Shown here in pieces: positions 1 through 64,000 of a DNA stretch of 64,000 nucleotides. How positions within the stretch are numbered: the first letter of the stretch is position 1; every line of letters starts with the position of its first letter. This DNA comes from Alphaproteobacteria bacterium. Its GTDB lineage: Bacteria; Pseudomonadota; Alphaproteobacteria; Micropepsales; Micropepsaceae. A program made the translations under genes and the position numbers. Below the pieces are notes generated by a model. The model worked only from the letters and a program-made list of their open reading frames with translations, did not search any database and was not told the origin of the DNA. The stretch is taken from the NCBI GenBank assembly GCA_025350465.1, contig JANXXU010000048.1, forward strand, positions 1 to 64,000, in the 5' to 3' direction.

Positions 1-66
1 GGCGCCCTTAAGGTCCCGCGCCTTCGCAATCGGGCGGCCGTTTTGCCCGGCGATTCCGACAACTGT

Positions 67-141
67 TGGGGTATAGCCAAGTGGTAAGGCAGCGGATTTT
101 GATTCCGCCATTCCTAGGTTCGAATCCTAGTACCCCAGCCA
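67..141 (+). tRNA. tRNA-Gln (anticodon TTG)
   Basis: The cloverleaf can be read directly. The acceptor arm TGGGGTA (67-73) pairs with TACCCCA (131-137). The anticodon stem GCGGA/TCCGC encloses the loop TTTTGAT, whose central TTG (99-101) is the glutamine anticodon. The T-arm contains GGTTCGAATCC. G138 is the discriminator and the CCA end is encoded (139-141). The 3' end (AGCCAGCC, 137-144) can also pair with GGCTGGCT (162-169), which may form a transcription stop or processing hairpin. Confidence 0.97.
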
Positions 142-196
142 GCCTGCGTTCTTCTAACTTGGGCTGGCTTGTGCTGCCGGCTAAGAAGCAACTTCG

Positions 197-496
197 ATGA
201 TCCTAGAAGCAGCGACTCTCAATGTTCGTTCGGGTCAGGAGGCAGCCTTCGAAGCGGCAATGCGCGTCGCGCAGCCGCTTATCGCCGCAACGCCCGGTTT
301 CATCGGCTTGAACCTGCATCGGTGCCTTGAGACGTCCAATCGCTATTTGCTGTTGGTTCAGTGGGGGACACTTGAGGATCACACTGTCGGCTTTCGCAAA
401 TCCGAGCGCTACCAACAATGGCGCGAGCTGTTGCACCATTTCTACGATCCAATGCCGACCGTCGAGCACTACGCCGACGTCATAACGAGCGGCTAG
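197..496 (+). CDS. Antibiotic biosynthesis monooxygenase (ABM) domain protein
   Basis: This 99-residue protein is a single ferredoxin-like ABM domain, the fold of small cofactor-free or heme-degrading monooxygenases and of many dimeric stress proteins. It opens with a strand ([10 protein letters not shown]), then a helix rich in Ala/Glu and the characteristic [11 protein letters not shown] segment. The [20 protein letters not shown] stretch matches the family's W-x(4)-H-x(3)-F-R-x-S pattern. There is no signal peptide. It lies alone between tRNA-Gln and the esterase gene. The substrate cannot be told from sequence. Confidence 0.85.
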
Positions 497-594
497 GGCC
501 TGCTGCGCCGCTAGTACCACGCCGTTTCGGACACATGACTCCGCCGGTCAAACGAGTCAGAGTGGCACCGCTGTCGCCATTGGGAGATCGTATT

Positions 595-1494
595 ATGAGC
601 GCCGCCGAACTTGAAGCCGTCAATCAGTTGCTGCAGGCCCTTCCGAAGGAGGGGCCGACCGATGACTGGGCGAAGGCCAGGCAAAACATGGCCGAGGCGC
701 TGGCCGCGTTCCCGCTCGCCGACGGCGTGGAAAACAAACCGGCGAATGCAAACGGCATCCCCGTCGAATGGTCTGGGCGCCACGGCGCCGCGCAAGACGC
801 GGTGCTGCTTTACCTCCACGGCGGCGGATATTGCATCGGTTCGATCGGCACTCACCGCTCGCTGGTCACGCAAATTGCCAAGAGCTTCAACGGTCGCGTT
901 TTGTCGGTCGACTATCGCCTGGGCCCGGAGCACATGTTTCCGGCGGCCGTCGACGATGCGGTCGCAGCCTATCGTTTCCTGCTCGACCAAGGCATCAAGC
1001 CCTCGCACATCGCGATCGCCGGCGACTCGGCGGGCGGCGGATTGACGGTCGCGACGCTTCTCGCCATTCGCGATCGCAAACTGCCGCGGCCCGCGGCGGG
1101 CTGGGCGCTTTCGCCCTGGGTCGATCTCGAAGGCCGCGGCGCGTCGCTCAAGACCAAGGCTGAAAGCGATTTGATCGTCGCGGCCGACAGCTTGCATAAT
1201 TTTGCCAAATCCTATGCCGGCGCGCGCCGCGGCGAGCCTCTGGCTTCGCCCTTGAACGCCGACCTCAAAGGTCTGCCGCCGCTCTTGATCCAAGTCGGCT
1301 CGGCCGAGGTTCTGCTCGACGACTCGATCACGCTCGCCGGCCGTGCGGGCGCGGCGGACGTCGATGTCAAACTCGAGATCTGGCCGCATCTGCCGCACGT
1401 CTTCCAGATGTTCTGGGCGATGCTGAGCGAGGGGCGCGACGGCATTGTCGCCGCGACCACCTGGCTCAATGCGCGTGTGGGCCACGCGCGATGA
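595..1494 (+). CDS. Alpha/beta hydrolase, HSL-type esterase/lipase
   Basis: A 299-residue serine hydrolase of the hormone-sensitive-lipase family that probably cleaves short-chain esters in the cytoplasm. The oxyanion-hole motif HGGGYCIGS is near residue 80 and the nucleophile elbow GDSAGGG near 145. An Asp/His pair follows towards the C-terminus (DDSITLAG and PHLPHVFQMF). ATG 595 is chosen because GGGAGA lies about 8-10 nt upstream and a protein of about 300 residues fits the family; the reading frame stays open to 418 but that part looks non-coding. Its TGA overlaps the ATG of the next gene, suggesting co-translation with the crotonase. Confidence 0.9.
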   Translation: MSAAELEAVNQLLQALPKEGPTDDWAKARQNMAEALAAFPLADGVENKPANANGIPVEWSGRHGAAQDAVLLYLHGGGYCIGSIGTHRSLVTQIAKSFNGRVLSVDYRLGPEHMFPAAVDDAVAAYRFLLDQGIKPSHIAIAGDSAGGGLTVATLLAIRDRKLPRPAAGWALSPWVDLEGRGASLKTKAESDLIVAADSLHNFAKSYAGARRGEPLASPLNADLKGLPPLLIQVGSAEVLLDDSITLAGRAGAADVDVKLEIWPHLPHVFQMFWAMLSEGRDGIVAATTWLNARVGHAR

Positions 1495-2294
1495 ACGACC
1501 GCGTCACCGTTGCGATCGAAGGCGGCGTCGCCGACGTGCGCCTCGTTCGCGCCGACAAGATGAATGCGCTCGACGACGCGATGTTCAACGCGCTGATCGA
1601 AACCGGCGAGCGCTTGAAGAGCGAGCGCGGCGTGCGCGCGGTCGTTATCTCGGGCGAGGGCCGCGCCTTCTGCGCCGGCCTCGACATGGGCAACTTTCAG
1701 CGCATGGGTGCGCGCGATCCGGAGAGAAGTGCGGCGGGGCGTTTGTCCACGCGCACCAACGGCATCGCCAACCGCCCGCAATATGCGGTTTGGGTGTGGC
1801 GTGAAGTGCCGGTGCCGGTGATCGCCGCGGTGCACGGCGTTGCCTTCGGCGGCGGCTTCCAGCTGATGCTCGGCGCGGACATGCGCTACGCCGCACCCGA
1901 CACGAGGTTGTCGATCATGGAAATCAAATGGGGCCTGGTCCCCGACATGGCCGGCACGCAGATCATGCGCCACCTTGTGCGCGACGACATCGTGCGCGAG
2001 TTGACCTACACCGGGCGCATCTTCACGGCGGAGGAGGGGGAGCGCTTCGGCCTCATCACACGCCTCTGCGCCGACCCGCGCGCCGACGCGTTAGCTACAG
2101 CGCGCGAAATCGCCGGCAAAAGCCCCGACGCGGTGCGCGCCGCCAAGCGCCTGCTCAATGCCGCGCCGCTGGTCACGGCGGCCGACGGCCTGATGGCCGA
2201 GTCCGTCGAACAAGAATCCCTCGGCGGCAAACCCAACCAAATCGAAGCGGTGATGGCGAACCTGGAAAAGCGCGTACCGAGATTCAGCGACTAA
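1491..2294 (+). CDS. Enoyl-CoA hydratase/isomerase family protein (crotonase)
   Basis: A 267-residue crotonase-fold enzyme acting on acyl-CoA thioesters. The two oxyanion-hole loops are visible: GEGRAFCAGLDMG near residue 60 and HGVAFGGGFQLMLGADMRYA near residue 115. The second is followed by the IMEIKWGLVPDMAGTQ helix that contacts substrate. Crotonases include hydratases, isomerases and hydrolases; one glutamate of the usual hydratase pair is not obvious here, so the exact reaction is open. The start overlaps the esterase stop by 4 nt (ATGA), so the two are translationally coupled. Confidence 0.9.
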   Translation: MNDRVTVAIEGGVADVRLVRADKMNALDDAMFNALIETGERLKSERGVRAVVISGEGRAFCAGLDMGNFQRMGARDPERSAAGRLSTRTNGIANRPQYAVWVWREVPVPVIAAVHGVAFGGGFQLMLGADMRYAAPDTRLSIMEIKWGLVPDMAGTQIMRHLVRDDIVRELTYTGRIFTAEEGERFGLITRLCADPRADALATAREIAGKSPDAVRAAKRLLNAAPLVTAADGLMAESVEQESLGGKPNQIEAVMANLEKRVPRFSD

Positions 2295-2296
2295 CC

Positions 2297-2755
2297 ATGG
2301 CCGGGCTTGGCGAGAAGCTAAGAACGTATCAGGAGGACGCGGCTCGTCGCCAAGCCGCCCGTGCTCGACTTACCCCATGGGTGAGATTTGCGACGATGTA
2401 CATAGCGATATTCTGCCTCTTGTTCGTCGTCTGGTTGTTGTTTTCGACTTGTCTGTATCTACACGGTCAAATGCATCCGCATACTGGTTCGTCCATGAAC
2501 GATTTGCACGGGGTGTCGGCAATACTGATTGCGGCTTCCAGTTTCCTCGCCGCGGTCCCGCTTGCACTAATGCTTGGAAATCTCGCGCTTTGGATTATCC
2601 CGCCGTTGCGACGGGCTCACAACGAAGCGTTTGCGGATGCCCCGAACGCGTCATTCAACGATGGCATGCGGCAGCTTGCGACGTTTGCGGCGCTGGTCCT
2701 GCCGCTCTGTCTCGTAGCGGCCGCAGTCGGAATCATCGATCCCTGGCACAACTAG
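2297..2755 (+). CDS. Hypothetical small membrane protein, three predicted TM segments
   Basis: A 152-residue protein that I do not recognise. It begins with a charged amphipathic stretch (LRTYQEDAARRQAARARL). Three hydrophobic spans follow: near residue 35 (MYIAIFCLLFVVWLLFSTCL), near 80 (ISAILIAASSFLAAVPLAL, approximate) and near 135 (LVLPLCLVAAAVGII). ATG 2297 comes 2 nt after the crotonase stop, so it is likely the third gene of that operon. Base composition is slightly less GC-biased than its neighbours. Confidence 0.7.
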   Translation: MAGLGEKLRTYQEDAARRQAARARLTPWVRFATMYIAIFCLLFVVWLLFSTCLYLHGQMHPHTGSSMNDLHGVSAILIAASSFLAAVPLALMLGNLALWIIPPLRRAHNEAFADAPNASFNDGMRQLATFAALVLPLCLVAAAVGIIDPWHN

Positions 2756-2783
2756 GGACTAGGGAGAGAATTCTCACATCTTT

Positions 2784-2834
2784 CCTCACCCGCCGGGCGG
2801 GGGAGGTGCTGAGCTAGCGAAGCGGAGGGGGGAC
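2784..2834. repeat. Hairpin-plus-tail repeat, left copy of pair 1
   Basis: A REP-like unit. Arms CCTCACCCGC (2784-2793) and GCGGGGGAGG (2797-2806) form a stem with one mismatch. They are followed by a tail ending in GCGGAGGGGGG that abuts the stop codon of the DUF559 gene. An inverted copy with the same architecture lies at 3219-3278 on the other side of that gene. Confidence 0.75.
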
Positions 2835-3233
2835 CTAATCAGCACGAAGGTGCGGTGGGATCTGGCGCCAGATCATCTCGAGCACATCGTCGAGCCGCTC
2901 ATAAACGTCGGCGTTTGCAACGCGTACCTCCCGCCAGCCGAGCTGGGCAAAAGACGTGCGCCGCCGCGCATCGTGCGCCAGCTCCGCCGCCGTTTGGTGC
3001 GTTTCGCCGTCGACCTCGACGATCAGCTTCAGCGCGAGGCACGCAAAGTCAGCGACGTAAGGGCCAATTGGATGCTGTCGGCGAAAGCGCAACTCTCGCA
3101 TCGCATCTCGGCGCAAGCGCGACCACAGTATGACTTCGGCGCTGGTCATCGTGCGACGCAGCCGCTTGGCAAGCGGTCGGGAGCGTTCTTCGCGTTCGCG
3201 CATAGCGGTGCTTCGACTTGCCCCCTCCGCCAC
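2835..3233 (-). CDS. DUF559 endonuclease-like protein (Vsr/PD-(D/E)XK-type fold)
   Basis: A 132-residue protein of the DUF559 family, related to the very-short-patch-repair endonuclease fold. Landmarks are the basic N-terminal helix (LAKRLRRTMTSAEVILWSRL), the RFRRQHPIGPYVADFACL segment carrying the first acidic residue, and the KLIVEVDGETHQ strand with the E-x-D of the putative active site, followed by GWREVRV. Its substrate is unknown. The longest start is GTG 3233, inside the flanking repeat; ATG 3203 would give 122 residues. The stop touches the left repeat and the 5' end runs into the right repeat, so the gene is enclosed by an inverted repeat pair. Confidence 0.85.
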   Translation of the reverse strand: MAEGASRSTAMREREERSRPLAKRLRRTMTSAEVILWSRLRRDAMRELRFRRQHPIGPYVADFACLALKLIVEVDGETHQTAAELAHDARRRTSFAQLGWREVRVANADVYERLDDVLEMIWRQIPPHLRAD

Positions 3234-3278
3234 TCGCCGTTGGCTCGTGACACCTCCCCCGCGAAAACGCAGGGGAGG
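3219..3278. repeat. Hairpin-plus-tail repeat, right (inverted) copy of pair 1
   Basis: Stem CCTCCCC (3253-3259) with GGGGAGG (3272-3278), extended by GCG/CGC around an AAAA loop. The tail CCCCCTCCGC (3221-3230) faces the DUF559 gene. Reverse-complemented, this unit matches the unit at 2784-2834 in order: CCTC..CCGC, GCGGGGGAGGT, GAGC, GCGGAGGGGG. Confidence 0.75.
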
Positions 3279-3293
3279 AAAGTGTAACGCGCC

Positions 3294-4904
3294 TCACCCT
3301 TTTGCAATCGCCTCCGCCGCCCTCCGTGCCGTAATGATACACGAGAGCAGGAAGGTGCCTTCGAGGGCGCGCCAGCCGTGGCTGCCGCCGCCGCCGAAGC
3401 CTGCGGATTCACCCACTGCATAGAGGCCCGCGATGGGCTCGCCTTTTGCGTCGAGAGCGCGGCTCTGCAAATCGGTGACGATGCCGCCGAGCGATTTGCG
3501 CGTGACCACGTGCTCGCGGATGGCGATCAGCGGGCCCGCTTTCGGATCGAGGATCGCGATGTTCTTGGCGAGCCTCAACCTGTCACCGCGATATTCGCGC
3601 AAGGTTTCGATCTGCTTTCGCTGTGCGTCGACCCATGCGGGATCGTCGAGCGTCGCATCGAAGCTTTTGATCTCGTCTTCCAGCACGTGCAGATCGACGC
3701 GCACCGGATTGTTCATCGCGTTCATCCGCTCGACGAGCTGATCGACGCTCGTGGCCGTCGCGAAGTCGGGCGAATGCGCGGTCAATTCATTGACCAGCCA
3801 TTTGTTGCCGGCGAGCGTGTCGAGGACGAAGCGCAGGAAGCGCCGTTCGCGCACGGCGGGATTCCAATCGGCGCCGGATGCGGCAAGCTCCTTCAAGGCA
3901 ATGCGGCGATTGAGAATTTGCCAGGTATAGCCGTGCGGCGCGCGCGCGACGCGGCGTACCATCTCGTGCGTGTCGAAGCCCGAGATGATCGGCGGTGTCA
4001 GGCGTTTGCCGGTGGCGTCGACCCAGAGCGCCGATTTGGGCGGCACCAGGCTCACGCCATGATCGGGCCATTCGGGGCGAGGATGGCGCACACCGCCGGC
4101 GTAGTTCCACATGCGCCCGACATGCGTGAGCTGCGCGCCCGCGCTCGCCGCCGCTTCGAGCGCGCGTCCGTCGGCGGACGGGTGCGTGCCGAGCAAGATC
4201 GTCTCAGGCGGTTTCGCGCCGCCGCCCGGATCCCAATATCTGCGCACCTGCGCGAGATTGCCGCCGATGCCGCCCGCCGCGATGACGACCGCGCTCGCCT
4301 CGACGGAAAAATCTTCGCCGCCGTTTTTCCCTGAGCAACCGACGACTGTACCGCCCTTCGTCTCAAGCCGTTCGACGCGATGATTGAAGAATGTCTTCAA
4401 GCGCTGTGCCTGAGGATGCGTGCGCAACGCCGCGATGATCTGTGTGACGACGCGTTTGCCGGTTCCCCAGCTCAAATGAAAGCGCGGCACGGAATTGCCG
4501 GGCACGTCGAGCCCGCGCTCGACCCACAAGACGACGGGGAGCCAACTCAAGCCTTTGGCACGCAGCCAGTCGCGCCCATCCGGCGTCGCGCGCTCGACGA
4601 GATGCGCCGCCCATTTGCGCGGCCAAATTTCGTCGGGGCCGAATTGTGCAAAACTCTCCCAATCCTTCAGCGCACGCTCGGGCGTATCGGCGATGCGCAT
4701 GCGCCGCTGCTCCGGGCTGTCGACGAAGAAGAGCCCGCCGAAAGATTCCAGCGCCGAGCCACCGAAGCGCTCGGGCCCGGCCGTTTCGAAAATCGCGACC
4801 GACTTACCGGCATCGAGCAGTCCGAGCGCTGCAGTGACCCCCGCGATGCCGCCGCCGACAATCGCCACGTCGCATTGGTGTCGCTGGGTCATGGCGAGAG
4901 TCAT
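3294..4904 (-). CDS. FAD-binding dehydrogenase (fumarate reductase/3-ketosteroid dehydrogenase-like)
   Basis: A 536-residue flavoprotein with an N-terminal Rossmann motif (DVAIVGGGIAGVTAALGLLDAG), a second AGGIGGN element near residue 215, and a C-terminal FAD-binding block (GLYAVGESAGFGGGGSHG). It resembles the soluble FAD-binding dehydrogenase branch of the FRD/KstD superfamily, which dehydrogenates or reduces C-C bonds; the substrate is unknown. Two in-frame ATGs exist (4904 and 4892). The only SD-like sequence, GGGAGAGG, comes from the hairpin repeat at 4906-4913, too close to 4904 but about 13 nt from 4892, so 4892 may be the true start. Confidence 0.88.
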   Translation of the reverse strand: MTLAMTQRHQCDVAIVGGGIAGVTAALGLLDAGKSVAIFETAGPERFGGSALESFGGLFFVDSPEQRRMRIADTPERALKDWESFAQFGPDEIWPRKWAAHLVERATPDGRDWLRAKGLSWLPVVLWVERGLDVPGNSVPRFHLSWGTGKRVVTQIIAALRTHPQAQRLKTFFNHRVERLETKGGTVVGCSGKNGGEDFSVEASAVVIAAGGIGGNLAQVRRYWDPGGGAKPPETILLGTHPSADGRALEAAASAGAQLTHVGRMWNYAGGVRHPRPEWPDHGVSLVPPKSALWVDATGKRLTPPIISGFDTHEMVRRVARAPHGYTWQILNRRIALKELAASGADWNPAVRERRFLRFVLDTLAGNKWLVNELTAHSPDFATATSVDQLVERMNAMNNPVRVDLHVLEDEIKSFDATLDDPAWVDAQRKQIETLREYRGDRLRLAKNIAILDPKAGPLIAIREHVVTRKSLGGIVTDLQSRALDAKGEPIAGLYAVGESAGFGGGGSHGWRALEGTFLLSCIITARRAAEAIAKG

Positions 4905-4905
4905 A

Positions 4906-4970
4906 CCTCTCCCGCCACTTCGAAGGGAGAGGTAACGAGCGCCTTTTGGCGCGAGTGTGGTGAGGGAGGA
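4906..4970. repeat. Hairpin-plus-tail repeat, left copy of pair 2
   Basis: Arms CCTCTCCC (4906-4913) and GGGAGAGG (4925-4932) flank a loop containing TTCGA. A tail with GAGTGTGGTGAGGGAGG follows. The inverted partner is at 5004-5058. This copy lies at the 5' edge of the FAD dehydrogenase gene and supplies its only SD-like sequence. Confidence 0.75.
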
Positions 4971-5003
4971 CGATAAGCTGGGCCGGGCATGTGTTGAGGT
5001 TTA

Positions 5004-5058
5004 CTCCCTCACTACGCTCACTTCGTTCGCTGCCTCTCCCTCGAAGACGAGGGAGAGG
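5004..5058. repeat. Hairpin-plus-tail repeat, right (inverted) copy of pair 2
   Basis: An 11-bp perfect stem, CCTCTCCCTCG (5033-5043) with CGAGGGAGAGG (5048-5058), around an AAGA loop. The tail, with CTCCCTCACTACGCTCAC, points back towards the left copy. Only about 33 bp separate the two units. Confidence 0.78.
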
Positions 5059-5145
5059 AATGGTGCCAGGCACTTACGCCAAGCGGCTGGAACCATTCCT
5101 CAGCCTCGACTATCGTCAGCAAAAGTCACCCGCGAGGCCCGACCT

Positions 5146-6696
5146 ATGAACGTCAGCGAAGCCATTTTGCGCGAATTGGTTGAGTCGGGGGTCGAGGCTT
5201 GCTTCGCCAACCCCGGCACCTCGGAAATGCATCTCGTCGCGAGCTTTGATCGCGTCGGCGGCTTGCGACCGATCCTGGGGCTCTTCGAAGGCGTCTGTAC
5301 GGGCGCCGCCGATGGCTATGCGCGGATGAAGGACAAGCCCGCGGCGACGCTCCTCCATCTTGGGCCCGGTCTCGGCAACGGCTTTGCCAATCTGCACAAT
5401 GCCAAGCGCGCGCACTCGCGCATCGTCAACATCGTCGGCGATCATGCGACGTATCACCGCAAATACGATGCGCCGCTGCAAAGCGATATCCACTCGATCG
5501 CCAAACCCGTTTCCGACTGGATCGGCGACCCGTCGACGCCGGCAGAGGCGATCTCGCTCGCTCACGAGGCGGTCGAGATCGCGATGCGCCCGAACGGCGG
5601 GACCGCGACGATGATCGTACCGGCCGATATCGCGTGGACGAACATGCAAGGCGCGTCGCCTCCGCACCGCCCGGTCGCCGTCAAGAAAGCGCCCGTCGAT
5701 CGCGACAAGATCAAAGAAGCAGCGCGTGGGTTGATGGCGGGTGGACCGGCGGTGCTCTTCGTCGGTGGTCGCGTGGGGCTTGAGCGTTCGTTGCGCTTGG
5801 CTTCCGCCATTGCCGCCAAGACGGGCGCGAAACTGATCGGCGACACCTTCGTGCCGCGCACCGCGCGCGGCCGTGGCCGGCCGAAGATCGATCGCTTGCC
5901 GTATCTCGGCGAAATGGCGCTGGCACAGATGAAGGAATTCCGCCACTGCGTGCTCGTCGGCACCAAGGCGCCGGTCGCGTTCTTCGCCTATCCCGACAAG
6001 CCCTCGACATTCTTGTCGGCGGGTTGCGTCGTGCACGAACCGTGGACGCCGGATCAAGATGTCGCCGACGTGCTTGAAGCGCTCGCCGCCGAGGTCGGAG
6101 CGAAGGTCTCCGACGCTGTGCTCGCACAACCGGCGCCGGTCGCGATCAAGCCCGGCAAATTGACGGCGGAAAATTTTGGTCAGGCTTTTGCGGCGCTGGT
6201 GCCCGAAAATGCGATCGTCGTCGACGAGGCGGTGACTGCCGGTTTGTGGGCCTTCATCTTCAGCGAGGGTGCGGCGCCCCACGATTGGTTGACGTTGACG
6301 GGCGGCGCCATCGGCTATGGCATCCCGGTCTCGGTCGGTGCTGCGGTCGCGTGCCCGGATCGCCCTGTGATCAATCTGCAAGCCGACGGCAGTGCTTGCT
6401 ACACCATCCAAGGGTTGTGGACCGCAGCGCGGGAAAACCTGCACACGGTGACGGTACTTTTCAATAACCGCTCCTACGCGATTTTGAACATGGAGCTGGA
6501 TCGAGTCGGCGCGACGGCGCAGAGCGAACGGTCGCGCTCGCTGCTGTCGCTCGATCGTCCGGCGATGGACTTCACCTCGATCGCTAAAGGCTTCGGCGTG
6601 CAGGCGGCTCGCACAAGCGACATCGAGACGTTTCAAAGTGCGTTTAAGCGCGCCATTGCTGAGCCGGGACCGCATTTGATCGAAGCGATGATGTGA
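5146..6696 (+). CDS. Thiamine-diphosphate-dependent enzyme, acetolactate synthase large-subunit-like
   Basis: A 516-residue ThDP enzyme with the three-domain layout of the decarboxylase/synthase family. The PYR domain has the activating glutamate in LGLFEGVCTGAADGYARM (near residue 50). A central domain follows, then a C-terminal PP domain with the metal-binding motif from ADGSACYTIQGLW to NNRSYAIL. It belongs to the group annotated as acetolactate synthase large subunit but has no regulatory-subunit gene nearby, so it may be a benzoylformate- or oxalyl-type decarboxylase instead. ATG 5146 fits the family N-terminus (MNVSEAILRELVESGVE); the open frame upstream to 4957 is repeat sequence. Confidence 0.88.
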   Translation: MNVSEAILRELVESGVEACFANPGTSEMHLVASFDRVGGLRPILGLFEGVCTGAADGYARMKDKPAATLLHLGPGLGNGFANLHNAKRAHSRIVNIVGDHATYHRKYDAPLQSDIHSIAKPVSDWIGDPSTPAEAISLAHEAVEIAMRPNGGTATMIVPADIAWTNMQGASPPHRPVAVKKAPVDRDKIKEAARGLMAGGPAVLFVGGRVGLERSLRLASAIAAKTGAKLIGDTFVPRTARGRGRPKIDRLPYLGEMALAQMKEFRHCVLVGTKAPVAFFAYPDKPSTFLSAGCVVHEPWTPDQDVADVLEALAAEVGAKVSDAVLAQPAPVAIKPGKLTAENFGQAFAALVPENAIVVDEAVTAGLWAFIFSEGAAPHDWLTLTGGAIGYGIPVSVGAAVACPDRPVINLQADGSACYTIQGLWTAARENLHTVTVLFNNRSYAILNMELDRVGATAQSERSRSLLSLDRPAMDFTSIAKGFGVQAARTSDIETFQSAFKRAIAEPGPHLIEAMM

Positions 6697-6718
6697 GTTG
6701 CGGCATCGCCAAAAAGAA

Positions 6719-6751
6719 GCGGCGGGCGCCGTTGGGGGCAGCACCCGCCGC
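6719..6751 (+). terminator. Possible transcription-stop hairpin after the ThDP enzyme gene
   Basis: Perfect 8-bp stem GCGGCGGG/CCCGCCGC with a 17-nt loop, about 22 nt after the stop codon. There is no downstream T-run, so it could also be only an RNA-stabilising hairpin. Confidence 0.35.
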
Positions 6752-6948
6752 GTTCGCGGCCCAGGCGATGGGTTCGGCGGGGGTGCTTGGGTAGGGGGGC
6801 ATCCCGCCACTGGGCGCGAAGAGAATCGCTTCTCACCACTGACTCTAGCAAAAGCCGCAGAAGGCAAAACCGATTCCTAGTGATCCTCATCACTCGTCCA
6901 CAGCGAATCGATTCGGGTGGCATTTGGGTTCCAGCGACAAGGCCCATC

Positions 6949-7950
6949 ATGACTGACATCACGGCTGCAAGTTCCGAGCGACGTGAGACGCGGGCGATCC
7001 TGCCTCTGTGGGTGTGGACCGGCGTTGCCGCGTTGACGATTGTCGCGGTCGGTTTCGCGCCGCTTGCCACTTATGTGCTGATGGTTGCGGCGTTCGGCTT
7101 GCCGCACGTGCTCAGCGAATTGCGTTATTGCGACGAACGATTTTCGGCGCGCAGTTCGCTGGCGCCGCTCGCCATCGTCGGCGCGCTCGTGGGAATCATC
7201 GCTTCGTTGCGCGTCGCCAGCACCGCGGGGGCCCTTCCGACTTACGTCGCGACGTTGATCGAACTGGGGCTTGGAGCCGTACTCGCGCTCGTGGCCGCCT
7301 GGTTCATGCGACGCTGGAGAATAGCGGGCGTGGCGGTCGCGCTCGCCTTTGGCCTCGGCGTTGTCTATGCGCCGATCGTGACTTTTCTGGTTTGGGCTTG
7401 GTTGCACAATCTAACGCCGCTTGGCTTTATCGCCGAAGCGACGCGAGGCGAAGAGCGTCGGCGGCTGTTGGCAACGCTCTCGATCTTCTTCTTGGTGGTG
7501 CCCGCCATCGTCGCGACTGGCGTCGTGCATCAAGTGATGTTCGCGCTCACCGGCTTCAACGCCGCAGATGGACCCTCGGTGTTCGGCGCAGGCGCGCGTC
7601 CACTCGCTTCGTTCTTGGCGCCGGGCGCGACGGTGGAGAGCGACGTTGCCCTGTTCTCCGCTGCAGTCGTCGCGCAGGCGATGCATTACGTCGCCGTCAT
7701 CCTCTTCTTACCGCGCCTGATCACGACTCGTGTCGGCATCGCTCAAGCTCCGTCACTCGCGCCGTGGCCGAACTGGCCAATGTTCGCTTGGGGCGTGGCC
7801 GGCATCGCAGCCGCCGCCTTTGTCGTTTACGCCGTCGATTACACGACCGCGCGTGCCGCCTACGGCGTTGCCGCCGCCATTCACGCTTGGGTCGAGCTGC
7901 CGATCTTTCTGCTCGCCCTCGGCGGTGGTTTTATGACAGCGCGTAGATAA
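6949..7950 (+). CDS. Polytopic membrane protein, about 10 TM segments, unknown function
   Basis: A 333-residue integral membrane protein made almost wholly of hydrophobic spans. Histidines sit at span ends in recurring contexts: FGLPHVLSELRY near residue 47, WLHNLTPLGF near 150, VVAQAMHYVAVILFLPR near 245 and AIHAWVELPIFLLAL near 315. Intramembrane histidines of this kind recall metal-dependent membrane oxygenases such as Brp/Blh, but that link is only an inference. ATG 6949 was chosen because the upstream extension to 6787 is charged and does not look coding. The 3' end overlaps the convergent gene at 7931 by 20 nt. Confidence 0.75.
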   Translation: MTDITAASSERRETRAILPLWVWTGVAALTIVAVGFAPLATYVLMVAAFGLPHVLSELRYCDERFSARSSLAPLAIVGALVGIIASLRVASTAGALPTYVATLIELGLGAVLALVAAWFMRRWRIAGVAVALAFGLGVVYAPIVTFLVWAWLHNLTPLGFIAEATRGEERRRLLATLSIFFLVVPAIVATGVVHQVMFALTGFNAADGPSVFGAGARPLASFLAPGATVESDVALFSAAVVAQAMHYVAVILFLPRLITTRVGIAQAPSLAPWPNWPMFAWGVAGIAAAAFVVYAVDYTTARAAYGVAAAIHAWVELPIFLLALGGGFMTARR

Positions 7951-8272
7951 GCTCGCCCGTCCACCACGATGCGGCGTTGACCAAGACCGACAACAGAAAC
8001 GACTCACGCCACGCAGCTTTCGCGATGAAGCGATAGAACGGTGCCTCGGCGATCATTACCAAGACCTCGAGCGTCGGGGTCGTCGCGGCGCCGAGGTGGG
8101 CGTAGACCTGAGGGAAGACCCACCACAGAACGGGATGGGTAAAGGTGCTGCCCAACACGCCCGACAACGCAGCACGAACGCGCTCGACCTTGAAGGCAGG
8201 AGAAAGGGCTGCCGCGGCGACCGCTTCGACCGCCAGGGTTATGCCGAACGCGTCGAGCTGTGTTAGATGCAT
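7931..8272 (-). CDS. Hypothetical membrane protein, about 3-4 TM segments
   Basis: A 113-residue hydrophobic protein that I do not recognise. Spans include FGITLAVEAVAAAALS at the N-terminus, THPVLWWVFPQVYAHLG in the middle, and a C-terminal SFLLSVLVNAASWWTGELIY. It is convergent with and overlaps the larger membrane protein gene at 6949-7950 by 20 nt, an arrangement that may tie the two genes together. Its start lies 36 nt from that of the PDZ gene on the other strand, so the two share a short divergent promoter region. Confidence 0.65.
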   Translation of the reverse strand: MHLTQLDAFGITLAVEAVAAAALSPAFKVERVRAALSGVLGSTFTHPVLWWVFPQVYAHLGAATTPTLEVLVMIAEAPFYRFIAKAAWRESFLLSVLVNAASWWTGELIYALS

Positions 8273-8308
8273 CGGCCGGGTGTTAGCAGACAGACGCTGG
8301 AGACCGCC

Positions 8309-8653
8309 ATGCGCAATACGAATTCCCTGACCCTGTTCGTTGCCGTGATCGCCTTGATGCTCCCAGCCGCGAGTGTTCAGGCCAACATGGCGCCGCCCGA
8401 GCCGTTCGCGCTCGATATCGGCGTCACGACCGACAACGACGGCTTGCGGATCACCTCGGTGCAGCCAGGCTCGCGCGCCGAGAATGGCGGCCTCAAAGTC
8501 GGCGATATTATTTTAGGCATCGACGGGCGCTACGTGAAATCTTTGACGCCGAGCGAGCAGCAGAACGCCGCCGTCGGCCCGCACACCTGGCAGGCGGAGC
8601 TGGTCATCGTGCGCAATCATCGCGACATCATGACCATCAAGATAAGGTCTTAA
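8309..8653 (+). CDS. Secreted PDZ-domain protein
   Basis: A 114-residue protein with a Sec signal peptide (TLFVAVIALMLPAASVQA, cleavage after ANA-like small residues near 25) and a single PDZ domain. The PDZ core is GLRITSVQPGSRAENGGLKVGDIILGIDGRYV, the fold that binds C-terminal peptides in HtrA-type proteases; no protease domain is attached. It is probably a periplasmic adaptor. ATG 8309 has GGAGA 5-6 nt upstream. Confidence 0.82.
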   Translation: MRNTNSLTLFVAVIALMLPAASVQANMAPPEPFALDIGVTTDNDGLRITSVQPGSRAENGGLKVGDIILGIDGRYVKSLTPSEQQNAAVGPHTWQAELVIVRNHRDIMTIKIRS

Positions 8654-8709
8654 GCGGTCGCAGCCCGGCGCGCCTTTCCTCGTTCCTACCACCAACATTG
8701 CAGGCAAGA

Positions 8710-9624
8710 ATGTTTGGCTTTCGCTACTTCAAATCGCGGCCGACCGACTATGTCGTGTTGTTTCGCGGCGGCCGTCCGCGCCGTCAGGCACTCGGTTTGA
8801 GCGGCCTTGTCTTCACGCCGACGACGATCGCGGCCGCCGTGCCGATCGATGCCCGCCACGAGATCTTCGCCGTCGAGGCCCTGACCGCCGACTATCAGAC
8901 GCTGACGATCCAGGGCCTTTTGACCTATCGCGTCGGCGACGCCGTGTTGGCCTCGGCGCGCCAAGACTTTTCGATCAATCTCTTCACCGGCAAGCACACC
9001 GGCGAGCCCATGAAGCAAATCGTCGAACGCCTGCGCGCCATCGTGCAGACCGCATGCCGCGAGGCTCTGGTGCGTTCGACGCTCGACGCCGCCTTGAACA
9101 AAGCCGATGAGTTGTCGCAGACGATCATGGCAACGATCGCCGCCGACAAGAAATTGTCCGCCGACGGCATCGCCGTCGATCGCGTCCTTGTCCTTTCCGT
9201 CAAGCCCGCCCCTGAGATTCGCAAAGCGCTCGAAGCAACATTGCGTGAGCAGTTGCTGCGCCAAGCCGATGCCGCGGTGTTCGAGCGCCGGCGCGCCGCC
9301 TTGAACGACGAGCACGACATCAAATTGCGCGACGAAAAGAACAAGCGCGAGATTACCGAAAAGGAATTGGCCAATCAGCAAGCACTGGAGATAGAGCGCA
9401 AGAAACTTGCCGATGCCCGTGCCGTCACTTCGCGCGCGGAAGCCGAAGCCGAAGCCGTGGCCTTGCGCGAGCGCCTGAAACCGTGGGCGGAGATTGCGCC
9501 GCAAACCATCTCAGCGATGGCGATCAAGGACTGGGCTAACCGCAACGAGGGCCTCTCGTCATTGGCGCTCGGCGGCGACGCGCTGGACCGCCTTGCCGAC
9601 GCGCTCGCCGTCAAGAAAGGCTGA
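8710..9624 (+). CDS. SPFH/Band 7 domain protein
   Basis: A 304-residue SPFH-family protein. The N-terminal half has the stomatin/prohibitin strand pattern (YVVLFRGGRPRRQ, VEALTADYQTLTIQGLLTYRV). It is followed by a long charged coiled coil (DIKLRDEKNKREITEKE, ARAVTSRAEAEAEAVALRER). SPFH proteins scaffold membrane microdomains, but no clear TM anchor is seen here, so association may be peripheral. ATG 8710 is preferred over TTG 8698. The stop overlaps the next start (TGATG), so it is co-translated with the NAD-kinase-like gene. Confidence 0.85.
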   Translation: MFGFRYFKSRPTDYVVLFRGGRPRRQALGLSGLVFTPTTIAAAVPIDARHEIFAVEALTADYQTLTIQGLLTYRVGDAVLASARQDFSINLFTGKHTGEPMKQIVERLRAIVQTACREALVRSTLDAALNKADELSQTIMATIAADKKLSADGIAVDRVLVLSVKPAPEIRKALEATLREQLLRQADAAVFERRRAALNDEHDIKLRDEKNKREITEKELANQQALEIERKKLADARAVTSRAEAEAEAVALRERLKPWAEIAPQTISAMAIKDWANRNEGLSSLALGGDALDRLADALAVKKG

Positions 9625-10505
9625 TGCGCCAGCGCCTTGTCATCTTGACGCGGCCCTCGGCCAAGCGCGCCTTTGTCGAGCGCTACGGCAGCGAAGGCCA
9701 AACGCGCTTTGTTATGGCGCAATCGGCGCGCGGACGCGTCGATTTCGATCGCGCGTTGACTGACGACACGGTGCAAGCGCGCGCGGTCACCACGATCCTC
9801 AAAGCGCTGCCCGACACGCTGAAGCTCGTGGAGATCGACCGGGCGATGGTCGCCCAGTTCTTGTTCGAACCGCATGATTTGGTCGTCGCCGTCGGTCAGG
9901 ACGGGCTCGTCGCCAATGTCGGCAAGTATCTCGACGGACAACCGCTCGCCGGCGTCAACCCGGACCCCGAACACATCGACGGCGCGTTGCTGCCGTTCAC
10001 GGCCGATACATTCATTCACGCCTTGCCCGATCTCGTGCGCGATCAGCGGCCCGTGCGCGAGGCGACCTTGGCCACGGCGCAGACGTCGGATCGTCAAACG
10101 CTGCGGGGCTTGAACGAAATCTTTCTCGGCGTGCCGAACCACCAATCGGCACGCTATCGGATTTCGCACGCCGGCAAGGACGAGCTTCAGTCCTCGAGCG
10201 GCTTGATCGTTTCGACGGGCACCGGCTCGACCGGTTGGCTGCGCTCGCTTCTCGGCGACAAGGCGCCGTTCGACCCGGCGGCCGACAAGCTCCACTTCGT
10301 CGTGCGTGAAGCTTGGCCCGGCCGGGGCTTTGCCGCGACGCTGCTCGAGGGGGAAGTGACGCGGCAAAATCCTCTGGTCATCGAATCGCGCATGGACGCG
10401 GGCGTGATCTTCGCCGACGGCATCGAAGCCGATCCGCTCCGCTTCGACGCCGGTGTCACCGTGACCATCGCGCCGTCCGAGCGCCGCGTGCGGCTGGTGC
10501 AGTAG
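9624..10505 (+). CDS. Divergent NAD(+) kinase-like protein
   Basis: A 293-residue protein that shows the ATP-NAD kinase signature in order: VAVGQDGLVANVGKYL (a GGDG-type motif with Gln in the second position), PLAGVNPDPEHIDGALLPF (like GxNxGxLGFL), LNEIFLG (the NE/D motif) and LIVSTGTGSTGW (glycine-rich block). It is clearly in the superfamily but distant from housekeeping NAD kinases, and the altered first motif leaves its activity uncertain. It begins inside the stop of the SPFH gene, implying a linked function. Confidence 0.8.
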   Translation: MRQRLVILTRPSAKRAFVERYGSEGQTRFVMAQSARGRVDFDRALTDDTVQARAVTTILKALPDTLKLVEIDRAMVAQFLFEPHDLVVAVGQDGLVANVGKYLDGQPLAGVNPDPEHIDGALLPFTADTFIHALPDLVRDQRPVREATLATAQTSDRQTLRGLNEIFLGVPNHQSARYRISHAGKDELQSSSGLIVSTGTGSTGWLRSLLGDKAPFDPAADKLHFVVREAWPGRGFAATLLEGEVTRQNPLVIESRMDAGVIFADGIEADPLRFDAGVTVTIAPSERRVRLVQ

Positions 10506-10567
10506 GGCCGCCTCTTTTAGAGTGGGCGCCACATCAGGCAAATCACCGAGACCGAAGGATTTCATTC

Positions 10568-10825
10568 TTGCAATAACTCCTGCCGATCTTTCTGACGGTC
10601 TTCGTCGCCGAGCTTGGCGACAAGACGCAGCTCGCGACCTCGCTGTTTGCGACCGACGGTAAAGCGAGCCCGGCGGCGATCTTTCTGGCCGCTGCGGGTG
10701 CACTCGTCGTTTCGACTGCGATCGCCGAGCGCTACCTGGCGCTCTTGCCGCTGAAGCTCATCGCGGGGGTTGGCTTTATCGCCATCGGCATGTGGACGGT
10801 TGGCGAATACTATAAACTGATCTGA
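10568..10825 (+). pseudogene. UPF0016/GDT1-like small membrane protein, nonsense codon at position 3
   Basis: From 10577 the frame encodes one half of a UPF0016 (TMEM165/GDT1) cation transporter: FLTVFVAELGDKTQLATSLF carries the ExGDKTQ signature, and the second helix ends IAGVGFIAIGMWTVGEYY. A TTG start at 10568 has GAAGGA 8 nt upstream, but codon 3 is TAA (10574-10576), one change from GAA. The central helix also seems a few residues shorter than the family norm. Either the gene is dead or translation starts at CTG 10580. It follows the NAD-kinase-like gene by 62 nt. Confidence 0.6.
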
Positions 10826-10876
10826 TGCCGCCGCGTGTCGCTTCAAGAAAGCGACCGTCACAACAGGAGAAATTCC

Positions 10877-11233
10877 ATGAAGACTTTTCTCGCGACCTAT
10901 CTCGGCAGCGCGGAGTCGCGCAATCGCAAGGAATGGGACCAGCTCGACGAAGCTACGCGCCAGAAGCGAACGGAAGCGGGGATGAAGGCGTGGGGCGAGT
11001 GGATGACGAAGCACCACGCCGCAATCGTTGTCGAGGGCGGCCCGCTCGGCAAGACGAAGCGCGCATCCGCGGCCGGCGTCTCGGACACCAAAAACAACAT
11101 GACGGGCTTTGTGGTCGTCCGCGCCGAATCGCAGGAGGCCGCCGCACGCCTGTTCGAAAACCACCCGCACTTCGCCATCTTCCCCGGCGAGTCGGTTGAG
11201 ATCATGGAGTGCCTGCCGATCCCGGGCCGTTGA
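10877..11233 (+). CDS. YCII-related domain protein
   Basis: A 118-residue single-domain protein of the YCII/DGPF family, a ferredoxin-like fold of uncertain function, often found with ECF sigma factors although none is nearby. The conserved features are KHHAAIVVEGGPLG in the middle and FENHPHFAIFPGESVEIMEC at the end. ATG 10877 follows a good ribosome site (AGGAGAAATTCC); the upstream extension is not needed. Confidence 0.85.
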   Translation: MKTFLATYLGSAESRNRKEWDQLDEATRQKRTEAGMKAWGEWMTKHHAAIVVEGGPLGKTKRASAAGVSDTKNNMTGFVVVRAESQEAAARLFENHPHFAIFPGESVEIMECLPIPGR

Positions 11234-11320
11234 ACGATCTGACACTCGATCGGAACCGCCATTGTTAGCGGGGTAGGCGTTTGCTACGTCCTGGAGCATC
11301 TTGCTCTGAGGAGTGTCCAA

Positions 11321-13324
11321 ATGCTGCCCCGCCTCGCCACCTCCGGCGAACATTTCATCGAACCCTCGGGCCGTCGCGTGATCTTGCGCGGCGTGAATCT
11401 GGGCGGCGATTGCAAGGTGCCCTATCCCAACGGCGGCACGCATTTCCCGAGCGATTTTTCCGACCACCGCGCGGTTAGCTTCATCGGCCGCCCGTTCCCG
11501 CTGGCCGAGGCGGACGAACATCTCGCGCGTCTCAAAGCCTGGGGCTTCAATTGCTTGCGTCTCCTCACGACCTGGGAGGCGGTCGAGCACGCGGGCCCCG
11601 GTCAATATGACGAGGCTTATCTCGACTACTATGCTGAGGTCGCGCGCCGCGCCGGCGACCGCGGTCTCTACGTCTTCGTCGATTTTCATCAGGACGTCTG
11701 GAGCCGCATGACCGGCGGCGACGGCGCGCCGGCGTGGCTCTTCGAGCGCGTCGGCCTCGACTTCACCAAGTTTCATGCGGCAGGCGCCGCCCACGTGATG
11801 CAGGCGAAATACGACTACACGCGGGGCGGCCGGCAGGAAGACCGCTATCCGATGATGACGTGGTCGAACAACTATCGCATGCCCGCAAACGCCATCATGT
11901 GGACGCTGTTCTTCGCCGGCAATCTCTACACACCCAACTTCAAGATCGACGGGCGAAACATCCAGGATTTCTTGCAAGGCCACTATCTTGGCGCGATGCG
12001 CGAGGTGGCCAAACGCCTCAAGGACATGCCGCACGTCTTGGGCTTCGATACGTTGAACGAGCCGAGCACCGGGTGGATCGGCCAGGCGATGTCCTATCGC
12101 CATCTCGCGCGCTCGCCCGAACATCCCGAGCCGGCGCGCCCGGGCCCGGCGTGGACGCCGTTCGACGGCTTGCTGGTCGCACGCGGCGTCAAGCGCACCA
12201 TTCCGCAGCTTGCCTTCGATCCATCGAAAATGGCGGTGGCCGTGAGAGGCGAAAACGAAGTCAACGCCAAACGCGTCTCGATTTGGTGCGACGGCAAGAC
12301 CTGTCCGTTTGCCGACGCCGGCGCCTATCGCTTGAGCGGCACCGGCGGCTCGGTCTTGCGCGAGGATTTCTTTCAGGTCGTCGACGGCAAGAAGATCGAC
12401 TCCGAGCGCGACGCGATGGTGCCGTTCTATCGCCGCGTCGCCGAGACGATACGCGCCGTCAATCCCGACTGGCTCGTCTTCACCGAGTCCGATCCCTTCC
12501 GCGCCTTCATGGGCGAAGGGATGCCCAAGGGCATGCCCGAGCGCATGGTCAACGCGAGCCACTGGTACGACATCGTCACGTTGGCGACGAAGACATTCAT
12601 GTATCCGACGGCGATCAATCCCTTCAACGGCCGCACGCTGAACGGCGCGAAGGAAATCGAAAACCAATATGCGTTCCAATTGGGCCGCATCCTCGGCGCC
12701 TCGCGAACAATTCCGGGCGGCGTGCCGACGTTGATCGGCGAGTTCGGTATCCCGTTCGACCTCGACGGCGGCGCCGCCTATGCCGCCTGGGCGCGGGCTG
12801 AGCGCAGCGATGGGCCGTGGGAGAAGCACGTCATCGCGCTCGACCTCATGTACAACGCGCTCGACAGCCATCTCATGAGTTCGACGCAGTGGAACTACAC
12901 CGTGTCGAACCGCAACGACGCCGCCATCGGCGACGGTTGGAATCAAGAGGATCTCAGCGTATTTTCGCGCGACCAACAGGCCGAGCCCAAAGACATCAAC
13001 TCCGGCGGCCGCGCGACTGCTGGCTTCGTTCGGCCGTATGCCCGCGCCGTGCAAGGCATACCCAAGCAAATGAAATTCGAGCGCGAGAAGGGTGTGTTCA
13101 CGCTCATCTACGACGCCGACCCGACAATCGAGCAACCGACTGAGATTTTCGTCCCGCGCGTTCAGTCCGGAGATTTCATCGTAACCGCGGAGAACGGCAT
13201 CGTCGCGCTGGACGAAATGGATCAGCTCGTACGCGTGACTGCGCGCAACGGCGGCGAACAAACGATTACGATCGAGCGAAGGCAACCGGGAGCCGGCACG
13301 GCGGCAATTTCGACATCGGCTTAG
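11321..13324 (+). CDS. Glycoside hydrolase family 5, endoglycoceramidase-like
   Basis: A 667-residue GH5 enzyme. The TIM barrel starts at VILRGVNLGGDCKVPY near residue 22. The acid/base glutamate is in GFDTLNEPS (near residue 247) and the nucleophile in PTLIGEFG (near 474). VDFHQDVWSR near residue 120 is typical of the endoglycoceramidase-like and related cellulase subgroup. The last 100 residues form a beta-rich C-terminal domain. No signal peptide is present, so the enzyme appears cytosolic, unusual for a polymer-degrading GH5. GAGGAG lies upstream of ATG 11321. The substrate is uncertain; a glycolipid or imported glycoside is plausible. Confidence 0.88.
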   Translation: MLPRLATSGEHFIEPSGRRVILRGVNLGGDCKVPYPNGGTHFPSDFSDHRAVSFIGRPFPLAEADEHLARLKAWGFNCLRLLTTWEAVEHAGPGQYDEAYLDYYAEVARRAGDRGLYVFVDFHQDVWSRMTGGDGAPAWLFERVGLDFTKFHAAGAAHVMQAKYDYTRGGRQEDRYPMMTWSNNYRMPANAIMWTLFFAGNLYTPNFKIDGRNIQDFLQGHYLGAMREVAKRLKDMPHVLGFDTLNEPSTGWIGQAMSYRHLARSPEHPEPARPGPAWTPFDGLLVARGVKRTIPQLAFDPSKMAVAVRGENEVNAKRVSIWCDGKTCPFADAGAYRLSGTGGSVLREDFFQVVDGKKIDSERDAMVPFYRRVAETIRAVNPDWLVFTESDPFRAFMGEGMPKGMPERMVNASHWYDIVTLATKTFMYPTAINPFNGRTLNGAKEIENQYAFQLGRILGASRTIPGGVPTLIGEFGIPFDLDGGAAYAAWARAERSDGPWEKHVIALDLMYNALDSHLMSSTQWNYTVSNRNDAAIGDGWNQEDLSVFSRDQQAEPKDINSGGRATAGFVRPYARAVQGIPKQMKFEREKGVFTLIYDADPTIEQPTEIFVPRVQSGDFIVTAENGIVALDEMDQLVRVTARNGGEQTITIERRQPGAGTAAISTSA

Positions 13325-13679
13325 CCGCTTTTTATCGGTCTCGCGACGCTTGGCGCCTGTCCCGAAGCGGCGCCAGGCCGCCAGCGGCATCCGACCCAAG
13401 CCCGCTGTTCTTCGCTGTAAATTACACGAATTAACAGCGAACTGGGCGGTCCACGGCCACGCGGTTCGCCGTCCCTCGACGCAGGCAACGGCTTCACGCT
13501 CGGCTCGACGATATCTCGCCGGCCGCAGCAGAACGAACGACAATTTTGATGCTCCTCTTTTTCCTTGTTTCTCCTCGAATTCTCAACCACGCAGCTTAGA
13601 ACAAATCATGAACAAAATCAATAGGCATATGGATCAACAAGCAGGTGCTCTGGGAATTTTTATCGTGTCCCTTAGTTGC
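13325..13679. other. Intergenic stretch without a recognisable gene
   Basis: This 355-nt spacer lies between GH5 and the hairpin at 13680. Several frames are open by chance but none has a family-like sequence or a good ribosome site. The second half (about 13545-13670) is noticeably AT-richer than its surroundings. I see nothing else to annotate. Confidence 0.5.
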
Positions 13680-13745
13680 CCTGGGAGCGCGGGCGTCCCG
13701 CCCGCTTAAGGAAAAAAGAGCGGGCGGGACGCCCGCGCTCCCAGG
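13680..13745. repeat. Perfect 27-bp inverted repeat adjacent to the msrB stop
   Basis: The left arm (13680-13706) begins CCTGGGAGCGCGGGCGTCCC and the right arm (13719-13745) is its exact reverse complement; the 12-nt loop is TAAGGAAAAAAG. The right arm touches the msrB stop codon (13746-13748). The core GGGAGCGCGGGCGTCCCGCC resembles a palindrome dispersed in many GC-rich genomes. It could end msrB transcripts. Confidence 0.85.
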
Positions 13746-14141
13746 CTAATCCTTCTTCTCCAGCTTCATCGAGTGGCCGTTCATGCAGTAGCGCTGGCCC
13801 GTCGGTTTCGGGCCGTCGGGGAATACGTGGCCGAGATGTCCTTCACAGCGCGCGCAATGCACTTCGGTGCGGCGCGTGAAGAGGCTCGAGTCGTCTTTGG
13901 TCTCGACGTTCTCTTTCTCGATCGGCGCGTAGAAGCTCGGCCAGCCCGTGCCGGAGTCGTACTTGGTGTCGGAGGAAAAGAGCGCAAGGCCGCAGGCGGC
14001 ACATACATAAGTGCCTTTTTCCTTGGAGTCCGAATTGGGTCCGGTACCCGCTCGCTCGGTCCCATGCTTGCGCAGGATCTTGTAAGCGTCGGGCGAAAGT
14101 TGCGCGCGCCACTCGGCATCGGTTTTGTGAATTTTTTCCAT
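13746..14141 (-). CDS. msrB: Peptide-methionine (R)-S-oxide reductase
   Basis: A 131-residue MsrB that reduces methionine-R-sulfoxide in proteins. Two zinc-binding CxxC pairs are present (YVCAACGLALF and VHCARCEGHLGH). The GTGWPSFYAP motif and catalytic cysteine in RYCMNGHSM are intact. The start has GGAGG 11-12 nt upstream. There is no signal peptide, so it is cytoplasmic. It appears to be transcribed alone, with palindromic repeats on both sides. Confidence 0.97.
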   Translation of the reverse strand: MEKIHKTDAEWRAQLSPDAYKILRKHGTERAGTGPNSDSKEKGTYVCAACGLALFSSDTKYDSGTGWPSFYAPIEKENVETKDDSSLFTRRTEVHCARCEGHLGHVFPDGPKPTGQRYCMNGHSMKLEKKD

Positions 14142-14156
14142 CTTCCAATTCCTCCA

Positions 14157-14226
14157 ACTGTCATGGTCGGCATCAGTTTACCCGCGGGCAAAGCGAAGCC
14201 GCGACCCGGGGGCCGACCATGACAGT
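14157..14226. repeat. 14-bp perfect inverted repeat with GC-rich interior
   Basis: ACTGTCATGGTCGG (14157-14170) is the exact reverse complement of CCGACCATGACAGT (14213-14226). The 42-nt interior contains further short self-complementary pieces (CCCGCGGG, CCCGGG). It lies in the 132-nt gap between msrB and the MaoC gene and looks like another dispersed palindrome class, different from the hairpin-plus-tail units. Confidence 0.8.
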
Positions 14227-14273
14227 ACGAGAGGAGGCGTGGAGCGGGAAGGTATCTGTTCGATAGCTAGCAG

Positions 14274-14726
14274 CTACGGATAAACCAGGCTGATCGTCTC
14301 GGCGATGCAGGCCGGGCGATCTTGGCCTTCGATCTCGATCGTGACCTCGTTGATCATTTGCAGTCCGCCGCCTTTCGGTTCGGCCGACAAGAGCTTCTGG
14401 CGGGCGCGCACGCGGACCCCTGTCGGCACCATGCTCGTGAAGCGCACTTTGTTCGAGCCGTAATTGATGCCCCGAGTAACGCCGTCGACGCGCATGATCT
14501 GCGACGACAGCATCGGAATGAGCGCCAGCGTCAAATAACCGTGAGCGATCGTACCTTTGGTCGGCAGCTCGCGCTTGGCGCGCTCGACGTCGAGGTGAAT
14601 CCATTGATGATCGCCGGTCGCCTCGGCGAATTTGTTGACGCGGTCCTGATCGATCTTCACCCATTCCGAAACGCCCATTTCCTCGCCCACGTGTTTGGCG
14701 ATGTCGGCGTATTTGATCGTTTTCAT
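14274..14726 (-). CDS. MaoC family (R)-specific enoyl-CoA hydratase-like protein
   Basis: A 150-residue single hot-dog domain. FAEATGDHQWIHLDVERA contains the catalytic Asp-x(4)-His pair of the R-hydratase motif, and GTIAHGYLTLALIP is the conserved helix that follows. Such enzymes hydrate 2-enoyl-CoA and often feed beta-oxidation or polyhydroxyalkanoate synthesis. An excellent ribosome site (GGAGGAAACTG) precedes ATG 14726, which overlaps the stop of the ChaC gene by one base (TGATG). Confidence 0.9.
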   Translation of the reverse strand: MKTIKYADIAKHVGEEMGVSEWVKIDQDRVNKFAEATGDHQWIHLDVERAKRELPTKGTIAHGYLTLALIPMLSSQIMRVDGVTRGINYGSNKVRFTSMVPTGVRVRARQKLLSAEPKGGGLQMINEVTIEIEGQDRPACIAETISLVYP

Positions 14727-15481
14727 CAGTTTCCTCCACTCGGTGTGTTGTTTGGATCAGGTGTCGGCACGAGCTCGCGCACGCGGCGGTGAAGCTCGTC
14801 GAGATAAGGGTCTTCGACCCCAACCGTCGTCAGCGCGGCGACCGTGCGAAACAGATAATCGCGGTTGGTGCCGAGATGCCCTTCGGCCTTGGCGATCCGC
14901 GCGGCTTTTTCTTCGACCGACAAGCCCGGCAGATAGCGCGGATGATCGGTGTTGATGATGAAGGTGACCCCGCGCACATGCCGCGCGCCGAGATCGAGAT
15001 CGACCCAGGCGGGCACGTAGGCGCCCGACAGCATCTCGCGCATCCAAAGGATTTTGGTTTCGCTCTCGACATGCTCGGGGGCGAGGCGATGTGCGATGCC
15101 GGCGCACGAGCCGCCGGCGACTAGGCACAGCATCAGTCCCGGATTGTCCGGCATCGCGCGGCCGAACATCAGCCGCATGCAAAAATTGCGGCTGAAGCCT
15201 TCGACGCGCGCCGGCAGACTCTCGCTCACATGGACGGCCGGATTCCACATCAGCGAGCCGTAGCCGAACACCCAAAGCTCCTCGCCCGGCGTGTAGCTCG
15301 CCATGATGGCGTGGCGCGAAGCTTCACGCTCCTCCTCGGAGAGAAACTTCGCCTCGCCGAACTTCTCCGCCATCTGTGCGAAGTAAGCGATCCGCTCGGG
15401 CGTGAAGTCCTTGCGCGCGAGCATCCCGTCCGGTCCGGACGGGCGCGGCGGGAGCGACGGCTCAGACGATTTTTGAGTCAC
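14726..15481 (-). CDS. ChaC-like gamma-glutamylcyclotransferase
   Basis: A 251-residue protein of the ChaC branch of gamma-glutamylcyclotransferases, which cleave glutathione to 5-oxoproline and Cys-Gly. The substrate loop LWVFGYGSLMWNP is near residue 70; a glutamate in the family position follows (APEHVESETKILWMRE). The longest start is GTG 15481, inside the 3' end of the acyl-CoA synthetase gene (20-nt overlap); ATG 15424 is an alternative. It sits in an operon with acyl-CoA synthetase and MaoC, an unexpected partner for those functions. Confidence 0.88.
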   Translation of the reverse strand: MTQKSSEPSLPPRPSGPDGMLARKDFTPERIAYFAQMAEKFGEAKFLSEEEREASRHAIMASYTPGEELWVFGYGSLMWNPAVHVSESLPARVEGFSRNFCMRLMFGRAMPDNPGLMLCLVAGGSCAGIAHRLAPEHVESETKILWMREMLSGAYVPAWVDLDLGARHVRGVTFIINTDHPRYLPGLSVEEKAARIAKAEGHLGTNRDYLFRTVAALTTVGVEDPYLDELHRRVRELVPTPDPNNTPSGGN

Positions 15482-17000
15482 GGTTGCCCCAATAGCGATC
15501 GCGGATCAGGCGCTTATAGAGCTTGCCCGTTGCATGGCGCGGCAGCTCGCTGTCGAAATCCACAGTTCTGGGGCATTTGACCGGCGAAAGCTGCGCGCGG
15601 CAATAGGCGAGCAATTCCTCGGCCAATTTCGGCCCGGCGTCCGCCCAATTGACCGGCTGAACGACAGCCTTGACCTCCTCGCCGAAGTCCTCGTTGGGAA
15701 CACCGATCACCGCCACGTCGGCGACCTTGGGGTGTGTGATCAGGACGTTCTCGGCTTCCTGCGGATAGATGTTCACCCCGCCTGAAATGATCATGAAGGC
15801 CTTGCGGTCGGTGAGATAGAGGTAGCCTTCGCCGTCCACGTAGCCGACATCTCCCAACGTCGACCAGCCTTGCGCATTGCGGCTCTCGGCGGTCTTTTTC
15901 GGGTCGTTGTGATATTCGAAGACCGGCCCGTCGGAAAAATAGATCGTTCCGGGTTTGCCCGTCGGCTGCTCCTTGCCGTCATCGTCGACGATGTGAAGTT
16001 TGCCGAGCAACGCCTTGCCAACGGACCCTGGATGGGCGAGCCACTCGTGGCTGTTGATCGCGCAAAAGCCGTTGCCTTCGGTGCCCGCGTAGTATTCGAA
16101 AATGACGGGCCCCCACCATTCGATCATTTGCTTCTTGACCGGCACGGGGCAGGGCGCCGCGGCGTGGATCGCATGCGTGAGTGAGCTCAGATCGTATTTG
16201 TACCGTACATCCTCCGGCAACTTCAGCATACGGACGAACATCGTCGGCACGAGTTGGCTGTGCGTGATTTGGTAGCGCTCGATCAGCCGCAAATATTCTT
16301 GCGGGTCGAAATGCTCCATGACGACCGAGGTGCCGCCGAGACGATGGACGGCCATGTTGTAGCGCAGCGGCGCCGCATGATAGAGCGGTGCCGGCGACAA
16401 ATAGATCGTGCCCGGCCCCATGGCGTAGAGAATCTGCGTAAGGCCGATGAGCGGATTGGGATCGTCGAGCTTACCGCCGGAGAGGGCGCCCTTCACGCCC
16501 TTCGGTCGCCCGGTCGTGCCGGAGGAATAGAGCATATCGGCGCCCGGCGTCTCGTCGGCGATCGGCATCGAAGGCATGGCACCGACCGCATGTTCCCAAC
16601 GCTCGTAGCCTGTCAGGGCGCCGCTCAGAACGAACAGCTTCACGCCGCTCAGTTTGGTTGCAAGTTCGCTTGCAACCGGCGCCATCGCCGTCGACGTGAC
16701 GAAGACCTTCGCGGCGCAGTCGCGAACGATGTATTCGACTTCGCCTGCGGTCAGCCGCGACGAGATGCAGGTGTAGTAGAGCCCCGCTCGCTGCGCCGCC
16801 CAGCAGATCGGCAAATAATGGACATTGTTCTCCATGAAGACCGCAATGCCGTCGCCGGCCTTGAGACCCAGCTTGCGGAACAACTGCGCGCCCCGATTTG
16901 ATCGCTCATCGAGATCGCGATAGGTGACCGTCTCGCCGGTCGAAGCCATGATGAAGGCAGGCTTCTCGGCCTGCGTGCGCGCGTGCACGGATGGATGCAT
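15462..17000 (-). CDS. Acyl-CoA synthetase (AMP-dependent ligase)
   Basis: A 512-residue ANL-superfamily ligase that activates a carboxylic acid to its CoA thioester. The P-loop is LYSSGTTGRPKGVKG near residue 165; EYYAGTEGNGF near 290 and GDVGYVDGEGYLYLTDR near 385 follow; the catalytic lysine of the C-terminal domain is in HATGKLYKR. Chain-length preference is not evident. It is the first gene of a three-gene operon (ligase, ChaC, MaoC) and is divergent from the crotonase at 17381. Confidence 0.92.
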   Translation of the reverse strand: MHPSVHARTQAEKPAFIMASTGETVTYRDLDERSNRGAQLFRKLGLKAGDGIAVFMENNVHYLPICWAAQRAGLYYTCISSRLTAGEVEYIVRDCAAKVFVTSTAMAPVASELATKLSGVKLFVLSGALTGYERWEHAVGAMPSMPIADETPGADMLYSSGTTGRPKGVKGALSGGKLDDPNPLIGLTQILYAMGPGTIYLSPAPLYHAAPLRYNMAVHRLGGTSVVMEHFDPQEYLRLIERYQITHSQLVPTMFVRMLKLPEDVRYKYDLSSLTHAIHAAAPCPVPVKKQMIEWWGPVIFEYYAGTEGNGFCAINSHEWLAHPGSVGKALLGKLHIVDDDGKEQPTGKPGTIYFSDGPVFEYHNDPKKTAESRNAQGWSTLGDVGYVDGEGYLYLTDRKAFMIISGGVNIYPQEAENVLITHPKVADVAVIGVPNEDFGEEVKAVVQPVNWADAGPKLAEELLAYCRAQLSPVKCPRTVDFDSELPRHATGKLYKRLIRDRYWGNRDSKIV

Positions 17001-17106
17001 GGGGGTTGACCTCGAAATTCGATGGCTTGATCACGTAGCAATAAGGCGTTCGCACTGGCTGCTCAACCGTTAGGGCCGGGCTCGGCCCGTGGGTTGTCAC
17101 TCAAAA

Positions 17107-17155
17107 CCTCCCTCTCCCTTCCTACTTCAGGAAGGGAGAGGGAGGGGTGAGGGAT
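17107..17155. repeat. Hairpin-plus-tail repeat, left copy of pair 3
   Basis: A perfect 17-bp stem: CCTCCCTCTCCCTTCCT (17107-17123) with its reverse complement at 17129-17145, around the loop ACTTC. The tail GGTGAGGGAT points right, towards the partner. The stem core CCTCTCCC/GGGAGAGG is the same as in pair 2. Confidence 0.82.
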
Positions 17156-17238
17156 GGCCGGCACGCGATGGTCAAAGGTCGGATTCTTGAGAAGGCGCCC
17201 GTACAAATCCACTACTGTCCGCAAACGACCCAAAGGTC

Positions 17239-17289
17239 ATCCCTCACCCGCGGCCCCTCTCCCTTCCAAAAGAATGGAAGGGAGAGGGG
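17239..17289. repeat. Hairpin-plus-tail repeat, right (inverted) copy of pair 3
   Basis: A perfect 15-bp stem: CCCCTCTCCCTTCCA (17254-17268) with TGGAAGGGAGAGGGG (17275-17289), loop AAAGAA. The tail ATCCCTCACCC (17239-17249) faces left, so the pair again has hairpins outside and tails inside. Confidence 0.82.
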
Positions 17290-17380
17290 TGAGTCAGGCG
17301 TGGCAATCGAGCGCGGCTTTCCAACGCGTGCGCAATCGCTATTGTTGCGCTATCGCGCCATTCCCTAAAGAGAGAAACCG

Positions 17381-18280
17381 ATGTCCTACACACAGATCAA
17401 ATACGACGTTGCCGACAAGGTTGCGACGATCACGCTGAACCGCCCGGAGAAACTCAACGCCTTTACCGGCACGATGATGAACGAGATGATCGATGCCTTC
17501 GCTCAGATCGACAAAGACGACAACGTGCGCGTCGCCATCGTCACGGGCGCGGGCCGCGCGTTTTGTGCCGGCGCCGATCTTTCGGCCGGAGCCAAAACCT
17601 TCGACTATGACGCGCGCGGGGACCGTCCGGATCGCGCCGGCGCCGGTCGCGGCGCCCAAGTGAATTGGAGCGACCCGCGTATCCGTGACGGCGGCGGCCT
17701 CGTCTCCTTGCGCATCTTCGAGTGCCTGAAGCCTGTCATCGCCGCGGTGAATGGCCCGGCGGTCGGTGTAGGCATCACGATGCAATTGCCCATGGATATC
17801 CGTATCGCCAGCGACACCGCGCGCTTCGGCTTTGTTTTTTCCCGCCGCGGAATCGTGCCGGAGGCGTGCTCGAGCTGGTTCTTGCCGCGCATCGTCGGCA
17901 TCTCGAAAGCGATGGAATGGTGCACGACGGGCCGCGTCTTCGACGCCAAGGAAGCGCTCGACGCGGGCCTCGTCTCGCGCGTCGTCAAACCCGAAGAATT
18001 GCTCCCCGCGGCAAACGCAATCGCGCGCGAGATCGCCGACAACACTTCGCCGGTGTCGGTCGCGCTCACGCGCCAAATGCTGTGGCGGATGCTGGGCGCC
18101 GATCATCCGATGGAAGCACACAAAATAGATAGCCGCGGGATCTACGCGCGCGGTCAAGCGGAAGACGCGAAGGAAGGCGTTGTCTCCTTTCTCGAAAAGC
18201 GCCAGCCGCACTACCCGAACAAAGTGTCGACCGACATGCCTGGCTATTTCCCGTGGTGGAAGCCGCGCGAATTCTCCTGA
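17381..18280 (+). CDS. Enoyl-CoA hydratase/isomerase family protein (crotonase)
   Basis: A 299-residue crotonase. The oxyanion-hole loops are GAGRAFCAGADLS (near residue 60) and NGPAVGVGITMQLPMDIRIA (near 122). Between them is an insertion rich in Gly/Arg/Asp (YDARGDRPDRAGAGRGAQV) that lengthens it beyond a typical 260-residue hydratase. RRGIVPEACSSWFLPR carries the likely catalytic glutamate. It probably forms one transcription unit with the small ORF and GNAT that follow, and is divergent from the acyl-CoA synthetase operon. Confidence 0.9.
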   Translation: MSYTQIKYDVADKVATITLNRPEKLNAFTGTMMNEMIDAFAQIDKDDNVRVAIVTGAGRAFCAGADLSAGAKTFDYDARGDRPDRAGAGRGAQVNWSDPRIRDGGGLVSLRIFECLKPVIAAVNGPAVGVGITMQLPMDIRIASDTARFGFVFSRRGIVPEACSSWFLPRIVGISKAMEWCTTGRVFDAKEALDAGLVSRVVKPEELLPAANAIAREIADNTSPVSVALTRQMLWRMLGADHPMEAHKIDSRGIYARGQAEDAKEGVVSFLEKRQPHYPNKVSTDMPGYFPWWKPREFS

Positions 18281-18288
18281 GGCCATCG

Positions 18289-18480
18289 ATGGGTCAAATG
18301 AACAAAGCTTGGCACGCGCGCAATCCGACGGCGGATCGCGCCACCTTCGAGGAGCGCAGGCCTTGGCATGAGCGTCATGCCAAGGCCTGCGGGTGCCGGC
18401 AGATGCCTGTGCGAACGGCGGCCGAACTCGCCAAGCGGAAAAAAATGGCGGCGGCGCGCACGACGCGGAGAGCGACGTGA
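18289..18480 (+). CDS. Small basic protein with a WH..H/CGC motif
   Basis: A 63-residue ORF starting 8 nt after the crotonase stop, with GAGG about 7 nt upstream. Its sequence (MGQMNKAWHARNP, then RRPWHERHAKACGC) resembles short conserved alphaproteobacterial proteins with a Trp-His-x(2)-x-His then Cys-Gly-Cys pattern, possibly metal-binding; I have no function for it. The middle is written over a perfect 16-bp inverted repeat (18356-18390). Its TGA overlaps the GTG start of the GNAT gene. Confidence 0.6.
   Translation: MGQMNKAWHARNPTADRATFEERRPWHERHAKACGCRQMPVRTAAELAKRKKMAAARTTRRAT
18356..18390. repeat. Perfect 16-bp inverted repeat inside a small ORF
   Basis: GCAGGCCTTGGCATGA (18356-18371) is the exact reverse complement of TCATGCCAAGGCCTGC (18375-18390) with a 3-nt loop (GCG). 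In RNA this is a very stable hairpin about 90 nt upstream of the GNAT start. Confidence 0.9.
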
Positions 18481-18944
18481 CGAGCGTCTCGGTCGGGCCG
18501 CTCGCGTCGAAGGATGAGGGCGAGTGGCGGCCGCTATTCGAGGCCTATTGCCGTTTCTACAAGGTCGAGCCGAACGCCGAAAAATCTTCAACGGTCTGGC
18601 GCTGGTTGATGGACCCCGGTTACGGGTTGAAGGGGCTCGGTGCGCGCCAAGCCGACGGGCCATTGATCGGCATCGCTCATCTACGCCCGGTACCGCGCAC
18701 GCTCTCTGGTGCCGAGGGTGGTTTTCTCGACGACCTGTTCGTCGAACCTTCGATGCGCGGCAGCGGTGCTGCAGAGGCGTTGATGAAGGCAATTGCCGCT
18801 TATGCGCGCGACAGACGCTGGCCGGTCGTTCGCTGGTGGACGGCGGACGACAACTATCGCGCGCGGCGGCTTTACGATCGCCTCGCGCGCAAGACGCACT
18901 GGAATACCTATGAACTCGATCCCAACGACCCGCGCCTAGCTTAG
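18477..18944 (+). CDS. GNAT family N-acetyltransferase
   Basis: A 155-residue GNAT domain. The acetyl-CoA motif is LFVEPSMRGSGAAEALMKAI near residue 85, followed by WWTADDNYRARRLYDRLA (motif B, typical of small-molecule and aminoglycoside-like GNATs). The acceptor is unknown. The start is GTG 18477, overlapping the stop of the upstream small ORF (GTGA), so it depends on translation of that ORF and perhaps on the hairpin within it. Confidence 0.88.
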   Translation: MTSVSVGPLASKDEGEWRPLFEAYCRFYKVEPNAEKSSTVWRWLMDPGYGLKGLGARQADGPLIGIAHLRPVPRTLSGAEGGFLDDLFVEPSMRGSGAAEALMKAIAAYARDRRWPVVRWWTADDNYRARRLYDRLARKTHWNTYELDPNDPRLA

Positions 18945-19119
18945 GTCGAGACGCAATTGATGCTCGCCGATCGGCCGGCGGCCGGGCAAGAGGCGATCAT
19001 GGCGTCGATAAAGAGTGGTGACTTGTAGCCCCTCAGCAATCACTCGCCACTTGCCCGGCGCGTTCGTGGGACCGGATCCGTGGGCGCTGTCGGTCCGCTC
19101 CTACACGACATCGGCCAAA

Positions 19120-19836
19120 TCACGATTCCGACAACTTCAGAATCATTTGGGAGAGCTTGTCCGGTTGGGAGAAGTAGGCCGAGTGGCTCGCCTCAATGCT
19201 TTCGACGCGGTCAACTTTGGTTTCTGCGAGCAAGCGGTCCTGCAACGCAAGGGACACGGCGTTGTCTTGGGTCAGGCGGATGTAAGCGCGCGGGACGCGG
19301 CCGTAGTCGTCTTGCGACAATCGAAGGCGGGTTAGGGCCGGGCGGGCCGGTTCGCGCACTAGAAGTGCGGTGGCGAGCGCCACGTCGTCTTCGCTGCAAT
19401 CGGCGTAGAGCGCCTCGCGGTAGACTTTGGGATTCAGCCGATCCCACAGTGCCAAGCGATTGATAGCGACATTGCCCGGCATCATCGATTGGTCATCTGG
19501 CAAGTAGTCGAGCACGCGCCGCTCGGCCGGCAGCATGAAAGATGCAAGATAGATCGTACGCGCGATCCGATCGGGCGCGCGCTCGGCCAGCGCTGAGGCG
19601 ACGATACCGTTGCGGCTGTGTACGACGACGGTAGTCTTACCTTGCGGTGCGAGCGCCCGTTCGGCGGCGTCAACCATGCTCTTGAGGCCGACGAAAGCCG
19701 GCGTCGCCGGTGCGTGGCCGCGCCCCGGGAGGTCGATGGCGACGGCCAGTTTACCAGCGGCCGCGATCCGCGGCAGAACTTTGTGCCAGCACCAGCCGCC
19801 GTGCCAACTGCCGTGCAGAAAGAGAAAGTAAGACAT
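19120..19836 (-). CDS. Alpha/beta hydrolase, methylesterase/hydroxynitrile lyase-like
   Basis: A 238-residue serine hydrolase similar to the plant methylesterase/hydroxynitrile lyase group that is common in soil bacteria. It opens with FLFLHGSWHGGWCWHKVLP (oxyanion region). The nucleophile serine is in VVHSRNG and the histidine in IEASHSAYFSQPDKL. The HSRNG elbow differs from the more usual GHSxGG. The frame is open far upstream but MSYFLFLHG at 19836 matches the family N-terminus. Confidence 0.85.
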   Translation of the reverse strand: MSYFLFLHGSWHGGWCWHKVLPRIAAAGKLAVAIDLPGRGHAPATPAFVGLKSMVDAAERALAPQGKTTVVVHSRNGIVASALAERAPDRIARTIYLASFMLPAERRVLDYLPDDQSMMPGNVAINRLALWDRLNPKVYREALYADCSEDDVALATALLVREPARPALTRLRLSQDDYGRVPRAYIRLTQDNAVSLALQDRLLAETKVDRVESIEASHSAYFSQPDKLSQMILKLSES

Positions 19837-19991
19837 GGGCACGCCCGGTTGCTGGAGCGGAACATCGCCGTACCTCGCCGGACCCACACCCCGAATGCTG
19901 CTCTCGAATTTTGAGGCGGTGGCGCAGACTATTCCGGCGACAGTCGCATGATCGAAGCCACACGTTGTCGATATCCAATTCGATACAAACC

Positions 19992-21236
19992 CTAGCTCGT
20001 CAGCGCATCTTGCCGCCGAAAATGCCAGAGCGGCGTGAACAAGCGAAAGCTCAACCACAATAGACCGGCTCCGAGGGACGGGATGAGGAGCGCGTTGAGA
20101 ACGCCGAAGCTCTGCGCGCAAAAACCGATGACGACCGCGCCGGGCGCCCCACCCCACACCTGACCGAACTGAAAAATCGAGAGCACGCGCGCCCGGTAAG
20201 CCTCTGGTGCCGCCGCTTGCACCATGCTCCGGCTCATCGTCGCGCCGACGCCCGATCCCAGCCCCCACCATAAAATCAGCACGAGCAACAAGGGATAGGG
20301 CAGTGCGAAGTGCATCGCGCACAACACGATGAAACTATTGGCGTAGGCGAACATGAAGAGGCGGCCTTGGCGCGCGACCGGTTTCAGCCGCGCCATCGCC
20401 AAGGAAGAAATCGTGACGCCGATCATGAACATCAGCGGCATGCCGGCGAGCGTCGCCGAGCCGTTGCCGTAATACGCGCGATTGAGCAGGGGAAAGTCGA
20501 CGAGGAAAACGCCGTTGAATACCGGGCTACCGAGCACGATGAGCAACGTCACCGTCCGCAAACGTTCGTCCGCCCAGACGATCGCGACGCCCTGCTTCAC
20601 CTGAGGCCAAATCATGCGCAGGCGCGGCCGGCCGCGCGTCGTCGTGACCTGTGCCCGCGCCAGGCGCAAACGCGCCGTCGCGATTGCCGCGACGGCGAGA
20701 AGCGCCGCTTGCACCGAGAGCAACGCGACCGCTCCTGTCGTCGAAGCGGCACCACCGATCAGAATGCCTACGAGTTGGCCCGCAAAAGTTGCGCCGGTGG
20801 CGAGTGCGATCGTTCGCGTCAATCCCAATTCGCCCGGCGCCACATAGAAGAGCAGCGCATCGCGCGCCGGCATGATGAACGCCGCGATCGTGCCCCAGAG
20901 AAGCCCATAGGCGACGACGAGCGGCAGGGCGAGCGAGTGAAGAGCGATGATCAGGCCGAGCGCAATCGGTCCAAGCGCTGCCACGAGCTGAAGCTGCGCA
21001 ACATACTGGCGCAGATTGCGCCCGTCCGCCGTCGCGCCGCCCGCCAAGACGAGCAACATCGTGGGGACCGATCCGAGAGCTTGCGCGAGGCCGACCAGCC
21101 CCTCGCTTGCATGCAGATCATGTGTCAACAACCAAGGATAAATGACGCCCGCAAGGCCCGCCGCCGCGAAATACGCGCCTTGCGCGACAAGATAGCGGCG
21201 AAGCGACGCTTGCGCGGGAGCGGTCGGTGCCGGCAT
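19992..21236 (-). CDS. MFS transporter (second of a tandem paralogous pair)
   Basis: A 414-residue major facilitator with about 12 hydrophobic spans. The loop between TM2 and TM3 (GGATADGRNLRQYVAQLQL) is a weak form of the GxxxDRxGRR motif. It resembles the drug/enterobactin-exporter-like branch of MFS (MFS_3). ATG 21236 overlaps the stop of the upstream MFS gene by one base (TGATG); TTG 21239 is the longest alternative. It shares ordered similarity with its neighbour, including GLAQ after TM1 and SMARTIVQ/SRSMVQAA in the second half, indicating tandem duplication. Confidence 0.88.
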   Translation of the reverse strand: MPAPTAPAQASLRRYLVAQGAYFAAAGLAGVIYPWLLTHDLHASEGLVGLAQALGSVPTMLLVLAGGATADGRNLRQYVAQLQLVAALGPIALGLIIALHSLALPLVVAYGLLWGTIAAFIMPARDALLFYVAPGELGLTRTIALATGATFAGQLVGILIGGAASTTGAVALLSVQAALLAVAAIATARLRLARAQVTTTRGRPRLRMIWPQVKQGVAIVWADERLRTVTLLIVLGSPVFNGVFLVDFPLLNRAYYGNGSATLAGMPLMFMIGVTISSLAMARLKPVARQGRLFMFAYANSFIVLCAMHFALPYPLLLVLILWWGLGSGVGATMSRSMVQAAAPEAYRARVLSIFQFGQVWGGAPGAVVIGFCAQSFGVLNALLIPSLGAGLLWLSFRLFTPLWHFRRQDALTS

Positions 21237-22522
21237 CAATCGGCAGGCGCGAGCGACTCGAGCTCGCGGCGCGCGCTCTCGTCGGGCGAACGGATGCGCC
21301 AGAGTTCGGTGGTCACCAGCAGAAGCGCAAGAACCAGCATCATCGCGGCGCCCGGCACCAGCGCCGCGTTGCGGGCGCCGACCATATGCACGACATAGCC
21401 AAGTGTGATGGCGCCGATCGGCATGCCGCCGGTGAAGCCGAGCTGATAGACCGACATGACACGCGCCAGATGTGCGGGCGGCGCATTCTCCTGCACGATC
21501 GTGCGCGCCATCGAGATCATAAGGCCGGCACCAGTGCCCCAGACGAAGACGATAAAATAGAAGAGCGGTAACGGCGTCGGCACGGCAAAGAGCATCAAGG
21601 TGCCGCCGCCGATCACCAGGGCCAACGTCACCAGACGGCCGCGCGCCGCAATATTGCCGAGCCTTGCGATGCTCAACGACGCGCTGATCGATCCGCTCCA
21701 GAACGCCAACTGCAAAAGCGCGAATTGGACGACCGTGCCGCCGTATTCTTCGCGCATGATGACCGGCAGGATCACCATGAACGATCCAATCAGAAGAATG
21801 CCGATTGAAAACGTCACGATGGTGATCGGCAACAGCGTCGATGATCGGCCGACTTCGCGCACCCCCTCGACGATGCGCCAGGCATGCATGCGCATGCTAT
21901 GCTTTTCCGACGCGCCGCGTCCGGGCGCCGGCGCGAGATGACTTGCGGAAAACGCGCCGAACAGCTGTATCACCGCCTGCAGCGCCAGCAGCGTTGCAAC
22001 GCCGGCGAAGCGCGCCGACAGCGTCACCGCCATGCCGATCATCTGAGCCATGAATTGGACTCCGAGGGTGTTGGTCACTGCGCGCTGGACGGCTCCGTCG
22101 CCGTCTCGCACGATCACGCGGCCGAGCATCGCTTCGCGCGCGGGCATCATGAAGGCCGTGATCGTGCCCATGCCCAGGCCGTACGCAACAACCCGGTCAT
22201 ACTCCAGCCAGCCCAATGCGACAGTCAGCGCCAACAGGGCGGCTGGCAGTGCGGCCAGGCTATGGAGCACGATCATCAATCGGCGGTTGTCGAAGTGATC
22301 GGCAATCGCACCACCGATCAGAAGCAGGAAGACTGCCGGCAGATTCATCAAGAATTGTGCGAGGCCGATCAAGCTCGCCGGCTCGTGCAGTACCGTGGTG
22401 AGCAGGTATGTCGTGACGACGGACTGCAGACCGAACGATGCAAACCAAGCACCGACGCCACCGAGGTACCAACGAAACTGCATCCGCGGGTCGGCTTCGT
22501 CGGCCTGGACTGGAGAAAGCAT
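21236..22522 (-). CDS. MFS transporter (first of a tandem paralogous pair)
   Basis: A 428-residue major facilitator with about 12 TM spans (for example WFASFGLQSVVTTYLLTTVL at the N-terminus). The TM2-TM3 loop GGAIADHFDNRRLMIVLH is closer to the canonical MFS motif than that of its paralogue. The gene is first in a two-gene operon, and the downstream start lies within its stop. Divergent from the CPA1 antiporter gene. AGGA lies about 8 nt before ATG 22522. The substrate is not evident. Confidence 0.88.
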   Translation of the reverse strand: MLSPVQADEADPRMQFRWYLGGVGAWFASFGLQSVVTTYLLTTVLHEPASLIGLAQFLMNLPAVFLLLIGGAIADHFDNRRLMIVLHSLAALPAALLALTVALGWLEYDRVVAYGLGMGTITAFMMPAREAMLGRVIVRDGDGAVQRAVTNTLGVQFMAQMIGMAVTLSARFAGVATLLALQAVIQLFGAFSASHLAPAPGRGASEKHSMRMHAWRIVEGVREVGRSSTLLPITIVTFSIGILLIGSFMVILPVIMREEYGGTVVQFALLQLAFWSGSISASLSIARLGNIAARGRLVTLALVIGGGTLMLFAVPTPLPLFYFIVFVWGTGAGLMISMARTIVQENAPPAHLARVMSVYQLGFTGGMPIGAITLGYVVHMVGARNAALVPGAAMMLVLALLLVTTELWRIRSPDESARRELESLAPAD

Positions 22523-22720
22523 CGAGAGGTCCTATCACTCGGCGAATCGTCTAGAGTTGCACTGTCGAACGGTTCATGCGGCATGCGTCACAAGCCGCGT
22601 CGACAGCGTCGTGCCGGGACGTGGTAATCGACACATTCACGGCACTTTGCACTTTTCGGAAGCCACGCACGCCGGACACTATATAAACTACTCCCCTCCG
22701 TTCCGGGCCATCAGGAAGAC
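22523..22720. promoter_or_regulatory. Divergent promoter region between MFS and antiporter genes
   Basis: 198 nt between divergent starts. The antiporter side contains CACTATATAAACTACTCC (about 22676-22693), an AT-rich -10-like element 40-50 nt before ATG 22721. I could not pair it with a convincing -35 box. Confidence 0.4.
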
Positions 22721-25186
22721 ATGTCGCCTGTAATTCTTGCCGTATTCGGCTTTGCCGTGCTGTTGGCGCTCGTGAGCCTTTTGGTTCCGATCGCGCGCCG
22801 CGTCAGCCTGCCGTTCACGGTGCTGCTTGCCGTCGTCGGCTCCGCTTTGGGGTTCGGCGCTACGCAAGGCGGAAGCTCGTCCGGTTATCTTATCCAATCG
22901 CTGCAGGAGATGCGGATCCCGCCGGAGGGCTTCCTCTACGTCTTCCTGCCGCCTCTGCTTTTTGCCGGCGGGCTGACCGTCGACGTCCGCCGTTTGATGG
23001 ACGATGTCGCGCCTGTCCTGGTGCTGGCGATCGTCGCGGTCTTGGTGTGCATGGCTGCCGTCGGCGTTGCGCTGAATATTGCGACAGGCACCGAGCTGAT
23101 TTTGTGCCTCATGATCGGCGCGATCGTGGCACCGACCGACACCGCCGCCGTACTTGGAATTTTTCGCGACATCGGCGCGCCCAGCCGCCTGCAAGTCATC
23201 GTCGAGGGTGAATCGCTTTTCAACGACGCCGCCGCCGTCGCCTTGTTCGTCGTGTTGCTCGGCGTCGTGGCCAACCACCATGCACTCAGCTTCACCGATG
23301 GCGCGCTCGAATTCGGCTGGGGCTTTTCCGGTGGCATGGTGTTGGGATGGGTTGCAGCGCAATTGACCGGCTGGCTCATCAGCCAGTTCCGCGGTGCCCA
23401 AGTCACTGAAATCACGCTGACGGTCGCGATGACCTACATGACGTTCGTCGTCGGCCAGGCGTTTCTGGGCGTCTCGGGCATCATCGCAGTCGTCATGGCG
23501 GCGATGGTTTTCGCTTCAGATGGCCGCACGCGCCTTTCGCCCGGAACGTGGGACACATTGTTGACGACATGGCGTCAGCTTGAGTTTTGGGCGACTTCGC
23601 TGATTTTCGTTCTCGCCGCCATGTTGACGCCGCGCATGATGGGGCAGGTGCAGTGGTCCGATTTGATCGGCGTTTCAGTGATCTTTTTTGCCGCGCTCGG
23701 GGCACGTGCTGGGGTGCTTTGGGGCGTGCTCCCCCTTCTGTCGTATTGGGGGCTCTCCCAACCGATCAGCAATGAATACAAGGCCGTGCTCGCTTGGGGA
23801 AGTTTGCGCGGCGCGGTTACCGCGGCGCTGGCGCTGACCGTGATTGAAACGCCCGGCGTCAGTCCGGAAGCGCAGCGGTTCATCTTCGTCATGGCGATGG
23901 GTTTCGTCTTGGCAACGTTGTTCATCGCCGCACCGACGTTGCGCCCGCTGATGAAGGCGCTGAAGCTCGACAAGCTCACACCGGAAGAGCGCCTGGTGCG
24001 CGATCGGGTCATGGCACTGTCGCGTGGGCGCGTGCGGGAGAGTTTGACGCAGGTCGCCAAGACTCTGGGCCTGGCGCCGGGCCCGCCGCAACACGCAGCC
24101 GGCGACAGCGTGGCGCAGGTGCACGGCGCCCTCGGCCGCGACGATTTGGTGCGCGCCGGTCTCATTGTCTTAGCCAATCGCGAAACCGAGCTCAGCCTCG
24201 AATATCTCCAGCGCGGTCTCGTCGGCCGGCGCGTCGCGGAACGATTGCGCGCGGATTCGGGCCGAGTGCTCGACGCGGTACGCCAAAGCGGCGGCGTTGG
24301 TTACCTGGCGGCCGCGCTTGGCAATCAGAAGCCGAGCTGGCGGTTTCGCTTTGCGCTTTGGGTGCAACGCCGCTTTCGTTGGTCATTGCTGCTAGCGGAA
24401 GAAATTGCGGATCGCTTTGAGCTGCTCCTGGTCAAGCAATTGATGCTGCGCGAGCTGATGGAGTTTGCCGATGCCAAGGTCGCCGAGCTGATCGGCCAAC
24501 ATGCAGGCTTGACCGCGAAGGAGGCGCTCGAGGGTCGCATGCAAGCGGTGAGCGGCGCTGTCGAGGGCCTCGACCTTCAGTACCCGGACTACACCAAGGC
24601 GATGCGCGCGCGTTATCTCGAACGTTTGAGCCTCGGTCTTGAGGAGGCCGAATATCGCGGGCAGGTCGATCAATCCCTGATTTCCGACGAAGTCTTCGAG
24701 GACCTGGAAGAGGACCGTCACCGTCGCCGCATCGTGGCGGAAATGCGCCCCGCGCTCGATCTCGGACTCAAGCTCACGGAAATGCTAGCAAAAGTTCCAA
24801 TTTTTGCCGGATTCAAGGGCGAGGATATCGCCAGGCTCGCGCAAATGCTCACGCCGGAATTGTTCTTGCCCGGCGAGCGCATCATCCGCGCGGGCGACAA
24901 AGGCGACCGCATGTTCTTCATCGCATCTGGGGTTGTCGATGTCTTGGTTGCGCCCAATCCGGTGCGTTTGAAGAGTGGAGATTTCTTCGGCGAGATGGCG
25001 CTCCTGACCGACAATCCGCGTAACGCCGACGTCGTGTCAGCCGGTTATACGAACATGCTTGAACTGCGTCGGCGCGACTTCGAAACGCTGCTACGCGTCA
25101 ATCCCAATCTGAAGGAAAACATCGAACGCGTAGCGCGCGCACGCGAAGCGCAAAACATCGGCGCGGCTGCCGTTTCAGGCGAATAG
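22721..25186 (+). CDS. CPA1-type cation:proton antiporter with cyclic-nucleotide-binding domain
   Basis: An 821-residue fusion. The first 400 residues form a CPA1 Na+(K+)/H+ exchanger with about 12 TM spans; the ion-binding Asn-Asp is in GESLFNDAAAVALF (near residue 168) and the unwound-helix motif in IVAPTDTAAVLG (near 135). A soluble helical linker follows. The C-terminus (about 690-815) is a cNMP-binding domain: VPIFAGFKGEDIARLAQM, then SGDFFGEMALLTDNPRNADV, the phosphate-binding cassette. In the cassette the usual arginine-threonine/serine pair reads RNAD, so cyclic nucleotide binding should be tested. The next gene starts 8 nt downstream. Confidence 0.92.
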   Translation: MSPVILAVFGFAVLLALVSLLVPIARRVSLPFTVLLAVVGSALGFGATQGGSSSGYLIQSLQEMRIPPEGFLYVFLPPLLFAGGLTVDVRRLMDDVAPVLVLAIVAVLVCMAAVGVALNIATGTELILCLMIGAIVAPTDTAAVLGIFRDIGAPSRLQVIVEGESLFNDAAAVALFVVLLGVVANHHALSFTDGALEFGWGFSGGMVLGWVAAQLTGWLISQFRGAQVTEITLTVAMTYMTFVVGQAFLGVSGIIAVVMAAMVFASDGRTRLSPGTWDTLLTTWRQLEFWATSLIFVLAAMLTPRMMGQVQWSDLIGVSVIFFAALGARAGVLWGVLPLLSYWGLSQPISNEYKAVLAWGSLRGAVTAALALTVIETPGVSPEAQRFIFVMAMGFVLATLFIAAPTLRPLMKALKLDKLTPEERLVRDRVMALSRGRVRESLTQVAKTLGLAPGPPQHAAGDSVAQVHGALGRDDLVRAGLIVLANRETELSLEYLQRGLVGRRVAERLRADSGRVLDAVRQSGGVGYLAAALGNQKPSWRFRFALWVQRRFRWSLLLAEEIADRFELLLVKQLMLRELMEFADAKVAELIGQHAGLTAKEALEGRMQAVSGAVEGLDLQYPDYTKAMRARYLERLSLGLEEAEYRGQVDQSLISDEVFEDLEEDRHRRRIVAEMRPALDLGLKLTEMLAKVPIFAGFKGEDIARLAQMLTPELFLPGERIIRAGDKGDRMFFIASGVVDVLVAPNPVRLKSGDFFGEMALLTDNPRNADVVSAGYTNMLELRRRDFETLLRVNPNLKENIERVARAREAQNIGAAAVSGE

Positions 25187-25194
25187 GAGAAAGC

Positions 25195-26196
25195 ATGTTG
25201 CGATTTCTTGGTCTCGCGCCAGTCGCGGCGATCTTGTTCGTGGCGACGCCGGCCAGCGCGAACGACTCGACGGCGGCGCTCGGCGCCGGCGGTTTGACGC
25301 TGACGCAGTCGGCCGACGTTAGGATGGCAAGCGAGGATCTCTTCGTCAGCCGAGAGGAGATTCGCGTCGCCTACAGCTTCGTCAACGAAAGCGGCTCGCC
25401 GATCACGACCCGTGTGGCCTTTCCGCTGCCTGAGGCGGACATGAGCCAGCTGGGCGACGTCGATCTCAATTGGCCGACTGACGACCCCTTAAACATCGTG
25501 AAGTTTGTTGTGACGGTCGATGGTCGGGTGGTGCAGCCCGAGCTTGAGCAGAAGGCTTTTATCAAGGGTCAGGACGTCACCGACGTCCTTCGCCGTCTGG
25601 GCGCGCCGCTGGGTTATCCGCGACACGGGTTTGCGGAAACCTTGATGGCCTTGTCGCCCGCGGCGAAACAAGAGCTTACGCAGCGCGGCATGGCAGATTT
25701 CGTTGGCGACTACCCACACGCCCTTTGGACCGTGAAGGACACGTTCCACTGGGAGCAAACGTTTCCCTCAGATCGCCCGCTGAAGGTCGAGCATTCGTAC
25801 AAGCCGGTTGTTGGCGGGTCGTTTATTGCATCGACGGAATTTCCCGAGCTTTATCGCAAGAGCGAGTTCTTTCAGACCTTCTGCATCGACAAGACGACGG
25901 AGGCCGGCATTGGACGTATGTTGCGTGCGGCTGCGAAACGGACCGGACAAAGCGGGTTGTTGCTCTCTTGGTACGTCGATTACGTCCTGACGACGGGGCG
26001 GAATTGGAAGGGGCCGATCGGGCACTTCCGTCTCACGGTCGACAAGGGCAAACCGGAGAACGTCGTCTCATTCTGCATGTCGGGAGTTCACAGGTCGGGC
26101 CCAACGACATTCACGGCCGAACTCACGGATTTTGTGCCTGACCGTGATCTTCACGTCATGATCGTCGAACCGATGCCGCCCGAGGCTAACCAGTGA
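25195..26196 (+). CDS. DUF4424 domain protein, secreted
   Basis: A 333-residue exported protein: signal peptide APVAAILFVATPASANDS, mature start near residue 22. The body matches DUF4424, a family of unknown function: DSTAALGAGGLTLTQSADVR, SEDLFVSREEIRVAYSFVN, then TRVAFPLPEAD. A good SD (AGGAG) lies in the 8-nt gap after the antiporter gene, so the two are co-transcribed. Its 3' end overlaps the convergent small gene at 26186 by 11 nt. Confidence 0.88.
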   Translation: MLRFLGLAPVAAILFVATPASANDSTAALGAGGLTLTQSADVRMASEDLFVSREEIRVAYSFVNESGSPITTRVAFPLPEADMSQLGDVDLNWPTDDPLNIVKFVVTVDGRVVQPELEQKAFIKGQDVTDVLRRLGAPLGYPRHGFAETLMALSPAAKQELTQRGMADFVGDYPHALWTVKDTFHWEQTFPSDRPLKVEHSYKPVVGGSFIASTEFPELYRKSEFFQTFCIDKTTEAGIGRMLRAAAKRTGQSGLLLSWYVDYVLTTGRNWKGPIGHFRLTVDKGKPENVVSFCMSGVHRSGPTTFTAELTDFVPDRDLHVMIVEPMPPEANQ

Positions 26197-26440
26197 TCCG
26201 CTGCGACCAGCTTTGATAGATCCGCACGTAGCATTCACCTGTCGATAGCGCGGCTATGTCCTTGCGCGCGGCGACCTCCGGGTCGCCGTTGATGATTCCG
26301 CCGACGACGCTGGGCGCGCCTTGACGCTGTGCCATCTCGGCGGCGAGCGCCCGGCATGGATCGACTTGGCCATAAAAAGCGAAAAGCGGTCCAAGGATCA
26401 GAGCCTGGGCCAGCACAATCAGAAAGGCGAGCGTACGCAT
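26186..26440 (-). CDS. Small exported hypothetical protein
   Basis: An 84-residue protein with an N-terminal hydrophobic signal or anchor (TLAFLIVLAQALILGPLFAF). The short mature part has two cysteines (DPCRAL, GECYVRIY) that could form one disulfide in the periplasm. I do not recognise the family. It is downstream of the lipoprotein gene (25-nt gap) on the same strand. Confidence 0.65.
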   Translation of the reverse strand: MRTLAFLIVLAQALILGPLFAFYGQVDPCRALAAEMAQRQGAPSVVGGIINGDPEVAARKDIAALSTGECYVRIYQSWSQRITG

Positions 26441-26464
26441 TTCACATTTCCCCCGTTGCCATTC

Positions 26465-26752
26465 TTATCTGCCGCCGATATCGCGATCACTGCCCGGCGT
26501 GTCGCCGCGCGAACCGGGCGAGCAGGAGGCATAACCGGACTTCCAGCCCGCCCGATAGCCCTCACTGTCTTTCCACAATTGCTCATCCCTGACCGCCTTG
26601 GTCGCCGGTGCGCCGGGTGTTCGCGCCGATCCGGTCGAGCACCCGTCGGTGAACCCGGTGTCGTAGTCCGGGTCATTCTCGTATTTGCTTGTCCCGCAGG
26701 CCGTGATGCTGCCTGCGGCCAAGATCAACGTGAGGATTGCGGCGTAACGCAT
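26465..26752 (-). CDS. Small lipoprotein, hypothetical
   Basis: A 95-residue protein with a type II signal peptide: ILTLILAAGSITACGTSK ends in the lipobox ITAC, with lipidation at the cysteine near residue 19. The mature domain has two Gly-rich repeats around cysteines (DTGFTDGCSTG, GWKSGYASCSPG) and a Trp/Tyr-containing centre (SEGYRAGWKSGY). Small lipoproteins with YxxGxxxGC elements are common in alphaproteobacteria; the role is unknown. Confidence 0.72.
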   Translation of the reverse strand: MRYAAILTLILAAGSITACGTSKYENDPDYDTGFTDGCSTGSARTPGAPATKAVRDEQLWKDSEGYRAGWKSGYASCSPGSRGDTPGSDRDIGGR

Positions 26753-26903
26753 GGAAACCTCATCGGTGCGCCTTTCGCGGGGCGCGAGAGACTAACGGCC
26801 ATGGTGGGCGTGGCGGCGTCAAGCGGCCGCGCATGGACACAACGTCATGTTAACCCTTTTGGCCGCTAACTGACATGCTGTCAGTTACGTGAAAAGCGCA
26901 GTT

Positions 26904-27995
26904 ATGAATCCCGCAGGGTCGCAGGCTGAAATCGTGGACAACAACGAGCTGCTGAGCCTCAAGACGCTGGCCGAGAACCGCGCCGCATTTGCCCGCTCAT
27001 CGTTGTTCGAGCGTGTCTCGGGGTTGCTGTTCGAAGGCGTGGGCGAACTTAAGCCCGAAGTCGGAACGCTCATCGATGAAATTTTGGTCGGCCTGATCGG
27101 CCAGGTCGAGCTGCAGATCCGCGAGAAGGTCTCTGAGCGGATCTCGTCCCTCACGGCGCCGCCGCCGGCACTGACGAAGTTGCTGGCGAGCGATGAGATT
27201 TCCGTTGCGCGGTCGATTCTCGAGCGAAGCCCAATCCTGACAGAGCGCGAGTTGCTTGCTATCGTCGCTGAAGCAACGGCCGAGCATCGCCTTGCCATTG
27301 CCAAGCGCGTGGAGGTAACGGCGTCTCTAAGCACAGCGCTGGCGTCAAGGCGCGAGGCAAGAGTCATCGAGGCGCTCATTGCGAATGCCGGCGCGATCAT
27401 CCCGGTCGAATTGTTCGATGATCTGGTCGCGCTCTCCAAGACGGTCGAAACAATCCGTAAGCCGTTGCTTCTGCGTGGCGACTTGCCGAAAGACTTGGCC
27501 TATCAGATGTTCTGGTGGGTAACTGCCGCTCTCCGTCACACGATTTTGGAGCGCTTTGCGATTGACGTGACCGAACTCGACGGATTGCTAGGATCAATTT
27601 TGCATGAAGCGCAGAGGCAAATTTCGTCGAAGGGCGAACAACAATTTCAGTGGCGCCAGGGCGAGATCAACGCATTGGTCGCGAAGTTGAAACAGGGCGA
27701 CGTGAAGAGTTTCACTCAGGGCCTGGCCCAAGTCGCGGGCATCGACGCGCAGACAGCGGCCCGAATTGTTTCGGATGCAAGTGGCGAGCCGATGGCGATT
27801 CTCGCCAAAGCCGTCGGCATAGATCGTGCGCAGATCACGACGATATTTCTCCAGCTCGATTACAAGCGCCACGGTAGGGGGCGCCCTCTTTCACAAATCG
27901 AGATAGTCGCTCGCCTCTACGACACGGTCTCCAGGGATCGGGCCAAGTCCGCGATCTCTCTTTGGGACGCGCAAATCCTGGCGGCGGCAGCCTAA
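26904..27995 (+). CDS. DUF2336 domain protein
   Basis: A 363-residue all-helical cytoplasmic protein of the DUF2336 family, which is largely confined to alphaproteobacteria. It shows the family's HEAT-like order: FARSSLFERVSGLLFEG, then LLASDEISVARSILERSPIL (near residue 95), later VEVTASLSTALASRREARV and a C-terminal GQAQVAGID-like helix pair. A GTG 15 nt upstream (26889) is an alternative start. A paralogue with the same order of blocks is at 44480-45589. Function unknown; regulatory or polarity roles have been suggested for such scaffolds, but nothing here proves it. Confidence 0.88.
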   Translation: MNPAGSQAEIVDNNELLSLKTLAENRAAFARSSLFERVSGLLFEGVGELKPEVGTLIDEILVGLIGQVELQIREKVSERISSLTAPPPALTKLLASDEISVARSILERSPILTERELLAIVAEATAEHRLAIAKRVEVTASLSTALASRREARVIEALIANAGAIIPVELFDDLVALSKTVETIRKPLLLRGDLPKDLAYQMFWWVTAALRHTILERFAIDVTELDGLLGSILHEAQRQISSKGEQQFQWRQGEINALVAKLKQGDVKSFTQGLAQVAGIDAQTAARIVSDASGEPMAILAKAVGIDRAQITTIFLQLDYKRHGRGRPLSQIEIVARLYDTVSRDRAKSAISLWDAQILAAAA

Positions 27996-28198
27996 GTCAG
28001 TTGCAATTGCCGAAAATTGCGCATTTTACTTGGAGTTAAGGCGCCCACGCATAACGTCATCCTGACTTCGCCCCGATAGGGCAGAGTTCGACTTAGACCT
28101 CGAAATGGCAAACCGCCGGAAACGGCGCGACGCAAAACTTCCGATCCTCACGGGTTCGCCCGACGGATAGCGGGGTTGCCGAAAGGAGACTTGGGCGT

Positions 28199-28945
28199 AT
28201 GTCGCATACGATGCGCGTTATCGTCTTCGCCTCGCAAAAGGGCGGTTCAGGCAAGACGACGCTTGCGGGCCACATTGGCGTGCAAGCCGAGCGGGTAGGG
28301 GCGGGACCGGTCGCCCTCATCGACACCGATCCGCAGGGCAGTCTTGCCAAGTGGTGGAACTGTCGCGAGTCGCCGCAACCGGCGTTCATCCATTCGGTGT
28401 TTCAGAATCTGGTTCACGACCTCGACGAGGCGCGTGCGGCGGGTTTCAAACTCGTGGTCGTCGACACGCCACCGGCGGTCACGAAGGCAATCTCCGAGGT
28501 GGTCAGCTTCGCCGATCTCGTGATCCTGCCGACGCGCCCGAGCCCGCATGATCTGCGCGCCGTCGGTCCGACCATCGACATCGTCGACGCGCGCAAGAAG
28601 CCGATGATCTTCGCATTGAACGCGGCGACGCCGCGCGCCAAGATCACGATGGAGGCGGCGGTCGCGCTCTCGCAGCACGGCACCGTCGCGCCTGTGACCA
28701 TTTACAATCGTACCGACTTTGCCGCGTCGATGATCGATGGGCGCACCGTCATGGAAGTCGATCCCGACGGCAAATCAGCCGAAGAGATCAAGGGCCTGTG
28801 GGACTATATCGCGCAACGTCTGGCGCGGCTCGATGCAGCGCCCGTTGAAGTTGCGGATCCGGTGATCCACGCGGCACCGGCTTTCCGCAACGTCAACAGT
28901 TTGGGTCGCGAGGTGCCGATCTTCGGTCGCCGCGCCGTCTCTTAA
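28199..28945 (+). CDS. ParA-family ATPase (orphan)
   Basis: A 248-residue deviant-Walker ATPase of the ParA/MinD class. FASQKGGSGKTTLAGHIG carries the signature lysine and P-loop; ALIDTDPQGSLAKWW is Walker A'; VVVDTPPAVTKAI is Walker B. These proteins position DNA or protein cargo by cycling on the nucleoid. No parB is adjacent; the next gene encodes an RHH-like protein. The C-terminus ends in a short extension with VPIFGRR, a peptide repeated in that partner. AAGGAGA lies about 9 nt before ATG 28199. Confidence 0.92.
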   Translation: MSHTMRVIVFASQKGGSGKTTLAGHIGVQAERVGAGPVALIDTDPQGSLAKWWNCRESPQPAFIHSVFQNLVHDLDEARAAGFKLVVVDTPPAVTKAISEVVSFADLVILPTRPSPHDLRAVGPTIDIVDARKKPMIFALNAATPRAKITMEAAVALSQHGTVAPVTIYNRTDFAASMIDGRTVMEVDPDGKSAEEIKGLWDYIAQRLARLDAAPVEVADPVIHAAPAFRNVNSLGREVPIFGRRAVS

Positions 28946-28967
28946 ACAGCGATACGGGAATCCGCCG

Positions 28968-29516
28968 ATGTCCAAACTCAAATTCGCGTCGCTGACGGCG
29001 GGTCTGTTGGCGCGCAAGGGCGAAGCCGAACCGTCGGCAACTCCATTCGCCGAGCAACTGTTGACGCGCGTCGGCGCGCCGGCAGTCGATCTTCGGCCCA
29101 TGATTCCAAATCAAACCACACTCAAGCCCCCGTCAGCGGTCGCGAACACGCCCGTGTTCGGTCGACGACCGGCGCACGACACCGATCATCCCCACCAAGA
29201 GCCGGTCGAAATGCCGCCGGCGCCAATTCCGCTTCACTCTCCGTCGCTGCTCCAAGTCGTGGACGACGAGACTCACGACGTTCATCATGAGGCGCGCTGC
29301 GGCTCGTGCACCGGCCCCTCGCCCGAGGATGCGCACAAGACCTACCACGTCAATTTGCGCATGAAGCGCATGCGATTCATCCGCTTGAAGTTGACCGCGG
29401 CGCTGTTGCGCAAGCCGGTTCAGGAAATCGTCAGCGAGGCGCTCGACGCCTGGTTCGACACCGTTCCCACCGACGTCCTGGGCGATTGCGCCTGTCTGCA
29501 CTCGCGCGGCGAGTGA
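28968..29516 (+). CDS. Ribbon-helix-helix-like partner of the orphan ParA
   Basis: A 182-residue protein, 22 nt after parA. The first 90 residues are Pro/Ala-rich and probably disordered, with TPVFGRRPAH near residue 63. A CGSC pair follows near 110. The C-terminal 55 residues (KTYHVNLRMKRMRFIRLK, then PVQEIVSEALDAWFD) fit a strand-helix-helix RHH DNA-binding domain. RHH proteins serve as ParB substitutes next to ParA in plasmid systems (ParG, CopG types), so it may be the cargo adaptor or DNA-binding partner. The family is otherwise not recognised. Confidence 0.78.
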   Translation: MSKLKFASLTAGLLARKGEAEPSATPFAEQLLTRVGAPAVDLRPMIPNQTTLKPPSAVANTPVFGRRPAHDTDHPHQEPVEMPPAPIPLHSPSLLQVVDDETHDVHHEARCGSCTGPSPEDAHKTYHVNLRMKRMRFIRLKLTAALLRKPVQEIVSEALDAWFDTVPTDVLGDCACLHSRGE

Positions 29517-29517
29517 C

Positions 29518-30957
29518 CTATCGGAAGAAGAGATAGGTGACGAGCGCGAAGATGGGCAGCAACAACGAGCCCGACCACAGCAAATAGCCGAAGAAGCTCG
29601 GCATCTTCACGCCCGCTTCCTCGGCGATGGCTTTCACCATGAAATTGGGTGCGTTGCCGATGTAGGTAATCGCCCCCATGAACACCGCGCCCGCAGAAAT
29701 AGCCGCGAGCGTTTGCGGCAACCCATCCATCAGCTGTCGGGCATCGCCGCCCGCCGCGTTGAAGAAAACCAAATAAGTTGGGGCATTATCGAGAAAACCC
29801 GATAAACCGCCTGTCAGCCAAAAATACATCGCGTTGTTCGGTGCTCCGTCGGCATTGCCGACGAGCGCCAGGGCCGGAGCGAACGCGCCAGAGCGTCCGG
29901 CATGGAGCATGGCGATGACCGGTATGATGGTCACGAAGATGCCTGCGAACAATTTCGCGACCTCGGCGATAGGTCCCCAGGTGAAATCGTTACCTTCGCG
30001 AAAGGCGCGTGGCGTCAGCATCAAGGAGAGGGCTGCTAGTGCCACGAGCGCGATCGCGCGAACGACGTTGGGATAGTCGAGCCCGACGCCCCACGCGTCG
30101 ATCCGAGCGTCCGTTCTCCACACCGATGTCGCCAAAATCACCGCGACGATCGCGGCCAGTAGAAGGACATTGAGCCATCCGCGAATTCTAGCGGGTGGAC
30201 GCGCCGCCGGCGTCGGATCGCGCCATTTGGGATCCCGACTGTACAGTGTCGTATCCATCGCGAAAAAAATCACAAGCAATATGCCCGAGACGATCAGCGT
30301 TTCGCGCCACAGATGTTGCGCTGGCCAGAAGAAATCTACGCCCTTCAAAAAACCCAGATAAAGTGGTGGATCGCCCAACGGGCTGAGCGCGCCGCCGATG
30401 TTGGAGACCAGGAAGATGAAGAAGATCACGACGTGAATGTTGACGCGGCGGTCTTCGTTGGCCCGCAACAGGGGCCGGATCAAGAGTACGGAAGCCCCGG
30501 TTGTGCCGGTCACACTCGCAAGCAGCGTCCCGCCGGCGAGAAAACACGTGTTGACGAACGGCGTACCCTCGATGTTGCCATCAAGGAATACGCCGCCTGA
30601 GACCGTGTAGAGCGCAAACAAAAGAACGATGAAGGGCGCATAGTCGAGCAGCATCGCTTGCAGCAACTCGAACGCCGCTTGATCGGCGCCGTGCAGTCCG
30701 GCAAATGGCGCCAGAAAAGCGAGCGCCCAAAAGAGAGCGATTTTGCCGTAATGGTGATGCCAGATCTGCGGTGTCAGGAGCGGCAGGATTGCAATCGACA
30801 AGAGCAAGCCGATGAATGGCGCGGCCCATAGCGGCCCGAGTATCGCGCCATCGAGATGGGGTACGGCGACTTCGGCAAGCGATGTCTGCGCGCTGGCGGC
30901 CCAGAGGATTATGGACGCGAGGCCGGCTGACGCCCATTTGATTACTGTCCCGCGCAT
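29518..30957 (-). CDS. Sodium:proton antiporter of the ion-transporter (NhaD/ArsB-like) superfamily
   Basis: A 479-residue membrane protein with a signal-like first helix (WASAGLASIILWAASAQT) and about 12 further spans. Features of the IT superfamily are two re-entrant motifs: GTTGASVLLIRPLLRAN with SNIGGALSPLGDPPLYLGF in the first half, and GLSGFLDNAPTYLVFFN with TYIGNAPNFMVKAIAE in the second. The DNAPT and NAPNF motifs are typical of NhaD-type Na+/H+ exchangers. The start at 30957 is chosen for its clear SD (AGGAGAAAC); the open frame to 31086 is not needed. Confidence 0.88.
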   Translation of the reverse strand: MRGTVIKWASAGLASIILWAASAQTSLAEVAVPHLDGAILGPLWAAPFIGLLLSIAILPLLTPQIWHHHYGKIALFWALAFLAPFAGLHGADQAAFELLQAMLLDYAPFIVLLFALYTVSGGVFLDGNIEGTPFVNTCFLAGGTLLASVTGTTGASVLLIRPLLRANEDRRVNIHVVIFFIFLVSNIGGALSPLGDPPLYLGFLKGVDFFWPAQHLWRETLIVSGILLVIFFAMDTTLYSRDPKWRDPTPAARPPARIRGWLNVLLLAAIVAVILATSVWRTDARIDAWGVGLDYPNVVRAIALVALAALSLMLTPRAFREGNDFTWGPIAEVAKLFAGIFVTIIPVIAMLHAGRSGAFAPALALVGNADGAPNNAMYFWLTGGLSGFLDNAPTYLVFFNAAGGDARQLMDGLPQTLAAISAGAVFMGAITYIGNAPNFMVKAIAEEAGVKMPSFFGYLLWSGSLLLPIFALVTYLFFR

Positions 30958-31209
30958 GTTTCTCCTAAGCGCTCGCACGGACATCGATCGCCCGGGCGAA
31001 TTTGTTCCGCTTGGCGCCGAGCGGCTCTGCATGCCTCGCGCCATCGCGTCGCTGGGTTCACGCACTGCATTATTTTCCCGTACCACTTGTGCTCATAAGG
31101 ATACGCTGGTGCAGGTTGCCGTGCTTTTCTATTCTCTTGCGCGTTTTGCTTGATTATCCCCTATTGCATTCATAGGTTCGCTCCGCAACGACTCGATAGG
31201 CATAAAACG
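30958..31209. promoter_or_regulatory. Divergent region between antiporter and mucR-like gene
   Basis: 252 nt separating divergent starts. It must carry promoters for both genes, and the half next to mucR is AT-richer than its surroundings (GATTATCCCCTATTGCATTC, about 31152-31171). MucR proteins bind AT-rich DNA and often their own promoters, so autoregulation is plausible but not shown. Confidence 0.4.
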
Positions 31210-31635
31210 ATGCCGTCTTCCCTGACGGACCAGGAGAACCTGGTCGAAACGACTGCCAAGATCGTCACTGCTTACGTATCCAACAACAGGTTGATGCCAT
31301 CCGACTTGCCGACGCTCATCAATGCCGTGTTCCAAACGGTCGCGGGCGTCAACGGCGGTGGACACTCACACCCAAGCGAGCCGCTAAAACCCGTTGTTTC
31401 CATCAAGCGGTCGGTGACCGACGAATACATCATCTGTCTCGAGGACGGGAAGAAGTTCAAATCATTGAAACGGCACTTGCGCACGTCGTACGGCCTGTCG
31501 CCGGAACAATATCGCGCAAAATGGGGATTGCCAGCCGACTACCCGATGGTTGCGCCAGCCTATGCGGCACAACGGTCGAAGCTCGCCAAAGCGATCGGCC
31601 TCGGCCGTACTAGCGCATCGCGCAAGCGCCGCTAG
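31210..31635 (+). CDS. Ros/MucR family transcriptional regulator
   Basis: A 141-residue Ros/MucR protein, a global alphaproteobacterial regulator and H-NS-like DNA binder. The C-terminal block is well conserved: DEYIICLEDGKKFKSLKRHL, then LSPEQYRAKWGLPADYPMVAPAYA. In Ros the zinc is held by Cys-x2-Cys and two histidines; here the second cysteine is aspartate (CLED) and the last histidine is replaced around RTSYG, so zinc binding may be lost, as described for some Mesorhizobium homologues. ATG 31210 matches the family N-terminus. Confidence 0.92.
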   Translation: MPSSLTDQENLVETTAKIVTAYVSNNRLMPSDLPTLINAVFQTVAGVNGGGHSHPSEPLKPVVSIKRSVTDEYIICLEDGKKFKSLKRHLRTSYGLSPEQYRAKWGLPADYPMVAPAYAAQRSKLAKAIGLGRTSASRKRR

Positions 31636-31649
31636 GGCTCACTTTAGAC

Positions 31650-32099
31650 CTAGGCGACCTGCGACTTCGGTTGCGCTCTATGTGCTTCCGGCGTTGCTCT
31701 CGCGACGTCCGAAAATCGCACGCGCTCGTCGCTGTTGAGCGTCGGTGCGTTCGTCGCGATCAAGCGATCGACGAGTTCCCGCCGGATCGCGGGGGGCTCG
31801 CTCAGCTCTCGGATATGGACATCGCTTGCGCCCAGCAGCATGGCATCAGCAGCGATTTCGTTGAAAGCCAATCGCGCGCGCAGACTGTCGCTCTCTCCGA
31901 TGAAGAGCGCCTGCCATGACCCGTCTGCCGAACGCTTCGCGTAAATAAAGAGTCCGGGACGACGCGATGCCCGTTCTCCGATACCTTGGATCTTGAAGGC
32001 AAGACCTCGAGGTCCATCCGGCGCGACGAGGCTCAACGGCCAGATGTGACTATCCGCGCTATGGGGCACGCGACCCGCACTGGTTGAATTCGCTTGCAT
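31650..32099 (-). CDS. GIY-YIG-like domain protein
   Basis: A 149-residue protein whose centre resembles a GIY-YIG nuclease domain: PGLFIYAKR (GIY strand), ALFIGESDSLRARL (YIG strand and Arg helix), and further on RRELVDRLIATNAPTLN with the conserved Glu and terminal Asn. Both signature tyrosines read Phe (GLF, FIG), so catalysis is doubtful. ATG 32099 has AAGG 6 nt upstream; GTG 32132 is an alternative start. It is convergent with mucR (14-nt gap). Confidence 0.6.
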   Translation of the reverse strand: MQANSTSAGRVPHSADSHIWPLSLVAPDGPRGLAFKIQGIGERASRRPGLFIYAKRSADGSWQALFIGESDSLRARLAFNEIAADAMLLGASDVHIRELSEPPAIRRELVDRLIATNAPTLNSDERVRFSDVARATPEAHRAQPKSQVA

Positions 32100-32124
32100 T
32101 GGGGCCTTCTGGCGACGCGCCTGG

Positions 32125-32333
32125 TTATCCACAGTGATTCGCCCAGGACAATGTTAGCGCTAATAGGTTAAAGCGACACGAATTTTAACTATGCCTACAG
32201 GATGTAGTAGGAAGCCCGACTCAAGGGCACAATCAGATTTACTTTTCAACCCTGAATAAATTGAAAAGGTCAGGCGCTTCTGCGATGCTTCCCGGCAACA
32301 AGGGGCGCGTCGTGTATCCCTGGTTGTCCACAG
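32125..32333. promoter_or_regulatory. AT-rich divergent region flanked by DnaA-box-like direct repeats
   Basis: The spacer between the GIY-YIG-like gene and the cysteine-rich orphan contains a perfect DnaA box TTATCCACA (32125-32133) and a one-mismatch copy TTGTCCACA (32324-32332), both within the 14-mer CTGGTT(A/G)TCCACAG. Between them the DNA is distinctly AT-rich (about 32150-32270), with TTAGCGCTAA at 32154-32163. It could be a regulatory region, a DnaA-titration site or an origin-like element; no origin-associated gene is next to it. Confidence 0.4.
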
Positions 32334-32373
32334 GCACGGCGCGGGGGCGACTTTTCCCACACGTGGTAGGTTC

Positions 32374-34215
32374 ATGCGTGATCTGCTGGCGGTCGCAAGC
32401 GTCATTCTGCTTGCGTTGGGCCTTGGGGGGGCGGCGGCCTACCTCAGTTCCGAAGTAACGCCATCCGCGTTCGAGTGGGCTCGCGAAGCCCCGGTTATTT
32501 CCACGATCACATCGTCGTTCGAGTCGAGCCGTCCGGCGGCAAAGCCGCGCGCCGGCGATTGCAAATACTGCACCGACATCGCTCAACTCAGCGATACGTT
32601 CGCGCGCCGAGGCGAAGCCGCGCGCCGTCATGCCGAAGCGTTGCAGGCGGCAATGAGCGAAACCGCCGACGGCCAATCGGCAAAGACGCCGGCAACAACC
32701 GCCGAACTTAATGCGGCGCGCCAAGCCGCGACACGCGCGGAGAGCGCGGCGGCCATTTTGCGCGGTTGGTCATCGCGCTGCTCGAGTGAAGAGTTTTGCC
32801 GTGTCAAGCCGCAACCCCTCAAAGTTGCGGCTTGTGCGTCGCAGGAAGATGCGCACACCGCGGCCGCGCTTCTGATCGCGGCAGCAGTGAAGCGAACTGC
32901 GCAGACATGCGCGTCGGCGAGCTGTCCCGCAGTTGATTGCGGCAAGAGCGCTGCGTTGCGTGGCGATGTGGCGGCGGTCGGCGCAAGTCTCGTTTCGCTC
33001 GGCGGGCCGGTGCGCATGGCGCCCGGTCAGTCGCCGCCGTCGCAGCTTGCGGTTGGACCGTCGACGGTCGAGTCGGAATTGTCGCGCGTCGGCGACGAAG
33101 CGGTCTATGTGATCAAGATGGCGCCGTTCCTTCTGGACAACAAATCAGGCGCAGACAATTCCGCCGGCGGCTTGCAGTTGCCGAAATTGGCGCCCGAGAT
33201 GGTGAATGAGCGCGCGGAGTCCGTCGCGCAGCTCGCCTCAGTGATGATGCAGTCGTCCACGATCGCGCCGGCCTCGCGCGACGTTCGCCCCGAGGCGGCG
33301 TGGCGTCTGCGGTCGCTTGCGGTCAATCTGGCGGCGTTCGGACAAGAAGCGGAGCGCGCGACTGGCGCGCGTGGGGCAACGAAAGACGTAAACTGGGAGC
33401 GCCTCGCCCAATCGCTTGGTGGATCGCTGCTTGATCTCGCGCGTATCCGTGCGATGCTCGAGCGTGCGCGTGGCGACGCGCCGGTGCCGGGCAGCGGCTG
33501 CGACGGAACGGTTGCCGACGCCGCGCAGCAAATGCGCGAGGCGCTGGCAATGCTTGATCTTTGCCGCATGCGCTCGGCGTGCTCGCGTGGGGAGACCTCC
33601 GCTCGCCCGAGTTCTGCCGATACGAAGGCCACTCAGGCTGCGGCATTAGCGGCAGTACTTCCGCGCGCGCAGGCCGAGGCCGCCTCGCTAAGCGTGAGTG
33701 ACGTTGGCGAACATGAAGTGCTTCCCGTCGCTGAAGGCGGTCAGCCGAAATTGCTCGATATGTTGCGCTCGCAAGGTGTCTGTCGCCGGGCGCAGGACCT
33801 GCGTGAAGCTTCCGCCGTGGCACCTGGCGCAGCTCAAAACGTTGCCGCGGCGATCACGGTGCCAACCACAGATGCTGCCGTCAATGCGATCGCACCTCAA
33901 GCGGTCGTTGCTGCGGCTGCGGATGCCATCACCTCCGCCGCGACGACAACGACCGTCGCGTCACCTTTCGGTCCTTCGACACCGGGAGCCGAATTGGCGC
34001 AAACGATGGCGCGCTTTGTTGGCGCGTCGCCCCGACACAAGCCGATGGAGGTGTTAGCCTCCGATCCGGCCGGTCGCACCGATGAGGCGACCTATCGCGG
34101 CGTCCTCGTCCCTCAAGGGACACCGGATTCGGGCGTTAGCTTCGTGGGAGGCCCACAAGAATTCGGTGCACCTGTCGCTCCGGCACCTGCTCCTGCGGCT
34201 CCGCCAAAGCACTAA
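32374..34215 (+). CDS. Large cysteine-rich exported protein of unknown family
   Basis: A 613-residue protein that I cannot assign. An N-terminal hydrophobic segment (LLAVASVILLALGLGGAAAY) acts as a signal or anchor. The rest is Ala-rich and probably helical with spaced cysteine pairs: GDCKYCTD near residue 63, SRCSSEEFCRVK near 137, QTCASASCPAVDCGK near 180, SGCDGT near 373 and LDLCRMRSACSRG near 395, suggesting disulfide-linked helical hairpins in the periplasm. The last 150 residues are low-complexity Ala/Thr/Val then Pro-rich. Starts at ATG 32374, divergent from the GIY-YIG-like gene. Confidence 0.75.
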   Translation: MRDLLAVASVILLALGLGGAAAYLSSEVTPSAFEWAREAPVISTITSSFESSRPAAKPRAGDCKYCTDIAQLSDTFARRGEAARRHAEALQAAMSETADGQSAKTPATTAELNAARQAATRAESAAAILRGWSSRCSSEEFCRVKPQPLKVAACASQEDAHTAAALLIAAAVKRTAQTCASASCPAVDCGKSAALRGDVAAVGASLVSLGGPVRMAPGQSPPSQLAVGPSTVESELSRVGDEAVYVIKMAPFLLDNKSGADNSAGGLQLPKLAPEMVNERAESVAQLASVMMQSSTIAPASRDVRPEAAWRLRSLAVNLAAFGQEAERATGARGATKDVNWERLAQSLGGSLLDLARIRAMLERARGDAPVPGSGCDGTVADAAQQMREALAMLDLCRMRSACSRGETSARPSSADTKATQAAALAAVLPRAQAEAASLSVSDVGEHEVLPVAEGGQPKLLDMLRSQGVCRRAQDLREASAVAPGAAQNVAAAITVPTTDAAVNAIAPQAVVAAAADAITSAATTTTVASPFGPSTPGAELAQTMARFVGASPRHKPMEVLASDPAGRTDEATYRGVLVPQGTPDSGVSFVGGPQEFGAPVAPAPAPAAPPKH

Positions 34216-34253
34216 CTAACTGCGTTTCGCACTTGCTACGTCCTGCAGAATGA

Positions 34254-34269
34254 GGCCGCCAAGGCGGCC
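34254..34269. terminator. Possible bidirectional stop hairpin
   Basis: GGCCGCC (34254-34260) and GGCGGCC (34263-34269) with a 2-nt spacer, located between convergent genes (the cysteine-rich orphan and sufE). There is no T-run on either side, so this is tentative. Confidence 0.35.
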
Positions 34270-34286
34270 GTCCGAGGGCGCGGATC

Positions 34287-34712
34287 TTATGCACCCGTCG
34301 TCGTTAGCGCGCGTGCATCGGCTCGGATACGCTCCACCATCGCGAACAACCCGTTGGAACGTTGCTGGCTCAAATGCGTATCAAGGCCGAGCTCGCCCAG
34401 GATGCGCCGCGCATCGATGGCCAGAATTTCATCGGCCGAATGAGCGGAATAGAGTTCCAGCAGAATCGAAATCAGTCCCCGCACGATGAGCGCGTCGCTC
34501 TCGCCTTGGAAGACTATGACGTCTTGACCGTTCCTATTCTCGCGTCTCGACACCAGCCACACTTGACTGGCGCAGCCGCGTATCTTTGTGCCGTCGGTCT
34601 TGAGTTCGTCCGCTAAGGGCGTCATCCGTCGCCCGAGCTCGATGATGTAGCGGTAGCGCTCGTCCCAATCGTCGAGCACGCGGAAATCATCGATGATTTG
34701 TTCGATGCTCAC
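34287..34712 (-). CDS. sufE: SufE family Fe-S assembly sulfur acceptor
   Basis: A 141-residue SufE, which takes persulfide sulfur from the desulfurase SufS and hands it to the SufBCD scaffold. The core is DDWDERYRYIIELGRRM, the acceptor cysteine lies in KIRGCASQVWL (near residue 47), and IVRGLISILLELYS follows. The length fits the family. The rest of the suf operon is not in this window, so the gene is isolated here. Confidence 0.94.
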   Translation of the reverse strand: MSIEQIIDDFRVLDDWDERYRYIIELGRRMTPLADELKTDGTKIRGCASQVWLVSRRENRNGQDVIVFQGESDALIVRGLISILLELYSAHSADEILAIDARRILGELGLDTHLSQQRSNGLFAMVERIRADARALTTTGA

Positions 34713-34796
34713 GAGATTCTCTAAGACCTCTAAGGCCCTGTTGGGGCGCCCTCAAGCCAAGGAGATAGAGGCGCCGCTCGTCGGGGACAAGCGCAC

Positions 34797-35318
34797 TTAC
34801 CGTTCCATCTCGACTAGCTTGCGCAATCCCGGCGTGTCGAGCCGGTAGTGCAGCAGGTCGTCTTGATGCACGAAGCCGATGCGGTCGAACGAGGCGCGCG
34901 ACGGATTGGCATGCACCACGTTGAGTTGGAGGCTCGTGCATCCTCTCTCCTTCGCGATGCGTCCAACCTCTCGCACGAGATTGAACCCGACGCCCGTGCC
35001 GCGTACCGCCTCGTCGACGAAGAGATCGGTGATCTGAAGCGCCGTCGCGCCGTCCCAGCTCGCGTAAAACGTTTGAAACAGGGCCAGGCCGACGGGCTGC
35101 GCATGCCGGTCAGCGATCAGCGCCTCGAACTTGCGCTGCGGGCCAAAGCCGTCGCGGCGAAAATTTTCGGCGGTTGCGGAGACCCGCTGTTTGACGCCTT
35201 GATAATCGGCGAGCGCCCGTACCATGCGGATCATAGCCTCGGCGTCTTCGGGGTGGGCTTCACGAACGGTGACGGAAATCGCTGAATGCAAAGGCACGGC
35301 GGTGGCATGAGCCGGCAT
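34797..35318 (-). CDS. GNAT family N-acetyltransferase
   Basis: A 173-residue GNAT. VTVREAHPEDAEAMIRMVRA opens the domain; the acetyl-CoA loop is LFVDEAVRGTGVGFNLVREV near residue 110, and LQLNVVHANPSRASFDRIGF completes the fold in the style of diamine/spermidine acetyltransferases. ATG 35318 has GGGAGAAG upstream; the open frame to 35444 is ignored. An acceptor cannot be predicted. Confidence 0.88.
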   Translation of the reverse strand: MPAHATAVPLHSAISVTVREAHPEDAEAMIRMVRALADYQGVKQRVSATAENFRRDGFGPQRKFEALIADRHAQPVGLALFQTFYASWDGATALQITDLFVDEAVRGTGVGFNLVREVGRIAKERGCTSLQLNVVHANPSRASFDRIGFVHQDDLLHYRLDTPGLRKLVEMER

Positions 35319-35385
35319 TTTTTGTCTTCTCCCAGCGTCAACCGGTAAGGTTGCGGCGGGAGAATAGGGGCGGGAACTTGCCCTG

Positions 35386-35742
35386 TCACTCAATACGAGC
35401 TTGAAATTTTTTGTGTTGTTGTGCGTGCGAAATAGCGTCCGCAAGGCGCGGATTTTCGGGCGTGGGTAGGTGCGATTGCGCCTCTTTCAGTAGCGACGCG
35501 CCGGTATCCGTGACCGTCGACATGAGGTTCTGGCCGGCCGCGCAGAGCGCCGGGTTCGTGTCGCAGGTTTGCGCAAGCCGTGTGGCAAAGCCCCACACGG
35601 CAAAGGCGGTGTCATGGACCTGCTCGCTGAACGGCACTTCGTGCCCGCCAGCGCCCTTGCCAGTGTAGCCCAGTCTCGCCTCGGCCGGCACGATGATCGA
35701 CGCCAGCGTCAGCCAGAACACAGATCGAAGAATGAATCCCAT
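35386..35742 (-). CDS. DUF5330-like small exported protein
   Basis: A 118-residue protein with an N-terminal hydrophobic segment (MGFILRSVFWLTLASIIV) and the family pattern of a helix ending in two cysteines (LAQTCDTNPALCAAGQNL), then a C-terminal helix ending in LKEAQSHL. This resembles DUF5330, found in Hyphomicrobiales. GAGGGC precedes ATG 35742; the frame stays open to 35940 but that part is AT-rich and unlike coding DNA. Confidence 0.68.
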   Translation of the reverse strand: MGFILRSVFWLTLASIIVPAEARLGYTGKGAGGHEVPFSEQVHDTAFAVWGFATRLAQTCDTNPALCAAGQNLMSTVTDTGASLLKEAQSHLPTPENPRLADAISHAQQHKKFQARIE

Positions 35743-36102
35743 GCCGCCCTCAATGCCTTTCGGCAGGCGTGAAATTGCGCCGTGGCGCCTTTTGGCGGTC
35801 TGAAAATCAAAGCAAAAATTGAAGACAATTGGGCTTCGTTTATGCCGAACGTGCGTTATCCCAAATAGTGCGAAGAGGAACCCGATGAGGTTTGAAGCAA
35901 TCTCGCGATGAATGCGAATCAGTATTTCGCAAAATTTCATTCAAGTTTTCGGCGAGTACCTGCAGGGTCCCGGAATACGGTGCTGGATCGCCGCCGAGAC
36001 TCGAATGGAGAGCGTCGGAGGACCGGCAGTCTTCTGCGGATTCAGACTTCGTTAACGATTGCAGCCAAGCATGGCGTTAACCAATGAGATTTGAGTCGCT
36101 CC
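35743..36102. promoter_or_regulatory. 360-nt divergent intergenic region
   Basis: Lies between the DUF5330-like gene and the PAS histidine kinase, read in opposite directions. The sequence is AT-richer than average around 35800-35945 (for example AAATCAAAGCAAAAATTGAA). No repeat, RNA or additional ORF with a ribosome site was found. Confidence 0.45.
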
Positions 36103-37863
36103 ATGGCTTCCAGCCTCGCCATCACACCGCATCGCCTCAACGGGTTCATAGCTGACGCCGTCGCCGGCATTTTCGGCAGGATGGCGGGCTCCGCCCAAGA
36201 CCGGCGTGCGTCTTTCGCAGCCGCCCACGTGTTGGCCGGGTCGGTGGGCGTTGCCCTCTGGGTCCTTCAGTGGGCGATCGTCGGGCCGGTCGATGCGGTG
36301 ACGGGCATTGCCTTCTTCTGGCTGCTGATGCCCTTGGCCCTGTGGATTTACGTCGAGCTCGATGGCGACCTCGCCGCAGCCGAAGCAGGCTCGGCCTTTT
36401 GCTTATCGGGCCTCGTTGTCTACGTTGCTGCCTTCACGGGCGGTCTCGCGTCGCCGGTCGTGCCCTGGCTGCTCGTCGCGCCGATCGAGGCGGCGGTCCC
36501 GGGACGGCGAGCGCCCATGCTAATCGCCTCCGGTCTCAGCGTGATGGGTTTCATCGTGCTGACAGCGCTCACGCTGGCGGGTTTGATGCCGGCCTCGCGT
36601 TTGCCTCCTGATTTGGCCCCGATCGTTACCTCAGTCGCGATCATCGCGGCGCTTTGCGCCATAGCGCTCGCGTTACGCGCTATCCAGCGCCGCCAAGCGC
36701 AAGACGAGGCCAAGATCCGCGACACCGCCGCCCTCCATCAATTGCTGACCGATCACGCGAGCGATCTCATCACGCGCCACGCCGATGATGGTACGATCGC
36801 GTTTGCTTCGCCGGCGTCGGTGAATCTGATGGGCGCCGCGCCGAGCGAACTTGTCGGTCTGAGCCCCGCGATGTTTGTTCATATCCAGGATCTCGCCGCG
36901 GTCGAAGGAGCGATTGCCCTCGCGACGCATGGTGAACCTCAGAGCATTCAATTCCGGCTGCGGCACAAAGACGGCTCGTATCTGGTCGTCGAAATGCGCT
37001 GCCAGCCCGTGGAGGGCGGCATCATCGCCGTCACCCGCGACATCAATGCATTGAAGAAGATCGAGACGGATCTTACGGCCGCGCGCGATACGGCGGAAGA
37101 AGCAAGCCGCGCGAAATCACGGTTCCTTGCCAATATGAGCCACGAGTTGCGTACGCCGCTCAATGCGATCATCGGGTTCTCGGACATCATGCGCCAAGAA
37201 ATCTTGGGTCCGATGGGCAATGAGCGGTATCGGGAATATGCGGGACTGATCCGCGACAGCGGCCAACACCTCGTCGACTTGATTTCCGATTTGCTCGACA
37301 TGTCGAAGATCGAGGCCGGCAAATTTGCGATCGACGCCAAGCCGTTCGAGATCGGCGCCTTGATCGAGGAATGCATCAGCATGGTGCGGGTGACCGCCGA
37401 CAACGCCGGTGTCGTATTGGCACGAGACCTAGCCGAAGAGTTGCCGTCGCTTATCGCCGATCGTCGCGCGCTGAAACAAAGCCTGATCAATTTGCTGTCA
37501 AACGCGATCAAATTCACGCCGGCCGAAGGCCGCGTGACCGTCGCCGCGCACAACGAGGGCGACGCCCTTCTATTGCAGGTGCGCGATACGGGCGTCGGTA
37601 TTCCGGAGAAGGACCTCGCGCGCATCGGCAGGCCGTTCGAACAAGTCGAAGGCGAGCTTCAGCGGATGCACAAAGGCACGGGTCTTGGACTATCGTTGGT
37701 CAAAGCGCTTGCCGAGCTGCATGGCGGCGCGATGCAGATAGACAGCGCGCTGGGCGATGGGACGACCGTTTCGTTGCGTCTCCCGCTGAGGGCGAAGACT
37801 CCGTCCGACGACGACGCGCGCCTCGTCTATCCGGAGCGCTTCCGGGCAGGCGCCAGCCGCTGA
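36103..37863 (+). CDS. PAS-domain sensor histidine kinase, DivJ/PleC class
   Basis: A 586-residue membrane kinase: about six TM segments in the first 200 residues; a PAS domain (LITRHADDGTIAFASPASVN, near 230-330) with a PAC tail; HisKA with phospho-acceptor His in FLANMSHELRTPLNAIIGF (near residue 350); and a HATPase with N box (INLLSNAIKFTP), G1 (VRDTGVGIPEKDL) and G2 (GTGLGLSLVKAL). The HisKA sequence is that of the alphaproteobacterial cell-cycle kinases. No response regulator is adjacent. ATG 36103 was chosen over TTG 36091. Overlaps the convergent gene by 37 nt. Confidence 0.9.
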   Translation: MASSLAITPHRLNGFIADAVAGIFGRMAGSAQDRRASFAAAHVLAGSVGVALWVLQWAIVGPVDAVTGIAFFWLLMPLALWIYVELDGDLAAAEAGSAFCLSGLVVYVAAFTGGLASPVVPWLLVAPIEAAVPGRRAPMLIASGLSVMGFIVLTALTLAGLMPASRLPPDLAPIVTSVAIIAALCAIALALRAIQRRQAQDEAKIRDTAALHQLLTDHASDLITRHADDGTIAFASPASVNLMGAAPSELVGLSPAMFVHIQDLAAVEGAIALATHGEPQSIQFRLRHKDGSYLVVEMRCQPVEGGIIAVTRDINALKKIETDLTAARDTAEEASRAKSRFLANMSHELRTPLNAIIGFSDIMRQEILGPMGNERYREYAGLIRDSGQHLVDLISDLLDMSKIEAGKFAIDAKPFEIGALIEECISMVRVTADNAGVVLARDLAEELPSLIADRRALKQSLINLLSNAIKFTPAEGRVTVAAHNEGDALLLQVRDTGVGIPEKDLARIGRPFEQVEGELQRMHKGTGLGLSLVKALAELHGGAMQIDSALGDGTTVSLRLPLRAKTPSDDDARLVYPERFRAGASR

Positions 37864-39827
37864 CGCGGCCTGGGCCATAGTCGCGCGAAGAGGCCGCCGA
37901 TCCCGCGCAGCGTCAGAAGCGCGAACAAGAGCGCCGCCCCCGTTGGCCGCGCTCGCGCATCGCACAGATCAGCAAAGCGCGAGGCCGAGCGATGAGCCAG
38001 GCGAACGACAGTGGCGAATTCGCCGACCGTGCGGCCAGCGAACGAGAGGCCGAACGCCGAGCGTCCATTTTCTTCCGATTGGCGCGATAGTTGTACCGGC
38101 AGTTCCATCACATTGTTTTCGGCGGTGAGCGTCAGCTTGCCGGCAAGCGCGCGCGCCGACATATCGACCGGCCCGTCGGCGACAAAACGCGCGCCATGGA
38201 CTGAGATGTCCGCCAGCCGTCCGCGATATTTTTCGCCCCCGAGCAACAACTCCGCTTCGAAGCGCCGCGACACACGCGGCGACAAGCGGCGCTGGCGCTG
38301 TTCGGAGATCGCGCCGAGAAGCAACGCCAGCACGCATGCGGCGAAGACGGTGGCCGCGAGCAATGGCGCAATCTGGGCCTGCGCATCAGGCTTCGTGAAC
38401 CAGGCGGCGACCCCGGCCGTGGTGCCCGCAAGAGCGATCGCAAAGAGGACGACGAGTAGGCTGCTCGCATGATCGGCGTGAAGTTTGCCGGCAACGGCGT
38501 CGCGGCGGCCGCTGATGAGGGCAACGACCGCGGGCATCGATAGGAGCGACTCCAACAGCTCACTCCACATCGCGATGAAGCCGCCGCCAAGTCCCGCGTG
38601 CAGCGCGCCGGAGAGGCTCAACGCCACAATGAGGCCTGCCATCGTCATCGCGGTGCCTTCGAAAGCCCCGACGCCGTGTGTCAACGGTACTTGCACGAGC
38701 AGCGCCAAGGGCGGCAGCGTAAGAATGAGAGTCCATGCGAGCGGCAGGCCGGCGGCGAACAGCGATGGCAACCATGAGAAGCGTTCGCGGAGCGAAAGGC
38801 CGCGTGTGGTGAGCGGGTCGCGCGTGAGCGCGGCTTCGATCATGCCGGCACGTTGCACCAACCGCTGCGCGAGGTAGTCCCGAACCGTTTCGGGCGCAAG
38901 GGCGGCAATCATCGGTCGGCTTGTCGCCGCGCGGCGCCAACCGGTTTCAGCCGCTCGCAACCGCGTCATCGCATCGGCCGTCAGGCCCCAGCACGAAAAA
39001 CTCCCGCAGGCGGTTAGTGCCGGCCGCTGCCACAGCGTCCGCCGCGAAGTACCGAAGACACTTGCCAGCGCGCCGACCGCCTTCAGGCAAGCCTTGAAGA
39101 AATGCCCCGGATCGCCGGGCAAACGCCGCGTTATTTCCAGATCCGCCAGCACCGGGTCGCCGTCGATGGCGAACATCGGCACGTCGACGAAGGCCAGGCG
39201 CGGGTCGGCAAGAAAATCGCCGGCCAAACGGCGCAGTAAATCTGGCGTCGGTGCTTCGCCTGCGTTCAAGACGAGCACCAGATTTCCGGCTGTGCGAGAC
39301 AAAGCGGCTGTTAAAGCCAGACCCTGCGTCGCCTCAGGCGACGCGGCAAGCCAAGACGCCTTCATGCGCTGAGCCAGCGCGGTCAATCCCGGTACACCGT
39401 CCGCGGCGTCCTCGATGCCCACCAAGTGAAGTCGAACGCGCTCTTTCGGGTAATCAAGTTGCGCCGCCGCGGCGAGCGAATAGGTCGCCTTGGGAACCTG
39501 CTGTTGTCGAGATACCAAGACGAAGATGTCGACCGTCGGCCATTCGTCTTCATGAATGGTTGCGGCCGTTGGTCGAACCGATGCCGGGAGGATGTCAGCC
39601 AGGGCCGACGCGATCAGTGCCACCGTGACGAGGCTCTCGGCCGCGAAAAGCACAATCGAGAGAACCAGCCCTGATAACGGAAGTCCGGTCAGCGTGGCGT
39701 CGAGCCGCCACATCAGATGAATGATCAAGATGCCCGCCCCAATCCCCAGGGCAACTGCGCGCTTGAGGGGCACGGCATTGAATCGCACGAACGGCGGCGC
39801 TTCGGACGCGATTTCTGGACCGGTCAA
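37827..39827 (-). CDS. BcsA-like membrane protein with PilZ domain, degenerate glycosyltransferase
   Basis: A 666-residue protein aligning with bacterial cellulose synthase catalytic subunits: N-terminal TM pair, GT2-like domain beginning EWPTVDIFVLVSRQQQ (near residue 95), a TM block, and a C-terminal PilZ domain (RRFEAELLLGGEKYRGRL, then DISVHGARF, near 525-555). The catalytic hallmarks are missing: the DxD site reads VLNAGEAPTP, the TED motif GLTADAM, and QxxRW reads QRLVQRAG. It is probably a c-di-GMP-responsive pseudo-transferase. The start is TTG 39827, supported by GAGGGGGA 5-6 nt upstream. Confidence 0.82.
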   Translation of the reverse strand: MTGPEIASEAPPFVRFNAVPLKRAVALGIGAGILIIHLMWRLDATLTGLPLSGLVLSIVLFAAESLVTVALIASALADILPASVRPTAATIHEDEWPTVDIFVLVSRQQQVPKATYSLAAAAQLDYPKERVRLHLVGIEDAADGVPGLTALAQRMKASWLAASPEATQGLALTAALSRTAGNLVLVLNAGEAPTPDLLRRLAGDFLADPRLAFVDVPMFAIDGDPVLADLEITRRLPGDPGHFFKACLKAVGALASVFGTSRRTLWQRPALTACGSFSCWGLTADAMTRLRAAETGWRRAATSRPMIAALAPETVRDYLAQRLVQRAGMIEAALTRDPLTTRGLSLRERFSWLPSLFAAGLPLAWTLILTLPPLALLVQVPLTHGVGAFEGTAMTMAGLIVALSLSGALHAGLGGGFIAMWSELLESLLSMPAVVALISGRRDAVAGKLHADHASSLLVVLFAIALAGTTAGVAAWFTKPDAQAQIAPLLAATVFAACVLALLLGAISEQRQRRLSPRVSRRFEAELLLGGEKYRGRLADISVHGARFVADGPVDMSARALAGKLTLTAENNVMELPVQLSRQSEENGRSAFGLSFAGRTVGEFATVVRLAHRSASRFADLCDARARPTGAALLFALLTLRGIGGLFARLWPRPRQRLAPARKRSG

Positions 39828-39941
39828 CGAGTTCCCCCTCGCATCGCCTGATTCGACGAATCGGTCCGACTAAAGAATCGCAACCTGAGTCGCAGAGCGA
39901 GTGGCAAAAAGGACTCAGACGTGTTCATTCTCAGTGCACGG

Positions 39942-40280
39942 ATGATGGAACCTCGCCTCAAGACCTCGATCTGGGTTTCAGCGCTGATCCGCCGAGCGGA
40001 ACTCGGCGGTGCAGCGGCGTTCGTCGCGCGCAAGGGCGAACTCGACGCCGGCGCCGTGCTGGTGAAAGTCTCAACCCTCGACGGTCGTGCTCGTGTGTGG
40101 TCGTCAACCTATGGCGGCGACGGTCATCGCCGATGGATGCGCGCAACCGGCGTGGAATTGGTTCCGGACGCGGACGCAGAAGCCTACGTCGCGCGCGCGC
40201 GCTCGCGCGATAGCGACCTCTGGGTCGTGGAGATCGAAGACCGCCAGGGCAGAGACTTCCTCACAGAACCTACGGACTGA
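39942..40280 (+). CDS. DUF1491 protein
   Basis: A 112-residue protein of DUF1491, an alphaproteobacterial family of unknown function. MEPRLKTSIWVSALIRRAE, GAVLVKVSTLDGRARVW, HRRWMRATG and LWVVEIEDRQGRDF match the family order. Two adjacent ATGs (39942, 39945) are possible starts, the second giving MEPRLKT. Divergent from the BcsA-like gene and ending 6 nt from the convergent NMO gene. Confidence 0.88.
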   Translation: MMEPRLKTSIWVSALIRRAELGGAAAFVARKGELDAGAVLVKVSTLDGRARVWSSTYGGDGHRRWMRATGVELVPDADAEAYVARARSRDSDLWVVEIEDRQGRDFLTEPTD

Positions 40281-40286
40281 CGTGCG

Positions 40287-41285
<999 letters not shown>

Positions 41286-41346
41286 CTACAGTGGCAATAG
41301 CGAAGAGCCAAGCTTGGCGGGACCGCGCGTCCGGCGCAAGGCGCTC

Positions 41347-42714
41347 CTAGGAATGGAGGTGGTCCAAGCCTGCAGCCAGAAGCACATTGCATTGCCGCTC
41401 GGCGACGGCATCGGCGGAGAAATCTTTGGCCATCTCGACGAACAACCGATGCCAGTTGAGCTTTGCCTTGAGATGGATCAATGCGGCGCCGAGGCCAACA
41501 AGCGCACGGGCGACAAAGACGAAAGAGCGAGGCGGGCGCACGATGGAGCCTTCGCCCAAGCGCTGCTTGAGGGCCCAGATGCGCTGCGGCCCGGCCTCGA
41601 ACGGATTGACCCCATCGCCGATCGTTCGTTCGCGATCGTCGAGCACGGGGGCGAAGACGAACTGCGCCCACTCGTTCAATTTTGACGCCAGCTCGCGATC
41701 GGCGTTGCGAAACCCCCAACGCGCGTAAGCTTTGACGGCGGCGTCTTCGTCGCGTGCCTGCAGGGCATGATAGAGATCGATGAAGCCAGCGACTTCGTTC
41801 GCCGCGTAGACGCGCACGCAACCGAAGTCGAACAGGTTGATGCCGCCGTCTTGGCGTACGGAGTAATTGCCTAGATGTGCGTCACCGTGGATGACGCCGT
41901 AGCGACAGAGCGGCAACCACCAAGCGGTATAAAGCGCTTGAGCTACGGCGTTTCGCCGCTCGAGCGGTGCGTCGTCAACCGCCCGGCGAAACGGTGTGCC
42001 GTCGAGCCACGTCATGGTCAGAAGCCGGCGGGTCGACAGCGCGGCGATGGGCTCGGGCACCGAGATGTTCGCCGCGTCGTCCAGCATCGCGTGGAAGAGG
42101 CGCATGTTACCGGCCTCGCGCTCATAGTCGAGTTCTTCGCGCACGCGCTCGGCAACCTCGAGAGCAATCTCGCTCGTGTCGAACGCTCGCACGGCCGTGC
42201 GCTGCAGCGACAGGATAGTCTGGATCTGGGCGATGTCGGCGTCGACCGCCGACTGCATGTCCGGGTATTGGAGTTTGCATGCGAGCGCCCGCCCGTCTTT
42301 GGCAACAGCGCGATGAACTTGGCCAAGCGACGCCGCAGCGGATGGCACCATATCGAAGGATTTGAATTTGGATTGCCAATCCGGGCCAAGCTCAGCGGCC
42401 ATGCGCCGGCGCACGAAGGCTGGGCCCATCGGCGGTGCGTTGGTCTGCAAGGTCGCGAGTTCGGCCGCAAATTCCGGCGGGAATACATCCGGTAGGCTGC
42501 CGGCCACCTGCGCGATTTTCATCGCCGGACCGCGCAATCGGCCAAGCAGCCGCGCCACGTCAGCGGCCGTCGCGACGTCCGTCAACGCACCGCCAAACAG
42601 CATGCGGCCTGCGGTGCGTGAGGCGAGGCCGCCGATTCCGGCCGTCGTCTTCGCATAGCGCTGCAGGCGCCGCCCGAACGACGAGGCTTCCTCATCAGGC
42701 TTTTTGTCGCTCAT
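41347..42714 (-). CDS. ABC1/AarF family atypical kinase (UbiB-like)
   Basis: A 455-residue member of the ABC1/ADCK/UbiB family linked to ubiquinone and lipid metabolism. The KxGQ-type motif reads AMKIAQVAGSLPDVFPPEF near residue 65. The Ala-rich loop is PSAAASLGQVHRAVAKDG, the ATP lysine lies in LACKLQYPDM, the catalytic loop is GVIHGDAHLGNYSVR and the metal site is NLFDFGCVRVY. In the first motif Ala replaces Gly before Gln. Divergent from prfC. Confidence 0.9.
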   Translation of the reverse strand: MSDKKPDEEASSFGRRLQRYAKTTAGIGGLASRTAGRMLFGGALTDVATAADVARLLGRLRGPAMKIAQVAGSLPDVFPPEFAAELATLQTNAPPMGPAFVRRRMAAELGPDWQSKFKSFDMVPSAAASLGQVHRAVAKDGRALACKLQYPDMQSAVDADIAQIQTILSLQRTAVRAFDTSEIALEVAERVREELDYEREAGNMRLFHAMLDDAANISVPEPIAALSTRRLLTMTWLDGTPFRRAVDDAPLERRNAVAQALYTAWWLPLCRYGVIHGDAHLGNYSVRQDGGINLFDFGCVRVYAANEVAGFIDLYHALQARDEDAAVKAYARWGFRNADRELASKLNEWAQFVFAPVLDDRERTIGDGVNPFEAGPQRIWALKQRLGEGSIVRPPRSFVFVARALVGLGAALIHLKAKLNWHRLFVEMAKDFSADAVAERQCNVLLAAGLDHLHS

Positions 42715-42785
42715 GCGCGGTGCATGAAGGGTTTCGCTGGGGGCGTCAATCCGCTACAAGGCGCGCCTTCCATTGGGTTGGTGCC

Positions 42786-44369
42786 ATGGCCGAGTTGCAG
42801 CAAATCATCGATCGCACGCCCGCGGAGGCGGCGGCGCGCCGGCGCACGTTTGCCATCATCTCGCACCCGGACGCGGGCAAGACGACGCTGACCGAGCATC
42901 TCCTGTTGATGGGCGGCGCCATTCACATGGCGGGCGAGGTCAAGGCCAAGCGCGATCGCCGCCGCGCACGCTCCGACTGGATGAAGATCGAGCAGGAACG
43001 CGGCATATCGGTGACGACTGCGGTGATGACGTTCGAATATGGCGGCGTCGTTTTCAATTTGCTGGACACGCCAGGCCACGAAGATTTCAGTGAGGATACG
43101 TATCGCACGCTGACCGCCGCCGACTCGGCCATCATGGTCATCGACGCGGCGAAGGGCATCGAGGCGCAGACACGCAAACTCTTCGAGGTCTGCCGTCTGC
43201 GCGACATTCCGATCATCACTTTTATCAATAAGATGGACCGCGAGGCGCGCGATCCGTTCACGTTGATGGACGAGATCGCCGACACCTTGCAGCTGCACGT
43301 GACGCCGGCCATGTGGCCTGTCGGATCGGGCCTCAACTTTCGCGGCGTGATGGATTTCGGCGCCAATCATTTCCTGCCGTTCGGCCGCGACAACGATCCG
43401 GTCGGCCACAATCGCTTGGTAGATATGCTCAGCACCGAGGAACAGGCGCAATTTGCCGAGGAAAGCGCGCTGGCGCGCGGCGGCTACCCGGCCTTCGATC
43501 TTGCGACCTATCGCGAGGGTCATCTGACGCCGGTTTATTTCGGCGCCGCGCTGAAGAATTTCGCCGTCAAGGAACTGATCGACGGCCTATCGAAATACGC
43601 GCCGGCGCCGCGCTCGCAGCCGGCGGAGCAACGCACCGTGATGCCCAGCGAGGACAAGGTCACGGGCTTTGTCTTCAAGGTCCAGGCGAATATGGATCCC
43701 AACCATCGCGACCGTGTCGCCTTCATGCGCCTGTGCTCTGGCCATTTCGAGCGCGGGATGAAGCTCAAGCAATCGGGCTCGGGCAAGGTGATCAGCGTTC
43801 ACAATCCAATTCTATTCTTTGCGCAGTCGCGCGAGACCGTCGACGAGGCGTGGCCCGGCGACATCATCGGCATTCCCAATCACGGTGTCCTGCGCGTTGG
43901 CGACACGCTGACCGAGGGCGAGGATCTGACTTTCACCGGCATTCCGAACTTCGCACCGGAGATTTTGCGCCGCGTACGCCTCGCCGATCCGATGAAGGCC
44001 AAACACTTGCAGCGCGCGCTCGAAGCGTTGGCCGAGGAGGGCGTGACCCAAGTCTTCCGTCCCAAGATCGGTGCTCAGTGGTATGTCGGCGTCGTCGGCC
44101 AGTTGCAGCTCGACGTTTTGTGCAGCCGCATTGCCGCCGAGTACGACCTCGATGTGGGATTTGAAACTGCGCTTTATGAAACCGCGCGCTGGGTCGCGGC
44201 CGACGACCCGGTCGAACTCAAGCGTTTCACCGATGCCCATCAAGGCCAGCTGGCCGACGACCGCGACGGCGCGCCCGTATTCCTAGCAAAGAGCGCGTGG
44301 GAACTTCGCTACGCCGCGGAGAAATGGCCGAAGATCAAATTCACGGCCACCAAAGAGCGGCGGCATTGA
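42786..44369 (+). CDS. prfC: Peptide chain release factor 3
   Basis: A 527-residue GTPase that recycles RF1/RF2 from the ribosome. G1 is ISHPDAGKTTLTEHLL, the switch region has the RF3-type RGISVTTAVMTFEY, G3 is LLDTPGHEDFSEDTYRTL and G4 is TFINKMDREARDP. The C-terminal domain begins near EGVTQVFRPKIGAQWYVGVV. All are standard for RF3. ATG 42786 is selected on family length; the frame open to 42435 overlaps AarF antisense and is not coding. Confidence 0.97.
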   Translation: MAELQQIIDRTPAEAAARRRTFAIISHPDAGKTTLTEHLLLMGGAIHMAGEVKAKRDRRRARSDWMKIEQERGISVTTAVMTFEYGGVVFNLLDTPGHEDFSEDTYRTLTAADSAIMVIDAAKGIEAQTRKLFEVCRLRDIPIITFINKMDREARDPFTLMDEIADTLQLHVTPAMWPVGSGLNFRGVMDFGANHFLPFGRDNDPVGHNRLVDMLSTEEQAQFAEESALARGGYPAFDLATYREGHLTPVYFGAALKNFAVKELIDGLSKYAPAPRSQPAEQRTVMPSEDKVTGFVFKVQANMDPNHRDRVAFMRLCSGHFERGMKLKQSGSGKVISVHNPILFFAQSRETVDEAWPGDIIGIPNHGVLRVGDTLTEGEDLTFTGIPNFAPEILRRVRLADPMKAKHLQRALEALAEEGVTQVFRPKIGAQWYVGVVGQLQLDVLCSRIAAEYDLDVGFETALYETARWVAADDPVELKRFTDAHQGQLADDRDGAPVFLAKSAWELRYAAEKWPKIKFTATKERRH

Positions 44370-44479
44370 TCCGCTAGGCTGATCTGTTGTGGGGTTGGGG
44401 TGTGGCCACGACGCTGCACAGAGCGTTGCCGTTGGGTCGACTGACTCTTCGCGCAAGGACTGGGCCTGCGCGAGCGCCG

Positions 44480-45589
44480 CTAGTTTGCGACCGCCACAGC
44501 CGTTGGATTTGCGTCGCGCCGCACCTTCCAGAAGCGCATGACGCGCTGCGCCGATTCCGGCGTCACTTGATCGTAGAGGGCGAGGAGGTCATGCGTCGCC
44601 TCGCTGGAGCGCGTCGGGGAGGCATCCAGCAGCAACGCCAAAGCTGAGAACGTCGCGCGGTCGAAGCGTGCCGAGCGGCAGACGATCGCGATGCCTTCGG
44701 TATTGCGCGTCTGCACGATGCGATGGGCGGTCTTGACGTCGATATCGGCGAGCCGCGCAAAGGCGTGGGCGAATTCGGTCGTTTGTCCCGCCCGCATCAA
44801 ATGCACCAGCAGCGACTCGTTCAATTCCTTCTTTCGCGCCATCTCGGATACGAAGACGCGTGCGCGCCGATCGGATTCCTTGATTTGGCGCACCTCGCGC
44901 GCGAACCGGTCGCGCGTCTGCGTCAAGGCCTTGTCGAGAACCTCTTGCGGCAAGCCGTCGATCTTCTGAATGATTTGCGTGCGCAAGTTCGTCGAAACGA
45001 ATGAAAACATCTCGTTGAGCAGGTCGACCGGCAGATCATGGCGCGCGATCAACGGCGTTTGCAGCGCCTCGTTGTTCTCCGAGCGTTCGACTACTTTTTC
45101 GATCGCGTCGCGCGATAGCTCGGCGCCGGAATTTGAAACCAATTTGACCAAGACCGTGTCGCTGCCGCGGGTCACCAGCGCATCCGAAACGACCGGTGAA
45201 ACGGTCGGCCGCACGGCGATGGCTTCCAAATATTCCTGCCCCTTCGTGTTCGCGATCTCGACGAGGTCGCCGTCTGCCAGGACCGGGCTCTGCGCGATCA
45301 CTTCATGCGCGACGCTGAATTCGTCATAGGCGAGCTGTTGAATCAACGCATGGGGCGCCGTCGGCAAGGCCGCAAGCGTGTGCGCCAAGTCCTCGCGTAC
45401 CGCGAGTTCCATTTCCTTGGCGATCCGGCCCATGATCGCGCCGAAATGTTCGCGCTCGACTTCGGAATATGCGTCCGTTTCCGCCAAGAACAAATCCGTG
45501 ACTTCGCGTAGGAGTTCGCGCCGCTGCTCGCTCGACGGCGTCTTCGCGAGCTGAAGCACGCGGCGCAAATTGGCGTGTTTTTCAGGCAT
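44480..45589 (-). CDS. DUF2336 domain protein (second paralogue)
   Basis: A 369-residue helical protein of the DUF2336 family. It carries LAYDEFSVAHEVIAQSPVLA near residue 92, where the paralogue at 26904 has LLASDEISVARSILERSPIL. RPTVSPVVSDALVTRGSDTV, LPVDLLNEMFSFVSTNLRTQ and ARLADIDVKTAHRIVQTRNT follow. The first domain differs from that of its paralogue, suggesting different partners. Sits downstream of the PLP decarboxylase gene on the same strand (92-nt gap). Confidence 0.88.
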   Translation of the reverse strand: MPEKHANLRRVLQLAKTPSSEQRRELLREVTDLFLAETDAYSEVEREHFGAIMGRIAKEMELAVREDLAHTLAALPTAPHALIQQLAYDEFSVAHEVIAQSPVLADGDLVEIANTKGQEYLEAIAVRPTVSPVVSDALVTRGSDTVLVKLVSNSGAELSRDAIEKVVERSENNEALQTPLIARHDLPVDLLNEMFSFVSTNLRTQIIQKIDGLPQEVLDKALTQTRDRFAREVRQIKESDRRARVFVSEMARKKELNESLLVHLMRAGQTTEFAHAFARLADIDVKTAHRIVQTRNTEGIAIVCRSARFDRATFSALALLLDASPTRSSEATHDLLALYDQVTPESAQRVMRFWKVRRDANPTAVAVAN

Positions 45590-45681
45590 TTGAGGTCGGA
45601 CACGGCCTTTGATGGTTGCCCGCGATCATCCCGCCGATTTGTAAACATTCGGTCAGGGAAAATGCCTAACGGGCCGTGAAG

Positions 45682-46887
45682 CTAGGTGGCCTCGGTTTCG
45701 ATAAAAGTATCCGGAAAGAAGCCGTTGAACGCCGTGCGCAAGGCACACGAATAGGCACCGAGTTTGTCGAAGACGACCCAATCGTCGGCGGCGATGCCGG
45801 CCGGAATCTCGAGCTGATAGTGCAGCAAGTCGAGCGTGTCGCAGGTCGGCCCGAACACCTTGAAGAGTTCGGTCTTCCCCTGTTTCTCGACAATGCCGCC
45901 GTCCGGGCGGGGCCCGAAGACGCGCAATGGATAGCGCACCGGCCAATTCTTCAGAGCATATTCATTGAGCGATCCGTAGATGCCGTCATTGATGAAGATC
46001 GTGTGGTCGCGGCGGATCATGACCTGTGTGATCAGCGAAAGGCCGTCGGCCACGAGCGCGCGCCCTGGTTCGCAATGAAGAAGCGTGCCGGCGGGCAGGT
46101 TGAGAGCGCGAATCCCCGAATTGATCGCGTCGAAATAAGTGGTGAGCGGCGGCACTATCACATTTCGATAGTATCCGGGAAAACCACCGCCGATATCGAG
46201 TGCCGCAATGGTTACACCCGCGCGTGCGATGACTTCGCCGCAAATCGCGAGCGCGCGGGTATAAGCTTCGGCTTTCATGCACTGTGAGCCGACGTGAAAT
46301 GTCAGCGCGGGCCGCGCGCCGTGACGCACAATTGCCCCGAGAAGCAAAGCCGCGTCTTCGACGATTGCCCCGAACTTGCTGGCAAGTTCCAAAAGCGCGC
46401 CGTCCGCCGGAACACTCAAGCGAACATAGAGCGTCAGTTCTTGGGCGATACGCTTGTCCGCATGCGCGCCGGTTTCACGCAAGATCGTTTGCAGTTCCGC
46501 GTCACTGTCGAGTGCAAAGTCGCGGATACCGAAACTTCGATGGGCTTCGCCCGCCGCGCCGCGCAAACGCACCGGCGCCATGAAACTCATGGCGGCATCC
46601 GGAAATCGTTCGTGAACGGCTTTGACTTCGGGGATCGAAGCGACATCGAAGTGTTTAATTCCGGCGGCGTAGACCTGGTCCAAAACCGGCGCCGCGTGGT
46701 TCGCCTTCACGGCATACATCGTCTGGCCGGCAAAGCCTTCGCGAAAGCTGCGCGCGGCAACCTGGAACGCGCCTGGGATCAGCGCGTAGACCGGCATCGC
46801 CGGTCGCATGGCCGCAATCGCCGCAGCTACGTCTTTATATCGAGGCAGTCGGCCACGCCTGGACGCGATCTCAGCCGTGCTGGACAT
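45682..46887 (-). CDS. Type III PLP-dependent decarboxylase (ornithine/lysine-type)
   Basis: A 401-residue alanine-racemase-fold decarboxylase of the eukaryotic-like ODC group. The PLP lysine is in TMYAVKANHAAPVL near residue 60. HVGSQC and DIGGGFPGYY (near 232) bind the cofactor phosphate, followed by LLHCEPGRALVADG. The catalytic cysteine is in VFGPTCDTLDLLHY (near 350) and the dimer Tyr/Asp region is DKLGAYSCALRTAFNGF. Probable product: putrescine or cadaverine. Divergent from the histidine kinase at 47062. Confidence 0.9.
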   Translation of the reverse strand: MSSTAEIASRRGRLPRYKDVAAAIAAMRPAMPVYALIPGAFQVAARSFREGFAGQTMYAVKANHAAPVLDQVYAAGIKHFDVASIPEVKAVHERFPDAAMSFMAPVRLRGAAGEAHRSFGIRDFALDSDAELQTILRETGAHADKRIAQELTLYVRLSVPADGALLELASKFGAIVEDAALLLGAIVRHGARPALTFHVGSQCMKAEAYTRALAICGEVIARAGVTIAALDIGGGFPGYYRNVIVPPLTTYFDAINSGIRALNLPAGTLLHCEPGRALVADGLSLITQVMIRRDHTIFINDGIYGSLNEYALKNWPVRYPLRVFGPRPDGGIVEKQGKTELFKVFGPTCDTLDLLHYQLEIPAGIAADDWVVFDKLGAYSCALRTAFNGFFPDTFIETEAT

Positions 46888-47061
46888 AAAGTCGTACCTG
46901 TTGGTTTGCGCGCTGCGGCGGTCGCGAAGGGCGCGTCCTTACGGGAGCGGCCCTAAGGGGTCAATCAGAATCGGGAGACTACAACTTAAATGTGAGGCTT
47001 TCCTTTAGCATTGCGGTGACACCGGCACTGTAGCGTCGGTCACAGCGGGTGGTGAACGCGG
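46888..47061. promoter_or_regulatory. Divergent region between PLP decarboxylase and histidine kinase genes
   Basis: 174 nt between divergent starts. It should hold both promoters, with an AT-richer stretch at about 46975-47005 (ACAACTTAAATGTGAGG). No operator or hairpin was recognised. Confidence 0.35.
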
Positions 47062-48165
47062 ATGAGTGCGGCGCGCTCGTTTCAAGCGGGGGCTTGGTAT
47101 GGAAAGGGTCGTCGGATGCGGCTTGGCCTTACGCTTGCCTGCGTCTTCGTGCTTTGTGCCTTGGGTATCGTCGCTTTGCTGGACGGATCCTTGCCGCTCA
47201 GCGCGTGGATGCCCGGCGGCGATGCGTTGCCGATCGGCATGCTGATTTTTTCGTCCTGTTTGGCCGGCATGTTCGCCGCGCGCATCAGCGAGCGGTCGCG
47301 GCAAGCGGAGCAATTGGCGACCGGTCTCGCGCGCGTAAACGCAGCGCTTGAAATTCAAGTTTGGCAACGCACGAACGCGCTAAGCGAAAAGGTTGGCGAG
47401 CTCGAACAAGCGCGTGCCGAAGCAGTATCCGCCAATCTGGCCAAGTCGCGCTTCTTGGCTTCCATGAGCCATGAACTGCGCACGCCGCTCAATGCTATTC
47501 TAGGCTTCTCAGAACTCATCGAAGGTGAGATTTACGGCGCCGTCGGCGACAAGCGCTATACGGAGTACGCACGGCTGATCCACGTGAGCGGGAGACACTT
47601 GCTGTCGCTGATACGCGATGTTCTCGACCTCTCGAAGATCGAAGCGGGCAAGATGGAGCTTCAGCCGGAGCCGTTGGACGTCGTCGCGATCCTCGCTGAA
47701 GCGCAGGATCTCGTGGGTGCGAAGGCGAGCGACCTCGACAATCGCCTCTCGGTTGAGGTCGAGCCGGACTTGCCGCTGTTGATGGCCGACCGGCGCGCCG
47801 TGCTTCAGATGACCGTCAATCTTTTGTCGAATGCGGCGAAGTTCACACCGACCTCGGGCAAGATCGTGCTCTCGGCCCGCCTTCGTGATGATGGCGGTGT
47901 GTCGATAGGCGTGCGCGATACCGGTGTCGGTATCGCTAAGTCCGATATTCCCAAAGCGCTCTCCGCCTTCGGTCAGATCGAGAACGAATTCGGGCGCAAG
48001 CACGACGGAACGGGCTTGGGCCTGCCCATCGTCACATCGTTGATGGAGTTACACGACGGGCATTTCAAGTTCGACAGCGAGCTTGGCAAGGGAACGATCG
48101 CCGGATTGATCTTCCCGGCCGAACGCTCACTGCGCGGCGTCGGCGAAAGCGCGGCGGCGCGCTGA
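47062..48165 (+). CDS. Sensor histidine kinase with two TM segments
   Basis: A 367-residue kinase with two N-terminal TM spans (LGLTLACVFVLCALGIVALL and LPIGMLIFSSCLAGMFAA), a short coiled-coil signalling helix, HisKA (FLASMSHELRTPLNAILGFS, phospho-His near residue 144), and a HATPase with NLLSNAAKFTP, VRDTGVGIAKSDI and GTGLGLPIV. No PAS domain and no large periplasmic sensor. ATG 47116, preceded by GGAAAGGG, is a good alternative start. Its 3' end overlaps the convergent DUF934 gene by 39 nt. Confidence 0.9.
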   Translation: MSAARSFQAGAWYGKGRRMRLGLTLACVFVLCALGIVALLDGSLPLSAWMPGGDALPIGMLIFSSCLAGMFAARISERSRQAEQLATGLARVNAALEIQVWQRTNALSEKVGELEQARAEAVSANLAKSRFLASMSHELRTPLNAILGFSELIEGEIYGAVGDKRYTEYARLIHVSGRHLLSLIRDVLDLSKIEAGKMELQPEPLDVVAILAEAQDLVGAKASDLDNRLSVEVEPDLPLLMADRRAVLQMTVNLLSNAAKFTPTSGKIVLSARLRDDGGVSIGVRDTGVGIAKSDIPKALSAFGQIENEFGRKHDGTGLGLPIVTSLMELHDGHFKFDSELGKGTIAGLIFPAERSLRGVGESAAAR

Positions 48166-48663
48166 TGGTGAGCGGCGATCGCGACGCAATGCGAGGACGT
48201 TGGTCACGGCATCGGATGCCGGCTGGTAAAACACGGTTTGCTCGTCCAGCGCCGCTCGAAAATCTTCGATCCGAGTTCCCGGCTTAACCTCGAACGCGTC
48301 GATGCCACAGCGGCACATGAAGAGCCACTGGTCGCGCAATACCTCGCCGGTCGCGCGGATCTCGCCTTTGAACCCCAAACGTTGGCGCAAGAGGCGCGCC
48401 CAGGAATAGCCGCGTCCGTCGCGAAACTTGGGAAACTCGAGCACGATCAACGCCAAGCGATGTACATCGTCGCCAAGTGCGTCGGGCGATTGGTCCGCGC
48501 CGAGCTTTACGCCGAGCGCCACATTGCGACCCACGAGCGCTTCGCGTTCGGCTTGCCAACGTTTGAGCGATACGATGACCGGTGTGCCCAACGGCGCCTC
48601 TTGACCGTCCGCGAGAGACGCAAAGACATTCTCAGCAAAGGCGCCGTTCTTAATGAGCGACAT
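48127..48663 (-). CDS. DUF934 protein, sulfite reductase operon
   Basis: A 178-residue DUF934 protein, a family found in proteobacterial sulfate assimilation operons. GVKLGADQSPDALGDDVHRL, EFPKFRDGRGYSWARLLRQR and FKGEIRATGEVLRDQWLFMC match the family. Its molecular role is not settled. GGGAGAAG precedes ATG 48663, which lies 14 nt inside the reductase gene, so the two are translationally coupled. Confidence 0.88.
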   Translation of the reverse strand: MSLIKNGAFAENVFASLADGQEAPLGTPVIVSLKRWQAEREALVGRNVALGVKLGADQSPDALGDDVHRLALIVLEFPKFRDGRGYSWARLLRQRLGFKGEIRATGEVLRDQWLFMCRCGIDAFEVKPGTRIEDFRAALDEQTVFYQPASDAVTNVLALRRDRRSPSARRRAFADAAQ

Positions 48664-50311
48664 AAAGCTTCTCCCGGAATGGCTGAATGCCGACGCGGCG
48701 ATAGGTGTCGAGAAAGCGCTCGTCCTTGGCTTGGCGCAGATCCAAATAAGTGCCGACGATGGTCTCGACCGCGTCGGCAACTTCGTTCTCGCCGAACGCC
48801 GGGCCGACGATCTCGCCGATGGACGCGGTTTCGTCGCCCGATCCGCCGAGGGTGATCTGGTAATACTCAACGCCCTTCTTATCGACGCCGAGCACGCCGA
48901 TATGGCCGACGTGATGATGGCCGCAGGCGTTAATGCAGCCGGAAATCTTGATCTTCAGCTCGCCGATCGCATTTTGCCGCTCGAGATCGGCAAAGCGCGT
49001 GCTTATCGCTTGCGCGATGTTGATGGAGCGCGCATTGGCTAGATCGCAATAATCTAGGCCAGGACAGGCGATGATGTCGGAGATCAAGCCGGCATTTGCC
49101 GTCGCCAGGCCCGCTTTGTCCAAGAATTGCCACACCTCAAAGAGGTCGCGCTGACGCAAATGCGGCAGCACCAAATTCTGCTCGTGACTGACGCGAATTT
49201 CATCGAACGACAAGCGCTCGGCCAGATCCGCCACGAGGCTCATCTGTTCGGCTGACGCGTCGCCCGGCACGCCACCGATCGGCTTCAGCGATATGGTGGC
49301 GATCGCATAGCCCGGCATCTTGTGAGGGGCGATGTTGGTATCGACCCAGCTTGCGAATACCTTGTTGGCGGCCCTTTGCTTTGTCAGCAACGCGGTCTCG
49401 TCGCCCAGCGCCTCAAACGGTGGCGCGGCGAAATAGCGGCGGATGCGTTCGATTTCTTCCCGCGGCAGCTCAAGCGCGGCTTGCGATTTGATCTCGGCGA
49501 ACTCCACCTCGACCTGGCGCTTCATCTCGGCCGCGCCGATTTGATGCACGAGAATTTTGATGCGCGCTTTGTAAATGTTGTCGCGCCGTCCGTAGAGATT
49601 ATAGACGCGCATCACTGCTTCGAGATACGCGAGCAGATCGCCGGCGGCAATCCCATCGCCGATGCAATGGCCGATCATCGGCGTGCGGCCCTGACCGCCG
49701 CCGACGTAAACGTCGAAGCCAAGCGTGCCGCCGTCCTTGCGCTGGATCACGATGCCGATGTCGTGGACTTTGATCGCCGCGCGATCCTTCGGCGCCGCCG
49801 TCACGGCGATTTTGAACTTGCGCGGCAGATAGGAAAACTCGGGATGGAACGTCGACCACTGGCGAATGATCTCCGACCAGAGGCGCGGATCGTCGACCTC
49901 GTCCGCCGAAGCGCCGGCGAAATGATCGGCCGTGACGTTGCGAATGCAATTGCCGCTCGTCTGGATCGCATGCATCTCGACGGTTGCGAGGTCGGCTAGA
50001 ATGTCGGGGACGTCGGCGAGCTTTGGCCAATTGTACTGAAGGTTCTGGCGCGTCGTGAAATGCGCATAATCCTTGTCGTATTTCCGCGCGATGTGGCCCA
50101 GCATGCGAAGCTGGCGCGACGAGAGCGTTCCGTACGGGATCGCAACGCGCAGCATGTAAGCGTGAAGCTGCAGATAGAGCCCGTTCATCAAGCGCAAGGG
50201 TTTGAATTCGTCTTCCGTCAATTCGCCGGACAACCGGCGCGCCACCTGACCGCGAAACTGCGCGACGCGCTCATCGACAAGTTTTTGGTCGAATTCGTCG
50301 TAGCGATACAT
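48650..50311 (-). CDS. Nitrite/sulfite reductase, siroheme [4Fe-4S] enzyme (CysI-like)
   Basis: A 553-residue single-chain reductase performing six-electron reduction of sulfite (or nitrite). Two ferredoxin-like repeats start at HAYMLRVAIPYGTLSSRQL and VSHEQNLVLPHL. Substrate-side residues include HFTTRQNLQYNWPKLADVP. The siroheme/4Fe-4S cysteines are in CPGLDYCDLANARS and GCINACGHHHVGHIG. The DUF2849 and DUF934 neighbours favour sulfite. No cysJ flavoprotein is adjacent, so ferredoxin is the likely donor. Confidence 0.92.
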   Translation of the reverse strand: MYRYDEFDQKLVDERVAQFRGQVARRLSGELTEDEFKPLRLMNGLYLQLHAYMLRVAIPYGTLSSRQLRMLGHIARKYDKDYAHFTTRQNLQYNWPKLADVPDILADLATVEMHAIQTSGNCIRNVTADHFAGASADEVDDPRLWSEIIRQWSTFHPEFSYLPRKFKIAVTAAPKDRAAIKVHDIGIVIQRKDGGTLGFDVYVGGGQGRTPMIGHCIGDGIAAGDLLAYLEAVMRVYNLYGRRDNIYKARIKILVHQIGAAEMKRQVEVEFAEIKSQAALELPREEIERIRRYFAAPPFEALGDETALLTKQRAANKVFASWVDTNIAPHKMPGYAIATISLKPIGGVPGDASAEQMSLVADLAERLSFDEIRVSHEQNLVLPHLRQRDLFEVWQFLDKAGLATANAGLISDIIACPGLDYCDLANARSINIAQAISTRFADLERQNAIGELKIKISGCINACGHHHVGHIGVLGVDKKGVEYYQITLGGSGDETASIGEIVGPAFGENEVADAVETIVGTYLDLRQAKDERFLDTYRRVGIQPFREKLYVAH

Positions 50312-50315
50312 TGCG

Positions 50316-50609
50316 CTAGGCCCGCGCCTGTTTGCCGAGATCGCGCCGAATGGTCGGGCCGGCCGCGCGGATGATCTCCCGCATCTTGACGGGCTTGAGC
50401 GCTTCGCCTTGGCCGGTCACGTCGAAGAGATAGGCGTGCACGACTTTCAGGTCGCGCTCAGCCTCGACGCCCTTAGCAAGGGCCGCTTCGCCCTCCGCGG
50501 CGCCAACCAGCTGCTTCGCGCCGCCAAGGTCTTCGACCCAATGCCCGGCCGCGTCGAAGTACACGACCTCGCCGTCCTTCAACCTATTGGCGGTGAGCAC
50601 TTGAGGCAT
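50316..50609 (-). CDS. DUF2849 protein, sulfite reductase operon
   Basis: A 97-residue protein of DUF2849, small alphaproteobacterial proteins encoded directly before the siroheme reductase. PQVLTANRLKDGEVVYFDAA and AYLFDVTGQGEALKPVKMRE fit the family. First gene of the operon, 4 nt before the reductase start. ATG 50609 is preferred to the extension to 50633. Role unknown, possibly substrate or electron channelling. Confidence 0.85.
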   Translation of the reverse strand: MPQVLTANRLKDGEVVYFDAAGHWVEDLGGAKQLVGAAEGEAALAKGVEAERDLKVVHAYLFDVTGQGEALKPVKMREIIRAAGPTIRRDLGKQARA

Positions 50610-50740
50610 AACTGTCCGACCCGTCCAATCCACCTAAAGGATGGGGGGCGACAGGTATTTTGTCAATAACTGGCGTAGAATACAAGTAAGTACAATTATC
50701 TATTGTTAAATCTAGAACTGAGGCTCGGCCGGCCAAAGAT
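50610..50740 (-). promoter_or_regulatory. AT-rich promoter region of the sulfite reductase operon
   Basis: This 131-nt spacer is unusually AT-rich next to its surroundings. On the minus strand it contains TTGACA (50661-50666), a consensus -35 placed about 52-57 nt before ATG 50609, but no clear -10 at 16-18 nt. Upstream is the short palindrome-like CAATAGATAATTG, a possible regulator site. The ABC permease gene ends just upstream. Confidence 0.45.
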
Positions 50741-51529
50741 TCACTCTTTCGTCCGCGAAGCCTCGTGCCAGCGATGCAGCAGCTGCCATTCCAAGAGCGC
50801 GAGGAGAGAGTAAATGCCGATGCCCAAGAGCGAGAGCAGTGCGAGCGCGGCGAACATTTTCGCGATCTGCAAGCGATTGCTCGCCTCGATAATTCGCCAG
50901 GCGAGACCGGTCGAAGTCCCTGAACCGGCAACGAATTCGGCAACGACGGCGCCGATCAGCGCGAGGCCTCCCGAAATTTTCATTCCAGCAAGCAGATAGG
51001 GCAGGGCCGTCGGAATTTTCAGCCGCCACAGAGTCTGCAAGCCCGAAGCGCCATAGAGCTGAAACAATTCCTTGAGTTGAGGATCGGCCGAGCGAAGACC
51101 CAGCGTCGTGTTCGCCAAGATCGGAAAGAAGGCGACGATCGTTGCGAGGATCAAGACGGCGCGATCGGCGTGATCGACGCCCACCCAAATCAGAATCAAC
51201 GGCGCAATGGCGACGATCGGTGTCGTTTGCAGGACCACCGCATAAGGCAGGAGTGCGCGCTCGACCGTCCGACTTTGCGCGAACAAGACGGCGAAGAAGA
51301 AGCCGAGGCCGAGCGCCCAGAGAAAAGCCTCGATGGTAATCGTCAGCGTGATCCATGCGGACTGCGCCAGCGACGGCCATTCGCCGATCAGCGTCTCGCC
51401 GATCGCCGACGGCGCGGGCAGGACAAACGGTTGGATGCCATAGTGGCCGACCGCCCATTCCCAGAACCAGACCGCGCCCACTGCGACAAGGGCCGGCAAC
51501 AGATAAGCAAGAACACGCTGTCCGCTCAT
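50741..51529 (-). CDS. ABC transporter permease, NitT/TauT family
   Basis: A 262-residue inner-membrane permease with six TM spans. The EAA motif that docks to the ATPase reads ELFQLYGASGLQTLWRLKIP near residue 152, typical of the SsuC/TauC/ThiX class. The start overlaps the ATPase stop (ATGA). With the two upstream genes it forms a complete importer. Confidence 0.92.
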   Translation of the reverse strand: MSGQRVLAYLLPALVAVGAVWFWEWAVGHYGIQPFVLPAPSAIGETLIGEWPSLAQSAWITLTITIEAFLWALGLGFFFAVLFAQSRTVERALLPYAVVLQTTPIVAIAPLILIWVGVDHADRAVLILATIVAFFPILANTTLGLRSADPQLKELFQLYGASGLQTLWRLKIPTALPYLLAGMKISGGLALIGAVVAEFVAGSGTSTGLAWRIIEASNRLQIAKMFAALALLSLLGIGIYSLLALLEWQLLHRWHEASRTKE

Positions 51530-52272
51530 GAATGCGCACCCTCCAAGAGGACCTCGCGCAAGGCGCGGCAGCGTTCGGCGTATTCCGGCGAGTGACGGAA
51601 TTCCGCGTCGCGATTCATCGGTTGCGCCATGTTCAGGTCACCCACGATGCGGCCCGGGCGCGGGCGCATCACCAGCACACGCGACGACAGATAGACGCTC
51701 TCATAAATCGAGTGCGTGACGAAGAGGATCGTCAGGCCGCGCGCCTGCCATAAACCGCGCAGTTCGTCGTTCAGCCGTTCGCGGGTGAACTCGTCGAGCG
51801 CGGCGAACGGCTCGTCCATCAGCAGTACTCCAGGCTCCGGCGCCAGCGCGCGGGCCAATGACACGCGCATCTTCATGCCACCCGACAGCTCGCGCGGGAA
51901 GGCGTGTGCAAACGCGGTCAGGCCGACAAGTTCGAGCGTCTCCTTGATCCTGTTGCGAATGAGACCCTCTTCGGCGCCGAGAAGTTCGAGCGGCAATCGC
52001 ACGTTTTTCTCAACCGTCGCCCAGGGCATCAACGCCGCGTCCTGGAAGACGAAACCGAGACGCGGTCGCGAACCGGTCCACGTGATCGTGCCCGATGTCG
52101 GCTCCGTCAATCCGGCCGCGAGGCGCAGGATCGTGCTCTTGCCGCAGCCCGAGGGTCCGACCAACGACACGAATTCGCCGTCGGCGACGCTGAAGCCGAC
52201 GCGATCGAGCGCCAGCACGTCGTTCGCGAATCGCTTGCCGACTGTCTCGAACGTCAGCAGTGTCGCCGCCAT
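51526..52272 (-). CDS. ABC transporter ATP-binding protein, NitT/TauT family
   Basis: A 248-residue ATPase of the SsuB/TauB class. Walker A GPSGCGKSTILR near residue 38; signature ELSGGMKMRVSLARAL near 133, with Met replacing the more common Gln/Met pair; Walker B VLLMDEPFAALDEFTRE; H-loop TILFVTHSIYE. Seven bases separate it from the substrate-binding gene upstream, and it overlaps the permease downstream by 4 nt. Confidence 0.94.
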   Translation of the reverse strand: MAATLLTFETVGKRFANDVLALDRVGFSVADGEFVSLVGPSGCGKSTILRLAAGLTEPTSGTITWTGSRPRLGFVFQDAALMPWATVEKNVRLPLELLGAEEGLIRNRIKETLELVGLTAFAHAFPRELSGGMKMRVSLARALAPEPGVLLMDEPFAALDEFTRERLNDELRGLWQARGLTILFVTHSIYESVYLSSRVLVMRPRPGRIVGDLNMAQPMNRDAEFRHSPEYAERCRALREVLLEGAHS

Positions 52273-52278
52273 CTCGTC

Positions 52279-53325
52279 TTAGTGCGTTTTGGCGGGCTTG
52301 GGGGCGGTGCCACGAGCCTTGCCGACGAAGGCCAGCGTGTAGGCCTTTTTGTAGTCGAGCGTCTTATCGAAGACGCCGTTCGCCGCCATCAGATCGAAGA
52401 ACGCTTTCCAGCGCGCGTCGGTCATAGCGCCGATCCCGAGCGTTGCCGCGTCACCTGACATCACAATCCCATGTTCGCGCATCGCAGCGATTCCGTTCGC
52501 GATCAAGTCGTCCGTCATCTCGGGATTGTCGCGCTTGATGAGCACGTTGCCGGGCGAAGGATCGCCGTTGAGATAGCTCTTCCAGCCGGCGACCGACGCG
52601 TCGACGAACGCCTTCACAACGGCCGCGCGTCCGCGCACGTCGACACCGCGCGCCAGAATGAAATTCGAATATCCGGGATAACCGGAGTCGGAGAGCAGGA
52701 AGACTTGCGGTTTGAACTTGCCCTCTTTCTCGATCAGGTAGGGCTCCGACGACACATAGCCTTGCTGGATGGCTTGCGGGTCGGTGAGAAACGGCGCCGC
52801 GTTGAAGGTGTATTTGCGTATCTGGGCGTCGTTGAAATCGTATTTCGCGCGCGCCCATACCCACCAGGTCGAGATCGTTGCATCCGAGATCATGATGGGT
52901 TTGCCCTTCATGTCGGCGATGCTTTTGATGTCGGCGCGAGGATGCGTGATCAGGACCTGCGGATCCTTTTGGAAGATCGCGGCAACGGCTTGAACATCTG
53001 CGCCGGCGGCGATCAGATTGAGCGGCTGAAACTGGTTCGAGCCCATGACGAAGTCGACAGCGCCGGCGGCGATCAGTTGCGGCGGGTTTACCGCCGGCCC
53101 GCCCTGCCGGATCGTGACGTCGAGCCCGGCCTTGGCGTAAAGGCCCGTCGCCAGCGCCTGATAGTAGCCGCCATGCTCGGCTTGCGCTTTCCAATCGGTT
53201 GCGAAAGTGACTTTGACCGGAGGCTTTGCCGTCGCGAGCTTTGCCTTGGCCGCAAAACTCGGGTCGGCTGCGGCGAAAATGACCAGCGCGAGAAGGCCAA
53301 GGCGGATGCGGCGTGCAAACAGCAT
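52279..53325 (-). CDS. ABC transporter substrate-binding protein, NMT1/THI5-like
   Basis: A 348-residue periplasmic binding protein with a Sec signal (LGLLALVIFAAADPSFA). The N-terminal KVTFATDWKAQAEHGGYYQA and GLDVTIRQGGPAVNPPQLI, then GAVDFVMGSNQFQPLNL, match the NMT1/THI5-like group, which includes binders of thiamine-pyrimidine precursors, riboflavin and sulfonates. The FATDWKAQAEHGGYYQA segment is most like the pyrimidine/riboflavin-type members. First gene of the importer operon. No riboswitch fits in the short upstream gap. Confidence 0.88.
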   Translation of the reverse strand: MLFARRIRLGLLALVIFAAADPSFAAKAKLATAKPPVKVTFATDWKAQAEHGGYYQALATGLYAKAGLDVTIRQGGPAVNPPQLIAAGAVDFVMGSNQFQPLNLIAAGADVQAVAAIFQKDPQVLITHPRADIKSIADMKGKPIMISDATISTWWVWARAKYDFNDAQIRKYTFNAAPFLTDPQAIQQGYVSSEPYLIEKEGKFKPQVFLLSDSGYPGYSNFILARGVDVRGRAAVVKAFVDASVAGWKSYLNGDPSPGNVLIKRDNPEMTDDLIANGIAAMREHGIVMSGDAATLGIGAMTDARWKAFFDLMAANGVFDKTLDYKKAYTLAFVGKARGTAPKPAKTH

Positions 53326-53393
53326 TGAGGGAGTCCTCGGGTAAGTGACTCCCACGTTAGCCGACCGACCCGTCCGCCGTCACTGGCTCGAAG

Positions 53394-53921
53394 CTAAGGC
53401 ACCGACTGGCACGTTGCCGCGCGACGGGCCTGGTCGATTTCGGCTTCCCGCTTGTCGTCGTTGACCAACGTGCGGAACAGGACCAGCCCCTTCGTCGTCG
53501 GCGCGTTGACGGTAATCGTCCCGGCTGTGTCGATCGGCGCAGACTGGCCCGGTCCGAGCAGGATGATCGTTGCCGGCTGGCCTTTGGCCGCCGTGTCGTT
53601 CAACACAAAGAAATTGTCGGTGTTGTCGGCGTAAAGCGCGACCGACCAATAGGTGTCGCTCGGCGCCCCCGTCACGATCTTCAACGGCCGTCGGCTGACA
53701 TCGAAAGCGCATGTCGAGTAGAGCAGATCGGGGCTCGGCTTGACGATCGTGCGCGACTGGTCGGTCGCGCGCTCGCCGTGCGAGATCGAATTGATCCGTC
53801 CTTGTGCGACCTTGCCCATCGCGCGCCACATGATCAACGACGGGGCCTGACTGACCACGAGCCAGTGGATCGCCGTCGCGAGTACCAGCGTGAACAGCCC
53901 CCACCTTGTCCAGCGTATCAT
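53394..53921 (-). CDS. DUF1254-family exported protein
   Basis: A 175-residue protein with an N-terminal anchor (LFTLVLATAIHWLVVSQAPS) and a beta-rich body. SPDLLYSTCAFDVSRRPLKI and SDTYWSVALYADNTDNFFVL are the DUF1254 hallmarks. Short compared with full-length DUF1254 proteins, but of the size seen when paired with a DUF1214 gene. Its ATG overlaps the stop of that gene (ATGA). Function unknown; envelope location. Confidence 0.82.
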   Translation of the reverse strand: MIRWTRWGLFTLVLATAIHWLVVSQAPSLIMWRAMGKVAQGRINSISHGERATDQSRTIVKPSPDLLYSTCAFDVSRRPLKIVTGAPSDTYWSVALYADNTDNFFVLNDTAAKGQPATIILLGPGQSAPIDTAGTITVNAPTTKGLVLFRTLVNDDKREAEIDQARRAATCQSVP

Positions 53922-54493
53922 GAGCACGCTTCCTTGGTGATGGAGGGCACGGGTACGGCGTCGGGCCGCTCGCGGACGCTGTCGCCGGGATTGTAGAGCC
54001 GCAACGTCACCTCAAACCCGTTCTCCGACGTCGCAATCCAATTGCCTTCCTCAGGCGTCGTCGAAAGGCGCACGCTGAACGAGCCGTCGGCGCCGCGCAC
54101 GATGTTGGTCTTGGACACGGAGTAGCGCTTGCCGGGGTTGGGCAGCAGGAAATGATCGGTGCCGTAAACGGTTATGCTCCACCAGCGCGCGTCCGGATCC
54201 TTGCCGTCGATGCGGTAGGAGCATTTGCCGTCGAGCGCCTGGCCCGCGCTGTCGTGATTGGCCTCGTAATAGATGGTCTCGCTTTTGTTGAGCGCGAAGA
54301 GGCCCGTCAGCGCGATAAAGGTGCGCAAATAGGGGTCGGCCGTCGCGCTGCCGGTGAGCAGATTTGTCTGCCAGGGACCATTGTGCACCTGCGCGTCGCC
54401 GCCGCGCAGCGCGAATACGCCCACATAGGCCGTGCCGAGGCCGAGCACCGTGGCGATTGCAATCGATCCGAGCAAACGCAAAAGAAACCACAT
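53918..54493 (-). CDS. DUF1214-family exported protein
   Basis: A 191-residue protein with a membrane-anchor helix (LLGSIAIATVLGLGTAYVG) followed by GPWQTNLLTGSATADPYLRT, ALNKSETIYYEANHDSAGQ, WWSITVYGTDHFLLPNPGKR and GNWIATSENGFEVTLRLYNP, the DUF1214 pattern. Translationally coupled to the DUF1254 gene downstream. ATG 54493 is chosen; the frame to 54550 is unnecessary. Such pairs are common in Hyphomicrobiales. Confidence 0.86.
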   Translation of the reverse strand: MWFLLRLLGSIAIATVLGLGTAYVGVFALRGGDAQVHNGPWQTNLLTGSATADPYLRTFIALTGLFALNKSETIYYEANHDSAGQALDGKCSYRIDGKDPDARWWSITVYGTDHFLLPNPGKRYSVSKTNIVRGADGSFSVRLSTTPEEGNWIATSENGFEVTLRLYNPGDSVRERPDAVPVPSITKEACS

Positions 54494-54674
54494 GGACCCA
54501 ACCTTAAGATGCGCGGCCGACAACACAATGCGTCGCCGGGCAAATGTCAAATACCGCCGCGAACTGCGCTTAATGTCTCTTTTTCGGACAGTCCGCCGAT
54601 TTGCACATCTCCAATTGGTTGTGCGATGGGGCAGGGCAATGGTTTCGTAATTTTGGCGACGCTATTCTGCAAAC

Positions 54675-55694
54675 ATGACGATTGTCCCGCCGCCGATCTT
54701 GGATCTTGCCCACCTGGACGACGCCGGGTTCGAAAAGCTCTATCGCGAGGAGATCGAGCAGCCACTGCTCGCCAGGGAGACAGAGCGGCGCGCCGACGTC
54801 TCGACATTCCGGAGCCGCTTGATTCTGGGTTGCGTTGTTCTCCCGCCGATCGCCTATTTCGCCTGGCTGTACAGCCACAATGAGGCGGTCTTTATCGGCC
54901 TCGTCATCGGGCTGGTAGGCGTCGCGACGTTCGCCTACTGGCCGCTGTCTGAGCTTTACGATCAGGTCAAGTCGCGGATGCTGATAACGATCGCGGATGC
55001 CATGGGCTGTCATTACACCGCGACGCGCCTTGAAACCGCGATCATCCCGCGCATGCTCGACCTCGGCCTCCTGCCGCACTATGACCGCGCCAGCTACGAG
55101 GATTGTTTCACCGGCGAGCGCTACAAATGCGCCTTCGATTTGTTCGAAGCTCATCTCGAAGAGAAACATCAAACCAAGAACGGCACGAGTTGGTCGACCG
55201 TGTTTCGCGGCCAGATCGTGCGCGTTGCCTTCCCGAAGCACTTCCTTGGCGTGACCGTCGTACGGCGGAGCCTCGGTCTCTTCAATTTCCTGAATAGTTT
55301 CGGCAATAAGTTGCAGCATATCGGCTTGGAGGATCCCAAATTCGAACGCGACTTCGAAGTCTTCGGCTCCGATCAAGTGGAAGCGCGGGAACTGGTCCAC
55401 CCCGTGTTCATGGAGCGCTTGCTCGCGCTTGAAACGGCGTATGACGGCAAACGCCTTCGCTGCGGCTTTCAGGACGGCGATTTGCTGTTGGCCGTCGAGG
55501 GGCGCGACCGGTTCGAACTGGGCTCGATGTTTACGCCACTGGCCGACCCGAAGCGCGTGCGCGTCGTCGTCAACGACATCGCCGAGATATTGCGGTTGGT
55601 CGACTCCATGCTGACGGCGGAGCGCGCGCCGTTGCTGGCGCTCGGCAACAAAGACGTGCCCGCCGAAAACCCTCAGAACATCGCAAATCCCTAG
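54675..55694 (+). CDS. DUF3137 membrane protein
   Basis: A 339-residue protein. Two TM spans (LILGCVVLPPIAYFAWLY and AVFIGLVIGLVGVATFAYW, residues 48-90) precede a cytoplasmic domain. TVFRGQIVRVAFPKHFLGVT, HIGLEDPKFERDFEVFGSDQ and ARELVHPVFMERLLALETAY match DUF3137, often annotated as galanin-like by older pipelines. Function unknown. Divergent from DUF1214 (181-nt gap); convergent 4-nt overlap with the PBP gene. Confidence 0.85.
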   Translation: MTIVPPPILDLAHLDDAGFEKLYREEIEQPLLARETERRADVSTFRSRLILGCVVLPPIAYFAWLYSHNEAVFIGLVIGLVGVATFAYWPLSELYDQVKSRMLITIADAMGCHYTATRLETAIIPRMLDLGLLPHYDRASYEDCFTGERYKCAFDLFEAHLEEKHQTKNGTSWSTVFRGQIVRVAFPKHFLGVTVVRRSLGLFNFLNSFGNKLQHIGLEDPKFERDFEVFGSDQVEARELVHPVFMERLLALETAYDGKRLRCGFQDGDLLLAVEGRDRFELGSMFTPLADPKRVRVVVNDIAEILRLVDSMLTAERAPLLALGNKDVPAENPQNIANP

Positions 55695-57961
55695 AACGGC
55701 GAGCCTGCACCGGCATCGGGTTGAGGCTGGCGATAGGGGCCGTTTGCATCGTTAGGCGATGCACTTGGTTCGTGCGCTGCCCTGCCGGTCGACGACGATG
55801 CAGGCACAGTAATCACCATCGGCCTTCTGGAGGAGGTCGATGCAGATGGCGTCTCCCGGCTTTCGCCCGAGTGAGCTGGGGCTGCGTCCGAACGTGGCTG
55901 ATAGCGCGGAGAGGGAGGCGGCGGCGCATGACGCGGCTCGTCTCCTCCGAAGATACTGTCCAAGAAATTTTCAAGCACGCCGCGGTCATGCGGGCGGCGG
56001 TCGCTGTAAGTATCGCCGCGCTCGACCCAGGGCATGTCTTCGCCCTGCGCGTTTGCCTGCGCGTTGGCCAAGTCTTCGCCCGGCTGGCCGAACATGTCGA
56101 TGCCGGGAAGGGTGCGCACCGGAAGGTCCTTGTGTGCCGCCAGCATATACGCCTTCCAGATCGTCGCCGGAATGCTCCCGCCTACGACCTTGCTCATCGA
56201 CGTGTTGTCGTCGTTTCCGACCCACACGCCGGTCACGAGGTCGGCGGTGTAACCGATGAACCAGGCATCGCGCCAATCTTGGCTCGTGCCGGTCTTTGCT
56301 CCCGCAGGGCGTGGGCTGAGATCGGCGCGTTTGCCGGTGCCGGTTTGCGTCACCTCGAACATCATTTGATTCATTTGTGCGAGCTGTTCCGGCGCGATGA
56401 CGGGAGTCGGCGGCAATGCTTTGTGCTCGTAGAGCGTCGTCCCGTCGGTCGTCCGGACGTCGAGGATGACATAAGGCTCTGTCTTGTTGCCGTTGTTGGC
56501 GAAGGCGGCAAAGGAGCGCACCATTTCGTAGAGCGTCACTTCCGACGTGCCGAGCGGCAGCGAACGATTTGGCTCGAGCGGCGACGAGATGCCTAGCCGC
56601 TGAGCGACACGGATGATCGCGGTGCGTCCGACCTCATCGGCGACGCGCACGGCGACGGTGTTGACCGAGCGGGCCAGCGCATCGCGCAAGGTGATGGGGC
56701 CTAGATAATTGCCGTCGTAGTTCTCCGGACTCCAGCCGCGGTTCTCGTAAGGCGCGTCGTCGCGCTCAGTGTCGGGCGTGAGGCCGCTTTCGAGCGCTGC
56801 CAGATAGACGAACGGTTTGAACGAAGACCCCGGTTGGCGCCGCGCCTGATAGGCACGATTGAAATTGGAGGCGTTGTAATCCTTGCCGCCGACCAGGCTG
56901 CGCACGGCGCCGTCGGGTTCCATCGCGACGAGCGCGCCTTGCGATACGCCGCGTGCGGCACCTTCTTTGTTCAAAACCGATGTCAGATTCTTCTGCGCGA
57001 TCGTCTGCAGCTTCGTATCGATCGTCGTTCGAACGATCAGATCCTTGTCGAGCGGAACGTTCAGCTTACCAAGCTGGTCCATCACGAAATCGGCGAAATA
57101 ATTCGCGCTTTCGGTCCCTTCGTGCAGTACGGGCTTTGCCGGGTGGGCTTTGGCGTTGGTCGCCTCTTCCTGGGTGATCTTACCGTCGCCCAGCAGGAGG
57201 TCGACGACTGTGGACGCGCGCGCCTGCGCGACGGCCAAATCGGCTTCCGGGGAATAGCGCGACGGGGCTCTGGTCAGCGCCGCCAACATCGCTGCTTCGG
57301 CAATCGACACGTTGCGCGCCGATTTGCCGAAATATTCACGCGCTGCCGCATCGACGCCGTAGGCGCCGGCGCCCAGATAAATTCGATTGAGATAGAGCGT
57401 CAGGATGTCTTCCTTGCTGAAGTGACGCTCAAGCCAGAACGCGAGGAAGACCTCCTCGAGTTTGCGCGACCACGTCCGCTCGGGCTTGAGGAAGGTATTC
57501 TTGGCGAGCTGCTGGGTAATTGTCGATCCGCCTTGGACCACCTCTCCCGATGTCATATTGATGGTGAGTGCGCGCACCAGGCCGCGAACGTCGACGCCCC
57601 AATGCGAATAGAAGCGCCGATCCTCCATGATGAGGAACGACTCGGGCAAATATTTCGGCATTTCGGAGACGGCGACGCGAAACCCGAAAGCAGCGCCGCG
57701 CGAGGCGAACACTTTGCCTGCGGCATCCGTCAACGTGATCGACGGGGTCTTGTTGATGGCGTTGAGGTCGACGCCCTGCGGCAGCTCCGGCGCGTAAGCG
57801 TAGTACATCACGACGAACAACAACGAGGCGAATAGCACGCAGGCGCCGAAGCCGCTGGCGAGCCAAAACCACCATGGTCTGCGCACGTGAGCGGGCTCGC
57901 TCCACGGACCAAGTTCGGGCGGCTGTTCGTTCGGTGTCTCGGTCGGCGGAATGTCGGACAT
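55691..57961 (-). CDS. Class A penicillin-binding protein (PBP1A-type)
   Basis: A 756-residue bifunctional peptidoglycan synthase. Cytoplasmic Pro-rich tail, one TM (FWLASGFGACVLFASLLFVV), then a GT51 transglycosylase with MEDRRFYSHWG near residue 110 and QGGSTITQQLAKN near 140. The transpeptidase has SxxK in PGSSFKPFVY (near 380), SVN in ALARSVNTVA (near 430) and KTGTS near 555. The last 110 residues are a low-complexity Pro/Ser/Arg tail. Divergent from the GH42 gene. Confidence 0.95.
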   Translation of the reverse strand: MSDIPPTETPNEQPPELGPWSEPAHVRRPWWFWLASGFGACVLFASLLFVVMYYAYAPELPQGVDLNAINKTPSITLTDAAGKVFASRGAAFGFRVAVSEMPKYLPESFLIMEDRRFYSHWGVDVRGLVRALTINMTSGEVVQGGSTITQQLAKNTFLKPERTWSRKLEEVFLAFWLERHFSKEDILTLYLNRIYLGAGAYGVDAAAREYFGKSARNVSIAEAAMLAALTRAPSRYSPEADLAVAQARASTVVDLLLGDGKITQEEATNAKAHPAKPVLHEGTESANYFADFVMDQLGKLNVPLDKDLIVRTTIDTKLQTIAQKNLTSVLNKEGAARGVSQGALVAMEPDGAVRSLVGGKDYNASNFNRAYQARRQPGSSFKPFVYLAALESGLTPDTERDDAPYENRGWSPENYDGNYLGPITLRDALARSVNTVAVRVADEVGRTAIIRVAQRLGISSPLEPNRSLPLGTSEVTLYEMVRSFAAFANNGNKTEPYVILDVRTTDGTTLYEHKALPPTPVIAPEQLAQMNQMMFEVTQTGTGKRADLSPRPAGAKTGTSQDWRDAWFIGYTADLVTGVWVGNDDNTSMSKVVGGSIPATIWKAYMLAAHKDLPVRTLPGIDMFGQPGEDLANAQANAQGEDMPWVERGDTYSDRRPHDRGVLENFLDSIFGGDEPRHAPPPPSPRYQPRSDAAPAHSGESRETPSASTSSRRPMVITVPASSSTGRAAHEPSASPNDANGPYRQPQPDAGAGSPF

Positions 57962-58085
57962 GGATGAACCTAGTGCTGGGCGTTGAGCCCGCGCTATCCT
58001 GCTACTCGTCGAGTTCGTTCGCTATGCGCCATTGTCACTGCTTTTGCCGTTCGACGGAAGGTCGCGGCGGAATTAAGGAATATTC

Positions 58086-60041
58086 ATGCTGGGCGTTTGC
58101 TACTACCCCGAGCATTGGCCAGCGCATATGTGGGCCGACGACGCGAGGCGGATGGCCGATCTGGGCCTCAAATTTGTCCGGATCGGCGAGTTCGCGTGGA
58201 GCGCGGTCGAACCGCGCCCTGGCCAATTCGCCTGGTCCTGGCTGGACAGCGCGGTCGAGACACTTTCAGGCGCAGGTCTTCAGATCGTCATGGGGACGCC
58301 GACGGCAACCCCGCCCAAATGGCTCGTCGATCGCTCGCCAGACATCTTGCCTGTCGACGAGCGCGGTCGCCGCCGTGGGTTCGGATCGCGACGCCACTAT
58401 TGCTTTTCGAGCCGGACCTATCGCGAAGAGAGTGCCCGCATCACCCGCGCCTTTGCCGAGCGGTATGGCAAGCATCCAGGCGTCGCCGGATGGCAGACCG
58501 ACAACGAGTACGGCTGCCACAACACCGTCCATTCGTATTCAACCGACGCGTTACGCGCCTTTCGCGATTGGCTCGGGCGACGCTACGGCACGGTCGAAGC
58601 TTTGAACGCGGCATGGGGCAATCGGTTCTGGAGCATGGAGTATCGCAGTTTCGACGAGATCGATCTGCCGATGAGTGCGGTAACGGAACTCAATCCGAGC
58701 CATCGCTTGGATTTCTTCCGCTTCTCTTCGGATCAGGTGAGGAGTTTCAACGACAACCAGGTGGCGATTCTACGCGAGCATTCGCCCGGCCGCTTCGTCA
58801 CGCACAACTTCATGGGGGCGTTCCTCGATTTCAATCACTGGACTGTGCAGCGCAGTTTGGATTTCGCCAGCTGGGACAGCTATCCCCTTGGCTTCACCGA
58901 TACGGCGCCGATGATTTCTCGTGCCGACAAGGAACGCTATGCGCAGACAGGCCATCCCGATATTTCGGCCTTTCATCACGATCTTTATCGCGGTGTAGGC
59001 GGTGGCCGTTTCTGGGTGATGGAGCAGCAACCGGGACCGGTGAATTGGGCTCGCTGGAATCCAAGCCCCGCGCCTGGAATGGTGCGCCTTTGGGCATGGG
59101 AGGCGTTGGCGCACGGCGCCGAGGTCGTGAGTTTCTTCCGCTGGCGTCAAGCGCCATTTGCCCAAGAGCAAATGCATGCCGGTTTGAACCGCCCAGACAA
59201 TGTACTGGACATCGGCGGCCACGAAGCCGCCCGCGTTGCAACTGAACTCAAGGATGCTTGGTGGCAAGAAGCGCAGCAAGCGCCGCGCGCGAAAGCGCCG
59301 GTCGCGCTCCTATTCGACTACGAGAGCGCCTGGATTGCCCGCATTCAACCGCAAGGCGTGTCCTTCGATTATCTCTCGCTCGTCTTCAATTGGTACAGCG
59401 CGCTGCGTCGTCTCGGCGCCGACGTCGACATTGTATCGCCAGGCTTGCCCCTGGATGGCTATCGATTGGCTGTCGTTCCGATGCTGGCGCATATGGGTTA
59501 TGGAGCGACGGAAGCTCTAGAGCGCTTCCACGGCGTAACGCTCCTCGGCGTGCGTACCGGCTCGAAGACAGAATCGTTTCAGATTCCGAGCGATCTCCCA
59601 CCTGGGCTGTTGCAGAAGCTGTTGCCGATCAAAATTCCACGCGTCGAAAGCCTGCGTCCCGGCCTGACGCGAACCGTGAAATGGGGAAATCAACAGTTTT
59701 CATGCGACACCTGGGTCGAGCACGTCGAGCAAGGCGAGGGCATCGAGGCGCTAGCGACTTTTGCCGACGGCAAAGCGGCCCTCGTGCGGCAAGGACAGAG
59801 GCACTACCTCGCCTGCTGGCCTTCAAAAGACTTGATAGAGGCGACGCTCAAGCATTTGTTCGATCAGGCGAAGCTTTCAGTCACGCCGCTCCACGATGAC
59901 GTTCGCATCCGTCGGCGCGGCCCCGTTTCATTCGCGTTCAATTTCGGTTCGGGGCCGCAACCGGCGCCCGCTCCTCACGGCGCGCGGTTTCTTCTCGGGG
60001 GCGAGCATATCGCTCCCTACGATCTCGCCGCTTGGGTATGA
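58086..60041 (+). CDS. Beta-galactosidase, glycoside hydrolase family 42
   Basis: A 651-residue GH42 enzyme. The TIM barrel opens with GVCYYPEHWPAHMWADDARR. The acid/base glutamate is in WQTDNEYGCH (near residue 141) and the nucleophile in FWVMEQQPGPVNWA (near 313). A trimerisation domain starts at APVALLFDYESAWI and a small beta domain ends the protein. No signal peptide, so it acts on imported galactosides. A TAAGGAA site precedes the start. The GH5 enzyme at 11321 is the only other glycosidase in the window. Confidence 0.94.
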   Translation: MLGVCYYPEHWPAHMWADDARRMADLGLKFVRIGEFAWSAVEPRPGQFAWSWLDSAVETLSGAGLQIVMGTPTATPPKWLVDRSPDILPVDERGRRRGFGSRRHYCFSSRTYREESARITRAFAERYGKHPGVAGWQTDNEYGCHNTVHSYSTDALRAFRDWLGRRYGTVEALNAAWGNRFWSMEYRSFDEIDLPMSAVTELNPSHRLDFFRFSSDQVRSFNDNQVAILREHSPGRFVTHNFMGAFLDFNHWTVQRSLDFASWDSYPLGFTDTAPMISRADKERYAQTGHPDISAFHHDLYRGVGGGRFWVMEQQPGPVNWARWNPSPAPGMVRLWAWEALAHGAEVVSFFRWRQAPFAQEQMHAGLNRPDNVLDIGGHEAARVATELKDAWWQEAQQAPRAKAPVALLFDYESAWIARIQPQGVSFDYLSLVFNWYSALRRLGADVDIVSPGLPLDGYRLAVVPMLAHMGYGATEALERFHGVTLLGVRTGSKTESFQIPSDLPPGLLQKLLPIKIPRVESLRPGLTRTVKWGNQQFSCDTWVEHVEQGEGIEALATFADGKAALVRQGQRHYLACWPSKDLIEATLKHLFDQAKLSVTPLHDDVRIRRRGPVSFAFNFGSGPQPAPAPHGARFLLGGEHIAPYDLAAWV

Positions 60042-60065
60042 CACCATAGGTTGCGTTAACTGTTC

Positions 60066-60094
60066 TTGACGATACTGGATAAAGTAATCATAGA
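60066..60094 (+). promoter_or_regulatory. Candidate sigma-70-type promoter
   Basis: TTGACG (60066-60071) and CATAGA (60089-60094) are separated by 17 nt. Downstream, GAAGCCC/GGGCTTC (60142-60148/60156-60162) forms a 7-bp hairpin in the probable leader of the small ORFs at 60203. Confidence 0.4.
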
Positions 60095-60202
60095 AGATCG
60101 CAGGCGGCTTTAAGACCGTCGTCACTGCAGAAGGTTATTCTGAAGCCCACGGTAGGGGCTTCGAGGAACTTTCAGCCACCTCGAACCCACGGAGAATGGC
60201 CG

Positions 60203-60367
60203 ATGGATTTGTTCATCGCAGTGGGGGTTTTGTTTGCGATCGGATATGCCGCGGGGTACGGCATCCGGGCGTCAGTCTCGTATGCGCGTCGGATGCGTGT
60301 CCGGCGTGAGCGAGCACCAGTCGAAGAGTTCGACTATTTGGTCGAGGGCCCAGCATGGATGCGTTGA
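60203..60367 (+). CDS. Small single-TM protein (54 residues)
   Basis: ATG 60203 has GGAGA about 9-10 nt upstream and opens a 54-residue frame. An N-terminal TM helix (DLFIAVGVLFAIGYAAGYGI) is followed by a basic stretch (SYARRMRVRRERAP) and an acidic tail (EEFDYLVEG), a coherent inside-positive membrane miniprotein. No known family. It overlaps the next small ORF by 13 nt in another frame. Confidence 0.5.
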   Translation: MDLFIAVGVLFAIGYAAGYGIRASVSYARRMRVRRERAPVEEFDYLVEGPAWMR

Positions 60368-60474
60368 TCCTTCCGGGCTTGATAGTCCTCGCCGGTTTTG
60401 TGTTCGGACTCTTCGTTGGCGAGCGGAAATCTCGCAAGCGCAGAATCTTCGCCAAGAGGACTGCTCACTTCTGA
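60355..60474 (+). CDS. Very small single-TM protein (39 residues)
   Basis: ATG 60355 lies inside the end of the preceding ORF, with GAGGG about 7 nt upstream. It encodes one TM helix (LILPGLIVLAGFVFGLFVG) and a strongly basic tail (ERKSRKRRIFAKR). The hydrophobic-then-basic design mirrors its neighbour, so the two may be a coupled pair. Short length makes a chance ORF possible. Confidence 0.42.
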   Translation: MDALILPGLIVLAGFVFGLFVGERKSRKRRIFAKRTAHF

Positions 60475-60533
60475 TCGCGGCTTGAAGCGAAGCGGTTGAG
60501 GAGTGGGTGATCGTGCGCAATAGTGCGCGTACG

Positions 60534-61697
60534 ATGAACCTCGCCCAACCGCTTCCCTTTTCCTTCGAGCCTGCCACGCTGCCGCCTGAGGCGGAACGCC
60601 TACGCGCAGACGTGCGTGCCTTCCTGGCGACGGAGCTGCAATCGCTAGCGCCGGAACTCAAGGCGCGTTCGTGGGGCGGCTTCGATCCGGCGTTTTCGAA
60701 GAAGCTGGGCGCACGCGGTCTGATCGGCCTGACATGGCCTAAGAAATATGGCGGTCACGAACGCTCAGCCTTGGAGCGTTATGTGGTGATCGAAGAGTTG
60801 CTCGCGGCCGGCGCGCCGGTGGCCGCGCATTGGGTAGCCGATCGCCAGAGCGGCCCGTTGCTGCTGAAGTTCGGAACGGAAGAGCAGCGTCAACGCTGCC
60901 TGCCCGGCATCGCCAAAGGCGAGCTTTATTTCGCGATCGGCATGAGCGAACCGGACTCCGGCTCCGACCTTGCAAGTGTGCGTACGCGCGCGACCAAGAC
61001 GAACGAAGGCTGGCGCGTTCGTGGCACGAAATTATGGAGTTCGGGCGCCCATCGCTCGCAATATATGATCGCCCTGTTTCGCACCGGCGACAGTGTCGAT
61101 CAGCGCCAACTGGGGCTGTCGCAATTCCTGGTCGACTTATCGTTGCCGGGGATTCACATCCGCCCCATCGATGATTTGACCGGACACCGCCACTTCAACG
61201 AAGTCGTCTTTGACGATGCGCTGTTGCCGGAAGATGCCTTGATCGGGAACGAAGGCCAAGGCTGGAGCCAAGTGACGGCCGAACTTGCTTACGAACGCTC
61301 GGGGCCCGAACGTTTCCTCTCCAGCATGATGCTGCTCAAGCACCTGATCGGTGCTGCCGGAAGCAATCCGTCGCAGCGGGTCGCGGTCGCTTTGGGGCGG
61401 CTCGCGGCGCATCTCCAGATATTGCGGGGACTTTCGATTTCCGTCGCCACCCAACTCGAGCGCGGCGCCAATCCGGCGCTCGAGGCCGCGATCGTCAAGG
61501 ATTTGGGTGCGGTCTTCGAACAGGAAATTCCGCAACTCGCACACGACCTCTTCGGCGAGGAGCCGTCGCTCGATGCCGACGATGCGATGCTGCGCGTTCA
61601 AGCCTATCTGACGCAGATCTCGCCAGCGTTCTCGTTGCGCGGCGGTACCCGCGAAATTCTGCGCGGTATCATCGCCCGCGGGTTGGGGCTTCGATGA
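60534..61697 (+). CDS. Acyl-CoA dehydrogenase, larger subunit of a pair
   Basis: A 387-residue flavoprotein with the full acyl-CoA dehydrogenase layout: YFAIGMSEPDSGSDLASVRT (FAD/substrate site, near residue 130), VRGTKLWSSGAHRSQYMIAL, FNEVVFDDALLPEDALIG and a C-terminal SLRGGTREILRGIIARGLG. ATG 60534 was chosen; GTG 60513 has a better SD (GAGGAG) and would add seven residues. The following acyl-CoA dehydrogenase overlaps it by 4 nt, pointing to a heteromeric alpha2beta2 enzyme as in steroid and long-chain degradation. Confidence 0.92.
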   Translation: MNLAQPLPFSFEPATLPPEAERLRADVRAFLATELQSLAPELKARSWGGFDPAFSKKLGARGLIGLTWPKKYGGHERSALERYVVIEELLAAGAPVAAHWVADRQSGPLLLKFGTEEQRQRCLPGIAKGELYFAIGMSEPDSGSDLASVRTRATKTNEGWRVRGTKLWSSGAHRSQYMIALFRTGDSVDQRQLGLSQFLVDLSLPGIHIRPIDDLTGHRHFNEVVFDDALLPEDALIGNEGQGWSQVTAELAYERSGPERFLSSMMLLKHLIGAAGSNPSQRVAVALGRLAAHLQILRGLSISVATQLERGANPALEAAIVKDLGAVFEQEIPQLAHDLFGEEPSLDADDAMLRVQAYLTQISPAFSLRGGTREILRGIIARGLGLR

Positions 61698-62725
61698 ACG
61701 AAACCACGACATTGTTATGTGATGCGGCACACCGTCTCTTCACCGAGCATGTTACCGCTCATGTCTTGAAGGCGGCCGAGCAGGGCATCTGGCCCGACCG
61801 GCTTTGGGATGCTGTCGACCAGGCAGGGTTCCTTGATGTGCTCGCCGAACCGGAAGCGCCGATTGCGGAACGATTGAGACACGCAAGCGCTTTGCTCAAG
61901 GTTGCTGCGCGTCACCTCGCGCCGATACCGCTCGGCGAAACGATCGTCGTGCGAATGCTCCTTGCCGCGCGCGACGTTGAAATTCCGCAGGGTCCGCTGA
62001 GCTTCGGCCTTATCGATGGACACACTCACGTCCACGGGGATCACAGTCACGTCGCCGGCCGCGCCCACCGCATCCCTCACGCTCGCGCGGCGAAGAGCGT
62101 GCTCCTCGCTTCGGCTGACGGAGCCGACGCCGTGCTCGTGACAACGCGGCGCGTCAAGCTCACCGAAGGCCGGAATATCGCCGGCGAAGCGCGCGACGAC
62201 CTCGCGCTCTCAGACACTGCCGGGGTAACCGTCCGCGACGTCCCTGGCGGCACGCTCAAGGCGATCGGCGCCGCACTGCGCTCTATTCAAATTGCTGGCG
62301 TGCTCGAGCGCGTTATGCTTCAGACCACCGATTATGCCCGCATGCGCGTGCAATTCGGCAAACCGATTGCGGCTTTTCAGGCGATTCAGCAGCAATTGGC
62401 GGTGTTGGCGGGGCAGGTGGCTGCCGCAGGCATGGCGGCCGATATGGCCATGGCCGACTTAGGATCGCCTTTACGCCTGGCACGCTCGGCTGCCTATGCC
62501 AAGATTCGCTGCGGCGAAGCGGCGGGAATTTCCGCCTCGATCGCGCATCAAGTGCACGGCGCGATCGGCATCACTCACGAACATAGTTTGCATTTCGCGA
62601 CGCGCCGCTTGTGGTCGTGGCGTGCCGAGTTTGGGCCGGAGAGCGATTGGGCCGAGCATATCGGGGACGCAGCCGCACGTGACGGCCAAGACGAATTTTG
62701 GCCGGCTCTTACTCGTTCAACGTGA
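61694..62725 (+). CDS. Acyl-CoA dehydrogenase, smaller partner subunit
   Basis: A 343-residue acyl-CoA dehydrogenase-fold protein. C-terminal blocks are recognisable (YARMRVQFGKPIAAFQAIQQ near residue 218; RCGEAAGISASIAHQVHGAI), while the middle beta domain is degraded and the GxxEI end motif is absent. Such proteins usually act as the second subunit with the larger acyl-CoA dehydrogenase encoded immediately upstream (ATGA overlap). A His-rich run (DGHTHVHGDHSHVAGRAH, near residue 113) is unusual and could bind metal. Confidence 0.88.
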   Translation: MNETTTLLCDAAHRLFTEHVTAHVLKAAEQGIWPDRLWDAVDQAGFLDVLAEPEAPIAERLRHASALLKVAARHLAPIPLGETIVVRMLLAARDVEIPQGPLSFGLIDGHTHVHGDHSHVAGRAHRIPHARAAKSVLLASADGADAVLVTTRRVKLTEGRNIAGEARDDLALSDTAGVTVRDVPGGTLKAIGAALRSIQIAGVLERVMLQTTDYARMRVQFGKPIAAFQAIQQQLAVLAGQVAAAGMAADMAMADLGSPLRLARSAAYAKIRCGEAAGISASIAHQVHGAIGITHEHSLHFATRRLWSWRAEFGPESDWAEHIGDAAARDGQDEFWPALTRST

Positions 62726-62753
62726 TCGATCCACCGCGACCGAGGCGAGACGT

Positions 62754-63104
62754 CTAGTGGCGTTTCGTCGAGGCTTCGATCTGCGATGCACCGTTTTGCA
62801 TCGCGTGCTGCGTTACTTCCGCGACCTTGGCAAAGTGCTGGGCGTATTCGCCGGAGACTTGCTTCGCCCACGACTGCTGCAGGGCGGCGACATCTTCCCA
62901 GTTCTTGCAACGCAAGAATTCGCTGGCAGCCTCGGCATTTTTCTCAAGCCGACGGGTTGCGAATTGCAGATAGTATTGCTGCAGCTCGGTCATCGTCTTG
63001 AACATGGTGTGAACGGATCCGACCATCGCGTCGGAAAATGCAGTGGCGCTCTCGGGGATGATCGTATCGCTCGCGCGTGACTGTTCTCGTCTGGCTTGGG
63101 ACAT
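62754..63104 (-). CDS. Phasin family protein
   Basis: A 116-residue amphipathic helical protein: MTELQQYYLQFATRRLEKNA, ASEFLRCKNWEDVAALQQSW and QVSGEYAQHFAKVAEVTQHA match the phasin fold. Phasins coat polyhydroxyalkanoate granules, in keeping with the acyl-CoA genes around it, although no PHA synthase gene is visible here. Convergent with the acyl-CoA dehydrogenase pair (28-nt gap). Confidence 0.88.
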   Translation of the reverse strand: MSQARREQSRASDTIIPESATAFSDAMVGSVHTMFKTMTELQQYYLQFATRRLEKNAEAASEFLRCKNWEDVAALQQSWAKQVSGEYAQHFAKVAEVTQHAMQNGASQIEASTKRH

Positions 63105-63456
63105 CGCGTCGATTCCTTTTCGCTCTGAGCCCCCGCTCTCGAATCAAAGTGTACCCGATCCCCGCCACGGGATTTTGGCCAATTGCAAGTGATCCCCATA
63201 AAACCCAGGAATTCCGGACGCCCGACGGCGCTTCCTCGCCCACCTGTGATTTGGCTCACAGGGCATTCATGCCGACCGGGGAACATCGACCGTCAGCGAT
63301 CGAGCCATCGAGCGCTCAAGCGGACACGCCGCTAATGGTCATTTGGAGTGCCCGGATTAACTCCAATTATGATCTCTGATCGAAGCAAAGGCGTCATTCT
63401 GGCCTTGAGGTCCCATTCATGCTGGGTTCAGTGTGCAACTCCTAGTTTCGGGCCCA
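63105..63456. promoter_or_regulatory. 352-nt divergent intergenic region
   Basis: Between the phasin gene and the PepSY gene, read in opposite directions. No RNA, repeat or coding frame was recognised. AT-richer patches occur around 63350-63380 (GATTAACTCCAATTATGATC), a plausible promoter position for the PepSY/response-regulator operon. Confidence 0.45.
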
Positions 63457-63933
63457 ATGCATAGGATTTTGCTGACAATTATCTTGGCTTCATTCGCACT
63501 CGCCTTGGCTCCGACCGCCCAAGCCGACCGGGGCGACAACTGGCGCGGCTGGAAGGAAGACCACCGCAGCGATCGGCATGCCGATCACCCGGGGCCGAAC
63601 ATCCGCCCGCCGCCCACCCCGGAGGGGCCACAGGGCCGAGACGACAACGACGCTTGGCGGAACGGTCGCGGCGACGACCGACGGCCGTGGTTTGGCCGGC
63701 GCGAACATGATCGCGCTCGCGAAGGTGTCATGCACGGACGCATGATCCCGCTCGAAGAGTTGGAGGATCGAATCGCGCGTTCGACGCCGGGATTTCGCAT
63801 CGGCAATCCGGAGCTTTTGATGTTGGACGGCCGCTCGGTCTATCGTATCCGCTGGCGAACGCCCGACGGCCATATCCTCATCCTTTTCGCCGACGCGGAG
63901 ACGGGTCAAGTGCTAGACATTCGCGGCCGCTGA
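63457..63933 (+). CDS. Exported PepSY-domain protein
   Basis: A 158-residue protein with a signal peptide (RILLTIILASFALALAPTAQA), a highly charged Arg/Asp/Pro linker (about residues 25-90) and a C-terminal PepSY-like domain: LEELEDRIARSTPGFRIGNP, DGRSVYRIRWRTPDGHILIL and DAETGQVLDIRG. PepSY proteins of this size often precede two-component genes and are thought to modulate the sensor. The response-regulator gene follows by 14 nt. ATG 63457 is preferred to GTG 63433. Confidence 0.85.
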   Translation: MHRILLTIILASFALALAPTAQADRGDNWRGWKEDHRSDRHADHPGPNIRPPPTPEGPQGRDDNDAWRNGRGDDRRPWFGRREHDRAREGVMHGRMIPLEELEDRIARSTPGFRIGNPELLMLDGRSVYRIRWRTPDGHILILFADAETGQVLDIRGR

Positions 63934-63947
63934 CGGATCAAAAATCG

Positions 63948-64000
63948 ATGCGCGTGCTTGTAGTTGAAGATGATCCAGACCTGCTGCGCTTGCTCGCCGG
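63948..64000 (+). CDS. Response regulator, N-terminal fragment (runs off the window)
   Basis: Only the first 17 codons are present: MRVLVVEDDPDLLRLLA. This is the first strand and acidic DD pair of a CheY-like receiver domain, probably an OmpR-type regulator given the PepSY gene immediately upstream. The rest lies beyond base 64000. Confidence 0.8.
   Translation, partial: MRVLVVEDDPDLLRLLA

Follow-up and report, generated by a model that had tools for sequence, protein, structure and literature searches.

The code of the antiparallel purine triplex is G.GC, A.AT, and T.AT. Intrastrand triplex motifs (the PIT, BoxC, and TM repeats) were described previously, one of them in more than 260 genomes, and 23 copies including five inverted pairs were reported for Escherichia coli K-12 (PMC4666352, partial text). 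According to the same partial text, the E. coli motif formed a triplex in vitro with no sign of one in vivo by footprinting, deletions were described for E. coli, no mobility gene adjoined the E. coli motifs, and PIT motifs had neither promoter nor terminator activity; a term search of this text returned no instance of ycjD, DUF, endonuclease, or RAYT (PMC4666352). The CGTC-tagged REPs are palindromic, mostly alphaproteobacterial, and mostly dimers, and the accessible part of their description reports them without a dedicated transposase; it also describes GGGGWSAS ends, or TIRs (PMC3733652).

YcjD was earlier placed near Vsr (PMC1189080, in part), and Caulobacter VsrA, which has a DUF559 domain, was proposed to be Vsr-like. 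In Caulobacter without a cytosine methyltransferase, the SOS response required VsrA (PMC12907096, partial text). It may be, then, that a DUF559 protein causes DNA damage in living cells. Within the partial texts that the open-access literature offered, we found no report linking DUF559 or ycjD to triplex repeats, and an earlier report elsewhere is possible. Here, we describe a DUF559 gene enclosed by two triplex-type repeat units in a 64-kb stretch of DNA, the whole of which is called the window.

Results

A DUF559 gene lies between two inverted repeat units

The preliminary description of this DNA held that inverted copies of one unit bound a gene with their tails inside. The strict pattern GGGGGAGGTG-N5..30-GGAGGGGG indeed has exactly two matches in the 64-kb window, at 2799-2831 (+) and 3221-3260 (-), compared with a mean of 0.00 in 100 shuffles, and a second finder, which looks for a hairpin followed by a mirror tail, returned 2784-2831 (+) and 3221-3278 (-) around the DUF559 gene, the same limits of 2784-3278 as given before. 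Alignment of 46 of the 50 distinct units of the source genome revealed a sharp outer edge, CTTTCC / GGAAAG, beyond which there was no conservation, and the limits of the block were therefore set at 2780-3282. The features are as follows.

2780..3282, no strand: whole element, a tail-to-tail unit pair with the DUF559 gene inside (503 bp; 389 bp between tails)
2780..2833, + strand: left triplex-type REP unit with edge CTTTCC, imperfect hairpin CCTCACCCGCC / GGGCGGGGGAGG, spacer, and tail GGAGGGGGG
2835..3203, - strand: DUF559 gene from ATG, 122 aa, predicted Vsr-like PD-(D/E)XK nuclease
3219..3282, - strand: right triplex-type REP unit, in opposite orientation to its counterpart, with hairpin, second small hairpin, and tail GGAGGGGG on the gene side
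4906-4967 (+) / 5004-5058 (-): second convergent triplex pair, with arm AGGGAGAGG and tail GGTGAGGGA, of a class other than that of the DUF559 pair; its tails enclose no gene
17110-17157 (+) / 17237-17288 (-): third convergent triplex pair, with arm GGAAGGGAGAGGG and tail GGGTGAGGGATGG, likewise of a class other than that of the DUF559 pair; its tails enclose no gene

Each unit consists of a hairpin with pyrimidines in the 5′ arm and purines in the 3′ arm, a spacer (often with a second small hairpin), and a gene-proximal G-rich tail, and the outer edge of the right unit reads GGAAAG on the + strand. The right hairpin had a DNA folding z of -3.4, with 0 of 200 shuffles folding as well; for the imperfect left hairpin, the z was -1.6 and 15 of 200 shuffles folded as well. 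As had been noted, the left unit abuts the stop, its tail ending at 2831 and the stop codon occupying 2835-2837. The companion claim that the right unit overlaps the start holds for an alternative GTG at 3233, which would give a DUF559 protein of 132 aa, and fails for the ATG (gene end at 3203), which leaves the tail 17 bases outside the gene; the ATG start is the likelier. The pairs at 4906-5058 and 17110-17288 are each of a class different from that of the DUF559 pair, and beyond these three pairs the unit finder returned no further unit in the 64-kb window. Rfam had no match at 2600-3500.

The mirror, triplex-like nature of the tail was overlooked in the preliminary description. The left-unit tail GGAGGGGGG is the mirror of the 3′ arm GGGGGAGG, and across the DUF559 loci the tail is the reversed 3′ purine arm with A retained or changed to T (e.g., arm GGGAGAAGG, tail GGATGAGGG). 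Among the asymmetric arms for which there was a tail (160), 120 were better fitted by the mirror order and 4 by the direct order, and 36 were tied; for the 85 distinct arm-tail pairs, the corresponding numbers were 56, 4, and 25. When the alignment used G only, A or T was present in 154 of the 172 bases opposite A, a value with a mild bias toward the mirror because the aligned region ended at the tail from the earlier A/T scoring. Judged from base order, hairpin and tail together follow an intrastrand triplex code of the kind known from the PIT, BoxC, and TM repeats.

The enclosed protein has a Vsr-like predicted fold

The enclosed open reading frame matches DUF559 (PF04480) with an E of 7e-31 in Pfam, where the only other match was to MTES_1575, below the cut-off, and there was no HUH/Y1 match. 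NCBIfam gave a match below the cut-off to its DUF559 model, PHROGs gave a single weak match annotated as function unknown, and PADLOC-DB, which covers known anti-phage defence, returned 0 families at E up to 0.001. The Vsr/PD-(D/E)XK-like character proposed earlier was borne out by an AlphaFold2 model (mean pLDDT 91.1, pTM 0.83), for which the best solved structure match was NGO0050 (3hrl; Z 14.8, rmsd 2.0 over 94), itself a match to the DUF559 profile at E 1e-37. The homing endonuclease I-Bth0305I (3r3p; Z 12.6, rmsd 2.7 over 95) and Vsr (1cw0; Z 10.7, rmsd 2.5 over 99) also matched; structures outside the Vsr group had middling Z values and were left out. Vsr acts in the repair of T:G mismatches and I-Bth0305I in intron homing; neither is known from a position between REP units.

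Residues E23, D52, E63, D65, G66, and H69 are the same in every DUF559 domain compared (151/151), and the fold marks E23, D52, E63, D65, and H69 as the candidate active site. The dN/dS between paralogues was 0.14 and 0.21 (a third pair was saturated at synonymous sites), and by these ratios the DUF559 paralogues are under purifying selection.

Facing pairs are scattered through the source genome

The genome-wide unit search and pairing table that the preliminary description had called for yielded 54 strict units in the 4.06-Mb source genome, compared with 7 control matches. Twenty-eight of the 54 make up 14 gene-less facing pairs, whose tail-to-tail gap is 20-25 bp in 13 and 47 bp in one. These pairs are scattered in the genome at a short fixed spacing (13 of 14 at 20-25 bp), the arrangement by which REPINs are recognized. 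At the two DUF559 loci caught by the strict pattern, 389 and 413 bp separate the tails instead of the usual 20-25 bp, so that the DUF559 gene sits where an ordinary pair has its gap. The remaining strict units are single by this pattern, and some have an imperfect partner that escapes it (e.g., L274 near 18947). One 24-kb contig of the source genome (C34 of G000; L274, L275) carries a dense cluster of units that includes one DUF559 gene.

Sequence and alignments placed all six DUF559 genes of the source genome (6/6) among triplex-type units with four tail types: GGAGGGGG at L003, L004, and L005, GGGGTGGGGG at L001, GGGGTGAGGG at L002, and GGTGAGGGG at L006, a broken gene with an inverted match of 14 nt only. 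L005 is exceptional in that its DUF559 gene lies between two complete pairs. L003, L004, and L005, which share one unit class, form one starred clade on the DUF559 tree.

Presence and absence at related sites

In the nearest relative, G018 (∼80% identity), we compared four sites, chosen because both sides align, within two aligned regions. At 4 of the 4 sites the source genome has a facing pair and G018 has no intact pair; the junction edges were not placeable, and what is left at site 2 in G018 may be a decayed remnant, which makes loss possible. These sites are compatible with gain, loss, and replacement of pairs alike. As for the comparison of strains for empty sites that had been suggested earlier, the window block is absent from the orthologous G018 region, but ∼3 kb of other DNA lies there and not a precise empty site. 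Neither a precise empty site nor a target duplication was found at the G018 sites, in S. meliloti, or at E. coli sapF-fabI. The site orthologous to L005 in G018 (L286, C28) holds a facing triplex pair of another class and no DUF559; this site may attract triplex-pair elements.

Many records of S. meliloti plasmids contain the unit, which in RCAM1115 is shortened by an internal deletion from the 3′ arm to the tail, and no whole-element empty site was seen among the S. meliloti loci compared. IS110- and ISRm17-type transposase genes adjoin the triplex unit in several strains (L264-L273).

The DUF559 gene of E. coli is ycjD, between sapF and fabI; the ycjD stretch was matched in 3365 of 5426 E. 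coli genomes, and in 3308 over at least 80% of its length. The flanks of ycjD were inspected by eye. In strain 118UI, the downstream flank starts with a hairpin resembling that of a unit, its tail directed toward the gene; in K-12, the corresponding downstream copy is without part of the tail, and a complete unit is present closer to fabI; the upstream flank is a plain palindrome. With units on one side of ycjD only, E. coli represents a one-sided, perhaps decayed case. The three strains without ycjD that were compared have an efflux operon in its place, and thus no clean empty site; the operon at this position is identified as eef in the accessible part of PMC12817139. Across the sapF-fabI loci viewed (L243-L247), ycjD and the efflux operon alternate at one site, and a palindrome with CACCTCAT..ATGAGGTG is located just after sapF in both states in most of the strains.

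Units flank DUF559 genes in many bacteria

Left and right flanks were compared in inverted orientation, with a match defined as a score of at least 14. Within the source family (Micropepsaceae), 30 of 35 DUF559 loci had an inverted flank match (L057 was left out because of a short flank), compared with 0 of 35 displaced flanks; the match also appeared in 3 of 720 shuffles and in 0 of 30 PIN-domain genes of the same genome set. The corresponding values were 58 of 75 versus 1 of 70 displaced for DUF559 loci of named genomes (5 of 80 were left out for short flanks, and three of those five scored above 20) and 17 of 30 versus 1 of 30 displaced for a phylum sample. Direct-orientation scores of at least 14 were also obtained in 17 of the 35 family loci, and when left and right flanks were mismatched, 156 of 1225 combinations scored 14 or higher; this background probably arises from self-complementary hairpins, full pairs within flanks, and shared classes. 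Because of these scores, we made an explicit unit finder.

The unit finder was applied to 151 DUF559 loci (36 family, 80 named, 30 phylum, and 5 plasmid-collection records), which are mostly the best matches of each search and thus not a random sample of DUF559. A triplex unit was present on 242 of 298 usable DUF559 flanks, compared with 8 of 278 displaced flanks ∼0.8-1.1 kb away at the same loci and 1 of 52 flanks of PIN genes (4 of 302 DUF559 flanks and 4 of 30 PIN loci were left out), in agreement with the earlier expectation that DUF559 genes are flanked by the unit more often than chance. The tail pointed toward the gene in 196 of the 242 units and away from it in 46. For the 147 loci with both flanks, the tails were directed inward on both sides in 75, inward on one side with no unit on the other in 29, inward and outward in 13, outward with no unit on the other side in 17, and outward on both sides in 8. 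Both flanks lacked a unit in 5 of the 147; DUF559 genes of relatives without repeats, which had been named beforehand as the finding that would count against the proposal, are thus few.

DUF559 and the unit are paired in many bacteria that are not related to one another. A few MAGs assigned to Planctomycetota, Chloroflexota, and Thermodesulfobacteriota, bins that may be mixed, also have units beside DUF559. At L048, L051, and L066, the DUF559 frames seem to enter the downstream repeat, such that the C-terminus is partly repeat-encoded.

Unit class follows the DUF559 lineage

The left and right units were of the same class in 58 of 86 loci, compared with a mean of 12.8 and a maximum of 22 in 2000 shuffled pairings. 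On a tree of 150 DUF559 domains, with 112 rows labeled by unit class (loci with two differing classes or without a unit were left unlabeled), there were 47 class changes versus 70.4 after shuffling (minimum 64 in 300 shuffles). The named subset gave 25 changes versus 35.7 shuffled (minimum 30), and the family subset, which was not decisive, gave 10 versus 14.3 (minimum 10). Resolution of the tree is poor, only 17 of its 146 inner branches being starred, and a unit class and a DUF559 gene may both be common to related hosts.

Units and DUF559 co-occur across genomes

A generic unit pattern, covering only part of the unit classes, was counted in 398 genomes of the source's phylum (Pseudomonadota) that had already been searched for DUF559, a strong match being one with E at most 1e-10. 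At least two units were present in 94 of 110 genomes with strong DUF559 matches versus 22 of 288 without (Fisher p 4e-52), and at least five in 84 of 110 versus 15 of 288 (odds ratio 59, Fisher p 1e-46); the threshold of five is the fairer one because flanking units add about two per DUF559 genome. Within 16 mixed families, at least two units were found in 56 of 69 genomes with DUF559 versus 13 of 130 without, and 0 of 5000 within-family permutations were as high. The reversed pattern gave 73 matches in total versus 5456 for the generic one.

When matches with E up to 0.001 were accepted, at least five units were present in 87 of 145 genomes with DUF559 versus 12 of 253 without (odds ratio ∼30, hand count), in 43 of 213 with Y1_Tnp versus 56 of 185 without (odds ratio 0.58), and in 83 of 247 with PIN versus 16 of 151 without (odds ratio 4.3). 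The last ratio implies that part of the signal may be general and common to accessory genes such as PIN. The generic pattern detected fewer than two units in 16 of the 110 DUF559 genomes. Three of the 15 unit-rich genomes without a strong DUF559 match exceed 90 units, namely G199 (no match) and G220 and G359 (weak matches); G113, G258, and G321 are likewise unit-rich and have no DUF559 match. Another enzyme or a lost gene may account for such genomes.

Discussion

The flank association with its controls, the matched classes, the tree signal, and the co-occurrence argue strongly for the earlier proposal of a REP system without a RAYT, in which DUF559 is very probably the dedicated partner enzyme of triplex REP repeats. 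As a whole, the block is best explained, with a probability of roughly 0.62, as a gene-bearing REP-pair (REPIN-like) element with DUF559 as its nuclease and the gene-less pairs as non-autonomous elements. Each DUF559 lineage would then serve its own repeat class, and the short, scattered, gene-less pairs would be the non-autonomous form of the element. We infer that DUF559 cuts or moves the repeats, and the best mechanism on offer, toward which we lean, is that it cuts the folded unit and thereby spreads it. When a unit becomes single-stranded during replication or repair, its pyrimidine and purine arms would pair and its G-rich tail would fold back as the third strand. The Vsr/homing-endonuclease-like DUF559 protein would recognize this folded end and nick the DNA at or near its edge, and the nick would start repair or copying by which the pair, its own DUF559 gene included, is spread or renewed.

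A wider generalization is tentative, with the odds somewhat against it: DUF559 may constitute a separate class of REP-mobilizing enzymes, neither HUH nor DDE but of Vsr/homing type, that recognizes an intrastrand triplex at both ends of a pair and drives its copying, with lineage-specific repeat classes in Pseudomonadota and other phyla; ycjD/BoxC of E. coli would then be an instance that has decayed or been domesticated.

DUF559 could instead be a caretaker, i.e., a structure-specific nuclease that trims or resolves replication-blocking triplex units and is retained in genomes rich in them, with the units at its own gene serving self-regulation. Such a role accounts for the co-occurrence across genomes and for the Vsr-like fold, and it is in keeping with the shortened unit of one S. 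meliloti strain and the deletions described for E. coli (PMC4666352, partial text); however, the placement of the gene between two facing units of the same class, in a gap that measures 20-25 bp in gene-less pairs, and the unit-class signal along DUF559 lineages are not readily explained, and we regard this role as unlikely while giving it real weight. Improbable, in our estimate, is a Vsr-type mismatch repair function tied to cytosine methylation, with repeats that merely insert nearby or share variable regions. The Vsr-like role proposed for the DUF559-domain protein VsrA in Caulobacter (PMC12907096, partial text) and the position of Vsr among the nearest folds to the window protein are consistent with this function, whereas stretches ∼0.8-1.1 kb away at the same loci rarely have units (8/278), and the shared class of both units together with the tree signal require a specific link.

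It is very improbable that a RAYT/Y1 tyrosine transposase moves the repeats with DUF559 as a passenger, even though the arrangement resembles that of RAYT genes in REP pairs and the source genome has one Y1_Tnp match. Among the Y1_Tnp loci of the source family, of which 12 of 30 were left out at contig ends, an inverted match of at least 14 was found in 9 of 18 usable loci, all of other sequence, and the unit finder detected a triplex unit on 0 of the 36 flanks of these 18 Y1/RAYT-type loci; across genomes, Y1 presence runs slightly against the units (odds ratio 0.58). Several Y1 loci (L207-L236) have their own inverted ends, GGGGTCAG.. / GGGGACA.., which fit the GGGGWSAS ends in the accessible part of PMC3733652. 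That the units are transcription terminators or insulators gathering around small horizontally moved genes is likewise very improbable: G+C hairpins are generally common near gene ends, but PIN genes of the same genomes have units on only 1 of 52 flanks, terminators do not need a mirror tail, and PIT motifs were reported without terminator activity (PMC4666352, partial text).

Reading the block as a gene-bearing REP-pair element gives a candidate partner both to DUF559, a common domain that is still catalogued without a function, and to the triplex repeat, which is widespread and without an enzyme. E. coli ycjD, a DUF559 gene beside a triplex unit, makes the link testable. Should the triplex prove to be what DUF559 acts on, the protein would represent an enzyme with specificity for a naturally occurring non-B DNA end, and REP repeats would have a route of spread that does not need RAYTs.

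The comparison with described systems can be drawn as follows. In the partial text of their description (PMC3733652), the CGTC REPs have stems that start with AT and are equated with dRS3 and RPE, their unpaired tail is short and in most cases CCA, and no mirror tail is described; on the basis of these other stems and the short tail, an identity of the triplex units with CGTC REPs was dropped (PMC3733652). The window DUF559 protein has its fold in common with Vsr, I-Bth0305I, and NGO0050 (PDB 3hrl). The locus resembles the RAYT/REPIN system (REPtron) in that inverted REP units enclose the gene of an enzyme, pairs without a gene are dispersed over the genome, and the unit class goes with the enzyme lineage; in contrast to that system, the enzyme is a Vsr-like PD-(D/E)XK nuclease and not an HUH tyrosine transposase, the Y1 genes of the source family carry other repeats or none that were found, and the unit ends in a mirror tail, while the consensus at the foot of its hairpin is CTTTCC in place of a GTAG tag (46 aligned units, with the tail fixed by the search pattern). 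In structure, the unit resembles the PIT/BoxC/TM repeats, which combine a hairpin with a mirror G-rich tail according to the G.GC, A.AT, T.AT code, are intergenic, and form inverted pairs in E. coli (PMC4666352, partial text), whereas many units of the present analysis have a long spacer with a second hairpin.
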